In this document: positions 1-56,334 of the stretch, in pieces
Layout: the number at the start of each line of letters is the position of its first letter
Numbering within the stretch: position 1 is the first letter of the stretch
Assembly (NCBI GenBank): GCA_025055575.1
Contig: JANWWP010000026.1
Span: forward strand, 1 to 56,334
Reading direction: 5' to 3'
Length of the DNA stretch: 56,334 nucleotides
Origin: Flavobacteriales bacterium
GTDB lineage: Bacteria > Bacteroidota > Bacteroidia > CAIKAF01
The notes under the pieces: generated by a model
Told to the model about the DNA's origin: nothing
The model's input: the letters and a program-made list of their open reading frames with translations, nothing else
The model's database searches: none
Translations under genes and position numbers: made by a program

Positions 1-1
1 T

Positions 2-2116
2 CAGACGGCGAATTTCCGTATAAGTGGCACGGGGCGGGCCAATACATCTTTCCAGTCTCCGGTGTATACCCGTGCAGATGCGGGCACGGTGGCCATCCGT
101 CCGTTCAGCAACAGCACCACAGCCATTCAGTTGCAAAATGCCTCCGGTACAAGTATATTAAACGTGGATGCGACGAATAGCAGGGTAGGTATAGGAACAA
201 CCTCGCCAACAAGGCCACTTCAAGTACAGGCCACCGGACTGCAGCAGATTGCGGCTGTGAATCCGTCAACAACCGATAATACTGATCCTGCTGAAATTGT
301 TTTTGACAGGCAAGCTGTAGCGGCCACTCAAATTGCAGCTGTGGGTGTAGGTGGAACAAGTCGAGACTTTTTTATTTGGGTTAACGGATTGGACAGAGTT
401 AATATCTCGGAAACAGGCAACGTAGGTATTGGAACTACAACACCAAGTGAGCGCTTGCATGTTGCGGGGAACCTGAGACTGGATAATGCCTTTATGCCGG
501 GTAACAATGCCGGCGTTGCGGGGGCGCTGTTGCGTTCCAACGGGGCGGGTACGGCGCCTTCATGGCTGGCACCGGGAAGTAATGGGGATATTTTAACCAT
601 TTCTTCAGGGGCCCCGGCCTGGAGCAATGGTAATGGTTTGTTCTGGCGTCTTTCTGGCAATAGTGGCACAAATCCAGCCACACAATTTATAGGCACCACG
701 GACAATCAACCATTGGTATTTAGAACCAACAATGCGGAGCAGATGCGTCTGACAACCAGTGGCTACTTGGGCATTGGCATCAACCCCACCGACCATCCCC
801 TGAGGGTAGCAAAAAATACCACCACTAATTCCCATACGGCGGGCTTCACTAATGCAAATGGTCAGGGTGTGTTTATTGGTTCCGTGAACAACGCTTCTAC
901 ATATGGTAGCATTCAGGCATACAACACGGCCACATCCTCCACCCTTCCTTTGGCTCTTCAAGAAACTGGTGGGTCGGTCGGAATTGGTACAAATGCTCCG
1001 GCGCACCGTTTGGATGTGATGGGCCAAGCCCGCCTTCAGACGGCTCTCACCATCACGGCTGCGAGCGCTACCGATGGTGGTCAAGTTAATTTGGCCGGCC
1101 CCGGAGATTATACAGCCACTTCTGAAAATTGTAATTCCTGGAATCTGGATGTTGTGAATTATCCATCCACCGGCCGGTTCAGGATTTTCCGCGGCTCTTC
1201 AGGCTGTAGCACGCCGAATTCTATGGAAGTTTTTAATATCATGAACAACGGTTACATAGGGATTTTTAACGTGGATCCTCAGGAACAACTTCAGATCGGG
1301 GATCGTTGGACTTTCCACAACGGGGGCTGGAAGGTCATTTCCTACAACGCCTGGTATGACGCACCTGCCAACACCTGGCGCTATTTAGCCAACGATTTTG
1401 CCTCCGCCATAAATTTTACCAATACAGGTCATATACTGTTTAGAACCGCTCCCTCTGGTACAGCCGGAAATTCTATTTCGTATGGAGATCGGATGATCAT
1501 CGCCAACAACGGAAATGTGGGCATAGATATTTTAGCTCCTTTAGCACGCATGGATGTGAGAAAAACGGTGGGCCACTCTGCTGGAACGGGAAGCAGTAAC
1601 GATGGGCCCACGACGGCCATTATTACCGGTGGAGCCACTGCCCGATTTAACGACTGGCCCAATGGCTGGGGAGGGGGACTTTCTACTTGGGATATCAACT
1701 GTTCGGGCATTCAATATACATCTGGAACTTTGATTGCTCGGTCAGATTTTCGGTATAAGAAGAATATTCAGTCCCTGAATGCTTCGGAATTACTGACTCG
1801 ATTTATGGAACTTCGGCCAGTCACCTATTATTATGATACCACCAAGTTAAAAGTGGATAATCCGGATAGGAAGATCTACGGTTTCATTGCCAATGAAGTG
1901 GAAAAATTATTCCCGGATATTGTTACCAATGCCGGATTGCCTGAAGAGGTGGAAAGAGGGATGGATTATACTATGATAATTCCAATGTTGGTATCTGTGG
2001 TTCAGAAACAACAACAGGAACTGGAAAATTTAAAAAAGGTAAACGCCGAGATTCAAAATCAGTTAAATGCGCTCTCGCGCTTGCCCAACAAGGAGTTATC
2101 CAATAACAGGAACTAA
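2..2116 (+). CDS. Tail-fibre-like surface protein with C-terminal S74 intramolecular chaperone domain (5' truncated)
   Basis: The reading frame is open to the left window edge, so the N-terminus is missing. The visible part has at least six copies of a short repeat of the form xGIGxxxPxxxLxV (for example VGIGTTSPTRPLQV near nt 189-230 and VGIGTNAPAHRLDV near nt 979-1020), a pattern common in long fibrous Bacteroidota surface or tail-fibre proteins. The C-terminus is a peptidase S74 chaperone domain: SDFRYKKNI begins at nt 1742, followed by LRPVTYYYD, YGFIANEVE and a terminal coiled coil rich in Q, L and E. In this family the Ser and Lys of SDxRxK (codons 1742-1744 and 1757-1759) cut the chaperone off after it has driven trimerisation of the fibre; both are present. 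Whether it is phage-derived or a cell-surface adhesin cannot be told from this fragment. Confidence 0.85.
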   Translation, partial: QTANFRISGTGRANTSFQSPVYTRADAGTVAIRPFSNSTTAIQLQNASGTSILNVDATNSRVGIGTTSPTRPLQVQATGLQQIAAVNPSTTDNTDPAEIVFDRQAVAATQIAAVGVGGTSRDFFIWVNGLDRVNISETGNVGIGTTTPSERLHVAGNLRLDNAFMPGNNAGVAGALLRSNGAGTAPSWLAPGSNGDILTISSGAPAWSNGNGLFWRLSGNSGTNPATQFIGTTDNQPLVFRTNNAEQMRLTTSGYLGIGINPTDHPLRVAKNTTTNSHTAGFTNANGQGVFIGSVNNASTYGSIQAYNTATSSTLPLALQETGGSVGIGTNAPAHRLDVMGQARLQTALTITAASATDGGQVNLAGPGDYTATSENCNSWNLDVVNYPSTGRFRIFRGSSGCSTPNSMEVFNIMNNGYIGIFNVDPQEQLQIGDRWTFHNGGWKVISYNAWYDAPANTWRYLANDFASAINFTNTGHILFRTAPSGTAGNSISYGDRMIIANNGNVGIDILAPLARMDVRKTVGHSAGTGSSNDGPTTAIITGGATARFNDWPNGWGGGLSTWDINCSGIQYTSGTLIARSDFRYKKNIQSLNASELLTRFMELRPVTYYYDTTKLKVDNPDRKIYGFIANEVEKLFPDIVTNAGLPEEVERGMDYTMIIPMLVSVVQKQQQELENLKKVNAEIQNQLNALSRLPNKELSNNRN

Positions 2117-2148
2117 GGAGAGGAATAAACAATCGGGGACAGCGAGAG

Positions 2149-3039
2149 TTAATTTTTTCCCAGCCCTAAATTATTCAACTCCCTATCCAACTGTTGCTTC
2201 ACGCCATCGGAAATTTCCCATAGCGGCAGGCGCAGCGCCGGTTGCACCAGCCCCATCCGGCTCAGGACATATTTGATGCCCCCCGGACTTCCGTCAGCAA
2301 AGAGGAGCTGCACGAGGCGGAAAAGCTTCAGATGGGGAAGGCGGGCAGATTCCAGGTCGCCCCGCAGCATGGCTCGGACTAAAACGCTGTAATCGGCTGG
2401 AAAAGCGTTGGCCACCACGGATATCACGCCGTCTGCCCCGGCAGCCATCATGGGCAGGGTGAGATTGTCGTCGCCACTAAGAACTAAAAAATTTTTCGGA
2501 CGATCGCGCAGAATGTGCGTGATCTGATCCAGGTTGCCACTGGCTTCCTTGATGCCCGCCACTACAGGAAACTGGTGGGCCAGGCGCAGCGTGGTTTCGG
2601 CCGTCATGTTGCTGCCGGTGCGGGCAGGTACGTTGTAGAGAAGGAGGGGCAGGGGTGTGGCCTGTGCAATATGAGCAAAATGCTGGTACAATCCTTCCTG
2701 GTTGGGCTTGTTGTAATAAGGGACTACGCTCAGGATGCCTGCAACACCCCGTGTGTCCAAATTTTCCAGCGCGCGCAGTACCTGTCGGGTATTGTTTCCA
2801 CCGATGCCGGCCACCACAGGCACCCGCCCACGGACTTCGGCTACTACAAACCGGAGCAGGTCGTCCCGTTCCTCGGAGTCCAGCGTCACCGACTCGCCCG
2901 TGGTACCCATCACCACGAGATAGTCCGCGCCTCCTTCGATCCAAAATTCAATGAGTCGGCGCAAAGCCGGGTAATCTATGTTGCCCTCGGGGCCAAAGGG
3001 CGTGATGATGGCAATGCCCAAACCTTTAAAATCGTGCAT
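2149..3039 (-). CDS. dapA: 4-hydroxy-tetrahydrodipicolinate synthase
   Basis: Cytoplasmic class I aldolase that condenses pyruvate with aspartate semialdehyde, the first committed step of the diaminopimelate/lysine pathway. The 296 residues match the usual family length. Visible signatures are the GTTGES loop (residues 45-50), Tyr135 and Arg140 in YNVPARTG, and the Schiff-base lysine Lys164 in GIKEASGN. It is the last gene of a minus-strand series, 19 nt behind the DUF6913 gene; that neighbourhood recurs in Bacteroidota. It converges on the fibre gene with 32 nt between the stops. Confidence 0.97.
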   Translation of the reverse strand: MHDFKGLGIAIITPFGPEGNIDYPALRRLIEFWIEGGADYLVVMGTTGESVTLDSEERDDLLRFVVAEVRGRVPVVAGIGGNNTRQVLRALENLDTRGVAGILSVVPYYNKPNQEGLYQHFAHIAQATPLPLLLYNVPARTGSNMTAETTLRLAHQFPVVAGIKEASGNLDQITHILRDRPKNFLVLSGDDNLTLPMMAAGADGVISVVANAFPADYSVLVRAMLRGDLESARLPHLKLFRLVQLLFADGSPGGIKYVLSRMGLVQPALRLPLWEISDGVKQQLDRELNNLGLGKN

Positions 3040-3058
3040 GGTGTTGGGAAGTTATGAA

Positions 3059-3631
3059 TTAAATCTGGTGAAGGTATTTTCGAATATTTAAAATCAGGGT
3101 GCGCATCAGTTCCATTTTTTGTTCCCTGGAATACGGAGGAGTATTTTCAGGAAAAGAAACGCGAAAACTGAGATCGTACGGATTGTGGTGGCGTGGCGAG
3201 AGGCCCACCTTAAGGGAAGCGTGGGAGCGGCGCATGACATATTCCAGGGGCCAAAGGTTTTCTATATTTAAATCAATCAAAAGGTCAAAACTTTCTGCCA
3301 TAAAGTTGTCGGCCACAGGACATCTTGGCCGAAAATAAAAATCCAGGTTCTTTCGGTTAAAAAAATCAAAACCCAGCTTGCTGCTGAGCATATCCCTATC
3401 GTCCTTTGAATTGATGTAGCCTAAGGTATGTACTTTTTTCATGTCGGCCCGGAACCGGCGCACAACGTCGTTCACGTATTCAAATATTTCCCGGTCGGTG
3501 GCATCGTATAGGATCCCCACCGTGCGCACTTCCCCCAGATTGCGCACTTTGCGGTGCCGCAAGACACTTTCGGAAAGCAACTGAGCCTTGCCCAGTCGCT
3601 CCCTGAGATTGTCTATTTGCTGGCGAAGCAT
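3059..3631 (-). CDS. DUF6913 family protein
   Basis: A 190-residue protein of unknown function, recognised by its resemblance to the Bacteroidota DUF6913 family: a basic N-terminus, VRTVGILYDATDREIFEYV, LGYINSKDD, LGFDFFNRKNLDFY, then ESFDLLIDLN and KVGLS near the C-terminus. I place the start at the ATG at 3631 because translation begins there with the family-like MLRQQIDNLRERLGK; the 23 further upstream codons do not look like the family. No signal peptide or membrane segment is seen. It lies directly before dapA, with which the family often co-occurs, but no enzymatic role is known to me. Confidence 0.8.
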   Translation of the reverse strand: MLRQQIDNLRERLGKAQLLSESVLRHRKVRNLGEVRTVGILYDATDREIFEYVNDVVRRFRADMKKVHTLGYINSKDDRDMLSSKLGFDFFNRKNLDFYFRPRCPVADNFMAESFDLLIDLNIENLWPLEYVMRRSHASLKVGLSPRHHNPYDLSFRVSFPENTPPYSREQKMELMRTLILNIRKYLHQI

Positions 3632-3739
3632 GGCCCCACAATCCGAATTACAAAAAAATGAAAGAGCCGGAAAATAAAAGGCATGATCCGGCCTCGTCAC
3701 TTCTTTTTGCAGAAGGGCAAGACGTGTGCGTGCCTTACA

Positions 3740-4312
3740 TCAAAAAGCAATTAAAAAGCGAAAGGCGAAAGGAATCGCAAAAGGGGAGTTGAACCGGTCC
3801 CAAATCACGTTATAGAGGAGCATGATTTGACTGAAGCTGCGGGGCCCGAAGTTTTGTTGAAATCCGGGACCCAGTAAGACGCCATTCGCCCAATTGCGCG
3901 AAGGTCTGCCATTGGGCTTCAGCCATTCATAGTCGGGATAATTCAGCATTTCATATTCTGCGTGAAGGAAAAAGCTGCGAAACGGCAGCACCTGGGCAAA
4001 GTATTTCCAGCCGATGGTGTGATCGTTGATGGGCACGCCGGCAAAAGCCGCTCCGTAACTTCTAAAAATATAGGTGAGACCTAAGCCGGTCTGAAAAAAG
4101 TCGGACACGCGATAGCCCACCACCGGCGAAAGGTTGATATAGGTATAAACGCCCAATTGAAGTCCCATGCTGCCTCCGATGAACGCTCTATCCAGAAAGC
4201 GTTGTTTTTGAACCAGTTGAGGCGAACCCCTTCCGGATCCTGACTGAGCTCTCACACCGAGACCACACCAAAGAACCACCAGTAAGATGAACCAGACTTG
4301 CCGGATTACCAT
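3740..4312 (-). CDS. Secreted outer-membrane beta-barrel-like protein
   Basis: Hypothetical 190-residue protein. The N-terminus (MVIRQVWFILLVVLWCGLGVRAQ) is a clear Sec signal peptide with likely cleavage after VRA. The mature part alternates short hydrophobic and polar stretches rich in Gly, Phe and Tyr and ends in Phe (FAFRFLIAF), as expected for a small outer-membrane barrel. ATG 4312 is preferred over the TTG twelve bases upstream because it starts the signal peptide. The gene precedes DUF6913-dapA on the same strand, with about 110 nt between, so co-transcription is possible. The exact family is not recognised. Confidence 0.7.
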   Translation of the reverse strand: MVIRQVWFILLVVLWCGLGVRAQSGSGRGSPQLVQKQRFLDRAFIGGSMGLQLGVYTYINLSPVVGYRVSDFFQTGLGLTYIFRSYGAAFAGVPINDHTIGWKYFAQVLPFRSFFLHAEYEMLNYPDYEWLKPNGRPSRNWANGVLLGPGFQQNFGPRSFSQIMLLYNVIWDRFNSPFAIPFAFRFLIAF

Positions 4313-4321
4313 GCAGGAGCA

Positions 4322-4329
4322 CAAAGATA
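4322..4329 (-). promoter_or_regulatory. Bacteroidota -7 element (TATCTTTG)
   Basis: A perfect TAnnTTTG element on the minus strand, ending 9 nt before the ATG at 4312 of the outer-membrane protein gene. No good TTG is seen at the expected upstream spacing. The short distance implies a leader of only a few bases. Confidence 0.45.
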
Positions 4330-4395
4330 ACGCCAGCGGCCGGGGAATTGTTGTTCGGCCTGTTGCTTACTTTCGCTGCCTTAAATCCGTTTCTC

Positions 4396-7300
4396 ATGAA
4401 TTGGAACTTCCGAACTGTGAATAATCTTCTAGGATGGTTGTGCTTTTTGGTGGCCTTCTTCACCTACTTCGCTACCATGGAGCCCACGGTGAGTTTCTGG
4501 GATTGCGGCGAGTTTATTGCTTCGTCCTACAAATTGCAGGTGGGGCATCCGCCGGGCGCCCCCTTGTTTATGGTGATTGGAAGAATCTTCTCTTTTCTTG
4601 CTGGGGGGGATGTGGGGCGCGTGGCATATTGGATCAACATGGTTTCGGTGCTTTCCAGTGCGCTCACCATCGCATTCTTGTTTTGGACCATCACCATTTT
4701 GGGACGCAAGCTCGCCGAACTGGAAAATAGTTTTCTGGCGCGGCAGGATGCGCGCACGCGCGACATATTGATTTTCGGTTCAGCGCTGGTGGGGGCCTTG
4801 GCCTACACCTTCACGGATACTTTCTGGTTTTCGGCCGTTGAGGCGGAGGTGTATGCCACTTCTTCCCTCTTTACGGCCATTGTATTCTGGGCCATGCTCC
4901 GCTGGGACTTGGAGGCCGACAATCCGTCGGCCCGTCGTTGGATCGTATTCATTGCCTACCTGATGGGGCTTTCCATTGGGATTCACTTGTTGAATCTGCT
5001 CACGATACCGGCATTGGCTTTCATTTATTACTTCCGCCGGTACAAAACCACATTTTTGGGAGTGGTGGCCACTTTGTTCTTAGGCTTTTATTTTCTGTTG
5101 TTCGTTCAATATGGTGTGATTCCTGGAATTGTGCGCGGTGCGGCAGACCTGGATCGATTTGTTGTAAACACTTTGGGTCTTCCTTTTTACACAGGTTTAG
5201 CTTTGTATTTTATCATTCTGGTGGGGATTGTAGGCCTCACATTGCATTTTTCTGCGCGTTCGTCCGCCCTTCCACTATGGATTTTTCCGATGCTTTCCTT
5301 CACCGTATTTCACATTCTCACGGGGAAAATGTGGTTTTCCTTGGCCGGCGCCGGAATTTGGTATGTCTTATACCGGCTATTTGGCCATCCTTGGCGGGCT
5401 TTTATTACCACGGCCACCGGATTTGTGCCGGGCTTATTGCTTTGGAGTGGCATTTACAAGGACAAAAGTCTGGACAAATTTTCTTCCCATCCTGCCCACG
5501 GGGCCCAAGGCTCGTTGAATTTGTTGGTCACTTGTTTTGCCGTGATCCTCGTTGGGTACACATCCTACGCGCTGATCATCATCCGGTCCAATGCCAATCC
5601 GCCGATGGACGAAAACAATCCGGCGGACCCCTATAGCCTGTTAAGTTATTTGAACCGGGAACAGTACGGTCAGCAGCCTCTTTTTTATGGGCCATATTAT
5701 GATGCCGAATACGACAGCCGCGAACCTTACAAGGATGATGGACCTGTATATGCCCGGGCTTTCATGGTACAGGATGGAACCGGAAAAACCCTCAAATGGT
5801 TTACCACGGCAGAAGACGCCCGCGACTATCTGAAGAAAAACAACCTGAGCAACGCCCGAATAGTAGGTAAATACCTAGAAGTGGACCGTAAACAAAAGCC
5901 GAATTATGCCCGGAAAGACATGACGATCTTTCCACGCATGTGGAGCCCTGAAAGCCGCCATGAAGCCGAATATAAATACTGGGGCCAGGTGGCCCAAGGG
6001 AAAAAGCCCACTTTTCTGAACAACCTCATATTCTTTTTCCGCTATCACATCAACTTCATGTATGTCCGCTATTTCATGTGGAACTTCAGCGGGCGGCAAA
6101 ACGATATTCAGGGCAACGGCGAGCCGCATCAGGGCAATTGGATCTCCGGAATTCCTTTTGTAGATAGGTATCTGGCCGGTGCCGGACCCCAGAGTCAGCT
6201 GCCGGACACTTTGCGCACCAACCCCGGCCGCAACCGGTATTATCTATTACCCCTCCTTCTGGGAATCCTGGGCCTGAGTTTTCACTATCAGCAAGACAAG
6301 CGCAACGCGATCATTGTCTTCATGTTGTTTTTTCTCACCGGCCTGGCCATTGTTCTGTATTTGAATCAAACACCTTTACAGCCCCGAGAACGGGACTATG
6401 CCTACGCCGGTTCGTTCTATGCTTTTTGCATTTGGGTGGGGTTGGGTGTCATGGGCCTGTTTGAATGGCTGAATCGGTATGTGAAGCAAGTTTCAGGGCC
6501 GGCACTGGCCGCGGGAGTGACGATGGTATCCCTTTTGGCGGCTCCGGCGCTGCTGGCCAAAGAAAACTGGGACGACCACGACCGGTCCGGACGCTACACG
6601 GCCCGGGATTTTGCCTACAACTATCTGAACTCCTGCGCCAAGGATGCCATCCTTTTCACCAACGGGGACAACGATACCTTCCCGCTGTGGTATTTGCAGG
6701 AAGTGGAAGGCGTGCGCACCGATGTGCGTATCGTCAACCTTTCGCTGCTGAACACGGATTGGTACATTGATCAAATGAAAAGGGCTGCCTATGATGGCAA
6801 GCCGGTTCCGTTTGATATGCCGCAGGAGTGCTATCTCGCCAGCAAGCGCGATCAGGTGCTGCTGGACCGGAGCAACCCCAATTTTTACACTATCCAGGAT
6901 CATTTTGCATTCCTGAATTGTGAAGGAGAAAATTGCAGGAACCAGGTACCCATTGGCAACGGTTCCCAAAAGTTGTATTATTTCAAATCCAATAAATTCA
7001 TCGTACCGGTGGATTCCGCAGAGGTGGCTTCTAACGGCACCGTATCCCCCGAAAACCGCCACCGCATCGAAAAAGAACTGCGTCTTGTGATTGACAGGCC
7101 TTACATCCTTAAAAGCGATCTGATGATCTTAAATTTGATAAGTGCATTCGGTTGGAAGCGGCCGGTGTATTTTGCCATCACCATTGGGGATAAGTTCCTG
7201 GGGTTGGAAAATTATCTTCAGTTGGAGGGCCTGGCTTACCGCTTGGTGCCTTACCGCGTGAAACCCCACGACAATCAGACCGGCGAGGTGAACGCCCCCA

Positions 7301-7770
7301 TCATGTTCGACAATTTGATGAACAAATTCCGTTGGGGCAACATGAATGACCCCAAAGTATATTTAGATGAGACCAACCAGCGCATGACGTATAATTTCCG
7401 GAACAATTTTGTGCGCCTGGCTTCGCAATTGCTGCGCGATGGTGATAAAGATAAAGCTGCACAGGTGCTGGACCGTGCGGAGGAGCTGATGCCGGATAGC
7501 CGCGTACCCTACAACTATTTTAATTTATTGATGGCTGATTTATATTTAAAATTAGGCCAAAAAGACAAAGCACTTCAAATGCTCGACCGGCTCAAATTGC
7601 GCATGGAGCAGGATATTGCCTACTTTAACCAGTTCACTGGCGGCCTGGCGCGCAGCGTGCAGGAAGACAGACGTCGTGCAGAGTACATCCTGCAGGCTTG
7701 TCAGGAACTTTCCGGTGCTCTCCGGCTGAATCTGCCCACGGATGAGGCAGATTCCTCTGAAATGCCTTGA
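4396..7770 (+). CDS. DUF2723 family membrane protein, putative GT-C protein O-mannosyltransferase, with C-terminal TPR-like part
   Basis: A 1124-residue polytopic inner-membrane protein. Its N-terminus (MNWNFRTVNNLLGW, then MEPTVSFWDCGEFIASSY and VGHPPGAPLF) is the signature of DUF2723, a GT-C fold group that includes the eukaryotic O-mannosyltransferase TMEM260. The acidic residues in FWDCGEF sit where GT-C enzymes have their catalytic loop. Many hydrophobic segments follow to about residue 720, then a soluble region with FTNGDNDTFPLWYLQ and a TPR-like helical end (GDKDKAAQVLDRAEELMP). ATG 4396 is preferred to the TTG at 4348 because the family start aligns there. A role in glycosylating exported proteins is an inference from the family. 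Confidence 0.85.
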   Translation: MNWNFRTVNNLLGWLCFLVAFFTYFATMEPTVSFWDCGEFIASSYKLQVGHPPGAPLFMVIGRIFSFLAGGDVGRVAYWINMVSVLSSALTIAFLFWTITILGRKLAELENSFLARQDARTRDILIFGSALVGALAYTFTDTFWFSAVEAEVYATSSLFTAIVFWAMLRWDLEADNPSARRWIVFIAYLMGLSIGIHLLNLLTIPALAFIYYFRRYKTTFLGVVATLFLGFYFLLFVQYGVIPGIVRGAADLDRFVVNTLGLPFYTGLALYFIILVGIVGLTLHFSARSSALPLWIFPMLSFTVFHILTGKMWFSLAGAGIWYVLYRLFGHPWRAFITTATGFVPGLLLWSGIYKDKSLDKFSSHPAHGAQGSLNLLVTCFAVILVGYTSYALIIIRSNANPPMDENNPADPYSLLSYLNREQYGQQPLFYGPYYDAEYDSREPYKDDGPVYARAFMVQDGTGKTLKWFTTAEDARDYLKKNNLSNARIVGKYLEVDRKQKPNYARKDMTIFPRMWSPESRHEAEYKYWGQVAQGKKPTFLNNLIFFFRYHINFMYVRYFMWNFSGRQNDIQGNGEPHQGNWISGIPFVDRYLAGAGPQSQLPDTLRTNPGRNRYYLLPLLLGILGLSFHYQQDKRNAIIVFMLFFLTGLAIVLYLNQTPLQPRERDYAYAGSFYAFCIWVGLGVMGLFEWLNRYVKQVSGPALAAGVTMVSLLAAPALLAKENWDDHDRSGRYTARDFAYNYLNSCAKDAILFTNGDNDTFPLWYLQEVEGVRTDVRIVNLSLLNTDWYIDQMKRAAYDGKPVPFDMPQECYLASKRDQVLLDRSNPNFYTIQDHFAFLNCEGENCRNQVPIGNGSQKLYYFKSNKFIVPVDSAEVASNGTVSPENRHRIEKELRLVIDRPYILKSDLMILNLISAFGWKRPVYFAITIGDKFLGLENYLQLEGLAYRLVPYRVKPHDNQTGEVNAPIMFDNLMNKFRWGNMNDPKVYLDETNQRMTYNFRNNFVRLASQLLRDGDKDKAAQVLDRAEELMPDSRVPYNYFNLLMADLYLKLGQKDKALQMLDRLKLRMEQDIAYFNQFTGGLARSVQEDRRRAEYILQACQELSGALRLNLPTDEADSSEMP

Positions 7771-7777
7771 GGAATTA

Positions 7778-7802
7778 AGTATTATATATTAATACTATTT
7801 TT
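7778..7802 (+). terminator. Weak A+T hairpin followed by T-run
   Basis: AGTATTA (7778-7784) pairs with TAATACT (7790-7796), followed by ATTTTT. It lies just after the DUF2723 stop and could end that transcript, although the stem has only two G-C pairs. Confidence 0.35.
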
Positions 7803-7828
7803 CCTAATTCTTATTAGTCGTTTATGAG

Positions 7829-7863
7829 ATTAATTTTAATTATTGGTATTAATTAAAATTAAT
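7829..7863. repeat. Perfect 13-bp A+T inverted repeat between convergent genes
   Basis: ATTAATTTTAATT at 7829-7841 is exactly inverted at 7851-7863, with a 9-nt loop. It sits in the 150-nt A+T-rich gap between two convergent genes. It might serve as a two-way terminator, but all stem pairs are A-T and no clear T-run follows, so its function is open. Confidence 0.5.
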
Positions 7864-7920
7864 ATTAAAAATTTAAATAACAAAAATATAAATAAATGAA
7901 AGTTTAATTTTATTTATTTC

Positions 7921-8793
7921 TCATTTCTCAATTCTCAACACATACATCTTGCCCTCTTTCATAGCCGGCAGATACACTTTGCCATTCCAGTACAAAACAT
8001 CGGCGGGTCCATGAAATTCTTTTCCGCAATTTAAATTCTGAGCCAGGCGGGTTCGGAGTGGTATTTCCTGTAACGATTGACTTTTCCAGTCGGAGCATAA
8101 AAGCCTGCCCCGTACCAGGGCCAGGCCGTCCCACAACCCTTGGGCATCCCCTATTTTTTCGGAAGTTCGGTTTTTCAAATCCACTTTGTACACAAAACCC
8201 GGCTCCCCGCCGCTGCCCATGGCGGCCACGTAAATGTCGGCATTCAGATAGTCCCAAAGGAGACCATTAGCGCCCGGCATATCCTGGCTGATAAGGATAA
8301 GGGAGTCGGCGCTCAGATCCCACATCCACACTGTGCCTTTGTCGCTGCACGAAAAAAACAATCGTTCTTCGTCGCGGGCTGCCAGGTCGTTGACAAAAAG
8401 GCAAACTTCACCGAGGTTTTTTTCTCTCACCAGGTTTTTGCTTCGAATATCTAAAACCACAATCCGCCCCACATCCGCTACATACAACATATCGTTTAGA
8501 ATGGCCATGCCTTTGGGCGCGTGGAGCGTCACACGGGGAAAATAAGTGCTGTCTTGCAAGGCGCCACTGCGCGTGAGGCGGCTGATGTAGCCATCCCCGT
8601 CTTTTTCAAGTGGCGTCAGTTGGCGGCCCAGATTGCTCACAAAAAACTGGCGGCCGTCAAAAACCACGCTCTCCGGATGCCGGAAACCACCGACTTCTTT
8701 TTCGATAATGCAACTCTGGGCCTTAAGACCGGATTTCAGATCCATCAAACCGACCAGGAAGAGCATCGTACAACCTAAAATTTGTTTACGCAT
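7921..8793 (-). CDS. Secreted SMP-30/NHL-like beta-propeller protein
   Basis: A 290-residue exported protein. The first 26 residues form a signal peptide (cleavage probably after GLKA). The mature part has repeated short blades such as HPESVVFDGRQFFVSN, APKGMAILNDMLYVADVG, GANGLLWDYLNADIYVAA and GPADVLYWNGKVYLPA, the spacing of a six-bladed SMP-30/gluconolactonase or NHL-type propeller. Whether metal ligands for a lactonase are complete cannot be judged without a model. It is the third gene of a tight minus-strand unit after SemiSWEET and a 37-residue membrane peptide, with only 4 nt before its ATG. A role in periplasmic sugar or lactone handling is an inference. Confidence 0.75.
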   Translation of the reverse strand: MRKQILGCTMLFLVGLMDLKSGLKAQSCIIEKEVGGFRHPESVVFDGRQFFVSNLGRQLTPLEKDGDGYISRLTRSGALQDSTYFPRVTLHAPKGMAILNDMLYVADVGRIVVLDIRSKNLVREKNLGEVCLFVNDLAARDEERLFFSCSDKGTVWMWDLSADSLILISQDMPGANGLLWDYLNADIYVAAMGSGGEPGFVYKVDLKNRTSEKIGDAQGLWDGLALVRGRLLCSDWKSQSLQEIPLRTRLAQNLNCGKEFHGPADVLYWNGKVYLPAMKEGKMYVLRIEK

Positions 8794-8797
8794 CGTC

Positions 8798-8911
8798 TCA
8801 TTTTTTAAGATACCACAGCAATACTAACGCCAGAATTAAAAAAATCATCCATCGCAGTAAAAGTCCCAGGGGCAGGGGTCGGCGGCGTCTGAAGCGGGAA
8901 AATTCAGGCAT
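8798..8911 (-). CDS. 37-residue single-pass membrane peptide
   Basis: A short open frame that starts 2 nt after the SemiSWEET stop and ends 4 nt before the propeller start. The product begins MPEFSRFRRRRPLP, strongly basic, followed by one hydrophobic segment (residues about 15-35, including WMIFLILALVLLWY) and ends in two lysines. The positive-inside pattern predicts a cytoplasmic N-terminus. Exact packing between two coupled genes argues that it is translated. No family is recognised. Confidence 0.65.
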   Translation of the reverse strand: MPEFSRFRRRRPLPLGLLLRWMIFLILALVLLWYLKK

Positions 8912-8913
8912 TT

Positions 8914-9189
8914 TCAGGGCTTTTCATGATCGTGCAATACGTGACGGATTTTCATTCCCAAAATGGCCCCTGCAAAAACCAGTGTACAACTGTTAGCCAG
9001 AATGATAGGCCAGGACATGAGCAGAAATCCATACAAAAGCCAAAAAATGAGTCCGGTCACAAAAAGGGCGTACATCAGCAGGGAAATGCCTTCGGTGCTG
9101 CCTTGCCGAAGGCTTTTCAACGCCTGCGGCACAAAGGATAGGGTGGTGAGGAGGGCGCCCAGAAGTCCTGTATAATCTATGAAGGTCAT
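8914..9189 (-). CDS. SemiSWEET-type PQ-loop sugar transporter
   Basis: A 91-residue protein with three hydrophobic segments, the half-size unit that dimerises to make a bacterial SWEET sugar uniporter in the inner membrane. The PQ motif is visible in TTLSFVPQALKSL (residues about 16-28), with GISLLMYALF and an Asn in ILANSCTLVF in the third helix, as in SemiSWEET proteins. First gene of the unit with the short membrane peptide and the propeller. It faces away from lepA across a 166-nt gap. The substrate cannot be read from sequence. Confidence 0.9.
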   Translation of the reverse strand: MTFIDYTGLLGALLTTLSFVPQALKSLRQGSTEGISLLMYALFVTGLIFWLLYGFLLMSWPIILANSCTLVFAGAILGMKIRHVLHDHEKP

Positions 9190-9343
9190 GTTGTTGGAGG
9201 GCTAAAAATCCGAAGGAACGACAAATAATGGAATGACTAAAATTGCGATCGAAGGTACGTCCATGGCCTTGTTCAGTGGAACCTTCTGGTCACCATTTGA
9301 ATACAAATCTTTCCGGTACTCCAGACCAAGCCGCCGGCATGGT

Positions 9344-9351
9344 TAATTTTG
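9344..9351 (+). promoter_or_regulatory. Bacteroidota -7 element (TAATTTTG) before lepA
   Basis: A perfect TAnnTTTG match that ends only 4 nt before the lepA ATG. No TTG is present 19-21 nt upstream. If used, transcription would start at about the start codon. Confidence 0.4.
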
Positions 9352-9355
9352 AGGC

Positions 9356-11146
9356 ATGGATCACATCCGCAATTTCTGCATTATTGCCCACATAGATCAC
9401 GGAAAAAGCACCCTGGCCGACCGTCTGCTACAGGTGACTAAAACCGTGACCGAAAGGGAAATGCAGGACCAGGTGCTGGACGACATGGATTTGGAAAGGG
9501 AGCGGGGTATCACCATCAAAAGCAAAGCCATCCAGATGGAATACACCTATAAAGGGCAGACTTACATATTGAATTTGATTGATACCCCGGGCCACGTGGA
9601 CTTCAGCTATGAGGTATCGCGCAGCATTGCCGCCTGCGAAGGAGCTTTGCTGCTGGTGGATGCCACCCAGGGCATCCAGGCCCAGACCATCAGCAACCTG
9701 TATCTGGCTTTGGAACATGATCTGGAAATCATTCCTGTGCTCAATAAAATGGATCTTCCGTCGGCCATGCCCGAGGAGGTGAAAGACCAGATTGTGGATT
9801 TAATCGGCTGTCCCAGGTCGTCCATCATTCCTGCCAGTGGCAAAACAGGCCAAGGCGTGGAAGACATTCTGGCGGCCATCATTGAGCGGATCCCGCCCCC
9901 TCAGGGTGATCCGGACGCGCCATTACAGGCTTTGGTCTTTGACAGTGTGTATAACAGTTTTCGGGGTATCATCGCCTACTATCGCATTCTCAATGGTCGG
10001 CTGCGCAAAGGTGATAAAGTGCTGTTCATGTCCACAGGAAAGGATTATGTGGCCGATGAGGTGGGCACGCTCAAACTTCAGTTGCAACCTAAGGATGAGG
10101 TGAGCGCCGGCGACGTGGGATACATTGTTTCCGGAATCAAAAACGCGCGCGAGGTGCGCGTGGGGGATACCATCACCCATGCCGAAAAACCCTGTGATGC
10201 ACCCATCAAAGGTTTTGAAAATGTAAAACCCATGGTTTTTGCCGGTATTTATCCGGTGGACACCGATGATTTTGAGGAACTGCGCGCCTCCTTGGAAAAA
10301 TTGCAGCTCAACGACGCTTCGCTCACTTTCGAACCGGAAACTTCAGCCGCACTTGGATTTGGCTTCCGATGCGGTTTTTTGGGGATGCTGCACATGGAGA
10401 TCGTGCAAGAGCGGCTGGAAAGGGAATTCAACATGAATGTGATCACCACGGTGCCCAACGTCAGCTATATCGCCTATACCCGAAAAGGTGAGAAAATCAC
10501 CGTGAACACGCCCAGCGATATGCCCGACCCCACCCAGCTGGATCATATTGAAGAGCCTTTTATCAAAGCGCAGATCATCACCAAACCGGAATACATCGGC
10601 CCCATCATGTCGCTGTGCATGGACAAGCGCGGGATTATTAAAAACCAAAGCTATCTCACCACCGACCGGGTGGAGCTCATATTCGAGATGCCTCTCGCTG
10701 AAATTGTATTTGATTTTTACGATAAATTAAAAAGTATTTCCCGCGGCTATGCCTCCTTCGATTATCACATTATAGATTATCGTGAAAGCGATCTGGTGAA
10801 GTTAGATATTCTGTTGAACGGTGACCAGGTGGACGCCCTCAGCGCGCTGATCCACAGGAGCCGGGCCTACCACTTTGGCCGCCGGATGTGCGAGAAACTC
10901 AAGGAATTATTGCCCCGACAGCAATTTCAGATTGCCATTCAGGCAGCTATTGGTTCCAAAGTCATCGCCCGGGAGACCTTATCGGCGCTTCGCAAGGATG
11001 TGACGGCCAAGTGTTATGGCGGCGATATCAGCCGCAAGCGCAAATTACTGGAACGACAAAAGGAAGGCAAGAAGCGCATGCGCCAGATTGGCACTGTGGA
11101 GGTGCCCCAGCAGGCTTTTCTGGCTGTGTTAAAACTCAACCAGTGA
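9356..11146 (+). CDS. lepA: Elongation factor 4 (back-translocase GTPase)
   Basis: 596 residues, full family length. It is a ribosome-associated GTPase that acts in ribosome biogenesis and back-translocation. GTP-binding motifs in order are AHIDHGKST (11-19), the switch [16 protein letters not shown], and NKMD; later come the EF-G-like domains and the LepA-specific C-terminus with [16 protein letters not shown], a conserved basic motif. The start is the ATG at 9356 giving [19 protein letters not shown], the usual N-terminus. It stands alone between divergent SemiSWEET and convergent GH13 genes. Confidence 0.98.
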
Positions 11147-11188
11147 TTAATAATTAAAGTCCGGAATGAATTAGATCGATGCCCGGGC

Positions 11189-12775
11189 TTATAACCAGGC
11201 CACTGCATAGCCTTCTATTCTTAGGCGGGCACCTGTAGCCGGATGAATAAATGTCCTAGGGCGGCGGCTGAAATTCAGCACCGCATTTCCCAGAAAAAGA
11301 AGAGGCCCCTCACGCCGGACGTCTTGCACTTTCTGAGGTTGGCGGACGCACAGAAGATGGCGGAAGTGATGGAGGAGCGAAGCGCTGTCCTGCATCGCAG
11401 CTTCCACATTCTTTTCTGGAAAATCCGGATTCACCGGCAGCCAGGTGGCCGCTGCACAGCTGAACCCGGCGTGAGGTCCCGCGTGCCATTGCATAGGCGT
11501 GCGCACCTCGTCGCGGTTCAAGGTTTCTCCGGCCACATGTGCCAGCCACCGTGGCACCCGTACCATGTGAGGTAGGGGATCCAGGGCCTTTTTGTAAGGA
11601 AGCCGGCCATCCACCATGCCAATTTCCTCGCCATAATACACGCAAGGTACCCCGCGGGCCAACATCTGCACGGTATGCACCAGCCGCACACGGCGCAGAT
11701 CGCCGCCCAGACGTGTGGCACAGCGCCTTCGGTCGTGATTGCTGAAAACATACACGGGGCTCAGGGGGCTTGGAAAAATTTTTTCCATGTGAAGCACCAA
11801 CCTTTCAAAATATCGGGCCGTGCATCGAAAACGGAGCATTCCGAAGCAAAAGGCGTGCGTCAGGCGAGGGGTGATGGAATCCCCCAAAAAGAGGCGGGAA
11901 GTGGTGCAGGGGCCATCGATTTCGCCCAACAGCATTTTGGGTCCATACCTCTCGCACAGGTGGCGCAGTTCAGCCGCAAACTCCAAGGTTTCTGGCTGAT
12001 TTAATGTAAAGCGCGGCCTGTGGAAGGCGCGCACCGGATTCAGGCTGAACGGATTTGGGCGCCCTAAACTGTCTTCATATAAATAATTAAAAAGGTCCAG
12101 CCGGAAGCCATCTACGCCTTTTTCCAGCCAGAACTGGGCCACCTGCAGCATGGCCTCCCGCACCCGCGGATTTCTGTAGTTCAGGTCCGGCTGAAAGGGA
12201 AGAAAGGCTGCATAATAAAATTGCTTCCGAACCGGGTGGTAGTGCCAGGCGCTCCCGCGTACCGCACTGCGCCAGTTGTTGGGTTGGTCGCGCCAAACGT
12301 AAAAATCCTGGAGAGGGCCTCGCTCCTGCGGGGATCTTTTTAAGTCTTCCTGAAACCACGGGTGTTCGATGCTGGTGTGGTTAAGCACCAAGTCCAGAAT
12401 GATTTTCATGCCCCGGCGGTGCACCTGCCTGATTAATTCTTCAATGTCTTGCATCGTTCCATATTCAGGCGCTACAGTGTAATAATCTGTGATGTCGTAA
12501 CCAAAATCCTGCTGGGGCGAGGCAAAAAAGGGCGAAAGCCAAAGGGTTTCAAAGCCCAGATTGCGGATATAATCCAGCTTTTGAAGGATGCCCTGAATAT
12601 CTCCTATCCCGTCGCCGTCCGAGTCATAATAAGACCGCGGGTAAATCTGATAAAGGGTGGTGCGCTGATACCAGGGCAGCGATTGGCCAAAGACCGAAGA
12701 CGCACAACATAAAAAATGGCAAAATGAAAAGTAAATAATCAGAATGTTGAAATAAAATCTCCCAATGAATCTCAT
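11189..12775 (-). CDS. Secreted GH13 alpha-glucosidase / alpha-amylase family enzyme
   Basis: 528 residues when started at ATG 12775, which gives an N-terminal signal peptide (cleavage near VFG-QS). The longer open frame upstream crosses the divergent gene and is not protein-like. The TIM-barrel motifs are complete: YQIYPRSYYDSDGDGIGD (residues 42-59, with the calcium loop), region I DLVLNH (Asp128 to His133), region II GFRLDLF with nucleophile Asp227, region III GEI with acid/base Glu285, region IV SNHD with Asp348. YYGEEIGM and RTPMQW are typical of oligo-1,6-glucosidase and trehalose-synthase-like members. It probably cuts alpha-glucosidic sugars in the periplasm or outside. No Sus-type transport genes lie near. 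Confidence 0.92.
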   Translation of the reverse strand: MRFIGRFYFNILIIYFSFCHFLCCASSVFGQSLPWYQRTTLYQIYPRSYYDSDGDGIGDIQGILQKLDYIRNLGFETLWLSPFFASPQQDFGYDITDYYTVAPEYGTMQDIEELIRQVHRRGMKIILDLVLNHTSIEHPWFQEDLKRSPQERGPLQDFYVWRDQPNNWRSAVRGSAWHYHPVRKQFYYAAFLPFQPDLNYRNPRVREAMLQVAQFWLEKGVDGFRLDLFNYLYEDSLGRPNPFSLNPVRAFHRPRFTLNQPETLEFAAELRHLCERYGPKMLLGEIDGPCTTSRLFLGDSITPRLTHAFCFGMLRFRCTARYFERLVLHMEKIFPSPLSPVYVFSNHDRRRCATRLGGDLRRVRLVHTVQMLARGVPCVYYGEEIGMVDGRLPYKKALDPLPHMVRVPRWLAHVAGETLNRDEVRTPMQWHAGPHAGFSCAAATWLPVNPDFPEKNVEAAMQDSASLLHHFRHLLCVRQPQKVQDVRREGPLLFLGNAVLNFSRRPRTFIHPATGARLRIEGYAVAWL

Positions 12776-12854
12776 CTTTATCAAAAAACATAATTTTGAG
12801 CTCATATTAAATCTCTTTGAAACCCCTTTTCGTTGTAAAATTATCCTATCCATT

Positions 12855-13499
12855 ATGAGCGACCAACACAAATGTTCCACCATGAAGGGCAGCCTGAGGG
12901 ATGTTTTGCTTTTCATTTTTTTCGGACTTCTGGTAATGGCAGGAGCCGGCCTGTTTGTCATTATGTACGAACTCGACCCCAGGGTGATGATGTTTGTGCT
13001 GGGAGCTGTGATGGTTGGCTTTTTGGTGGCTTTAGGTATCTCACAGCGAAAATATTCCTCCTCGGCTCTGGAAGTGGGAGAAATGGAAATCAAGTTTTTT
13101 GACGGTTCGGGTCGGCATAAATTTTCATTGGCTTTTGATGAAATAGTATCCGTGAAACCGGAACATTTTTCCCCGGAATTTCCTATTAAAATCATTGTAC
13201 GACGGAAAGACAATTCTATTTTTTCGATATTCACAACCGAAGAAGCTTATCAGAGTATTGAAGAAAAATTGCGGAACCGGCCGGTTCTGGATAATAAAGG
13301 TTTGCAAAAAATTCCCATGTTCATGCATTTTCTTTTCGTATTTTTTGTTTTAATTTTTATTTTATTGGGGTATGCCCACATTATTGAAAAAAAACCATAT
13401 AAATTTCGCGAAATTTGGTATGGTCTTATTGGTTTTGGTTTTATTATATATTATGTGACATTAACTCATAAATTAAGAAACAAAGAAAATGATAATTGA
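12855..13499 (+). CDS. Small membrane protein with PH-like central domain
   Basis: 214 residues from ATG 12855 (the further upstream start would overlap the GH13 gene on the other strand). Two hydrophobic segments at residues about 15-60 are followed by a soluble stretch with alternating beta-strand character (EVGEMEIKFFDGSG, DEIVSVKPEHF, IKIIVRRKDNSIFSIF) and a helix (TEEAYQSIEEKLRNRP), then two more membrane segments. The layout resembles bacterial PH-domain membrane proteins, but no specific family is recognised. Divergent from the GH13 gene with 79 nt between the starts. Confidence 0.7.
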   Translation: MSDQHKCSTMKGSLRDVLLFIFFGLLVMAGAGLFVIMYELDPRVMMFVLGAVMVGFLVALGISQRKYSSSALEVGEMEIKFFDGSGRHKFSLAFDEIVSVKPEHFSPEFPIKIIVRRKDNSIFSIFTTEEAYQSIEEKLRNRPVLDNKGLQKIPMFMHFLFVFFVLIFILLGYAHIIEKKPYKFREIWYGLIGFGFIIYYVTLTHKLRNKENDN

Positions 13500-13578
13500 A
13501 TTTTTATAATGGATTTCCATGTTTTTTCTTTTTAAAAATCCTGGTGAGTAAAATTTTTTTTCTGTTTACTTGATTTTA

Positions 13579-13621
13579 CCATTCATTTTTCGGGCTGAGA
13601 ACTTTTTTCCATAATGAATGG
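13579..13621. repeat. 9-bp inverted repeat in the gap before the acyltransferase gene
   Basis: CCATTCATT (13579-13587) and AATGAATGG (13613-13621) are perfectly inverted around a 25-nt spacer. The 207-nt gap is A+T-rich. It could be an operator or a weak hairpin; nothing else supports either. Confidence 0.35.
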
Positions 13622-13692
13622 ATAGAATTCCGCGGGTTAGAGTTGTTAATAACTAACCTTTTAAAAGCCGTGCGGCCTAATTTCGTAAAACC

Positions 13693-13700
13693 TAATTTTG
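13693..13700 (+). promoter_or_regulatory. Bacteroidota -7 element (TAATTTTG) before acyltransferase gene
   Basis: A perfect TAnnTTTG match whose last base is 6 nt before the ATG at 13707. No recognisable -33 TTG is seen at the proper spacing. Confidence 0.4.
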
Positions 13701-13706
13701 ATTTCC

Positions 13707-14546
13707 ATGTTACGCCGGTTAGTCCATGGGATATCCCGGCTGCCTTGGGGTTTCCTTAAGGGCTTAGCGTGGGTTTTAGCTGGTGTGCTCACGTATGTGG
13801 TGCGGTACCGGGCTGGGGTGGTACGCGACAATCTGGCCCGATGTTTTCCGCATCATCCGGAGGCCTGGCGAAAAAAAGTGGCACATGACTTCTACAAGCA
13901 TTTTGCAATGGTCCTAGTAGAAAGCCTTAAAACACTCAGCATGAAAAAAGAAGATCTTATTCGAAGAGTGCTGGTGGACAATCCGGAATTTTTCAAAAAC
14001 TTTCGGGATAAGGGTGTTTCCGGCCTTTTGCTGGGCGCCCATATGGGCAACTGGGAGTGGGCCGGTATTCGGGGCAGCCACCTGACCGGTATGACCAACC
14101 TGGCTGTGTATTTTCATTTAAAAAATCCTGAAGCCGACCAGGTGATGAACAAAACCCGGCGTCGCTTGTCTAATGTGGGTTTTGTGGTGAGTCCTAAGAA
14201 CCTCTATAAAACGCTCCTTCAGGCGCCCAAACCTTGCTGGACCTACATCATCGCAGACCAAAGCCCTGACCGGGAGCACCACGTCAGGACCCTCTTCCTG
14301 GGTCAGGATACCGCTTTCTATGACGGCCCGCCCCGCCTAGCCCGACGTTTGAATTTGGCCGTGGCTTATGTGCACGCCCAACGGTTGGGTTTTGGCCGGC
14401 ATAAAATCCGATTTGAGCTGCTCGCAGAAGATGTTTCTTCCTTGACCGACCAGGAGGTGATGGCCCGGTTTGCCCAGCGGTTGGAAAACGACATCCGGCA
14501 ACATCCGGAGCAGTGGTTATGGAGCCATAGGAGGTGGAAATTTTAA
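13707..14546 (+). CDS. LpxL/HtrB-type lysophospholipid or lipid A acyltransferase
   Basis: 279 residues. Membrane-associated acyltransferase that adds a secondary acyl chain to lipid A or a related lipid on the inner face of the inner membrane. The HX4E catalytic motif is in GAHMGNWEW (His112, Glu117). Other family marks are RYRAGVVRDNLARCFP near the N-terminus, IIADQSPDR and a C-terminal HPEQWLWSHRRWK. The ATG at 13707 is chosen over the TTG at 13698. It is followed after 4 nt by the SDR39U1 gene, so the two probably share one transcript. Bacteroidota often have this single late acyltransferase; the exact acceptor is not known. Confidence 0.9.
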   Translation: MLRRLVHGISRLPWGFLKGLAWVLAGVLTYVVRYRAGVVRDNLARCFPHHPEAWRKKVAHDFYKHFAMVLVESLKTLSMKKEDLIRRVLVDNPEFFKNFRDKGVSGLLLGAHMGNWEWAGIRGSHLTGMTNLAVYFHLKNPEADQVMNKTRRRLSNVGFVVSPKNLYKTLLQAPKPCWTYIIADQSPDREHHVRTLFLGQDTAFYDGPPRLARRLNLAVAYVHAQRLGFGRHKIRFELLAEDVSSLTDQEVMARFAQRLENDIRQHPEQWLWSHRRWKF

Positions 14547-14550
14547 TTTT

Positions 14551-15468
14551 ATGAGGATATTGATTGCCGGCGGTTCCGGTCTGGTAGGCCGGGCTTTAAT
14601 CCGCAAAATACGTCAGGAATCGTTTTGGGAAGTGGCTGTGCTCACCAGAAATCCTTCAGCAGGGCTGGCAGATGTCAGAAAGTTTTACTGGAATCCGGCA
14701 TCGGGCGAATGGGACCCGGCTCTCTCAGAATGGCCCGCCGATGCTTTGGTCAATCTGGCCGGTGAGAATGTGGGCGCGGGCTCCTGGACCCCAGCGCGCC
14801 GCGCGGTTTTGCTGCAAAGCCGGCTGGAGGCATTGGACACCCTGGCCCGCCTGGCGGGCGTCTGGTCCCGTCGGCCTCGCGTGATTTCTATGTCCGCATC
14901 CGGCTACTACGGACATGTGCCGGGAACTCAACTGGTTTCTGAAACCCATCCGCCGGGAAAGGATTTTCTGGCGCATGTGTGTGTGGCATGGGAATCCAAG
15001 GCCTTTGAACTTTTTGGCAACCCGGAACACCATCTTCTCATTTTCAGGCTGGGCGTCGTGCTGGATTCCCAGGAAGGGGCTTTGCCCCGGATGCTCCAAC
15101 CGGTACGCTTTGCTTTTGGCCAGCCTCTAGGTTGTGGTCGCCAAAGGATACCTTGGATCCATATTGAAGATGTCGCGAACAGTCTTTTGATGGCTTTGAA
15201 GCGGCCTGAAATTCAAGGAGTATTCAACCTGGCGGCCCCGGAATCGGTGTCGAATGCAGAATTTATTAAGACTTTGTGTCAGGCTGCCGGCCGCTTCTTC
15301 GTTCCCATCCCCGTGCCGGCCATCGCTCTGCGTCTGCTATTGGGCGACCAGGCCGATCTTATCCTCAAAGGTGTAGCGATGGACATAACCCGGTGGTCCG
15401 AGACCGGTTTTCGATTTGCGTATCCCAACCTACGTCCAGCTTTAAACCATTTGATTTCAAATTCATAA
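14551..15468 (+). CDS. TIGR01777/SDR39U1-type NAD(P)-dependent epimerase-like protein
   Basis: 305 residues beginning MRILIAGGSGLVGRAL, a classic Rossmann GxxGxxG nucleotide-binding loop. Further marks of the TIGR01777 (YfcH-like) group are ADALVNLAGENVG, SRLEALDTL, SMSASGYYG (with the active-site Tyr), FRLGVVLD and the C-terminal DUF1731-like tail with ALRLLLGDQADLILKG. It starts 4 nt after the acyltransferase gene, and the sequence AGGAGGTGG lies about 12 nt upstream, inside the end of that gene. The substrate of this group is not established. Confidence 0.93.
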   Translation: MRILIAGGSGLVGRALIRKIRQESFWEVAVLTRNPSAGLADVRKFYWNPASGEWDPALSEWPADALVNLAGENVGAGSWTPARRAVLLQSRLEALDTLARLAGVWSRRPRVISMSASGYYGHVPGTQLVSETHPPGKDFLAHVCVAWESKAFELFGNPEHHLLIFRLGVVLDSQEGALPRMLQPVRFAFGQPLGCGRQRIPWIHIEDVANSLLMALKRPEIQGVFNLAAPESVSNAEFIKTLCQAAGRFFVPIPVPAIALRLLLGDQADLILKGVAMDITRWSETGFRFAYPNLRPALNHLISNS

Positions 15469-15513
15469 AACACTTGGAGGCGTTAATTTCATGAAACCTC
15501 TATACTAACATTC

Positions 15514-15521
15514 TACTTTTG
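15514..15521 (+). promoter_or_regulatory. Bacteroidota -7 element (TACTTTTG) before gcvP
   Basis: A perfect TAnnTTTG match ending 9 nt before the gcvP ATG at 15531. The upstream TTG at 15474 is too far away, at 37 nt. Confidence 0.4.
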
Positions 15522-15530
15522 CCCTTCAAT

Positions 15531-18404
15531 ATGCACCCTCATAGTTTTCTACATCGCCACATCGGCCCTTCGGAGCAGGAAATTTCCGACATGCTGGCTC
15601 AGTTGGGTTACGATAGTTTAGATGCGCTGATGGACGCCGTTATTCCACAGGATATTCGCCGCTCGGAGCCGCTACGGGTACCAGAAGCCATGACAGAGCA
15701 CGCGTATTTAATGCATATGCGGCAACTTGCAGCCCAGAATAAGGCGCACAAAAACTTTATTGGTCAGGGCTATTACGGGACCATTACCCCACCTGTCATT
15801 CAGCGTAACATGCTGGAAAGCCCCTATTGGTATACGGCCTACACACCCTATCAGGCAGAAATTTCTCAAGGTCGGATGGAAAGTCTGCTCAACTTTCAGA
15901 CCCTGGTCTCCGACCTCACGGGACTGCCCCTGGCCAACGCTTCTCTTCTGGATGAAGCTACGGCAGCCGCCGAGGCGATGACCATGCTTCTGGCTGTGCA
16001 GGGACGTCGGGAGGGCCTGGCCCCCAAATTTTTTGTGGATCAGGATGTGTATCCCCAGACCCTGTCGGTGCTGAAAACCCGTGCGGTGCCCCTGGGCATT
16101 GAGATTGTGACGGGCGATGCCGGAGATTTTGAGGGCGGGGAAGGTTTTTTTGCCGTGCTCATTCAATATCCAAGCTCCACAGGGGCTGTACGCGATTGGC
16201 GGGCTAAGGTTCAAAGCTGGAAATCTTCCGGGCTGCGCGTGGCCGTGGCCACCGACCTGCTTGCCCTCACCTTGCTGGAGGCTCCGGGCGCCTGGGGCGC
16301 GGATGTGGCTTTTGGCAGCGCCCAACGCCTGGGCGTGCCTATGGGATTTGGCGGACCCCACGCCGCGTTTTTCGGCGCGGCCGACGATTGCCGCCGGTTT
16401 ATGCCAGGCCGTATCATCGGCGTTTCCCTGGATGCAGAAGGCCGGCCGGCACTCCGAATGGCGCTCCAGACCCGTGAACAGCACATCCGTCGGGATAAAG
16501 CCACCTCCAATATTTGTACGGCTCAGGCTCTATTGGCCAATATGGCGGCCATGTATGCGGTGTATCACGGCCCGGAAGGTCTCAGGAAGATCGCCACGCA
16601 AGTGCATCACCTGGCGCAGCGTGCGTATCAAAAACTCCGCCAGGCCGGCGTGCGTGTTGTGAACGCCACTTTCTTTGATACTCTCACCTTGGAGTATCCT
16701 GATATTCAATCTCTTCGTAAGAGGGCCGAACAGGAAAAAATCAACATCTATTACCGGAATGATGGCCGCATCTCCTTCAGTTTTGATGAAACTCACACGG
16801 CAGCCGATGTGGATTTGATTGTTGGGTTATTGGCTCCTCAAAGCGGAGACACCAATTTTCCGGATTTTTCGGAATCGAATGGCCTTATGGCCATACCGGC
16901 CGGGGTTCAAAGGCATACACCTTTCCTCACCCACCCTGTGTTCAACACCCACCACAGCGAAACCGAGCTGATGCGCTATATCAGCGGTTTAGAACGCAAG
17001 GACATTGGGCTCAATTTTTCCATGATTTCCCTCGGTTCTTGCACCATGAAATTGAACGCCGCGGCTGAAATGATGCCCATCAGCTGGCCCGAGTTTGCCG
17101 CGGTGCATCCTTTCACACCGGAGGAACAAGTGCCCGGTTACATGGCCATTATCCGGGATTTGGAAAATTGGCTGGCCGACATCACAGGCTTTGATGCTGT
17201 TTCCCTTCAGCCCAATTCCGGCGCGCAGGGAGAATACGCCGGCTTGTTGGCCATTCGTTCGTATCTGGAAAGCATAGGCCAGGGTCACAGGCGCGTGGCG
17301 CTGATCCCCTCTTCGGCCCATGGCACCAATCCGGCCAGCGCCGTCATGGCCGGATTGGAGGTGGTGGTGGTGTCCTGTGACGACCGCGGTAACATCCGTG
17401 TGGACGACGTGGAAGCCAAAGCCCAGCAATTTCAGGACAAACTGGCCTGTCTCATGGTCACCTATCCCTCCACGCATGGCGTGTATGAAAAAGACATCCG
17501 CCGCATCACAGAGATGGTGCACAAGTATGGAGGGCAGGTCTATATGGATGGGGCCAACATGAACGCCCAGGTGGGGCTCACGGCCCCGGCGCTGATTGGA
17601 GCCGATGTGTGCCATTTGAATTTGCATAAGACTTTTGCCATACCCCACGGGGGGGGCGGGCCCGGCATGGGACCCATCGGGGTGCGCCGGCATCTGGCGC
17701 CGTTCCTCCCTGGTCATTTTTTAAAAGGCCGCGATCAGAACGCCGTGGCGGCCACACCCTACGGCAGTGCCTTAATACTTCTCATTTCCTATGGCTACAT
17801 CCGCCTGCTGGGACCGGAAGGTCTTAAAAAAGCTTCTGAAGTGGCCATCCTGAATGCGAACTACTTGAAACACCTACTTCAGAAAGCTTTTCCCCCGTTG
17901 TATTCGGCCGAAAACGGGACCGTAGCCCATGAATTCATCATGGATTGCCGCGATTTCAAACGCAGCGCCGGGGTGGAAGTGGCCGATATCGCCAAGCGCC
18001 TTATGGATTATGGCTTCCATGCCCCCACCGTTTCTTTTCCGGTGGCGGGAACACTCATGGTGGAGCCCACCGAATCTGAATCGCGCGCAGAATTGGACCG
18101 TTTTGCCGAGGTGATGATCGCCATTCGGGAAGAAATCCGCGCCGTGGAAGAAGGCCGCTGGCCCCGCGACAACAACCCACTGAAGCATGCCCCTCATACG
18201 GCTTCCGTGGTGGCCTCCGATACCTGGGACCGACCCTACAGCCGGAGGCAGGCGGTGTTTCCGTTGTCCTGGGTAGAAGCCCATAAATTCTGGCCGCCCG
18301 TGAGCCGTGTGAACGACGCCCATGGCGACCGCCATCTCGTTTGCACCTGTCCCCCCTTGACAGCCTACGAAGAACAGGCCGTGCCTTTGGAGAATATTAA
18401 ATAA
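15531..18404 (+). CDS. gcvP: Glycine dehydrogenase (decarboxylating), P-protein of the glycine cleavage system
   Basis: 957 residues, the fused single-chain form that joins the P1 and P2 halves. It decarboxylates glycine on PLP and passes aminomethyl to the lipoyl H-protein. N-terminal RHIGPSEQEI, then YYGTITPPVIQRNMLE and SLLDEATAAAEAM in the first half; the second half has LGSCTMKLNAA and the PLP lysine, Lys700, in HLNLHKTFAIPHGGGGPGMG. The glycine-rich loop and the C-terminal FPLSWVEAHKFWP are intact. ATG 15531 is preferred to the TTG four codons upstream. No gcvT or gcvH is in the window. Confidence 0.98.
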   Translation: MHPHSFLHRHIGPSEQEISDMLAQLGYDSLDALMDAVIPQDIRRSEPLRVPEAMTEHAYLMHMRQLAAQNKAHKNFIGQGYYGTITPPVIQRNMLESPYWYTAYTPYQAEISQGRMESLLNFQTLVSDLTGLPLANASLLDEATAAAEAMTMLLAVQGRREGLAPKFFVDQDVYPQTLSVLKTRAVPLGIEIVTGDAGDFEGGEGFFAVLIQYPSSTGAVRDWRAKVQSWKSSGLRVAVATDLLALTLLEAPGAWGADVAFGSAQRLGVPMGFGGPHAAFFGAADDCRRFMPGRIIGVSLDAEGRPALRMALQTREQHIRRDKATSNICTAQALLANMAAMYAVYHGPEGLRKIATQVHHLAQRAYQKLRQAGVRVVNATFFDTLTLEYPDIQSLRKRAEQEKINIYYRNDGRISFSFDETHTAADVDLIVGLLAPQSGDTNFPDFSESNGLMAIPAGVQRHTPFLTHPVFNTHHSETELMRYISGLERKDIGLNFSMISLGSCTMKLNAAAEMMPISWPEFAAVHPFTPEEQVPGYMAIIRDLENWLADITGFDAVSLQPNSGAQGEYAGLLAIRSYLESIGQGHRRVALIPSSAHGTNPASAVMAGLEVVVVSCDDRGNIRVDDVEAKAQQFQDKLACLMVTYPSTHGVYEKDIRRITEMVHKYGGQVYMDGANMNAQVGLTAPALIGADVCHLNLHKTFAIPHGGGGPGMGPIGVRRHLAPFLPGHFLKGRDQNAVAATPYGSALILLISYGYIRLLGPEGLKKASEVAILNANYLKHLLQKAFPPLYSAENGTVAHEFIMDCRDFKRSAGVEVADIAKRLMDYGFHAPTVSFPVAGTLMVEPTESESRAELDRFAEVMIAIREEIRAVEEGRWPRDNNPLKHAPHTASVVASDTWDRPYSRRQAVFPLSWVEAHKFWPPVSRVNDAHGDRHLVCTCPPLTAYEEQAVPLENIK

Positions 18405-18417
18405 ATCTTTAACTTTG
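18386..18417 (+). promoter_or_regulatory. Complete Bacteroidota promoter: TTTG - 20 nt - TAACTTTG
   Basis: TTTG at 18386-18389 and TAACTTTG at 18410-18417 with a 20-nt spacer match the Bacteroidota sigma factor consensus exactly. It overlaps the end of gcvP and lies 24 nt before the ATG of the sorting-domain protein at 18442. Confidence 0.75.
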
Positions 18418-18441
18418 TACAACCAAATCTTTAATTGTCAC

Positions 18442-19650
18442 ATGAAAAGAACTCTTCTCTCTCTCGTTCTGTGCTCTTTTGCCGCCGGCCTTTCGGCCCA
18501 AAGTCTTTCGGTGCCGTTCACGCCCTCCGGAAAAAAGATCGCTTCCCTGCCAGAAAAACGCACCATTTCAGACAAAAGCACGCAGTCTTATTTCATGGAT
18601 TATGAAGCTTATGACTTCTTTCTGAACGGGAATGATGATAATAAGATTCAACGCAGTATATCTGACGTTTTGTTTAACCGCACCGACTCTTTTAATCTCA
18701 CCCAGGCTTATGTGGCCTTTGACTCACTCATCTTGACCACCGATTACAGCGATTTTATCCCTTATGGTCCGAATGAGTTCACCAATATGGTCATTGATAG
18801 TATTTATGTTATTTTATGGCATGGGAAAACCTCGCCGGTGACGGATACGAACATCGTTGAAGTGTCCATCGTTCAGTTAAATGGTGGTCGGCCCACAGAC
18901 AATGTCCTGACGACACAGATTAAAAAATGGGCGACCTCCTATTCTCAGCCTGCCACCACCAGTGGTTATCCATTAAGTACAGTCGCATTTGGTTTTAATT
19001 ACAGCTTGCCGGCAGGTCAAAATAATTCCTTTGGCGTTAGATTTCAATTCAAAGGCTCACCTCAGGATACTGTTTATCTGTTGTACTCCTGGCCATCCAC
19101 GGGGAACCAATGCGGCTCCTTCACAGGTGTTAAGGATATCGTGAAGGCCTCTGTGTATCCGAATTCTTTCTACCGTGTGTATCTAGGGGCTGCCGGTACC
19201 ACTGTAGCCAATATCTTCCCTAGGTCAGACGGTGCTTTTGTCTGGTATCTGGATTGCAATGGGAACGGCACACCCTTCTTTGGCGCCACCGTTTCCACCG
19301 GCTGGGATCCAAATGAAAATATTTACCAGCATTGGGCTATTTGGGCGCGCGTGACCTTGACTTCCACAGCATCGGTGGCCGATGCCGGAGAAAAAGGATT
19401 GGCTTTCCGCCTTGTGCCAAATCCTGCCGGGGAAACAGCCCAAGTATCCCTGAGCCTGTCCCGGGGTGGCGCTTACACTTTACTGGTACGTGATCTGAGT
19501 GGCAAAACCGTTCTGAATCAAAACCTGGGAATGTTAGGCAGCGGCTACGTTCAGTTGCCTGTGGACCTCAGTGGCTTGCAGGCCGGTTTCTACACTATGA
19601 CGGTGGAAGGCAATGGCCTGAACGCAACACACGCTTTCATTCGCCAATAA
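18442..19650 (+). CDS. Secreted protein with type IX secretion sorting domain
   Basis: 402 residues starting MKRTLLSLVLCSFAAGLSAQ, a Sec signal peptide. The middle part has many short beta strands and no family I recognise. The last 75 residues or so form a T9SS type A sorting domain: FRLVPNPAGETAQVSL, YTLLVRDLSGKTVL, VDLSGLQAGFYTMTV and a terminal basic HAFIRQ. The protein should cross the outer membrane by the Por/T9SS machinery and be cleaved or anchored. It has its own promoter and a strong terminator, so it forms a one-gene transcription unit. ATG 18442 is chosen for the signal peptide. Confidence 0.88.
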   Translation: MKRTLLSLVLCSFAAGLSAQSLSVPFTPSGKKIASLPEKRTISDKSTQSYFMDYEAYDFFLNGNDDNKIQRSISDVLFNRTDSFNLTQAYVAFDSLILTTDYSDFIPYGPNEFTNMVIDSIYVILWHGKTSPVTDTNIVEVSIVQLNGGRPTDNVLTTQIKKWATSYSQPATTSGYPLSTVAFGFNYSLPAGQNNSFGVRFQFKGSPQDTVYLLYSWPSTGNQCGSFTGVKDIVKASVYPNSFYRVYLGAAGTTVANIFPRSDGAFVWYLDCNGNGTPFFGATVSTGWDPNENIYQHWAIWARVTLTSTASVADAGEKGLAFRLVPNPAGETAQVSLSLSRGGAYTLLVRDLSGKTVLNQNLGMLGSGYVQLPVDLSGLQAGFYTMTVEGNGLNATHAFIRQ

Positions 19651-19672
19651 GAAATTCCCCTAAACCGCTCTT

Positions 19673-19700
19673 AAAGCCGGCACCAAGCCGGCTTTTTTTT
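19673..19700 (+). terminator. Strong rho-independent terminator
   Basis: AAAGCCGGC (19673-19681) pairs perfectly with GCCGGCTTT (19687-19695) around a 5-nt loop and runs into eight T. It follows the sorting-domain protein by 22 nt. Confidence 0.92.
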
Positions 19701-19894
19701 AATATCGTGGCGTTCCGGGGGGCTGATTGTCATGGAAATTTAAAAGAAAGAAGGGTAAAATGAAATATCCTGGGCATCCCTTTGTATTTTACCCTATTTT
19801 TGTTTTTATAGAAATTTTTTCTTAAAGAAAAATTTTTTGTTTTACCTATTTTTAAAAAGGTCTGTTCCCGAGCTGTAACCCTTGAGATCTTTCT

Positions 19895-21559
19895 ATGTTG
19901 AGGTTGTTGAGCAAAATGTTTAAAATAGACATCTCCCTGAGGGCAGGCCTGCTATTTTTATTTTTTTATGGACTTAAGTTTTTATGGGCTACGCCAGCGG
20001 ACAGCTTAGAGCGTATTCAGGCGCTTCAACGCGAGGGCAATGCTTTTTTCAAAAAAGCGAATTATGTGGAGGCTCTGTCCAGATTTTTCCAGGCGCTAAA
20101 GCTCTCTGAGGCGCTGGGGCATAGAGTGTATGAAGCTGTGTCTTCAAAAAATATTGCGATTGTATTCCTTGAAACTGAAAAATATCCAGAGGCCGAAAAA
20201 TTCGCTTTAAAGGCTGTTCATCTGCTTGAAAATGAAAACGCGCCGGGGTATCTGGGAGACGCTTATAACACTTTGGCCAACGTATATTATGACACCCGAC
20301 GTGACGCACAGGCCGTACCCTATTACCACAAAGCCCTCCAACTTTGGGAACAGGTAGGCGATTCACTGGGTTTGTTTTCAGGTTATAAGAATCTGGGCGC
20401 TGTCCATTATGAAATGGGACAGCACAAAAAAGGACTTTCCATCATGCGGAAGTGCCTGCGTTACCTGCCTGCCATTCGGGACAGTTCTTCCTGGTTCTCG
20501 GCTTACATGACTCTGGGAGAGGCTTATGTATATGACGGGCAACTGGAGGAAGGCAAGAAGCACCTGGATGCAGCCGCTCGTTACCTTCCATTTACAAAAG
20601 CCATAAACAAATTTGAAGATTACTATTACGCTCTATATTTCTATTTTAAAAAGAAAAAAGAGTATGTCCATGCTTTGGAGGCTCATGAGCTGTATCACCA
20701 ATTCAGGGACAGTATCATCAACGTGCATGAAAACCAACAACTCTTTGAGCTCAACACACGGTATGAAACCGAAAAAAAAGAAGCCCGGATAGCCTTTCAG
20801 GAAAAAATCATCGCCCAGGAGAAAAAAGCCCGCCGCCTCTGGGCGGCCGCCACCAGTGCTACCGCGTTGCTTCTGTCGGCTTTATTTGTCATTTTTAGAC
20901 AGCGTCAGATGCGGAAAACCGAAAAATTATTGCAACAACAACACGAAAAATCTGTGCAGGAAATCTTCCAGGCCGAGCAAAATGAAAGAATTCGTATTGC
21001 GCGGGATTTGCACGACAGTATAGGACAAAAGCTGGCGGTGATCCGGATGTTGATGCCGCCCCACAATCAGGAGCCCAAGCTTGAAAAAATGCACAGGTAT
21101 CTGGAAGAAACGGCCCAGGAGGTGCGGGAAATTTCCCACAATCTGATTCCGGAAATTCTGAACTTTGGACTGGTGAAAGCCATCCAAAGTCTGGTGGACC
21201 GCATCCACAGCACCGAAAAAATCCAGGTGGCCTTTCATGCAGAGGAAGCCCTAAACAAGCTTACGTTGCCGCGTGAAACAGAGCTGTCATTATATCGGAT
21301 TGTTCAGGAAATACTATCCAACATTATCCGGCACGCCCGCACGGAGCGTATCCAGGTGAACCTGAGCCTGGAGGGCCATGAGGTGCACATTCGGATTGAA
21401 GACAGCGGGGTGGGTTTTGATACTGAAAAAATCGATGAATCCAGGGGCATCGGTTGGAAAAACATATTTGCCCGCATCCGTCTGGTCAATGGGAAAATCC
21501 GTATTCATTCTGAAAAAAATAAAGGTTCCCAGTTTTTAATTTCCATACCTGTTATGTAA
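19895..21559 (+). CDS. TPR-containing sensor histidine kinase (HisKA_3 type)
   Basis: 554 residues. An N-terminal hydrophobic segment (about 17-32) acts as signal or anchor, followed by a periplasmic set of TPR repeats (about 35-270; for example AYNTLANVYYDTRRDAQAVPYYHKAL split over two helices), a coiled coil, one membrane segment (about 312-335) and a cytoplasmic kinase. The phosphoacceptor is His373 in RIARDLHDSIGQK, the HisKA_3 form; the HATPase has EILSNIIRHA, EDSGVGFD and GIGWKNI. This NarL-partner type normally signals to a LuxR-type regulator, but none is adjacent. A second ATG seven codons in is an alternative start. The 194-nt gap before it holds A+T-rich sequence only. Confidence 0.92.
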   Translation: MLRLLSKMFKIDISLRAGLLFLFFYGLKFLWATPADSLERIQALQREGNAFFKKANYVEALSRFFQALKLSEALGHRVYEAVSSKNIAIVFLETEKYPEAEKFALKAVHLLENENAPGYLGDAYNTLANVYYDTRRDAQAVPYYHKALQLWEQVGDSLGLFSGYKNLGAVHYEMGQHKKGLSIMRKCLRYLPAIRDSSSWFSAYMTLGEAYVYDGQLEEGKKHLDAAARYLPFTKAINKFEDYYYALYFYFKKKKEYVHALEAHELYHQFRDSIINVHENQQLFELNTRYETEKKEARIAFQEKIIAQEKKARRLWAAATSATALLLSALFVIFRQRQMRKTEKLLQQQHEKSVQEIFQAEQNERIRIARDLHDSIGQKLAVIRMLMPPHNQEPKLEKMHRYLEETAQEVREISHNLIPEILNFGLVKAIQSLVDRIHSTEKIQVAFHAEEALNKLTLPRETELSLYRIVQEILSNIIRHARTERIQVNLSLEGHEVHIRIEDSGVGFDTEKIDESRGIGWKNIFARIRLVNGKIRIHSEKNKGSQFLISIPVM

Positions 21560-21638
21560 AAAAACGGTGGATTTGTAAGGGGCTTTATCATTATCAGGAT
21601 GAAATTTTGTTTAAAGCCCTGTCTGTGATTCTTCATTC

Positions 21639-21666
21639 AAAAAAAAGCGGCCCGATGGGCCGCTTT
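21639..21666 (-). terminator. Rho-independent terminator of the nrd unit
   Basis: Read on the minus strand, AAAGCGGCCC pairs perfectly with GGGCCGCTTT around a 3-nt loop and ends in eight T (plus-strand A run at 21639-21646). It lies 27 nt after the nrdA stop and can also block read-through from the converging kinase gene. Confidence 0.9.
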
Positions 21667-21693
21667 CATTGAAATAGGAAAAAGCCCTAAGGC

Positions 21694-24117
21694 TCAGCTC
21701 CCACAGGCTTCGCACGCGTCTGGATTGTCCAAGGAACAGGCAATTTCAGAAGATGCGGAGGCCGCATGGGAACTTGTCCGGTTTCCAGGTCTGCTGTAGG
21801 CATTTTCCGGTTCTTTGGCAGCGGAAAATGCCGGATGGGCCGACTCTTCTTTGACCACTGTGAACTTGATGGGATCCGAAGCCGCTTTGGTGCGCAAATA
21901 ATACATGCCGGTTTTGAGGCCCTTCTTCCAGGCATAGAAGTGCATGGAACTGATTTTCGCGAAGTTGGGGTTTTCCACAAAAAGATTCAGGGACTGGCTC
22001 TGGTCAATGAATGCGCCCCGGTCAGCGGCCATATCAATAAGGTCTTTTTGCTTGATTTCAAACACGGTTTTGTACAGGGCCTTGAGATTGTCCGGAATTT
22101 CAGGGATATTTTGAATGGAACCGTTATGGGCCATGATGGCGTTTTTCATTTTGTCGTTCCAAAGGCCCAGGTTCACCAGATCTTTCAGCAAATACTTATT
22201 GACCACAGGGAAGGATCCGCTGAGCACATTGCGCATGTACATGTTGCTGCTGAAGGGTTCGAAGCATTCGTTGTTGCCCAGGATCTGAGCCGTGGAGGCT
22301 GTGGGCATGGGCGCCACCAGGAGGGAGTTGCGGACGCCGTATTTCAGAATTTCTTCGCGCAGGACGTCCCACTCCCAGCGCTGTGAAGGTTTCACGCCCC
22401 ACATGTCAAACTGGAAGATTCCTTTGGAGATGGGGGAACCCGGGAACGTTTCATAAGGCCCATCTTTTTTTGCCAAATCCTTAGAAGCGGTCAGAGCGGC
22501 ATAATAGATGGTCTCGAAAATGTCGCGGTTCAAGGCTTTGGCTTCGGGACTGTCGAAGGGATAGCGCATCAGCACAAAGGTGTCGGCCAGCCCCTGCACT
22601 CCCAGGCCCACGGGTCGGTGGCGCAGGTTGCTGCGTCGGGCTTCGGGCACCGGATAGTAGTTGCCGTCGATCACTTTATTGAGATTGATGGTGGCCTTGT
22701 AAGTGATTTCGAAAAGTTTGTTGTGGTCGAATTCCTTATCTGCCGTCACGAATTTGGGCAAGGCAATGGAAGCCAGGTTGCATACGGCCACTTCGTCCGG
22801 GGAGGTGTATTCAATGATTTCCGTGCAGAGGTTGGATCCTTTGATGGTGCCCAGGTTTTGCTGATTGCTTTTCCGGTTGGCATGGTCTTTATACAGCATG
22901 TAAGGCGTGCCGGTTTCAATCTGGCTTTGCACGATAGCTTGCCACAGTTCGCGCGCTTTGATGCGGCGGCGGGCCCGGCCCTCCTCTTCGTAGCGGGTAT
23001 ACAGCTGCTCGAATGCTTCTCCCCACACGTCGGGCAATCCCGGCGCTTCGTTGGGGCAAAAGAGCGACCAGTGCTCATCGGCTTCCACACGTTTCATAAA
23101 CAAATCCGGAATCCACAGCGCCAGGAAAAGGTCACGGCACCGCAGTTCTTCTTTACCGTGATTTTTTCTTAAATCCAGAAATGAAAAAATATCATCGTGC
23201 CAGGGTTCCAGATATATGGCGAACGATCCTTTGCGCTTGCCGCCGCCCTGGTCCACATAGCGCGCGGTGTCGTTAAACACCCGGAGCATGGGTACGATGC
23301 CGTTGCTGGTGCCGTTGGTGCCCCGTATGTAGGAGCCCGTGGCCCGGATGTTATGAATGTTTAAGCCAATTCCGCCCGCCGATTGAGAAATTTTGGCACA
23401 TTGCTTCAAGGTGTCGTAGATGCCCTCGATGCTGTCTTCTTTCATGCTGAGCAGAAAACAGCTGGACATTTGCGGTTTGGGGGTGCCGGCATTGAACAAA
23501 GTGGGGGTGGCGTGCGTGAACCAACCCTCGCTGAGCAGGTTGTAGGTTTCGATGGCGGCTTCCAAGTCCTGTTTGTGGATGCCGATGCCCACCCGCATGA
23601 ACATGTGTTGAGGGCGCTCGGCTACTTTGCCGTTTATTTTCAGCAAATACGACTTTTCCAGCGTTTTGAAGCCGAAATAATCAAAATTGTAGTCTCTGTC
23701 GTAAATGATGCTGGAATTCAGAAGTTCGGCATGCGCCTCAATGATCTCATACACCTCCTTGTCCAGAAGCGGGGCATGCTCCCCGGTGATAGGATCCCTG
23801 TACTCATACAGGGCCTTCATAGTTTGGGAGAAGCTTTTCTGGGTGTTTTTGTGGAGGTTGGACACCGCAATTCGGGAAGCCAAGATGGCGTAATCCGGAT
23901 GGCGGATGGTAAGCGTGGCCGCAATTTCGGCAGCCAGGTTGTCCAATTCGGTGGTATGGACGCCGTCGTACACGGCCTGAATCACCCGCTGGGCCACTAT
24001 GTTGGGGTCCACATACTGTTGATTGAGGCCATAACACAATTTGGTGATGCGTGCGGTGATTTTTTCGAACCGAACAAGTTCGCGCCGGCCGTCTCTTTTG
24101 ATAACGTACATTGCCAT
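21694..24117 (-). CDS. nrdA: Ribonucleoside-diphosphate reductase, alpha subunit (class Ia)
   Basis: 807 residues. Reduces ribonucleoside diphosphates to deoxy forms with the nrdB radical subunit. An ATP-cone occupies about residues 3-95. Active-site residues are Cys220 and Cys446 (redox pair), Asn429, thiyl-forming Cys431 and Glu433 in GSNLCTEI. These numbers lie within two of the mammalian RRM1 residues, and the C-terminus CEACGS carries the shuttle cysteines as in RRM1, so this is the eukaryote-like subgroup. Starts 3 nt after the nrdB stop, so the two form an operon. A second ATG two codons in is possible as the start. Confidence 0.98.
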
Positions 24118-24120
24118 GGC

Positions 24121-25194
24121 CTAAAAATCTTCGGTGAGGTTGAATTCGTTATCTGCGGCCAGGGGTTTGTTCTCCTTGCGGAGGTTTTCCATCACCCCGG
24201 CTTTTTGATATTCGGCCACCCGCCGCTCAAAAAAGTTGGTTTTGCTCTGGAGGCTTATGAAGTCCATAAAATCAAAGGGATTTTGTGTGTGGTACACGCG
24301 GGAGCACCGAAGCTCCACCAACAGCCGGTCGGCAATGAATTCGATGTACTGGGACATCAGGTCGCTGTTCATGCCGATGAGCCGCACCGGAAGGGCGCTG
24401 GTGATGAATTCTTTTTCGATGTCCACGGCTTCGGTGATGATTTGGATCACTTTTTCCATGGGCAGTTTGTGCACCACATGATGGTTGTAGAGATGGCAGG
24501 CAAAGTCGCAGTGCAAGCCTTCGTCGCGGGAAATCAATTCGTTGCTGAAAGCCAGGCCCGGCATCAGGCCGCGCTTTTTGAGCCAGAAAATCGAGCAAAA
24601 GCTGCCGGAGAAAAAGATGCCTTCTACCGCCGCAAAAGCAATCAGACGCTCCTGGAAAGTGCCGTTTTTTATCCAGCGCAGGGCCCAGTCCGCCTTCTTT
24701 TTCACACAGTCTAGATTCTCAATGGCACGGAACAGATAATTTTTTTCTTCCGGATTTTTGATGTAAGTGTCAATGAGCAGGGAGTAAGTTTCGCTGTGGA
24801 TGTTTTCCATCATCAGCTGAAAGCCATAAAAAAACTTGGCTTCCGTGTACTGAACTTCGCGGACAAAGTTTTCGGCCAGGTTTTCATTCACGATCCCGTC
24901 GCTGGCGGCGAAGAACGCGAGCACGTGTTTGATGAAATAGCGTTCATCTTCCGTGAGTCGGTTGTTCCAGTCGTTGAGGTCTTCGGCTAGGGAAATTTCT
25001 TCCGCAGTCCAGAAACTGGCTTCCTGCTTTTTATAAAATTCCCAAATGTCGTTGTGCTCGATGGGATACAGGACAAATCGGTTGGGATTCTCCTGCAGGA
25101 TGGGCTCCACAGGCTGCTGGGGCCCGCCTTGGACGAGGGGTGCGGAGGGGTCTTCCGCGAGAGAAGAAATCGGTGGCATGGAAAATTGACTCAT
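24121..25194 (-). CDS. nrdB: Ribonucleoside-diphosphate reductase, beta subunit (class Ia)
   Basis: 357 residues. Forms the diiron-tyrosyl radical used by Nrd[11 protein letters not shown] carries iron ligand Asp99, MENIHSETY carries Glu130, His133 and radical Tyr137; the spacing equals that of mammalian R2 (offset 40). Further ligands lie in the segment with [11 protein letters not shown]. The C-terminal NEFNLTEDF is the peptide that docks on NrdA. A flexible N-terminal extension of about 35 residues is rich in Pro, Ser and Gln. First gene of the nrdBA unit. Confidence 0.98.
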
Positions 25195-25764
25195 ATCGTT
25201 TTTGTTTTGGGTTAAAGGGTGGGACAGAAATTCTCTTGTGATGTGTGATTCACGGATTTTAATGCGGTTTTTAAAGGATAAAAAAGGGGCGAACCTTCAA
25301 AGCACAGCCCCCGGATACAAAGGTCAGCAGGGAGAACAGTGGTGCGCAAATTTTCCGGAGGTGAGTTGCGAACATGGCCGAATGATTTTTTAACAGATGA
25401 TTTTTTACCCTGTTTGTGTAAGCGAAGTTAGAGCGGAATGACAGGGGTTTTAAACAAATATTCCCCAAACAATAAACAGACACAAGTTAATTCTGTGAAA
25501 AATTAAAAGGTATTGAAATTCAGTAATCTGAGTCTTAAACTTTGAATTTAAATAGATGATATTCAATTGTTTGTAATGTTAAGAAAATGTTGTATTCAGG
25601 TGGGGGTAGAACCTTCCTACAGGTCATGTTCTGCGTTCTCCCCGGGCGGGTTTCAAAAAAATGAACTTCCGGAAAAGTCCAGAACTTCTGGAAATCCCTC
25701 TAATTTTCCAAATAAAAGCATTAAATTCAATGACTTAAATATCAAAATAGAGGAACGTCAGCCT
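25195..25764. other. 570-nt gap between nrdB and cutA
   Basis: No convincing gene. It should hold the nrdBA promoter. I looked for an NrdR box and for a cobalamin riboswitch core and saw neither. Near the cutA side an imperfect tandem repeat with a 19-nt period is visible: GAACTTCCGGAAAAGTCC at 25663-25680 and a similar copy starting GAACTTCTGGAAA at 25682. The rest is A+T-rich. Confidence 0.6.
25318..25350 (-). promoter_or_regulatory. Possible nrdB promoter
   Basis: On the minus strand TTTG (25350-25347) is followed after 21 nt by GACCTTTG (25325-25318), one mismatch from TAnnTTTG. It would give a leader of about 115 nt before nrdB. Confidence 0.35.
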
Positions 25765-26100
25765 TTAATCCCGTGAGGAGGCCTCGGAAAGCAGAGATTG
25801 TCCTAGCCAGTGCCGCACCTCTTCCGGCAGGTAGTCTGCCCTGAAAGCTGTAATGGCAGGCACCTGATAGGGATGGTGGGCCCGCACGGTGGCCACAAGC
25901 GGGTCCAGAAGTTCTTCGGATGATTTGATGAAGGCCAGCACTTCCGTATCGGTCTGCACCTGATTGTCCCATCTGTACACAGAGCGAATTCCCGGAAAAA
26001 TATTGACGCACGCGGCAAGTCTTTGCTCCACCAGAAGCCGGGCCACACGTTCGGCAGAAGCCAGGTCCGGAAAAGTGATAAAAATCTCCAGAAAATTCAT
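25765..26100 (-). CDS. cutA: CutA1-type divalent cation tolerance protein
   Basis: 111 residues, the usual size of the small trimeric CutA1 proteins. Marks are ITFPDLASAERVARLLVEQ, RLAACVNIFPG, SVYRWDNQVQTDTEVLAFIK and HPYQVPAI. Its physiological role is poorly settled; metal binding and PII-like fold are known. The ATG overlaps the lpxD stop by 4 nt (ATGA), which places it as last gene of acnA-efp-lpxD-cutA. Confidence 0.95.
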   Translation of the reverse strand: MNFLEIFITFPDLASAERVARLLVEQRLAACVNIFPGIRSVYRWDNQVQTDTEVLAFIKSSEELLDPLVATVRAHHPYQVPAITAFRADYLPEEVRHWLGQSLLSEASSRD

Positions 26101-27038
26101 ATTCCCAATTTTTTAAAAACTTCCGACAGTCGCTGACGCAGAATAATTTCCCTGTGCTTTTGAAAGGCTTCCACAGCCGGATTGCCAAAATATTTTTTCC
26201 CTGGTTCCAAGGGGTTCATCACCCCGGAGCGGGCAAGCACCTGAGCCCCGGCCCCTATGCGGACTTCTTTGGTGACGCCCACCTGGCCCCATAAAACCAC
26301 GTCATCTTCCAGCACACAAAAGCCGGCGATTCCGCACTGGGCCGCCATGAGAACGCGTTGCCCCACGCTGACGTCGTGGCCAATGTGCACTTGGTCGTCC
26401 AGTTTGGTGTGGGCGCCCAGGCGGGTATCGCCTGTGACGCCGCGGTCGATGGTGCAGAGTGCCCCCACTTCTACATGGTCTTCCAGGATCACGCGGCCGC
26501 AACTGATAAACTTATCAAACCCCGTATTACCGCGCCGCCTGAAATAAAAAGCATCGGCCCCGATGATGCTGCCGGAATGAATGACGCAATGCGCGCCAAT
26601 GTGGCAGTTGTCGTATATGACCACATGGGGGTGAATCACTGTGCCAGGCCCCACCGTCACATCTTTTCCTAGATATACGCCCTCCGCCACGCGGGCTGTG
26701 GGATGCACTTGGGGCGGGGCGCCCAGGTGCCCGGAATTCCGGGCATCCTCCTGCACCATCCGGATGAGTTGAACGAAGGCTTCAAAAGGGTCTGTAGCCG
26801 TGAAAAATATTTTGGAAAAGGCCCCGACCGGGATAAGACCTTCCCGGACGATGATGGCCGCCGCCTCCGACTTAAGGGCTTTGGAAAGATACTTGGGATG
26901 GTCCGCAAAACATACCTCCCCCGGGCTTACTATATGCGTATCATTCAGGCCCGTGATTTCAGCATCTTTTGGTCCCTGCACCCTCATTCCGAGCCTTTCG
27001 GCGATTTCGGCAGAGGTGTAAGGGCGGTGGAAGCGCAC
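26097..27038 (-). CDS. lpxD: LpxD family UDP-3-O-acylglucosamine N-acyltransferase (second-copy type)
   Basis: 313 residues. An N-terminal nucleotide-binding domain (about 1-105) is followed by left-handed beta-helix hexapeptide repeats (about 108-270) and a helical C-terminus. DDQVHIGHDVSVG carries the histidine expected at the LpxD active site. LpxD transfers a hydroxyacyl chain to UDP-acylglucosamine in lipid A synthesis. Bacteroidota commonly have an additional LpxD-like gene next to efp, distinct from the one in the lpx cluster; this is that context, so the true substrate might differ. Start is 2 nt after the efp stop. Confidence 0.88.
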   Translation of the reverse strand: MRFHRPYTSAEIAERLGMRVQGPKDAEITGLNDTHIVSPGEVCFADHPKYLSKALKSEAAAIIVREGLIPVGAFSKIFFTATDPFEAFVQLIRMVQEDARNSGHLGAPPQVHPTARVAEGVYLGKDVTVGPGTVIHPHVVIYDNCHIGAHCVIHSGSIIGADAFYFRRRGNTGFDKFISCGRVILEDHVEVGALCTIDRGVTGDTRLGAHTKLDDQVHIGHDVSVGQRVLMAAQCGIAGFCVLEDDVVLWGQVGVTKEVRIGAGAQVLARSGVMNPLEPGKKYFGNPAVEAFQKHREIILRQRLSEVFKKLGI

Positions 27039-27040
27039 GG

Positions 27041-27607
27041 TTACTTGACGCGTTCGTAGTACTCGCGGGTTTTGGTATTCACGCGGATGCGCTCTCCCTG
27101 CTGGATGAACAACGGCACCATCACTCGGGCGCCCGGCTCCACGGTAGCAGGTTTGAGGCTGCCGCCGGCTGTATCGCCTTTCAGTCCGGGTTCGGTGTAG
27201 GTGACTACCGTTTCCACGTGGGTGGGCAGTTCGGCAAATAAAGGCAGGTCTTCCTCCGCGTGGAAAACCACTTCAATACCTTCCATGCCGTCTGTGAGAA
27301 ATTCGGCCCCTTCGATCACATCTTCCTGCAGGGTGATCTGGTCGAAGGTTTGCGTATTCATGAAGGTGTAGCCGCTGTCGTCTTTGTATAAAAATTGAAA
27401 GGGCCGGCGCTGTATGGTTTGAATGTCCACCTTTTCATCGGCGCCAAAAGTGTGGTCAAATATTTTCTGGGACTGGATATTTTTAAGCTTTGTGCGCACA
27501 TTGCTGCCGCCGCGTCCTGTCTGGAAGCGTTGAAAATCCAGAACTATGCACAGTTGGCCATTAAAGCGGATGCAGGTGCCGCGCTTAATGTCGGAAATGG
27601 TGGCCAT
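27041..27607 (-). CDS. efp: Elongation factor P
   Basis: 188 residues, three OB-like domains, full length. It relieves ribosome stalling at polyproline. The tip loop reads FQTGRGGSNVRTK, so the residue that aligns with modified Lys34 of E. coli is Arg32 and the usual Pro before the Gly is Thr. The C-terminal signature (GDTAGGSLKPATVEPGARVMVP) is intact. It starts 3 nt after the acnA stop and lies 2 nt before lpxD. No modification gene is visible in the window. Confidence 0.97.
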   Translation of the reverse strand: MATISDIKRGTCIRFNGQLCIVLDFQRFQTGRGGSNVRTKLKNIQSQKIFDHTFGADEKVDIQTIQRRPFQFLYKDDSGYTFMNTQTFDQITLQEDVIEGAEFLTDGMEGIEVVFHAEEDLPLFAELPTHVETVVTYTEPGLKGDTAGGSLKPATVEPGARVMVPLFIQQGERIRVNTKTREYYERVK

Positions 27608-27610
27608 CTC

Positions 27611-30259
27611 TCAGGATTTCAAAAATTGACGCAAGACATATTGCAGAATGCCGCCGTGGCGGTAATATTCAATTTCTATGGCCGAATTCAGCCGGCAGAT
27701 GGCGTGAAACTGCACGATCGATCCATCGGGCTTTCGGGCGGTTATGCGCAGCGGCTTTCCTGGTGTCAGGCCATCCTCGATGCCTTCGATGTCGAAGGTT
27801 TCATGTCCTGAGAGCCCCAGGCTTTCAGTGGATTCGCCCGGACAATACTGAAGCGGCAAAACGCCCATCCCTACCAAGTTGCTGCGGTGAATCCTTTCGT
27901 ACGATTCAGCTAAGACAGCGCGTATCCCCAGCAGAAAAGTGCCTTTGGCAGCCCAATCCCGGGAAGACCCGCTGCCATATTCCTTACCGGCCAGCACCAC
28001 CAGGGGTGTGCCGCGGCGTTGGTATTCCATCGCGGCCTCATACACTGTCGTTTCCGTGCCCTCGGGAAGCAAAAGAGTGAATCCGCCTTCTTTAGATGCA
28101 AGTTTGTTTTTGATGCGCACGTTGGCAAAAGTGCCGCGGATCATCACTTCGTGGTGGCCCCGGCGGGAACCGTAGGAATTGAAATCGGCCTTTTGGACTC
28201 CGTGGCTCAGCAGGTACTGGCCGGCTGGAGTATTTTCTTTAAACGAACCGGCGGGGGAGATGTGGTCGGTGGTGATGGAGTCGCCCAGGTTCAACAGGAC
28301 CCGAGCTCCCCGGATGTCAGTTGGAGTTCCAGGTTCCGCGGAAAGATTTTTAAAAAAGGGCGCCTCTGCAATATATGTGCTTTTGGGATCCCACGGAAAA
28401 ATGTCTCCTTCCGGGGCGTCTAATGCCTGCCAGCGCTCATCTCCTTCAAAAACACGGCCGTATTCGCGGGCAAAGGCTTCGGTGGTGACAGCTTGTGCCA
28501 CGGCGTCCTGAATTTCCTGCGAGGAGGGCCAGATATCCTTCAGATAGACCGGACGGCCTTCTCGGTCCACGCCGATGGGATCTTCCGCCAGATTGATATC
28601 CGTGGTACCGGCCAGAGCATAAGCCACCACCAGCATCGGCGAAGCCAAAAAGTTCATTTTTACCTGCGGATGTACCCGCGCTTCAAAATTCCTGTTGCCG
28701 CTGAGCACAGCCGCCACCACCAACTGTTCGGCGTCGATGGCGGAAGAAATATCCTCGGGCAAGGGGCCTGAGTTACCTATGCAGGTGGTGCAACCGTAGC
28801 CTGCCAGGTGGAACCGAAGGGCTTCCAAATCTTCCAGAAGCCCCGACCGCTTGAGGTAATCGGTGACCACGCGCGACCCGGGCGCCAGAGAAGTTTTCAC
28901 CCAGGGGCGGGTTTGCAAGCCCAGCTGGCGGGCCTTTCGGGCCACCAAGCCGGCCCCGATCATGACGCTGGGATTGCTGGTGTTGGTGCAGGATGTGATA
29001 GCGGCGATCACCACATCGCTGTCCTGCAGTACATGACCGTTGAAGCGGGCTTTTTCGGAAGATTTTTTGTCCCCGTTGCGGCCAAAATCCTGGCTAAGGG
29101 TTTTGCGAACCGTGGTTTTTAGCTCGTTGAGGGGCACGCGGTCTTGCGGGCGTTTGGGGCCGGCCAAGGTCGGCTCCACGGTGGTCATATCCAAGTCCAG
29201 GACATGGGTATAGTTTATGGCCTCTTCATTTTCCCGCCACAATAGATTGGCTTTGCAATATTCTTCAACCAGACGCACCTGAGCTTCGCTGCGATGGGTT
29301 TTACGCATGTAGTCGAGAGTTCGGTCGTCAATGGGGAAATACGTGATGGTGCAGCCAAATTCGGGAGACATGTTGCTGATGGTGGCCCTGTCTGGAACAG
29401 TGAGATGATCCAGCCCCGGACCAAAGACCTCTACAAATTTTTCCACCACGCCATATTTTCGGAGCAGTTGGGTGATGGTGAGCACCAGATCGGTGGCGGT
29501 GACCCCTTCGCGCAGGCGGCCGGTCAGCCTGAGACCAATCACTTCGGGCATAACGAAAAACAGCGGTTGACCCAGCAACGCGGCTTCCGCTTCGATGCCG
29601 CCCACGCCCCATGCCACCACGCCTATGCCGTTCACCATGGGTGTGTGGCTGTCGGTTCCAACCAAGGTGTCCGGGAAAGCCAATCCGTCCCGCACCGTCA
29701 CGCCGGATGCCAGGTACTCCAGGTTCACCTGATGACAGATGCCCATGCCGGGGGGGACTACATTGAAATTCTTAAAGGCTCTTTGGGCCCATTTCAAAAA
29801 ACGGTAACGTTCGCCGTTGCGCTGGTACTCCAGCTCCATATTTTTTTCGAGAGCATCTGGCCGGCCAAAAACATCAATCATGACGGAATGGTCAATCACC
29901 AAATCCACGGGGACCAGGGGGTTCACACGACGGCCATCCTTACCCTGCCGCACCGCCTCCGCGCGGATGGATGTGATATCCACCACCGCAGGCACCCCTG
30001 TAAAATCCTGCATCAGAACGCGGGCCGGCTTGAAGGGAATTTCACGGTCCGCGGGCTGGGGTTGCCAGTGCAGCAACGTCTCTACATTTTCTTGCGTGAT
30101 GGCAAATCCATCGTAATTCCGCAATGCGTTTTCCAGCAAAATTCGAATGGAAAAAGGCAGGCTGCTTATGGGGTAGCCTTTGTTTTCCAGTATCCTTAAA
30201 CTATAATATTCAGGGCCCGAAGCGTGCAGTCGGGTGCGAATACCTAAAAAATCCTGCAT
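27611..30259 (-). CDS. acnA: Aconitate hydratase (AcnA/IRP type)
   Basis: 882 residues. Interconverts citrate and isocitrate in the TCA cycle. The [4Fe-4S] cysteines are visible in SCTNTSNPSVM and GYGCTTCIGNSGPL; other marks are LMQDFTGVPAVVD, TDSHTPMVNGIGV, GDSITTDHISPAG, NSYGSRRGHHEVM and KEYGSGSSRDWAAKG. First gene of a four-gene minus-strand unit with efp, lpxD and cutA, with gaps of 3 and 2 nt and a 4-nt overlap. A good promoter lies 20 nt upstream. Confidence 0.98.
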   Translation of the reverse strand: MQDFLGIRTRLHASGPEYYSLRILENKGYPISSLPFSIRILLENALRNYDGFAITQENVETLLHWQPQPADREIPFKPARVLMQDFTGVPAVVDITSIRAEAVRQGKDGRRVNPLVPVDLVIDHSVMIDVFGRPDALEKNMELEYQRNGERYRFLKWAQRAFKNFNVVPPGMGICHQVNLEYLASGVTVRDGLAFPDTLVGTDSHTPMVNGIGVVAWGVGGIEAEAALLGQPLFFVMPEVIGLRLTGRLREGVTATDLVLTITQLLRKYGVVEKFVEVFGPGLDHLTVPDRATISNMSPEFGCTITYFPIDDRTLDYMRKTHRSEAQVRLVEEYCKANLLWRENEEAINYTHVLDLDMTTVEPTLAGPKRPQDRVPLNELKTTVRKTLSQDFGRNGDKKSSEKARFNGHVLQDSDVVIAAITSCTNTSNPSVMIGAGLVARKARQLGLQTRPWVKTSLAPGSRVVTDYLKRSGLLEDLEALRFHLAGYGCTTCIGNSGPLPEDISSAIDAEQLVVAAVLSGNRNFEARVHPQVKMNFLASPMLVVAYALAGTTDINLAEDPIGVDREGRPVYLKDIWPSSQEIQDAVAQAVTTEAFAREYGRVFEGDERWQALDAPEGDIFPWDPKSTYIAEAPFFKNLSAEPGTPTDIRGARVLLNLGDSITTDHISPAGSFKENTPAGQYLLSHGVQKADFNSYGSRRGHHEVMIRGTFANVRIKNKLASKEGGFTLLLPEGTETTVYEAAMEYQRRGTPLVVLAGKEYGSGSSRDWAAKGTFLLGIRAVLAESYERIHRSNLVGMGVLPLQYCPGESTESLGLSGHETFDIEGIEDGLTPGKPLRITARKPDGSIVQFHAICRLNSAIEIEYYRHGGILQYVLRQFLKS

Positions 30260-30594
30260 GGTTATTTTTTAGCGAGGTGCAAAGATAGCTAAAGGGTCCC
30301 GGAATTTCAGAGCCTTTCTCCAGCCACAAAAGATAAAGCGCTAGTGTGCCCTGTTGGAATTAGCTTGGAAAGAGTCGGAGGCATACACATGCGTGGCCTA
30401 TTTTTTTAAAGCCTTTTCGCGGGGCCTCAAAAAAGGCGGCTTTCTTAATACCTCATGCATTAAGAAAAACCTTGGAGTTTTGGTCTCTCTGCGTGCAATT
30501 ATTAAAATTTCTGCCCTCGATTCTTGGAAATTGAATTATAGAAAAAGTTCTTTCTCAATTTTGCCCGAAATTTCATGTTTCCTAGGTTAATCCC
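30260..30594. other. 335-nt divergent gap with two adjacent hairpins
   Basis: Holds the acnA promoter on the left. On the right, AAAGCCTTTT (30408-30417) can pair with AAAAGGC and CTTT (30431-30443, two-base bulge), and TTCTTAAT (30442-30449) pairs perfectly with ATTAAGAA (30459-30466). Neither ends in a T-run on the plus strand. No coding frame is convincing. Confidence 0.45.
30280..30310 (-). promoter_or_regulatory. Promoter of the acnA unit
   Basis: On the minus strand TATCTTTG (30287-30280) is a perfect -7 element, with CTG in place of TTG 20 nt upstream (30310-30308). The leader to the acnA ATG would be about 15 nt. Confidence 0.55.
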
Positions 30595-31137
30595 TTGAAA
30601 AAGATACTTATTCGAATCGGCCAAGTGTTATTTTGGCTCCTCGTTATAGGGCTGGCAGGTGTTATGACTGGCTTCTTGTTTCCCGAGCGTCTCGTGGTGC
30701 ACGGCCATTGGTCCATTCCGTGCAACTCCGACACCATAAGGGCCCACCTTCGCACGGCTCAGGGTTTGAGCGCCGTGTTGCCTTTTATGGAGGATGCTGA
30801 AAGGTACACGAAAATTCCATACGGAAGTCAGGAAAAAAATGCCGGTGTGGCCTGGTATGCCCGGGAAACGGGGCATTTGAAAGCCTACGCCGAATTTCTA
30901 AAAGAATCGCAGGACAGCGGTGTTTTTGTGGGCCTGAATTTTCGGGAAAAAGGAAAAGCGCTGATGCGCTTTTTGCCCCGTGCCGCAGCAGATGGAACCA
31001 CACAGTTGGAATGGCACTACGAAGCCCGTTTTGGAAATAATCCCATAGCCCGATTTTTTGGGTTCGAACTGCGTCCACTGGTGACACGCACATTTTCATC
31101 TGTGCCGTCGGAGGCAGTATCTGAGCTGTGTCAATGA
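30595..31137 (+). CDS. SRPBCC-like membrane-anchored protein
   Basis: 180 residues. One N-terminal membrane segment (about 8-28), then a soluble region whose start (ERLVVHGHWSIPCNSDTIRAHL) resembles the first strand of SRPBCC/polyketide-cyclase domains that begin with a V-x-R-S-I-x-I pattern. The end (NPIARFFGFELRPLVTRTF) fits the long C-terminal helix but stops earlier than most relatives. The start is a TTG; no in-frame ATG is available upstream. It converges on the pirin gene with 10 nt between stops. Ligand unknown. Confidence 0.6.
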   Translation: MKKILIRIGQVLFWLLVIGLAGVMTGFLFPERLVVHGHWSIPCNSDTIRAHLRTAQGLSAVLPFMEDAERYTKIPYGSQEKNAGVAWYARETGHLKAYAEFLKESQDSGVFVGLNFREKGKALMRFLPRAAADGTTQLEWHYEARFGNNPIARFFGFELRPLVTRTFSSVPSEAVSELCQ

Positions 31138-31147
31138 TAGCCGCACT

Positions 31148-31873
31148 TTAATTAAAGCCGCGCATGGGCACTTCCATGGCCAGCACCCGGGCTTCCTGGT
31201 CAGGGGAAGACGTGAATGCTATTTTTCGAGCCTTAGAAACGGCAAAAGCATCCCCGGCTTTTAGAAGGGCTTCCCCAATTTTGACCTCTCCATTCACAAT
31301 AAAAAAGTACAGACCGTTTCCACTGTCCTTGGGCTGATAGTCGGTGGAAGAGCCGGGCTGCAGGTGGGCCAAACTGAACCAGGCCTGCTGGTGAATCCAG
31401 AACGGAAGTCCGCTGCCCCTCGGGCCTAAAAATGTGAAGAAGGCATCCGGGCTAAAATTGGGCAGGACGTCCTGCTGATAGCGGGGCGCCACATTCAGAC
31501 TTTCGGGTATCACCCAGATTTGCAGTAAATGCAAAGTTTGTGTGGGGGAGGGGTTGCGTTCGGAATGGTATATGCCCGTTCCGGCGCTCATCACCTGCAC
31601 TTCGCCAGGCCGCAACAGTTGGGCATGCCCCATACTGTCCCGGTGTTCCAGCTCGCCTTCTAAAGGCAGGGTTATAATTTCCATGTTGTGGTGCGGATGG
31701 GTGGCAAAACCCCGTGCGGGCGCCACAAAATCTTCGTTGAGAACCCGTAGAGCCCCAAATTGGATGAATCGCGGGTCATAATAGTCCCCAAAGCTGAAAC
31801 TGTGGTACGTCTCCAGCCAACCATGATGCCGGTGGCCTCTGGCTTCAGAGCGAATAATCTCTCCTTTTGACAT
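31148..31873 (-). CDS. Pirin family protein (YhhW-type bicupin)
   Basis: 241 residues, two cupin barrels. Metal ligands are in FATHPHHNMEIITLP (His, His, and later Glu) and GTGIYHSERN (His). GWLETYHSFSFGDYYDPR and FGALRVLNED near the N-terminus are typical of the YhhW-like subgroup, some of which have quercetin 2,3-dioxygenase activity in vitro. In vivo function is unknown. A perfect -7 element lies 49 nt upstream. Confidence 0.93.
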   Translation of the reverse strand: MSKGEIIRSEARGHRHHGWLETYHSFSFGDYYDPRFIQFGALRVLNEDFVAPARGFATHPHHNMEIITLPLEGELEHRDSMGHAQLLRPGEVQVMSAGTGIYHSERNPSPTQTLHLLQIWVIPESLNVAPRYQQDVLPNFSPDAFFTFLGPRGSGLPFWIHQQAWFSLAHLQPGSSTDYQPKDSGNGLYFFIVNGEVKIGEALLKAGDAFAVSKARKIAFTSSPDQEARVLAMEVPMRGFN

Positions 31874-32175
31874 GGTTCAATTGTGTGTGAAAGTATTAAC
31901 CTCCGGATGACAATTAGGTTTCCAAACTTAAAGCCAATTTCCAAAAAGAAAAACTGTGCAGCTTGTCCGGCTCGGAAGGGGCCATTCAGAGCATTTTAAA
32001 TTTAGAACAGCGGGCAAAAAATCGGGTTGAAGATATGAAATTTTGTCAGAAGATGTTAAGGGGCGGGGGTGCGTCGGATTATTAGGGATATGTTTGGAGA
32101 AAAAGCCGGGCGGCCGGACTGCATGGCTAAATTTGCGGATTGATTTTTGATATATTTTGAAACTTACCTCATTAT
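31874..32175. other. 302-nt divergent gap between pirin and secA
   Basis: Contains the pirin -7 element and, on the plus strand, TAAATTTG at 32128-32135, a perfect -7 match 40 nt before the secA ATG but without a correctly spaced TTG. No gene or RNA is seen. Confidence 0.5.
31923..31930 (-). promoter_or_regulatory. Bacteroidota -7 element (TAAGTTTG) of the pirin gene
   Basis: Perfect TAnnTTTG on the minus strand, 49 nt before the pirin ATG. No clear -33 TTG at 19-21 nt. Confidence 0.4.
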
Positions 32176-35100
32176 ATGCTCAAATCCCTCTTTAAAATTT
32201 TGACCGGCGCTAAGCAGGAAGACCGCCTGAAGCAATACGAACCTTTCATACGAAGCGTCAATACGGCCTTTGAAAGCCTCCGGTCTCTTTCTCACGATGC
32301 ACTGCGCCAGAAGACTCAAGCGTTTCGTGAGCGGATATTTCAGCACACAGCCACAGAACGTCGGCGTATTGAAGAGCTCAAAACTGAAATAGAACGCCAT
32401 GCATACGAGGCGGGCGAGGCCCATGAAAAAATCTTTGAGGAGCTGGATCGACTCCAAAAATTGGTGCATTCTAAAACGGAAGAAGTACTTCGGGAGTTGA
32501 TGCCCGAAGCCTTTGCCGTGGTGAAAGAGACAGCCCGGCGTTTTGCAGAAAACAAAGAATTGCGCGTAATGGCCACCGACATGGACCGGGAACTGGCCGC
32601 CCGGGGGGCCGATTTTGTGCGCATCGAGGGCGACACCGCCGTCTGGAGCAACAGTTGGATGGCGGCGGGCAACAAAGTCACCTGGGACATGGTGCACTAC
32701 GATGTACAGCTCATCGGCGGCCGGGTGCTGCACGAAGGCAAAATTGCGGAAATGGCCACCGGCGAAGGTAAAACCTTGGTGGCCACTCTGCCTGTGTATC
32801 TCAATGCCTTGCCCGGAGAAGGGGTGCATGTGGTGACCGTGAACGACTACCTGGCCCGCCGCGATGCCCAGTGGAACGGACCTATCTTTATGTTTCTGGG
32901 CCTCACGGTGGACTGCATTGACCTGCACGAGCCCCACTCGCCCCAGCGCCGCCAGGCTTACCTGGCGGACATCACCTACGGCACCAACAACGAATTCGGC
33001 TTCGATTACTTGCGTGACAACATGGTGCGCAGTCCGGAAGAAATGGTGCAAAGGCCTCATAATTATGCCATTGTGGACGAGGTGGACAGCGTGCTGATTG
33101 ACGATGCCCGGACGCCCCTCATCATTTCCGGTCCCACCCCCAAAGGCGACAAACACGAATTTGATGTTTTGCGGCCCCGCGTGGAGAAACTGGTCAACTT
33201 CCAGAAAAAGTTGGTGACCCAGGAACTGGCTGAGGCCAAAAAGCTCCTCTCGGGCAATCCTTCAAAGGAAGATGAGAAAAAAGGCGGCGAAAAATTATTA
33301 CGGGCCTATCGCGGACTTCCCAAAAACAACGCCCTGATTAAATTTCTCAGTGAGCCGGGCATGAAAACCCTCCTGCAGAAAACGGAGAATTATTACCTCC
33401 AGGACCAACAAAAAGAAATGCACAAGATTGATGATGAACTCTTTTTTGTGATTGATGAAAAGAACAACAGTGTGGAGCTCACCGAAAAAGGGATCAATCT
33501 GATCACCGAACAGGGCGAAGACAAAAATTTCTTCATCATCCCGGACATCAATATGGAGCTTTCCGCACTGGAAAACAGTGGATTGCCCAGGGAAGAAATT
33601 CTCAAGAAAAAGGAGGAAATCATTCGCGATTTTTCCATTAAGAGCGAGCGCATCCACAGCATCAACCAGCTTTTGAAGGCTTATGCGCTGTATGAAAAGG
33701 ATGTGGACTATGTGATCATGGACGGCAAGGTGAAGATCGTGGACGAACAAACCGGACGTATTCTGGAGGGCCGTCGTTATAGCGATGGACTCCATCAAGC
33801 CATTGAAGCCAAGGAAAATGTGAAAGTAGAGGCCGCCACCCAGACCTACGCCACCATCACCTTGCAGAATTACTTCCGCATGTATCGGAAACTGGCCGGT
33901 ATGACAGGAACAGCCGAGACTGAAGCCAAGGAGTTTTATGATATCTACAAGCTGGAAGTGGAAGTGATCCCCACCAACAAGCCCGTTATCCGTAAGGATG
34001 AACAGGACCTGGTGTACAAGACCAAGCGGGAGAAATACAACGCCGTTATTGATAAAATAGAAGACTATCTTAAAGCCGGACGTCCCGTGCTGGTGGGGAC
34101 CACCTCAGTGGAAACCAGTGAACTCCTGAGCCGTATGCTCAAAATGCGCAACATTTCCCATCAGGTGCTCAACGCCAAGCTCCACCAGAAGGAAGCCGAA
34201 ATCGTGGCCCGCGCTGGGCAGGCCGGCACAGTGACCATCGCCACCAACATGGCCGGCCGGGGTACCGACATCAAGCTGGGGCCGGGTGTTCGGGAGGCCG
34301 GGGGGCTGGCCATCATTGGAACGGAACGTCACGAAAGCCGCCGCGTGGACCGTCAGTTGCGGGGCCGGGCCGGCCGCCAGGGAGATCCGGGCTCTTCGGT
34401 CTTTTTCCTTTCCCTGGAAGACGACCTGATGCGGCTCTTTGGTTCCGAACGTTTGGCCCGCTTTATGGACAGGATGGGCTATAAAGAAGGTGAGGTGCTC
34501 TCCCATCCTATGATCACCAAATCCATCGAAAGGGCCCAAAGAAAAGTGGAAGAAAACAACTTCGGCATCCGCAAGCGTCTGCTGGAATACGACGACGTGA
34601 TGAACAAGCAGCGGGAGGTGGTGTACCGCCGGCGGCGAAACGCCCTCTTTGGCGACCGGCTTTCTGCCGATATCCAGGCCCTCATCCACGACTACGCAGC
34701 CCATGTGGTGCAAACCAACCTGGAAGCCCGCAGCTATGAAGATTTTGAAATAGAACTCCTTCGGACCCTGATGCTGGAACCCCCGGTGAGCGAAAAGGAA
34801 TTCTTCTCCGAAAATGCCGAAACCCTGACCCAGCGCCTGGTTGAAGCCATTCTGGAAGCCCGCCGTCAGCGCTCCGAAGCTCTCCGCCACATGGCCATGC
34901 CCGTCATTCGGCAGGTGTTTGAGCAACAGGGTCACCAATTTCAGAACATCATAGTGCCCATCACGGACGGACATAAATTGCTCAACATCGGCGTGAACCT
35001 CAAAAAGTGTGTAGAAACCGATGGAAAGGAACTGACCTTGGGCATCGAAAAAGGCATCACCCTGGCCTTGCTGGATGAGGCCTGGAAAGAGCACCTGCGC

Positions 35101-35508
35101 GAAATGGACGAGTTGCGGCAAAGCGTACAAAATGCCTATTTGGAGCAAAAAGATCCTTTGCTGGTGTATAAACTGGAATCCTCCAATGTGTTCTGGCAAA
35201 TGATCCACAACGTCAACAGCCAGATTCTTTCCTTTTTGCTCAAGAGCCGCATCAATGTGGAGCAGCCCGAGGAAGTGCGCGAAGCCCGCGAAACGCGGAC
35301 CGACACCCGCCAGTTGCGCACCAGCCGCCCGGGCACTGAGCCTCAAGCTGGGTTGCCAGGCCATCCGGCGGCGTCTGGAGAAGCCCCAAAGCCCCGTCAA
35401 AATCCTGTACGGGCCGAAATCCGCATTGGTCGCAACGACCCTTGCCCCTGTGGCAGTGGCAAAAAATTTAAAAATTGCCACGGGGCATCCGTCACCACCA
35501 TTGCATGA
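32176..35508 (+). CDS. secA: Protein translocase ATPase SecA
   Basis: 1110 residues. Drives preproteins through SecYEG. Walker A is in [13 protein letters not shown] (from residue 193), the DEAD-like box is [17 protein letters not shown] (Asp301), followed by the peptide-crosslinking domain, [16 protein letters not shown] of the second motor domain, and a C-terminal zinc motif with Cys1090, Cys1092, Cys1101 and His1102 that binds SecB or ribosome. A lysine- and glutamate-rich insertion of about 120 residues follows [11 protein letters not shown]; such an insertion is usual in Bacteroidota SecA. The next gene begins 3 nt after the stop. Confidence 0.99.
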
Positions 35509-35511
35509 GGC

Positions 35512-36066
35512 ATGCGGAATAAGGTTATCGCAGGGGTCCTGTGTGCCTTGGTTTTGGGGGCAAATACCTGGGCTCAACGGCCTGAAAAACCCGCCGGCCG
35601 CCATGCGCTTTACGCCGATCTGCTGGGACCAGGTGGGCTCTTTTCGGTGGGCTACGAATACGTTTTTTTTGCCGACAGCCTCGTGGAAATGCGGGCCCGT
35701 ACCGGAGCCGGAGGTTATTTTTCTTCCAATCTGGCCGCTGTTTCCCTGCCCTTTGAAATCCTTATCTCAGGCCCCCGACATCGCCGATGGACCTGGGAGA
35801 CAGGCGCCGCTTTCACACCCTTCTTCGTCTCCGGCCAAGGCCGGGTGGAGGGTGTGGCCTTAGAGACCGGCCCCCGTCGCTCCTTGGGACTGGCCTTCCG
35901 GGCCGGCCTGCGTTTTCGGCTGCCCCATCGCCTGGCGCTTCGCTGGGCCCTGCATCCCCACTGGATGATAGCCGCACCCACCGGCCCGGTGATCCGCGCT
36001 GCTTTTCCCATGACCCGCGGATTTGTCTTGTGGGGTAGTGTGGGCCTGACTTGGGCTTTTCGATGA
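35512..36066 (+). CDS. Small outer-membrane beta-barrel-like protein
   Basis: 184 residues starting MRNKVIAGVLCALVLGANTWAQ, a signal peptide cleaved after TWA. The mature part alternates aromatic and small residues (GGLFSVGYEYVFFADS, RSLGLAFRAGLRFRL, GFVLWGSVGLTWAFR) and ends in FR, compatible with an eight-stranded barrel. It starts 3 nt after secA and so is probably co-transcribed with it. Family not recognised. Confidence 0.75.
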   Translation: MRNKVIAGVLCALVLGANTWAQRPEKPAGRHALYADLLGPGGLFSVGYEYVFFADSLVEMRARTGAGGYFSSNLAAVSLPFEILISGPRHRRWTWETGAAFTPFFVSGQGRVEGVALETGPRRSLGLAFRAGLRFRLPHRLALRWALHPHWMIAAPTGPVIRAAFPMTRGFVLWGSVGLTWAFR

Positions 36067-36156
36067 GAAAAATGTACTAAATATTCTAAAAGAAGGGTAA
36101 ATTTATACTTATCCTAACAAAAGATTGTTTTACAAAAGGGACCTATTTTTCACGTC

Positions 36157-37212
36157 TCATCCCTCCCTTTCCAGCTTGTTCAGCCAGTCCCGGAAGCCCA
36201 TGCGCGGCGGCGGCTTCACAAAACGGCCCTGCACGGATGACAAGCGCGAAAAGTCTTCGACGGCGCTGGTCGTATCGGAGGAGGGCGCTTGAGGCATCCT
36301 ATCCCGGGCAGCAGGCCGGGATGGCTCCTGAACAGAATCGAAATCCTCTGCGGGGCTCCCTGGGTTCTGCACGGGCCTGGATGCGGGAGACGCGGGAGGA
36401 TCAGAGGCCGTCATGTATTCAGGGACGGGAGGGGTGGCCCCGGCCTGTGCCGTAGGGCTGGGAATTGGGGTTTTTTCTGAAGGGTCGGCCTGGATGCCGG
36501 TTTCCGATTGGGTAAAATTTTCGGGTGCGGCCACCGGGGCACGTTCCTGAGGCAGGTGGATTGTCGGAAGCTTCGGAAGGCTTTGGGTGGGACCGACGTT
36601 ACGCGGCAAAGGCCGGGGTGCGGCTGTGACGCTCGGCAGCCGGATGGCGGCTCGCTGCTCCGCCCGGTTTTCTTTTTTAATTTCTTCAAGCCTTTTCAAA
36701 ATTTCCTGCCGTTTCTTTTCCGGATCCATGGCCGCCAGCTCTTTTTTATACGCCTCCGGATCAAAGGTTCTGGCGGTCGGCCTGGCGGTCTTCTCCGGCG
36801 CTTTTGGAGCGGCCGGGGGAGACGTTCTTCGTGGCGGCGCTGCACTTCCGGAAACAGGCGCGCCCGGGCGGGGCATGGGCGTTGTGGCAGCCTGTGGGGA
36901 TGTTTCGGGAGACCGGGGAGGGGAGGAAGGGCCGGGCGGCGTTGCGGCCCCTTGGAAGGGCGCAGCGGCCGCTGGCTTCACAGCAAGGCTTCCCGGGCGC
37001 TCCTCCAGCCCAGGAGGCGGAGGCATGGAGGGGAGCTTTTCGGAAGGCGAGGCCTGAGGCCGTCCGGCTCCTGCCTTCTGCAGCGGGGCAGCCGGTTTTT
37101 TGCCCCGCACCACCAGGAGGATCACCAAGGTGACTGCAATACAAAAAAGCAAAATCAAAGCCGCCACAATGAGCCTCAGGCGCACGTCCTGCGACTCATC
37201 CAGGGTTTCCAT
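36157..37212 (-). CDS. Proline-rich single-pass membrane protein
   Basis: 351 residues from ATG 37212. A short cytoplasmic N-terminus (METLDESQDVRLR) leads into one membrane segment (about residues 14-36), then a long low-complexity part rich in Pro, Ala and Ser, a charged helix in the middle (YKKELAAMDPEKKRQEIL, EEIKKEN), more Pro-rich sequence and a C-terminal RMGFRDWLNKLEREG. This resembles TonB-like or DivIVA/ZipA-like spacer proteins in architecture only. The opposite strand is also open over much of the length because of the G+C-rich codons, but only this frame gives a membrane segment and ordered charged blocks. Function unknown. The start at 37335 in the same frame is less likely. Confidence 0.6.
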   Translation of the reverse strand: METLDESQDVRLRLIVAALILLFCIAVTLVILLVVRGKKPAAPLQKAGAGRPQASPSEKLPSMPPPPGLEERPGSLAVKPAAAAPFQGAATPPGPSSPPRSPETSPQAATTPMPRPGAPVSGSAAPPRRTSPPAAPKAPEKTARPTARTFDPEAYKKELAAMDPEKKRQEILKRLEEIKKENRAEQRAAIRLPSVTAAPRPLPRNVGPTQSLPKLPTIHLPQERAPVAAPENFTQSETGIQADPSEKTPIPSPTAQAGATPPVPEYMTASDPPASPASRPVQNPGSPAEDFDSVQEPSRPAARDRMPQAPSSDTTSAVEDFSRLSSVQGRFVKPPPRMGFRDWLNKLEREG

Positions 37213-37386
37213 CACCAGAGGTTCACCGGCTTCGCCCAACCAACACAACCACATGCACGCAAAATTCCGCAATAATTTGAAGCTCTCAACGCGGCCTGTT
37301 GGCATTTTATTCCGGGATTTGACACAACCTATCAACCCAACCGGTCGAAAATGTGTTTTTTTGTTACGCGGAAGTTAAAACTTTAA

Positions 37387-37743
37387 GTGCTTAAAAATAA
37401 AGATTTTTGGCTCGTTCTGGGTCCTGTACTTCTCACCCAAGGCCTCCTGGTGCGCTGGATGTATCGGGCTCTGAGAGCCCTGCCGGAGGATCATCCGTCC
37501 AATGCTTTATGGCTGCTGGGATGGATGCTGCTTTTGTTTTTTTCAGGAATCGCCGTCAACCGGTTGAATCGGAATGTCTGGAAGCCGGCCGTACAGGTGG
37601 GGGTGACCTTTTTGTGCAATCTACCGGCCCTGCTGCTGCTCCTCTTGGAACCCCGTCTGCTGTATGGCCTTCCGGCCTTTGTGTTGATGCCTTTTTTGGC
37701 CATCTGGTTTTCCCGTAGGTTTTTCGATCCTAACATTCGTTGA
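37387..37743 (+). CDS. Small polytopic membrane protein coupled to feoAB
   Basis: 118 residues from a GTG start, with four hydrophobic segments (about 8-23, 41-57, 70-88 and 93-108) and a basic end (SRRFFDPNIR). Its TGA overlaps the ATG of feoA by one base (TGATG at 37741-37745), so translation is probably coupled. No family recognised. The position suggests a partner or regulator of Fe(II) uptake, which is inference only. Confidence 0.75.
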   Translation: MLKNKDFWLVLGPVLLTQGLLVRWMYRALRALPEDHPSNALWLLGWMLLLFFSGIAVNRLNRNVWKPAVQVGVTFLCNLPALLLLLLEPRLLYGLPAFVLMPFLAIWFSRRFFDPNIR

Positions 37744-37976
37744 TGGCCGAAGAGGAATTTTTTCCGCAAAAAAATGGGTGGTATGTGGTGGAACGCCTGG
37801 GCCGCGGCGAGACGTCTGCCCGTCTGGCCGAGATGGGTCTGGTGCCCGGCGTCCGGGTGTGGCTGGGGGTGGCCTCCTTTCCGGCGGGCGTGGTGTATGT
37901 GCACACGCCGGATGGCGCCCTTGTGGTGCGTAGAAGCGAAATTCAGGAAGTACGTTTTATTCCTCTGAACGGCTGA
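37743..37976 (+). CDS. feoA: FeoA-type SH3-like protein
   Basis: 77 residues. FeoA is a small cytoplasmic SH3-fold protein needed for FeoB-dependent ferrous iron uptake. GETSARLAEMGLVPGVRVWL is the family signature, followed by strands ending VVRRSEIQEVRFIPL. ATG 37743 is used; it overlaps the upstream stop by one base, and its own TGA overlaps the feoB ATG by one base. Confidence 0.92.
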   Translation: MAEEEFFPQKNGWYVVERLGRGETSARLAEMGLVPGVRVWLGVASFPAGVVYVHTPDGALVVRRSEIQEVRFIPLNG

Positions 37977-39922
37977 TGGTTCAGGACGGCAGGCCCCGCA
38001 TTTTGCTGACCGGAACTCCCAATTCTGGTAAAACTACGCTCTTTAACCGGCTCACAGGGCTCAACCACCAAACGGCTAATTTTCCGGGCGTCACCACGGC
38101 GGTGGCGGAGGGCCGGGTGCGGCTTATGTCTAAAGATGGGGTTCCCTGGGATGTCGCCTGTCTGGATTTGCCGGGTATTTACAGTCTTTATCCCGATACG
38201 CCTGACGAAGAGGAGGCCGTCCGCTGTTTGCGTCACGCCCTGGCGCTGCCCGGCCCCCAGTGTGTGGTGTTTGTAGCCGATCCCACCACACCACAAAGAA
38301 CGTTGCATCTACTCCAGCATCTCCTCCGCTACGTGCATATTCACCTGGTGGTCTTCAACTTTTGGGATGTTGCCGAGAAGGAGGGCATCCGCTTTGATGA
38401 AAAAGCCTTCCGCGCCTTATTTGGGGATGCATTGCGTATAGCCTTTCACAACCCGCGCAACCATGTGCACCTGCGTCAGATTCGCAAGGCTTTGGCGGAG
38501 GCGCTGGAAGATGGGACCGCTGAACGCTCGCACCCTCTGCTTCACGGTTTTTCAAAGCCCAGCCCTGATGTCCGGATTTCCCAGAGCACAAGGGATTTCA
38601 ATCTTTTTCAGGAACCGGCCCAGCGCATTTTCCGGCGCACCCTTCCGGGTGAAAGCGCGCCGGTTTCCCGGTTGGACAGGATTCTTCTGCATCCGGTCTG
38701 GGGCACCCTCCTTTTCATCACCTCACTTTTTTTGATTTTTCAGGCTATTTTTTCCTGGAGCACCTATCCGATGGCGGCCATTGAATGGGCTTTTCGGCAT
38801 CTAGGCCTCTGGCTCAGAGGCACGATGCCCCCGGGAGCGCTCTCGGATCTGGTGTCGGATGGACTGGTGCAAGGGCTGTCCGGAATTTTCGTATTTGTGC
38901 CCCAGATAGCCTTTCTACTCCTTTTTATCGCGGGGATGGAAGAATCCGGTTATATGGCCCGGGCTGTGGCGCTCATGGATCGTCTGATGCGTCGCTTTGG
39001 CCTGAGTGGCCGCTCGGTGGTGCCCCTTCTGGGCGGGGCGGCCTGCGCAGTGCCCTCCATATTGGCTACTCGGGCGATTCCCCATCCCACCCGCCGGCTC
39101 ATCACTCTCCTTGTGATTCCCCTGATGAGTTGCTCCGCCCGATTGCCGGTATATACCATGCTGATCGGTTTGCTTTTCCCGCAACAGACTTATTGGGGTT
39201 TGGATGTGCGGGGCCTGGCTCTTATGGGCATGTACGTGGCGGGTTTTGGCCTGGCTGTCGGGGCGGCTTTTTTATTGTCCAGGGTGCTGCCGGGCGCCGG
39301 ACGGGATTACCTGATCATGAGCCTCCCGCATTTGCAGCGTCCGAAAATTGGTGTGGTCCTGGCTAAAACTTGGAACGGATTGAAGGGTTTTATTATAGGT
39401 GCAGGGAAAATTATTTTGTTGATTTCCATTATTTTATGGGGTCTGATGCGCTACGGTCCGGGGACGTCTGACCCGTCCGGACCAGCGGTTTTGAACCTCC
39501 GGCCGGTGGAAGCCGTGGATCAGTCCTGGGCGGCTTTTCTGGGCCGGGCCATCGAGCCGGCGATCGAGCCAATGGGCGGAGATTGGCGCATAGGGATCGC
39601 CATCATTTCCAGTTTTGCAGCCCGGGAGGTGTTTTCAGGTACTCTCGCCACACTTTTTCCACCTCCTCCTGGGGTGGGTCTCCGGGCGCATCTGGGCGAT
39701 CTCAGGTATCCGGACGGACGCCGGGTGTTTAGCGCGCCGGCCTGCATCGCTCTCCTTATCTTTTATGCCCTGGCTTTGCAGTGCATGAGCACCGTGGCCA
39801 CGGTATATCACGAAACCCGAAGTCTCCGCTGGCCCCTGCTGCAGTTTTTAACGCTTTCCCTCTGCGCCTGGGTGGCTGCGGTGGCCGCCTATCAGCTGTC
39901 CAAAGGTTTAATTGATTTCTGA
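37976..39922 (+). CDS. feoB: Ferrous iron transport protein B
   Basis: 648 residues. N-terminal G domain: G1 GTPNSGKT (13-20), G2 around Thr40, G3 DLPG (64-67), G4 NFWD (128-131) instead of the common NMxD. Then a helical GDI-like region and the membrane core with two inverted gates: GGAACAVPSILATR, where the conserved Cys is kept but the usual GxGCN context is altered, and MSCSARLPVYTML. It is shorter than many FeoB proteins. Last gene of the coupled unit with feoA and the 118-residue membrane protein. No Fur box was identified. Confidence 0.95.
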   Translation: MVQDGRPRILLTGTPNSGKTTLFNRLTGLNHQTANFPGVTTAVAEGRVRLMSKDGVPWDVACLDLPGIYSLYPDTPDEEEAVRCLRHALALPGPQCVVFVADPTTPQRTLHLLQHLLRYVHIHLVVFNFWDVAEKEGIRFDEKAFRALFGDALRIAFHNPRNHVHLRQIRKALAEALEDGTAERSHPLLHGFSKPSPDVRISQSTRDFNLFQEPAQRIFRRTLPGESAPVSRLDRILLHPVWGTLLFITSLFLIFQAIFSWSTYPMAAIEWAFRHLGLWLRGTMPPGALSDLVSDGLVQGLSGIFVFVPQIAFLLLFIAGMEESGYMARAVALMDRLMRRFGLSGRSVVPLLGGAACAVPSILATRAIPHPTRRLITLLVIPLMSCSARLPVYTMLIGLLFPQQTYWGLDVRGLALMGMYVAGFGLAVGAAFLLSRVLPGAGRDYLIMSLPHLQRPKIGVVLAKTWNGLKGFIIGAGKIILLISIILWGLMRYGPGTSDPSGPAVLNLRPVEAVDQSWAAFLGRAIEPAIEPMGGDWRIGIAIISSFAAREVFSGTLATLFPPPPGVGLRAHLGDLRYPDGRRVFSAPACIALLIFYALALQCMSTVATVYHETRSLRWPLLQFLTLSLCAWVAAVAAYQLSKGLIDF

Positions 39923-39977
39923 CCACATATCACGTAGAGTAAAAACAGAGTTAAATCTAAATTATGAAGGGAATTTT

Positions 39978-39985
39978 TAAATTTG
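39978..39985 (+). promoter_or_regulatory. Bacteroidota -7 element (TAAATTTG) of the WG-repeat gene
   Basis: Perfect TAnnTTTG 45 nt before the ATG at 40031. No clear TTG at the expected upstream distance. Confidence 0.35.
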
Positions 39986-40030
39986 AATACTTTAAGGAGC
40001 CCGTCCTGCACCTTTTTTAATGGAAAGGTT

Positions 40031-41284
40031 ATGATGAAGCCACACATTAATAATTTTAAATTAAGTACCCTTGCATTCCTTTTCCTCCTTCCAGCGCCCT
40101 TCTGGGTGGCCGCCCAGAAAAGCGGCCAAAAACCAACGGAATTGATACCTTACTTTTCAAAAGGAATGTGGGGCTATGTCACGGCTGAGAAAAAACAGGT
40201 GGTGGCGCCCTCGTTTCAGGAAGCGCGCTTTTTCCGGGAAGGCTGGGGTGCCGTCAGCGTTCCTTGCAGCACGGATTGCGGAGATTTTCCTCATGGTATT
40301 TGGAGTTTTGTGGATATCGAGGGCCGGTTTCTTATGACTCCTGAATTTCAAGCCGCCCAAGATTTTCAAGAGGGTATGGCAGGCGTCAAAAAATCGGGCC
40401 GTTGGGGATTTGTGGATGCCCAAGGCAAGCTGGCAATACCCTGTGCTCACGATACGGTGTTCCCATTCCACCAGGGCGTTGCGGCCGTGAAGGCCGATGG
40501 GGTCTGGCGTCTTATCAATAAGTCGGGTCAGACAGTTTCAGTTCAGACATATGAGGATATGCGGCCGGGTTCAGAGGGTTTTTTCGCTGTCAAGAAAAAG
40601 GGGCGTTGGGGCTTTCTGCAAGCCAATGGCCGGGAGCTGATTTCCCCCCGGTTCACGGACGTTTCCGATTTTCAGGAAGGCTATGCGGTGGTGGAATACA
40701 ACACGCGGTATCAGATTTTGGACAAAGAAGGAAAAATTCGGGAAACGGACCAGGAGTATGATTTTGTGGGTAATTTTAAGGAAGGATTTGCCGTCACGCT
40801 CAAGTCGGGACATTTTGGATTTATCACCCCCGACGGAAAGACTTTTTTCCCAAATATTTTCCCCAAGGTCCCGGGATTGGACCGTTATCCTGAATTCTCC
40901 ACCGGTATTGCCGCCGTTCCTATTGCAGGCCGATGGGGCTTCGTGGACCTGAATGGCAAGGAAATGGGCCGGGATTTTGACAAAACCCGAAATTTTTACG
41001 GGGAAGTGGCGCCCGTGCGCCAGGGCCTACTATGGGGTTATATCAACCGGAAAGGTAAAATCGTGATTCCTTTACAATTTGAAGATGCCAGCGAAATGAT
41101 CCAGAATGCAGCTATTGTTAAAAAAAATGATCAGTACGGACTGATTAATTCCAAAGGGGAAATCATCGCTCCGATACAATGGGACCAGCTGGAACGGCAC
41201 CCGGAAAAGCCCGGGTTTTTTATTGGAACTTCTGGTAAAAAAAAGTGTATTTTGGACAGCAGGGGCACGGCGTATTGTGACTAA
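40031..41284 (+). CDS. Secreted WG-repeat protein
   Basis: 417 residues. N-terminal signal peptide (to about VAAQ). The rest is about ten WG repeats of some 35-45 residues, for example GMWGYVTAEKKQVV, GRWGFVDAQGKLAIP, GRWGFLQANGRELISP, GHFGFITPDGKT, GRWGFVDLNGKE, LLWGYINRKGKIVIP and DQYGLINSKGEIIAP, a beta-rich repeat of unknown function that is common in Bacteroidota exported proteins. ATG 40031 or the next codon at 40034 could be the start. It converges on the LolA gene with 11 nt between stops. Confidence 0.9.
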   Translation: MMKPHINNFKLSTLAFLFLLPAPFWVAAQKSGQKPTELIPYFSKGMWGYVTAEKKQVVAPSFQEARFFREGWGAVSVPCSTDCGDFPHGIWSFVDIEGRFLMTPEFQAAQDFQEGMAGVKKSGRWGFVDAQGKLAIPCAHDTVFPFHQGVAAVKADGVWRLINKSGQTVSVQTYEDMRPGSEGFFAVKKKGRWGFLQANGRELISPRFTDVSDFQEGYAVVEYNTRYQILDKEGKIRETDQEYDFVGNFKEGFAVTLKSGHFGFITPDGKTFFPNIFPKVPGLDRYPEFSTGIAAVPIAGRWGFVDLNGKEMGRDFDKTRNFYGEVAPVRQGLLWGYINRKGKIVIPLQFEDASEMIQNAAIVKKNDQYGLINSKGEIIAPIQWDQLERHPEKPGFFIGTSGKKKCILDSRGTAYCD

Positions 41285-41295
41285 ATGAAAAGTCT

Positions 41296-41946
41296 TCAAG
41301 GTTTGGAAAAGCAATCTTCCGAAACCGTCGGGTTGATGGATTGATCTTCAAAAAACAGACGGGTCACACCTTCTGGATTTTCCAGCATATCCATGCGTTC
41401 CAAGGCGCCGCCGCCGGGGGGAAAGTATAAATGGATTTCGCGGATATAACGCGCGATGCGGCTATTTCGGGGCTTTAGGCGTACCAGAATGCGGCCTCCA
41501 GGGTCACAAAAAAATGAATGTTCATAGTCCGGATTTTCCAACATGCCGGACTGAATCATGCGTATCACGCTGCCGGCCATGGAAGTGAACCAACGCTTTT
41601 GCTGGGGAGAGGTGGCCACCTCCTGGCCGTTTTCGCTCCGGTACAATTCCTGATTTTGTAGGATGAACAGCCAAGCGTAAGGTTTTTGATATTCCCAACG
41701 GATCTTATCGGGTCTCGAAAAGCAAAAAACACCTGCAGATGTTTGCGGCCTGGCAAGGATAGGATTGTCTTTTTCCTGACGGAAACGGGCCCGGATAGAT
41801 TGAATGGCGTTCAATTGGTTTTTAAGGAGTCTTTTCACGGCCTCCGGTTCAGGACAAGGGCGAAATTCCCCCGGCACCTGAGCCGCAGAAATTAAAAACT
41901 TAAATAAGAAGAAAAGCAGGGGGGGGGAGTTTCTTAATACGTTCAT
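41296..41946 (-). CDS. LolA-like outer-membrane lipoprotein carrier
   Basis: 216 residues. Signal peptide (about 1-22), then the LolA fold: a helix with NQLNAIQSIRARFRQEK, the FSRPDKIRWEYQKPYAWLFI strand pair typical of LolA-family proteins, and alternating strands to the end. LolA carries lipoproteins across the periplasm. Its ATG overlaps the LpxH stop by 4 nt (ATGA), and it is the last gene of the five-gene envelope unit. It may serve a specialised cargo rather than be the general LolA. Confidence 0.87.
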   Translation of the reverse strand: MNVLRNSPPLLFFLFKFLISAAQVPGEFRPCPEPEAVKRLLKNQLNAIQSIRARFRQEKDNPILARPQTSAGVFCFSRPDKIRWEYQKPYAWLFILQNQELYRSENGQEVATSPQQKRWFTSMAGSVIRMIQSGMLENPDYEHSFFCDPGGRILVRLKPRNSRIARYIREIHLYFPPGGGALERMDMLENPEGVTRLFFEDQSINPTVSEDCFSKP

Positions 41947-42692
41947 TCAGAATATTTTTCTAAGAAAAATTGTTGACCGTCGAAGCGGCCATAACTGTTA
42001 TGGTGGAGCCAATCGCCCAGATTCACATACACCCCTCCGGAGGGCAAAGGAAGCCATAAGGGTTTATGCCTGTGGCCAAAGACAAAAAAATCCACAGGAG
42101 TATTTTCTGTCTGGTATTTCTGGCAAAAAAGAAAAAGGCGTTCCTTCTCAGGCCGCACGGTGTCGGGCTCTTCAAAAAAACTGTAATGCCGGCTGGAGTA
42201 AGAAAAAAAACGGGCCAGACGCGCGCCCAGGTCAGGGTGCACCTGGCGGAAAAGCCATCGGTTAAAAGGCCGGGAAAACAGCCACTGGATCATTTTGTAT
42301 CCATAATCTCCCGGCCCCAGCCCATCGCCATGGGCCAGGAAAAATTTTTTGGATCCCAGGATAACGCACAGAGGCCTTTGGTGCACCACAACGCCCAATT
42401 CTTTGGAAAAATAATCCCGAAGCCACTGGTCGTGGTTGCCTGGGAAGTAGTGCACAGGGATGCCGCTGTCCGTCAATTCTGCCAATTGGCCCAGCAAACG
42501 CACGAAACCCCGAGGTACCACACTTTTGTAATCCATCCAAAAGTCAAACACATCTCCCAGGAGCCACAACTCTGCCATGTTCGGTGCTTCGCGTCGTAGC
42601 CAGGCCACAATCTTTTTTTCCCTTTCCAGACTCGTCCGGTGGTCCGGAATGCCAAGGTGGAAATCCGAAGCGAAGAAAATATTACCCCTCAC
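41943..42692 (-). CDS. lpxH: UDP-2,3-diacylglucosamine diphosphatase-like metallophosphoesterase
   Basis: 249 residues from a GTG at 42692 whose last bases overlap the upstream TGA (GTGA); a longer frame from ATG 42734 would overlap the GT2 gene by 46 nt. Calcineurin-type metal motifs in order: SDFHLG, GDVFDFW, GNHD, HGDGLGPGDYGYK and GHRH. LpxH removes UMP from UDP-diacylglucosamine to make lipid X. DYGYKMIQWLFSRPFNRWLF is the LpxH-like lid region. Coupled to GT2 and LolA genes. Confidence 0.92.
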   Translation of the reverse strand: MRGNIFFASDFHLGIPDHRTSLEREKKIVAWLRREAPNMAELWLLGDVFDFWMDYKSVVPRGFVRLLGQLAELTDSGIPVHYFPGNHDQWLRDYFSKELGVVVHQRPLCVILGSKKFFLAHGDGLGPGDYGYKMIQWLFSRPFNRWLFRQVHPDLGARLARFFSYSSRHYSFFEEPDTVRPEKERLFLFCQKYQTENTPVDFFVFGHRHKPLWLPLPSGGVYVNLGDWLHHNSYGRFDGQQFFLEKYSE

Positions 42693-43681
42693 AGACGGAT
42701 GCCGTTGGTCCGACCCCGAATGTACACCGTCCATACGTTTGCCAGAAATCCGCAGCCGTACCCCACCATTTGAATGCAGGTGGTTCCGATGGCCAGAACA
42801 AAAAGGCGTGCTGTCCGATGGCGCATGGCACCTTCCAGGCCCACCGCAAAGAAATACGCAAGATACGCTCCAGCCAAGAGGACGGCGGCCTTAGGCCAAA
42901 CGAAAGCGGCCAGGAGCATGCCCAGCAGCCCCCACAGGAAGAAGACCGGGAAAAGATGGGTGAGCCGGAGCTCGCCCCGATGCCGCCGGGCCAACAGTAC
43001 GCGGGCGGCCCCAAATCGAAAGACTTGCCAGAAGAATTTGGACCCTGTGGTGCGTCGCTTATGATAAACAAAAGCTTCCGGAAAAAAACAGACTTTGAAT
43101 CCGGCTTTTTCCAGACGTATGCTCAGGTCGATGTCTTCGCCGCAAAGCAAATCGCTGAAACCTCCCACGGTATCAAAAGCGGACCGGCGGATGCCCATGT
43201 TAAAACTCCGGGGGCGGTAGGCCGTTGTGCGTACCGAGCGTCCGCGGATGCCACCGGTGGTGAGGAAAGACGTCATACTGTGGCTGATGGCTTTTTGCAG
43301 CAAAGTGAAACTGGGATGGGCCGCATCCGGCCCGCCAAAGACGTCGCCCGGACAGTCTTTTAGCCCTTTTTGGACGGCCAGCAGATAATCGGAGGGAATC
43401 AGGCAGTCGCTGTCCAGGAATATCAGCCAGGTCCCGGAAGCCGAAGCCGCCGCCCTGTTCCGCGCCGGGCTTACGGCGATATTTTTTTCGTATAGAAAAG
43501 TGAGCGGCAAGCGGTTGGAAAAACGTTGTGCCACCGGTTCCACGTCTTCCAACGGGGAACCATCCGACAGAATTACCTCAAAAGACGGCCCACGGAGGGC
43601 GGTGAGGCTGTCGAGAAATTCTTCCACTTCGGCGGGCCGCCCGAAGGTGGGGGAGATCAGTGAAAATTCTGGCCGGTCCAT
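42689..43681 (-). CDS. Family 2 glycosyltransferase with C-terminal membrane segments
   Basis: 330 residues from ATG 43681, which opens directly into the GT-A fold (EFSLISPTFGRPAEVEEFL). DSDCLIPSDYL contains the DxD-type motif, GEDIDLSIRLEKAGFKV is the acceptor/ED motif. Two or three membrane segments follow (about 235-310). It resembles glycosyltransferases that build surface polysaccharides or glycolipids. The alternative ATG at 43714 would overlap the upstream GT2 gene by 17 nt. It lies between the polyprenyl-type GT2 and lpxH in the same unit. Confidence 0.92.
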   Translation of the reverse strand: MDRPEFSLISPTFGRPAEVEEFLDSLTALRGPSFEVILSDGSPLEDVEPVAQRFSNRLPLTFLYEKNIAVSPARNRAAASASGTWLIFLDSDCLIPSDYLLAVQKGLKDCPGDVFGGPDAAHPSFTLLQKAISHSMTSFLTTGGIRGRSVRTTAYRPRSFNMGIRRSAFDTVGGFSDLLCGEDIDLSIRLEKAGFKVCFFPEAFVYHKRRTTGSKFFWQVFRFGAARVLLARRHRGELRLTHLFPVFFLWGLLGMLLAAFVWPKAAVLLAGAYLAYFFAVGLEGAMRHRTARLFVLAIGTTCIQMVGYGCGFLANVWTVYIRGRTNGIRL

Positions 43682-43697
43682 ACTGCCAGCCAGGGGG

Positions 43698-44642
43698 CTA
43701 CGCCAGCTTTTCACGGATCAGATAAGTGTTGCGTTCAGCTGAGTTGCGCAGGACAAGTTCGCCCAGGAAACCGGCCAAAAAAAGCTGGCTTCCCACCACC
43801 ATGCACAGAAGACCCAGGTAAAAGATGGGTCGTTCGGTCATGCGATATTGCTCAAACACCACCTTAGCCACGGCCAGATAGGCCGCTATGGCAAAGCCCG
43901 CCAAAAATAAAAGCAGGCCCCAGGGACCAAAGAAATGCATGGGTTTTTTGCCAAAACGGGTCAAAAAAACAATCGTGAAAAGGTCTAAAAGTCCATTCAT
44001 GAAGCGGTTCAGGCCAAATTTGCTGTGTCCGTATTTACGGGCCCGATGTGTTACAACCTTTTCCCCAATGCGCTTGAATCCGGCCTGTTTAGCCAGAATG
44101 GGGATATAGCGGTGCATTTCTCCAAATACTTCAATACTTTTAACGACACAGGCGTCGTAGGCCTTTAAGCCACAATTAAAATCATGGAGCGGGATGCCTG
44201 AAACCCACCGCGTCACGGCATTAAACAATTTGGTAGGGAGGGTTTTGCTTAAAGGATCGTAGCGTTTCTTCTTCCAGCCGCTCACCAGATCATATTTTTC
44301 TTCCGTGATCATTCGGAATAAGGCCGGTATTTCATCCGGGCTGTCTTGTAAATCGGCGTCCATGGTGATCACCACCCGGCCCCGGACTTCCTGAAAACCT
44401 ACATTCAGGGCTGCGCTTTTGCCGTAATTGCGCCGGAAACGAATCCCCCGCACTGTCGGAAAGCGCTGATTCATTTCCAAGATGGTGTCCCAGGAACCGT
44501 CCTGGCTTCCATCGTCCACAAAAAGAAGTTCGTAGGATAGCCCGGCCTCGGTGCACACCCGATGGATCCACTCGGTCAGTTCGGGCAGGGATTCTCTTTC
44601 ATTCAGCAGCGGAATTACCAGCGAAAGGTCAGGAGGGGTCAT
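43698..44642 (-). CDS. Family 2 glycosyltransferase, polyprenyl-phosphate glycosyltransferase type
   Basis: 314 residues from ATG 44642. DLSLVIPLLNERESLPEL, FVDDGSQDGSWD, TMDADLQDSPDEIP (DxD), FNCGLKAYD and HRARKYGHSKFGLNRF are the marks of DPM1/ArnC-like enzymes that load a sugar on a polyprenyl phosphate. Two C-terminal membrane segments (about 228-295). The start overlaps the DUF4199 gene by 14 nt, showing tight linkage. Confidence 0.93.
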   Translation of the reverse strand: MTPPDLSLVIPLLNERESLPELTEWIHRVCTEAGLSYELLFVDDGSQDGSWDTILEMNQRFPTVRGIRFRRNYGKSAALNVGFQEVRGRVVITMDADLQDSPDEIPALFRMITEEKYDLVSGWKKKRYDPLSKTLPTKLFNAVTRWVSGIPLHDFNCGLKAYDACVVKSIEVFGEMHRYIPILAKQAGFKRIGEKVVTHRARKYGHSKFGLNRFMNGLLDLFTIVFLTRFGKKPMHFFGPWGLLLFLAGFAIAAYLAVAKVVFEQYRMTERPIFYLGLLCMVVGSQLFLAGFLGELVLRNSAERNTYLIREKLA

Positions 44643-45156
44643 GCGAAGGCAGCCTACGGCTTTTTCTTTGGAAAATGAACCCAAAAATAACACTCAAAAC
44701 CAGGCCGGCCATAAGATTCATTTGGAACTCGGCGAATGCCAATCGAAGCGGGGTGGCATCACGTTTTAATTGATTCAGAAAATCCGCGGGATCTGTGGGA
44801 AGGGAAGAGGCTAAAGGACCCTGGTACACCAGCGCAAGATCCTGGCGAATTTCCTCCATATGCATTTCTATAATTTGAGGCCTGAAAAAAATTAATAAAT
44901 AGATGAGCATGGCTTTGGTGGAGGCCAAAACAAAAGCTGCCAGAAGGCCTTTGCGGAAGGCCACACCAAAAGGGTAGGGAAGCTCCCGATGAGCGGGTCT
45001 TCCCAACGCAATGGACAAAGCAACAGCCAAAGGAGGGATCCAAAAAGTGATATAACGAAATTTCCACAGGGGGCTGCGACCGAATAAATACAGAAGGAGA
45101 GCTCCTGAAAAGAGTATCCACCCGGCCACAAACCCCACATTAAAAGATGTCTTCAT
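44629..45156 (-). CDS. DUF4199 family membrane protein
   Basis: 175 residues with four hydrophobic segments (about 8-26, 35-52, 68-90 and 145-163) and a soluble loop with helix-rich sequence between the third and fourth. Matches the DUF4199 layout; in Bacteroidota these genes sit beside a polyprenyl-type GT2, as here with a 14-nt overlap. Function unknown. First gene of the five-gene unit DUF4199-GT2-GT2-lpxH-lolA. Confidence 0.83.
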   Translation of the reverse strand: MKTSFNVGFVAGWILFSGALLLYLFGRSPLWKFRYITFWIPPLAVALSIALGRPAHRELPYPFGVAFRKGLLAAFVLASTKAMLIYLLIFFRPQIIEMHMEEIRQDLALVYQGPLASSLPTDPADFLNQLKRDATPLRLAFAEFQMNLMAGLVLSVIFGFIFQRKSRRLPSHDPS

Positions 45157-45248
45157 CTCAGTTTAAATATTCATCATACAGGAGGCAAAGCACCGTGGAT
45201 CCTCACAGCGATTGGCCTCAGGAGAAGAGCTTCGATGAAGGTATTTTT

Positions 45249-45782
45249 TTAAGGATTGCCGAGGGCGTCGATCTCCTTCTGGAGAGCGTTTTCCTCGATT
45301 TTTATCTTGTGCTTTTCGGCAAATTCTTTCTGGGCGCTGGCAAAGGCTTCATCTAAGGGCTTTTCTTTTTCGGCAATACGTTCATTGATTTCCATCATTT
45401 TTTTCAGGGAAGTGGAATCGCCTCCATGTATGGTATTGTTCGCTAAATCATACAATTCTTTAAATTCATTGTTGCAAATGTCTTTGTAAAAATTAAAGAG
45501 ATTCAAAGCGGCGTCCAACAGCTTTCTGTCATCCTGGTAGGGTCCCAGATTTTCGATGGCCTTAACAGACGCTTCCGCCTGGGCTGCAGCTTTTTGCCGG
45601 AGCTCCTGAGCCTTTTGAATATCATCTCCGGCGTTGGCCATATCGATCATCAGGCGGGCAATCAGTGTTTGATGGGCTACGATGGAGTCATTGTAAGCCG
45701 TCGGGGTCATGGAAGGCTTTCCTTTGCAGGAAAAAAAAGCGGCAAAAGCCACTGGGAAAGCAATTTTGATGAAGTTTTGCAT
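45249..45782 (-). CDS. Helical lipoprotein, LIC11966-like
   Basis: 177 residues from ATG 45782. Signal peptide II with lipobox FFSC, so a lipoprotein anchored after cleavage at Cys19. The mature part is mostly helical with high Ala, Glu and Lys: YNDSIVAHQTLIARLMIDM, DAALNLFNFYKDICNNEF, and KKMMEINERIAEKEK. It looks like the family named after Leptospira LIC11966 surface proteins, also frequent in Bacteroidota; I am moderately sure of that name. Own -7 element upstream. Confidence 0.75.
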   Translation of the reverse strand: MQNFIKIAFPVAFAAFFSCKGKPSMTPTAYNDSIVAHQTLIARLMIDMANAGDDIQKAQELRQKAAAQAEASVKAIENLGPYQDDRKLLDAALNLFNFYKDICNNEFKELYDLANNTIHGGDSTSLKKMMEINERIAEKEKPLDEAFASAQKEFAEKHKIKIEENALQKEIDALGNP

Positions 45783-45806
45783 TGTCGGATGAATTCTTAA
45801 GTGGGG

Positions 45807-45814
45807 CAAAATTA
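45807..45814 (-). promoter_or_regulatory. Bacteroidota -7 element (TAATTTTG) of the lipoprotein gene
   Basis: Perfect TAnnTTTG on the minus strand, 24 nt before ATG 45782. No TTG at 19-21 nt upstream, so only the -7 half is seen. Confidence 0.4.
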
Positions 45815-45832
45815 TTGTAAAAATTCAACCTC

Positions 45833-48202
45833 TTAAGAAGACGGCGTATGGAATGATTTGAGTTTGCGCACACCCAGCCAGCGCATCAGGGCCGCCAGGG
45901 TGTTTTGGTTGCGTTGAAGGGCTACAGCGGATACAATGTCTTTTTTTTCGGAAGAGGTGAGATGAAAGCTGACCGAAATTTCATCTTTGGCTTCATTGGC
46001 CAGGTCAAATAGCACATGATGCACAGGGACACTCAGGCTGCCGGCCACAAATTTGAGCATTTGCTCGTTCACATACACTTGGGTGGTAGTGATGTTAGAG
46101 AGAACTCCACCAAAAGGCGTGAACAACGATTCAATAGCCGAGCGCCAACGGCGTTGCCGTCTTTTCAATAGATATTGATCGTGCCTCAGGCGGTCTGTCA
46201 CGTCCAGCAAAATGATGCGGGAAACATTTTGATTCAGCCACTGGCGCATGTGGAAAATATATTTTAAAATATTTTGAATACCATAATTGTCCCGAAAACC
46301 GGCATCCATGAGCTCAATTCTGGGCCGTGTAGGCAAGGATACCGGCGGCATGACGAGAGGAAAAGTGGCATTGGCCCGCAGCACTGAAAGAAAAGAAATA
46401 TTGCGGTAGCCTTCTTGCCGGCAAAGCTTCGAAAATTCTATGTCCTCCAGCTTTGGAATATGAGACAATGTGTCCCGGCTGAGAGATTTTTGGGTCATAA
46501 ATCCCAGAGGTTGGGTGCAAAAGAGCATACGCCGTCCATCGTTGATGATGGTGGGCGAAAAGATCATTATAGGAAGGGTGGCATTGTATTCGGGTGTGGC
46601 ATAGTCATAAAATTTTCGGTCCAATACATAGCCGGTGTTCTGATTGAAGTGTTTCTCAAAAGCATAACCTCTGTCTTTGGGATACCAGAATCTTTCGTAT
46701 TTAAAGCGGCCTGTCGGAATGAAAAAATCGCTCAGGAGCATGGCTCCAACCACCGGATTCAGAATATCCGCCGCAATGCACTCGGTGAGGCTGTCCAGCG
46801 AAGCGCCTTTTAATAATCCAGAGATGCGCCGGTAGTGAAGTTCTCTCAAATAGGCCGCGCCCAGGGCCCCGCCGGAAGACCCGCTGATGAGATAGGTGTG
46901 CTGCAGCAGTTTGCCGCCTAATAGGCTATCGGCCCAGCACAATGAATAAAAGGTCCAGGTGGCCGCCTTGCTGCCGCCACCGGTGCAGCTGATGAAAACG
47001 ATGGGTGGCTTGTAAATATCTTCCGGTTTCCCTTTAGAGACCTTTTTTTTCCATTTGTTCAGAATGCCTTCATGCCATCGCTTTTCTTGAAAAGTATCAG
47101 CAGGTGTCTTAAAGTAATGCCGCGCCAAAGAATCGGGATGGTAATCCGACATTTTTTCGTAATTGAGGCCATAGAGCCGGCTTTCCGTGGTCAAAAAACC
47201 GCGCGCCGTCAGCACATTATACCCAACATATAAACAAATAAACGCCAATACGGACCAACGGCCGAAGAAATAATTCAGACCTCCCGTGAACATCATCAAC
47301 AATGTGAAATACAAGAAAAAGATGGCGGCAGCCGGTAAAATCAACCATTCTTTTTCCCGCAACAGGCCCAGGATAAATATGGAAAGAATGGTCAGAGCGG
47401 AGTATAGAAAGGCATAAAAATGACTTTCTGAAAAAACCCTGTCCAGCACCTCAGGGTTGTAATGATGAGTGGGCCGTGCCAGACGGATCCTGAAAGGGCT
47501 GGCCAGGTAAGTAGCGGTTTCCCAACTCTCTTTCCTGAGGGCTCGGGCTACGGCCTCCAGCTTATCTTTTTCTGGATTCAGCAAAATCCGAACCGGTCGA
47601 ATACGCCAGTTTTTCTTAGAGCTGGAAGAAGTGTCGGCACTGGGGTTTTCAGGATCAATCCCGAATATCCGGCGCATATCGCGTCCGAAGGCCAAAAAAT
47701 AAGAAAAAGTGACCGCCGTAAACACAATGAAACCCGCCATGAAACTGCCGCCATGTCTCAGATAAGTCAGGACGGGATCCGGGTAATTTTTTTGATGAAA
47801 TTTCCAAAGCTGGAAGAGGTAAATACCAAGGAACAGGCTGGGCAGAATGAAATTGTTGAGACTGTATCTTGAAAATGGCCTGGCCACGGTGGCCAAAAAA
47901 GGAAAAGTCCGGCTGTGGGTGAGGTAGCTGGCAATATTAAAAGCGCTGATGAAGCCGCCAGCGGCAAAACCCACGATGAAATAGGAAGACATGGACACCC
48001 GTCCCAGGTATTCCGGGTCCAGAAACAGCAGATAGCCCCCGCTGATCCGGAGAATATTGCCGGTAATCACCAGGGTGAGAACTGCCAAAAATGAAAATAA
48101 CAGGATGCTGCTTCGGATGTGAACCAGCAAAAGCTGGACAGGAAAGAAAAACAGCACCTGCTTCCAAAACGGAGGTTTTTTTTCCCATGCAGCCGGTGTC
48201 AT
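45833..48202 (-). CDS. Patatin-like phospholipase fused to a polytopic membrane domain
   Basis: 789 residues. The first half has about seven hydrophobic segments (between residues 15 and 190 and again 260-345). The second half is a patatin hydrolase: oxyanion loop CTGGGSKAATW, nucleophile elbow GSSGG with Ser443, and Asp633 in MDAGFRDNYG as the dyad partner. Patatins hydrolyse phospholipid acyl chains. The fusion places the active site at the membrane surface. It lies 15 nt after the ftcD stop and precedes the LIC11966-like lipoprotein. Substrate and side of the membrane are unknown. Confidence 0.87.
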   Translation of the reverse strand: MTPAAWEKKPPFWKQVLFFFPVQLLLVHIRSSILLFSFLAVLTLVITGNILRISGGYLLFLDPEYLGRVSMSSYFIVGFAAGGFISAFNIASYLTHSRTFPFLATVARPFSRYSLNNFILPSLFLGIYLFQLWKFHQKNYPDPVLTYLRHGGSFMAGFIVFTAVTFSYFLAFGRDMRRIFGIDPENPSADTSSSSKKNWRIRPVRILLNPEKDKLEAVARALRKESWETATYLASPFRIRLARPTHHYNPEVLDRVFSESHFYAFLYSALTILSIFILGLLREKEWLILPAAAIFFLYFTLLMMFTGGLNYFFGRWSVLAFICLYVGYNVLTARGFLTTESRLYGLNYEKMSDYHPDSLARHYFKTPADTFQEKRWHEGILNKWKKKVSKGKPEDIYKPPIVFISCTGGGSKAATWTFYSLCWADSLLGGKLLQHTYLISGSSGGALGAAYLRELHYRRISGLLKGASLDSLTECIAADILNPVVGAMLLSDFFIPTGRFKYERFWYPKDRGYAFEKHFNQNTGYVLDRKFYDYATPEYNATLPIMIFSPTIINDGRRMLFCTQPLGFMTQKSLSRDTLSHIPKLEDIEFSKLCRQEGYRNISFLSVLRANATFPLVMPPVSLPTRPRIELMDAGFRDNYGIQNILKYIFHMRQWLNQNVSRIILLDVTDRLRHDQYLLKRRQRRWRSAIESLFTPFGGVLSNITTTQVYVNEQMLKFVAGSLSVPVHHVLFDLANEAKDEISVSFHLTSSEKKDIVSAVALQRNQNTLAALMRWLGVRKLKSFHTPSS

Positions 48203-48217
48203 TGCCTCACAAGGGTT

Positions 48218-49921
48218 TTATCCAGGATGGTGGATTTTTTGACATACAAGGGAATAAATTTCTTCGGCCTTTTTCGCGACCTCCTTTTCCAGTTCTTCCG
48301 TCTGACGCAGGAGTGCCTCCCGCCGTTCGGCATTTTGCAGATTGCGGGCGTTGATGCGCACGTTGAGGCCGGCCCCCTGCACGGCTGCTTTCAGAGCCAA
48401 GGCTGCGCAGCCGGCATCGCTCGCCGAAGCCTCCAGACCTTCGCGGGCCATGGCTTCTGCCACTTCAAGAGATTTTAAACCTTGCCGCATCACTTCCAAC
48501 GGCACCAGGGCCGCGCGTTCGGTGGCTTCTTCAATCGCCTTTTGTCGTATTTCCTTTTCTTCCTCGGTGGCTTTGGGTAGCTGAAAACACGCCATCAAAT
48601 CATGAAAGGCCTGGGTGTCAGCATCCACAAGCTCTAAGAAAGAATCGGCCAGATGCTGCCCTTTTTCTGCCCATTGACTGAAGTATTCCCAACGGTCGTC
48701 CCAACCGCGCTTATGAGCCGAAAGATTGGCTACCATCGTAGCCAAGGCGGCCCCCATCGCACCGCATAAAGCTGCCACGGACCCGCCGCCGGGGGCGGGG
48801 GATTCAGAAGCAGTTTCATACACAAAATCCTGCACCGATTTGTCCACCAGCCTCGGCTTAGCATCGGCCGCTTCCACGGCATATTCAATGATTTTTTTTG
48901 ACACATCAAAAGGCTTAAGAGCATCCAAACCCAGGGAAGCCACCGCCAGCCTGATAATCTCTTTTTCAGGCAACCCGGCAGAACGTTGTTGCAGCTTCAA
49001 ATAATAACGGCCGGCCTTCAGAAGGCTGTTTTTGGGAATGAGTCCCACCAATTCGGACCCTGTCACCCGCAAGCCACGGGCCTCGGCCTGCTTTTTTACG
49101 GCTTCATAGGCTTCGTGGATATCGCATACATCCGGGTTGGTGAGATTCATTGAAATTTGGGCGCAGCCATATTCAGGAATGTACCAGCCGATGGCTTTCA
49201 CACTTTTCAGCAAACCGGGTTCGTACACAGGTGCGCCATTTTCATCGCGTACAACGGGCCCCGTGAGCGGATCCCCTGTGCGTTTGATGCGGCCCCTCTC
49301 GCGCACATCGAAAGCCACGGCATTGGCCCGGCGCACCGAAGTGGTGTTGAGGTTCACGTTGTATGCGATTAAAAAGTGCCGCGCTCCGATTACCGTGGCG
49401 CCGCTCCGGGCATTAAAGGTGTGCGGGCCATAATCAGGCCGCCATTCCGGTTGTTGCATTTTTTTTTCCAATCCTTCATATTCTCCTGCCCGGATGTCGG
49501 CCAGATTCCTGCGGTGGGGCGCGGTGGCTGCATATTCGTAACAATAAACTGGAATGTTGAGCGCCTCGCCCACGCGCCGTGCCAGTTTGTGAGCCCAGGC
49601 AGCGGCTTCTTCCATGCTAAGGCCTGCCACCGGAACCAGCGGGCACACATCCGTGGCGCCCATGCGCGGATGGGCCCCCTTGTGGCGCCGCATGTCTATC
49701 CGCTCGGCCGCGCGCGCTATCGCCCTGAAGGCGGCTTCGCACACCACCTCAGGCGCTCCCACAAAAGTCATCACCGTGCGGTGGGTGTCGTAGCCCATAT
49801 CTACATCTAAAAGCGTCACGCCGTCCACTGAACGAATCGCCTCTTCTATGTCGTGAATTACGGATTTATCGCGGCCTTCACTAAAGTTAGGAACACATTC
49901 CAACAAGGGTTTTTCTGCCAT
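48218..49921 (-). CDS. ftcD: Bifunctional glutamate formimidoyltransferase / formimidotetrahydrofolate cyclodeaminase
   Basis: 567 residues, both domains fused as in vertebrate FTCD. Residues about 1-300 are the formimidoyltransferase (CVPNFSEGRD at 9-18 and HKGAHPRMGATDV at 80-92); about 360-560 the helical cyclodeaminase (ASESPAPGGGSVAALCGAM). Together they pass the formimino group of histidine degradation to tetrahydrofolate and release ammonia. No other hut gene is in the window. The next gene on the same strand, 15 nt on, is the patatin fusion. Confidence 0.95.
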   Translation of the reverse strand: MAEKPLLECVPNFSEGRDKSVIHDIEEAIRSVDGVTLLDVDMGYDTHRTVMTFVGAPEVVCEAAFRAIARAAERIDMRRHKGAHPRMGATDVCPLVPVAGLSMEEAAAWAHKLARRVGEALNIPVYCYEYAATAPHRRNLADIRAGEYEGLEKKMQQPEWRPDYGPHTFNARSGATVIGARHFLIAYNVNLNTTSVRRANAVAFDVRERGRIKRTGDPLTGPVVRDENGAPVYEPGLLKSVKAIGWYIPEYGCAQISMNLTNPDVCDIHEAYEAVKKQAEARGLRVTGSELVGLIPKNSLLKAGRYYLKLQQRSAGLPEKEIIRLAVASLGLDALKPFDVSKKIIEYAVEAADAKPRLVDKSVQDFVYETASESPAPGGGSVAALCGAMGAALATMVANLSAHKRGWDDRWEYFSQWAEKGQHLADSFLELVDADTQAFHDLMACFQLPKATEEEKEIRQKAIEEATERAALVPLEVMRQGLKSLEVAEAMAREGLEASASDAGCAALALKAAVQGAGLNVRINARNLQNAERREALLRQTEELEKEVAKKAEEIYSLVCQKIHHPG

Positions 49922-50252
49922 ATAGCAAAAGTGTCAGTAAGGAAAATTTCTTAAAGCTCCAGGGCCAAAAAGTTTTTAACGTGTTATTATGGACGGCTTG
50001 CAGGATACTTCGTTGCCTAGATTTTTTCAAAATCGGAAACTAAATATAATTCTGTTCTAAAAAATTTTTTTTAATGATAAAAACCCATAAATGAATGGGT
50101 GAAATTCTGAAAAAGGAATTTATATTTAAAAATTTATACATTATTATTTATGTTCAAATATCATCCGTTAATTTTTACTTCATGATTTTACAGACTTCTG
50201 CGATTTTTTGAAATAATAAAAATTTGTGGATTTTCTTTTTACTTTTGTTTGG
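49922..50252. other. 331-nt A+T-rich divergent gap
   Basis: Runs of A and T, with one small hairpin (ACCCAT and ATGGGT flanking six bases near 50088-50105). No gene. It should contain the ftcD promoter on the minus strand, which I could not pinpoint, and the promoter of the small lipoprotein on the plus strand. Confidence 0.5.
50240..50247 (+). promoter_or_regulatory. Bacteroidota -7 element (TACTTTTG) before the small lipoprotein
   Basis: Perfect TAnnTTTG ending 5 nt before the ATG at 50253; no matching -33 at the normal distance. Confidence 0.4.
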
Positions 50253-51913
<1,661 letters not shown>

Positions 51914-51920
51914 AAGATAT

Positions 51921-53897
51921 ATGTTGCTTATGGTTTCCCGACGCAAGAATCTCGTTTTCGGTATTTTCCTCTTTTCGCTTGTTCCCACGATCCAGGGTCA
52001 ACAACCGGGTCCGCCGGTTTTGATGACCATCAACGATCAGAAAATCACTCTGGACGAATTTGAAGCCATTTTCCGCAAAAACAGCCCCAAAGACCGAAAA
52101 ATCACGCAGAAAGATTTAGATGAATACATAGATTTATTTGTTAATTATAAACTTAAAGTGCGCCAAGCCTTGGATTTAAAGTTGGATACAGCAAATTCCT
52201 TTAAAACAGAATTTGCCGGTTACAAAAAACAATTGGCCGCACCCTACATGAAAGACAAAGCGGCTGAGGAAAAACTGCTGAAAGAAGCGTATGAGCGCAG
52301 CAAAACCGACCTGCATGTGGCCCATATTCTGCTCAAGTTTACTTCGGACTGTCAATTGCCTGAAGACACCCTGGCACTCTACAACAAAGCCCTGGAAATC
52401 CGCAATAAAATCAAGAAGAAATACACCTTTGAAAAAGCGGCTTTGGAGCATTCCCAGGACGAAAACACCAAAAACAAAGGCGGCGATCTGGGGTGGTTTT
52501 CCTCATTGATGTGGGCGTATCCTTTTGAAACAGCGGCCTACAACACGCCCGTCGGTAAAATGTCCATGCCCGTGCGCACCAACTTCGGTTATCATATTAT
52601 CAAAGTTTTGGGCAGCCGGCCGGCCGTGGGCGAAGTGAAAGTGGCCCACATTTTCGTGCAGGCGCCTCAGAATGATACTTCCCTGGTGCGAAAAGGTAAA
52701 GAAAAAATTGACTCGGCGTATGCCCGGCTCAAAAGAGGGGAAAATTTTGCCGATGTGGTGAAAATGTTCAGTGATGACCGGCAAAGTTTGAACAACGGTG
52801 GGGAGTTGCCGGCATTTGGTATTCAGAAGATGGTGCAGGAATTTGAAGACCAGGCTTTTTCCCTGAAAAACCCCGGTGATTACTCCGCGCCTTTTCAAAC
52901 CCGCTACGGCTGGCACATTGTAAAACTCATTGAGCGCAAGGGCATCCAGCCCTTTGAAGCCGTCAAGGACAATCTGCTCAAACAATTGCAACGCAATCCA
53001 CGCTACAAACTCATCAATGACTGGTTTGCCGAAAAGATTCGTCAAAACGCCGGTTATAAGGAAAATTCAGAGTTCCTGCAAAGTCTGCGGCGCCTGCAGG
53101 GTGAAAAAGGGATCCGCGTCAGTCAGCTGGACAGCGTGGAGTCAGGCGCCGTGCTGTTCTCATTCAGGGACGGATATAAAGTCACCTTCGGCGATTTTAT
53201 GCAGCAATATCGTGGCCGGTTCCCGCGGGCCGGAGAGATTTCCTATTGCCAGCTTCTGGAAAAAAACATCCGCCCTTTCATGCAACAAAAGGTTCTGGAT
53301 TATGGCGAAGAAAACTTGGATAAGAAATACGAAGAATTCCGGCTTTTGCTCAATGAATATAAGGAAGGAATCCTCCTGTTTGAATTGATGGAAAAACGGG
53401 TTTGGAACAAGGCCCTGAACGATACCACCGGATTGAGGGATTACTACAATAAGAACCGAAACAAATACCAATGGGGCGAGCGGGTGGAGGCCGTCCGGTT
53501 CATCACCGCCGATGAAGACATAGCCCGAAAAAGCCAGGCTGAAGCCATGGCCGTGGCCACAGGAAAAGTGAATGCGGAAAATTTTGTAGATAAATACAAC
53601 AAGGAAAAAACCATGCTCACATACACCACGGAACTTTTTGAAAAAGGCGACAACGCCATGGTGGATTCCTTAGGTTGGAAGCCCACGGTGGGCCCCATCT
53701 TCCGCAACCGCGATAATTACAATTATTTCGTGATCCGGCAGACATTTCCGCCCCGTCCCAAAGAATTTAAAGAGGCCAAAGGCCAGGTGATCAGCGATTA
53801 TCAGCAGGAACTCGAAAAGCAGTGGGTGGAGGAGCTGCGGCGCCAGTACAACTGGAAAGTGAACAAAGAGGTGCTCTACAGCCTTATCGGCAAATAA
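51921..53897 (+). CDS. Periplasmic peptidyl-prolyl isomerase with two PpiC domains
   Basis: 658 residues from ATG 51921, the start that gives a signal peptide (cleavage near IQG-QQ) and no overlap with guaB. A SurA-N-like helical part (about 30-125) with VLMTINDQKITLDEFEAIF is followed by two parvulin domains at about 131-230 (HVAHILLKF to FGYHIIKV) and 239-338 (VKVAHIFVQ to YGWHIVKL), then a long helical C-terminal half. It should act as a chaperone for outer-membrane proteins in the periplasm. Co-transcribed with guaB and the SurA-like gene. Confidence 0.92.
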   Translation: MLLMVSRRKNLVFGIFLFSLVPTIQGQQPGPPVLMTINDQKITLDEFEAIFRKNSPKDRKITQKDLDEYIDLFVNYKLKVRQALDLKLDTANSFKTEFAGYKKQLAAPYMKDKAAEEKLLKEAYERSKTDLHVAHILLKFTSDCQLPEDTLALYNKALEIRNKIKKKYTFEKAALEHSQDENTKNKGGDLGWFSSLMWAYPFETAAYNTPVGKMSMPVRTNFGYHIIKVLGSRPAVGEVKVAHIFVQAPQNDTSLVRKGKEKIDSAYARLKRGENFADVVKMFSDDRQSLNNGGELPAFGIQKMVQEFEDQAFSLKNPGDYSAPFQTRYGWHIVKLIERKGIQPFEAVKDNLLKQLQRNPRYKLINDWFAEKIRQNAGYKENSEFLQSLRRLQGEKGIRVSQLDSVESGAVLFSFRDGYKVTFGDFMQQYRGRFPRAGEISYCQLLEKNIRPFMQQKVLDYGEENLDKKYEEFRLLLNEYKEGILLFELMEKRVWNKALNDTTGLRDYYNKNRNKYQWGERVEAVRFITADEDIARKSQAEAMAVATGKVNAENFVDKYNKEKTMLTYTTELFEKGDNAMVDSLGWKPTVGPIFRNRDNYNYFVIRQTFPPRPKEFKEAKGQVISDYQQELEKQWVEELRRQYNWKVNKEVLYSLIGK

Positions 53898-53951
53898 TTA
53901 AGGTCTCTTCGTGCGCACTAAAGCAGATCTTCCAGCGTTTTCAGGCAGTGC

Positions 53952-55304
53952 ATGAGTCAGGGCGGGGCCAGGATATGGATATTTTTTGCGGCCCTGGTGC
54001 AGGCTTCATGGGGCTTGTCGCAGAACCGGAAAGTAGTGGATGAGGTGATCGCGGTGGTGGGCAATGAGATCATCCTTTTGTCAGAAGTGGAGGAGCAAGC
54101 CCGCCAGTTGAGTATGCAAGGCCAGAAAACTGGATTTCGGGAAAAGTGCATGATTTTGGAAGGGCTTTTGTTTCAAAAGTTGTGTCTGGAGCAGGCGGAA
54201 CGCGATTCGCTCACCGTCACCGATGAACAGGTGGAAAGTGAATTGAATCGACGCTTGGACTATTTCAGGGCCCAGTTTGAATCGGTTGAAAAGATGGAAC
54301 AGTTCCTGGGCCGCACGATTCCGGAGATTAAAAAAGAATTTCGCAGCCAGGTACGCGATCAGCTTTTGGTGCGTCAGATGGAAGAAAAAATCACCGGCTC
54401 CGTCAAGGTGACGCCGGCCGAAGTCCGCAGGTTTTATGAGTCGGTGCCCCCGGACAGCCTGCCTTTTGTGCCCAGTGAGGTGGAGTTGGCTCAAATTGTC
54501 ATAAAACCCGAACCCAGCCCGGCCGAAAAAGAAAGGGTGCGCAAAAGACTTCAGGAAATCCGGCAGGAGATATTGAACGGGGCCAGCTTTGGACTCAAAG
54601 CGCTGCGTTTTTCGGAAGATAAAGTTTCTGCACAAAATCAGGGCGAACTGGGCTTCATGACCCGCGAGCAATTGGTACCCGAATTTGCGGCTGTAGCTTT
54701 CCGGCTTAAGGAAGGCGAAGTGAGCGAAATCGTGGAAACACCGTTTGGGTATCACATCATCCAACTGATTGAAAGACGAGGCGAGTACTCCAATTTCCGA
54801 CATATCCTTCTCAGACCCAAGCCCACCGACGCGGATTTCCGTCAGGCTGAAAAAAGAATTGACAGTGTGTACCATCTCATTCAGAGCCATGATACGCTCA
54901 CTTTCGGCAAGTTGGCGGAACTGTTCTCTACGGATGAAGACAGCCGCTACAACGAAGGGCGCATGGTGAATCCGGCCACTGGCAACAGCCGCTTTCGCGT
55001 CGGCGATCTCGACATGGCCACATTCAATCTGATCAATGCTTTGGAACCCGGGCAATACTCCCGTCCCCAACTGTATGAAACGCCGACGGGCCAAAAGGCC
55101 TTTCGCATCGTGAAATTGCTGAATCGTACCAATCCGCACGTGGCCGATCTGGTGAATGATTTTGAAGCCATTCAGGAAGCCGCCCTGGAACAAAAAAAGA
55201 AGCAGATCATTGGCCGGTGGATACAAAAAAAACAGGGGGAATATTTTATCCGGGTCCATGAGGCCTATGCCGGCTGCCCCTTTGAAACTTTCAGAATACC
55301 CTAA
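53952..55304 (+). CDS. SurA-like periplasmic peptidyl-prolyl isomerase
   Basis: 450 residues. Signal peptide to about residue 23, the SurA-N domain (VVDEVIAVVGNEIILLSEVEEQ, a strong SurA mark), one full parvulin domain at about 177-276 (EVELAQIVI to FGYHIIQLIE) and a second, degenerate one at about 283-390 (NFRHILLRP). It lies 54 nt after the first isomerase gene and 21 nt before moxR. Role: folding of outer-membrane proteins. The division of labour between the two isomerases is not known here. Confidence 0.93.
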   Translation: MSQGGARIWIFFAALVQASWGLSQNRKVVDEVIAVVGNEIILLSEVEEQARQLSMQGQKTGFREKCMILEGLLFQKLCLEQAERDSLTVTDEQVESELNRRLDYFRAQFESVEKMEQFLGRTIPEIKKEFRSQVRDQLLVRQMEEKITGSVKVTPAEVRRFYESVPPDSLPFVPSEVELAQIVIKPEPSPAEKERVRKRLQEIRQEILNGASFGLKALRFSEDKVSAQNQGELGFMTREQLVPEFAAVAFRLKEGEVSEIVETPFGYHIIQLIERRGEYSNFRHILLRPKPTDADFRQAEKRIDSVYHLIQSHDTLTFGKLAELFSTDEDSRYNEGRMVNPATGNSRFRVGDLDMATFNLINALEPGQYSRPQLYETPTGQKAFRIVKLLNRTNPHVADLVNDFEAIQEAALEQKKKQIIGRWIQKKQGEYFIRVHEAYAGCPFETFRIP

Positions 55305-55325
55305 ATTTTTGTAAAAATTTTGTTC

Positions 55326-56294
55326 ATGCCCAACTACAACAACGAAAAAGAAGCGGCCGATGCCTTCAAGGAAAAATATGCCGGCCTATTGGCTGAAACA
55401 GCCAAAGTCATTGTGGGTCAGAAACGGGTTTTGGAGGCCTTGTATAATGCCATTTTCTGTGGTGGTCACGTGCTTTTGGTGGGGGTGCCGGGTCTTGCTA
55501 AAACTTTGATGGTGAATACGGTGGCAAAAGTCCTAGGCCTCGATTTCAACCGGATCCAATTCACTCCAGACCTCATGCCCGGAGACATCACCGGCGCAGA
55601 AATTCTCGATGAGAACCGCCGTTTCCGCTTTATCAAAGGCCCGGTTTTTACAAATATCTTGCTGGCCGATGAAATTAACCGGACCCCGCCCAAAACACAA
55701 TCGGCCTTGCTGGAAGCCATGCAGGAAAAAGCTGTGACGGCCGCTGGGCAGCGCTACGCCCTGAGTCTTCCTTTTTTCGTGCTTGCCACCCAGAACCCCA
55801 TCGAGCAGGAGGGCACCTATCCTTTGCCGGAGGCCCAGATGGACCGCTTCATGTATTATGTCACTCTGGACTATCCCAGTTTTCAGGAAGAAGTGGATAT
55901 TGTGCGCGGCACCACCGGCGCCGATATTCAGGAGCCAAAAGCCCTGATGGATGCAGAGGAAGTGATATATTTTCAAAAATTGGTGCGCAAGGTGCCGGTT
56001 CCCGACAATGTGGTGGATTATACCGTAAAATTGGTTCATAAAACCCGTCCAGGCACGCCGGCGGCCCTCAAAGAAGTGAATGAGTATTTGAGCTGGGGCG
56101 CCGGGCCCCGTGCCTCCCAAAACCTTATTCTTGGGGCCAAATGCCATGCCGTTCTACACGGCAAATACGCCCCCGACATTGAAGACGTTCAGGCCGTGGC
56201 CTTCGATGTTCTGCGCCACCGGCTCATCCGAAATTACAAGGCAGAAGCGGCTTCCGTTACGGCAGAAGATCTGATACGCCTCCTTTTAAATTAA
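55326..56294 (+). CDS. MoxR-family AAA+ ATPase
   Basis: 322 residues from ATG 55326. Walker A GVPGLAKT (53-60), Walker B ILLADE (111-116), sensor 1 in LATQNPIEQEGTYPLPEAQ, and a C-terminal lid domain. MoxR ATPases act as chaperones in maturation of protein complexes, usually with DUF58 or von Willebrand-domain partners coded next door; the next gene would begin at or beyond 56323, where an ATG is visible 12 bases before the window ends. Confidence 0.96.
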   Translation: MPNYNNEKEAADAFKEKYAGLLAETAKVIVGQKRVLEALYNAIFCGGHVLLVGVPGLAKTLMVNTVAKVLGLDFNRIQFTPDLMPGDITGAEILDENRRFRFIKGPVFTNILLADEINRTPPKTQSALLEAMQEKAVTAAGQRYALSLPFFVLATQNPIEQEGTYPLPEAQMDRFMYYVTLDYPSFQEEVDIVRGTTGADIQEPKALMDAEEVIYFQKLVRKVPVPDNVVDYTVKLVHKTRPGTPAALKEVNEYLSWGAGPRASQNLILGAKCHAVLHGKYAPDIEDVQAVAFDVLRHRLIRNYKAEAASVTAEDLIRLLLN

Positions 56295-56334
56295 TTGCTG
56301 TCCATTTTTTGGACTGTATTCGATGGGTGATTTT

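Follow-up and report, generated by a model that had tools for sequence, protein, structure and literature searches.

An arginine-tipped EF-P shared by a family of Bacteroidota, in several genomes beside an asparagine-tipped second copy, that may work unmodified

The window (the whole stretch of DNA analysed, 56,334 nucleotides) encodes an EF-P with arginine at the tip, and a second EF-P, with asparagine at that place, was found elsewhere in the same genome (G000; 2.44 Mb, 84 contigs, 99.83% complete); neither of the two EF-Ps found there has the tip lysine. EF-P function is generally taken to require a modified lysine or arginine, and most EF-Ps carry a modified lysine. The preferred reading, held at a probability of about 0.6, is that the Arg-tip protein is an inherited EF-P that would work unmodified, with the Asn-tip EF-P working beside it in genomes that have both copies. 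With the second EF-P, the question widens from a single odd residue to a pair of factors, and with both proteins present stalled ribosomes may be relieved without the usual EF-P modification enzymes. An earlier note on this DNA had reported the Arg tip and its QTGRGG loop. That observation was borne out; the interpretation held in part, the second, Asn-tip EF-P having been missed. The features concerned were as follows.

27041-27607, minus strand: efp, encoding the Arg-tip EF-P of 188 residues, QTGRGGS loop with Arg32 at the tip (open reading frame, profiles, alignments and model)
27500-27535, minus strand: loop DNA with flanks, FQRFQTGRGGSN, the stretch matching the Arg-loop pattern (pattern match)
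26097-27038, minus strand: LpxD-type acyltransferase gene, directly downstream of efp after a 2-base gap
25765-26100, minus strand: cutA, overlapping the LpxD-type gene by 4 bases; order kept in genome G001
27611-30259, minus strand: aconitase gene, directly upstream of efp across a 3-base gap; order kept in G001
Contig C31, L075:8921-9481 (L002:1300-1860): second EF-P with Asn tip, a 187-residue open reading frame beside dapB

The efp reading frame opens on the minus strand with the ATG at 27607 and closes with a TAA that ends at 27041. Its product scored 207.7 bits against the NCBIfam EF-P model TIGR00038 (cut-off 185.8), which places it among the EF-Ps, and all three Pfam EF-P domains were above their cut-offs. 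The Asn-tip protein, likewise intact, scored 228.6 bits against the same model, and its loop reads HRTPGNLRAF (TPGNLRA). Residues Q29, G31, R32, G33, S35 and N36 were invariant in all 15 aligned Arg-type EF-Ps of family f1 (family and genus labels, f1 and g5, were assigned by the analysis tool). Comparison of the window's genome with G001 gave pN 0.141 and pS 0.801 for the Arg copies and pN 0.124 and pS 0.799 for the Asn copies, for which no pN/pS ratio is given because pS is near saturation; pN was far below pS in the other six pairs compared as well. Judged by these substitutions, both genes are plainly kept by selection. Sequencing error, chance and a decayed gene were ruled out as explanations of the Arg tip by the invariance of the loop in the 15 family sequences and by the low pN.

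In alignments, Arg32 matched Lys34 of E. coli EF-P and Arg32 of the Pseudomonas and Neisseria proteins without a gap in the loop, and it also aligned to the Arg of Thermus thermophilus EF-P (PDB 1ueb). An AlphaFold2 model of the protein (mean pLDDT 86.8) has hairpin strands at residues 18-29 and 35-43, so that the turn is predicted to be T30-G31-R32-G33-G34 with Arg32 at its centre. By structural alignment the model matched Thermus EF-P 1ueb with Z 19.9 and rmsd 3.1 over 178 residues (36% identity) and ribosome-bound E. coli EF-P 6enj with Z 16.3 and rmsd 3.6 over 185 residues; its best structural match was C. glutamicum EF-P (Z 21.3). The alignments and the model confirmed what had been proposed by eye, namely that Arg32 stands where E. 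coli EF-P has Lys34 and that Thr replaces the usual Pro of KPGKG; the loop, QTGRGGS, has the normal length. A structural alignment that moved another Lys to the tip had been named as a ground for dropping the claim. This was ruled out: the alignment with E. coli EF-P has no gap around the loop, and Arg32 stays at the tip, mid-turn in the model.

Of the 1166 EF-Ps surveyed by Volkwein et al. (2019, PMC6544042), 14.75% have an Arg tip, and Pro occurs at -2 in only 2.33% of those, a rarity that makes Thr at -2 the expected state of an Arg-tip EF-P. The surrounding loop had been described as different, but for an Arg-type EF-P it is not odd: loss of the Pro at -2 is the rule there and GRGG is nearly the Thermus loop, so that the loop alone demands no new modification.

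EF-P was found in 58 of the 60 genomes searched (own genome included), 16 of which belong to family f1. An Arg EF-P (QTGRG or QSGRG) is present in 15 of these 16; the exception, G007, is 77% complete and shows the Asn copy alone. Nine of the 16 have both Arg and Asn EF-Ps, and in genus g5 the Arg copy is the sole EF-P found in all six genomes (94-100% complete). Across a class-wide sample, EF-P was found in 375 of 395 genomes (own genome again included). Pattern searches counted exact matches, so that their figures are lower bounds (G003, with the aligned loop QSGRGSS, escaped the Arg pattern). They placed the Arg loop in 14 of the 395, all of family f1 (14 of 16 f1 genomes, 0 of 379 others), and the exact Asn loop in 172, 10 of them f1; with this spread, the mechanism of the Asn tip becomes a question wider than one odd gene. 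The Asn-tip loop accounts for 2.23% of the 1166 published EF-Ps (PMC6544042). Among the matches listed from a collection of 84,980 species, which may lack some records close to the window, 80 EF-P loci were kept, 6 with Arg and 74 with Lys tips. The reservation that Arg might be the ordinary and well-described state of this lineage proved right as to ordinary, given 15 of 16 family genomes; open-licence papers yielded no description of it, nor any of an Arg and Asn EF-P pair, of family f1 or of an Asn-tip EF-P in Bacteroidota.

The phylogeny of EF-P tips in Bacteroidota that had been called for was built. Among 68 EF-Ps placed in a tree, the Arg copies of f1 grouped as a single clade (100/99) within the Bacteroidota EF-Ps of Lys type, and its Asn copies as a separate clade (98/93) among those of Asn type. 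With EF-Ps of Pseudomonas, Neisseria and E. coli and Citrobacter EfpL added in a 41-row tree, the six f1 Arg rows stayed within Bacteroidota and the Pseudomonas-Neisseria pair stood apart (100/99). Both trees were built with the loop columns included. The closest proteins by tree are the Lys-type Bacteroidota EF-Ps (KPGKG; 46-53% identity for the nearest named ones among the matches listed), which have Lys and Pro where the window's EF-P has Arg and Thr. Of 15 f1 loci, 14 have an LpxD-type gene close to the Arg copy, against 9 of the 18 Lys loci read, a comparison in which the flanks differed in length (some 4 kb at most family loci, 1-1.5 kb at the rest) and the LpxD queries match both LpxD-type genes. 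Among 12 f1 loci examined it was the next same-strand gene in 10, the exceptions being a locus cut by a contig end and G006. In other families it was found near 8 of 23 Asn loci, so the slot is not bound to one tip type; the neighbours of the f1 Asn copies were common within a genus only (10 loci). The tree shows, and synteny supports, a single origin, in the family ancestor, of the changes from Lys to Arg at the tip and from Pro to Thr at -2, within an EF-P inherited vertically in Bacteroidota. Two other Arg tips lacking the Pro were seen in the class, KTARAAA (L057, G049) and KQARAAG (L074, G016); these fall elsewhere in the tree, so that the Arg label needs three changes on it.

Like the window's protein, T. 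thermophilus EF-P (PDB 1ueb, 4v6a) has an Arg tip, a GRGG loop and no Pro at -2, and alignment to 1ueb showed all three of these marks of the Thermus-type unmodified Arg EF-P in the window's protein; the loops read KLGRGGA (QKLGRGGAKV) and QTGRGGS, at 36% identity between the proteins. Thermus Arg32 contacts C75 of the tRNA CCA end and is named an adaptation to the lack of modification (PMC2821294); the unmodified state is proposed there as the paper's statement, not as mass data. No description of a second EF-P was found for T. thermophilus, whereas the window's genome has two EF-Ps. PMC2821294 also gives Arg in 24.1% of EF-Ps from genomes without yjeA/yjeK, and Yanagisawa et al. (2016, PMC4739656) list Borrelia burgdorferi, with Arg32, as lacking an EarP homologue. 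The combination of an Arg tip with no EarP is already known from Thermus (PMC2821294) and Borrelia (PMC4739656), precedents that the earlier note had missed along with Arg as the ordinary state in f1. Arg32 of the window's protein may likewise work unmodified, as proposed for T. thermophilus with its near-identical loop. E. coli EfpL, although its loop is longer, has an Arg33 that is unmodified by mass spectrometry (PMC11611912), so an unmodified Arg tip can serve. Identity with EfpL (YeiP), which also has an Arg tip and is one of two EF-P-like proteins per genome, was ruled out for the window's EF-P by its EfpL/YeiP profile scores below cut-off (137.4 against 216 bits and 123.6 against 264.05 bits) and by its shorter loop; the loop of Citrobacter EfpL is two residues longer and has a conserved Pro, whereas the window's protein has no Pro at -2.

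Counting against the unmodified reading, E. coli EF-P K34R has 20% activity and K34 changed to A, M, N or Q is inactive (PMC6544042), and unmodified Neisseria EF-P is inactive on E. coli ribosomes and weak in Neisseria (PMC4739656). The inactive K34N also makes a simple account of the Asn copy harder to uphold, although the TPGNLRA loop of that copy differs elsewhere too. A ribosome long co-evolved with Arg and Asn factors may differ in this.

The EarP-type EF-Ps of Pseudomonas and Neisseria share with the window's protein the Arg tip, the lack of Pro at -2 and the loop length; it differs from them in having no EarP found in its genome and in its separate place in the tree, at 30% identity, and so has the tip of this type and neither its enzyme nor its grouping. 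At E 0.001 the EarP profile (PF10093) matched nothing in the window's genome, nor in any of 395 Bacteroidota genomes, searches that alone prove little, their built-in controls having been silent throughout. Because those controls were silent, a Pseudomonas plasmid with an annotated earP beside efp was added; it matched at 532 bits, and EarP was found in none of 15 family f1 genomes (own included, the incomplete G007 left out). A divergent EarP missed by the profile would find a loop that fits EarP substrates (Gly before Arg, no Pro), but its rhamnosylating Arg32 is barely credible given the silence of PF10093 at E 0.001 in the 15 family and 395 Bacteroidota genomes, with the control at 532 bits, and the grouping of the window's EF-P apart from those of Pseudomonas and Neisseria. 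With EarP not found, either an unmodified Arg or another modification is left. These were the two outcomes drawn in the earlier note, which gains from the EarP result and loses its argument from the loop, as the loop itself needs no new modification.

The proposed genome search for earP and epmA/epmB was run and gave nothing above cut-off: EpmA (TIGR00462) and EpmB (TIGR03821) were each absent at that level from all 15 family genomes. Matches to the EpmA profile of 234-260 bits lay in frames of >500 residues in 14 of the 15 and, by the analyst's reading, are probably lysyl-tRNA synthetases (LysS); EpmB gave matches of 96-98 bits in three genomes. Both profiles match E. coli, and the controls above cut-off numbered two and one, unnamed in the output. 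With its Arg tip and no EpmA or EpmB above cut-off in 15 genomes, the window's EF-P falls outside the EpmA/EpmB-dependent type. In the window's own genome the best EpmA-profile match reached 50.9 bits, which may reflect a missing contig or a lysyl-tRNA synthetase of another class.

Alternatively, Arg32 could be the substrate of a so far undescribed enzyme, such as a glycosyltransferase with no relation to EarP or a transferase of another kind. Leaving EfpL and Thermus aside, most well-studied Lys and Arg tips carry a modification (PMC6544042, PMC4739656). Conservation of the loop across 15 sequences is as strict as it would be in a recognition site, and a transferase may lie elsewhere in the genome. 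Modifiers of EF-P often adjoin efp, however (PMC2821294, PMC4739656), and none was found among ten neighbour proteins of the Arg efp scanned with Pfam (LpxD-type, CutA, aconitase, SpoIIE, ABC ATPase, LpxC and HD-associated); the remaining neighbours, at loci L037 and L043, were judged from first residues only. As the near-identical Thermus loop is also described as functional without modification (PMC2821294), such an enzyme is considered rather unlikely.

A deoxyhypusine-synthase-like protein (PF01916), present in 44 of the 60 genomes including the window's (G000:C74:11527-12438), was considered as a modifier and rejected. Outside family f1 it was found in 22 of 23 Asn-tip genomes against 5 of 17 Lys-only ones (Fisher p 1.2e-5, too small a value because the genomes are related; counts made by hand after dropping the 16 family genomes, the Arg genomes G016 and G049 and the EF-P-less G020 and G050). 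Within f1 it is present in 15 of 16 genomes, all six Arg-only genomes included, and therefore singles out neither EF-P copy. The G006 protein (L157), aligned to solved deoxyhypusine synthases, keeps the Lys of its WGK stretch, presumably the catalytic one.

Genomes with two EF-P-type genes have been described before, with EfpL beside EF-P, in some lactobacilli, and with Ala or His paralogs in Geobacter, Pelobacter and Alcanivorax (PMC11611912, PMC2821294). In the 395-genome class sample, 17 genomes outside f1 had two or more EF-P matches (two-copy genomes were picked by eye from the match table). Fifteen of them pair one Asn tip with one Lys tip (a third, partial match in G176 was unread), G717 has two Lys tips, and the second match of G535 is under cut-off within an 808-residue frame; an Asn and Arg pair occurs in none of the 17. 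Pairing of unlike tips is thus recurrent in the class. Together with the two intact, conserved copies in 9 of the 16 family genomes, this would suit a division of labour in which genomes with two copies use the Asn-tip EF-P as their general factor and the Arg-tip EF-P as a specialised helper comparable to E. coli EfpL, an arrangement that can hold together with the unmodified reading. The Arg copy, however, sits in the old lpxD slot and is the sole EF-P found in genus g5, so that it can itself be the general factor and the Asn copy the helper; the roles as first stated are quite improbable.

Under the preferred reading, in which the inherited Arg-tip EF-P works unmodified, the Asn-tip EF-P would work beside it in the window's genome and in eight further family genomes, where its presence is observed and its role conjectural; in genus g5 the Arg copy is the only EF-P found. 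It may further be suggested, tentatively and with some doubt, that the two non-Lys EF-Ps share out the stalling motifs, neither being modified, and that g5 lives on Arg alone; if so, EF-P would have been freed from modification in two ways within one cell. A family with two intact non-Lys EF-Ps, in which EarP, EpmA and EpmB were not found at the cut-offs used, and a sister genus with the Arg copy alone form a natural experiment, bearing on how a tip can function without modification and on the purpose of a second EF-P.

In family f40, Asn-tip and Lys-tip EF-P genes stand in tandem at loci L196, L210 and L209 (G134, G192 and G689), with domain matches about 680-700 bases apart. The motif HTMPGKGGAFYQVKMK with a Lys tip was seen at L013, L184, L186, L189, L191 and L197; L013, the sole one of these placed in the tree, falls with modest support within the Asn-type clade, a position that would mean a reversion from Asn to Lys.
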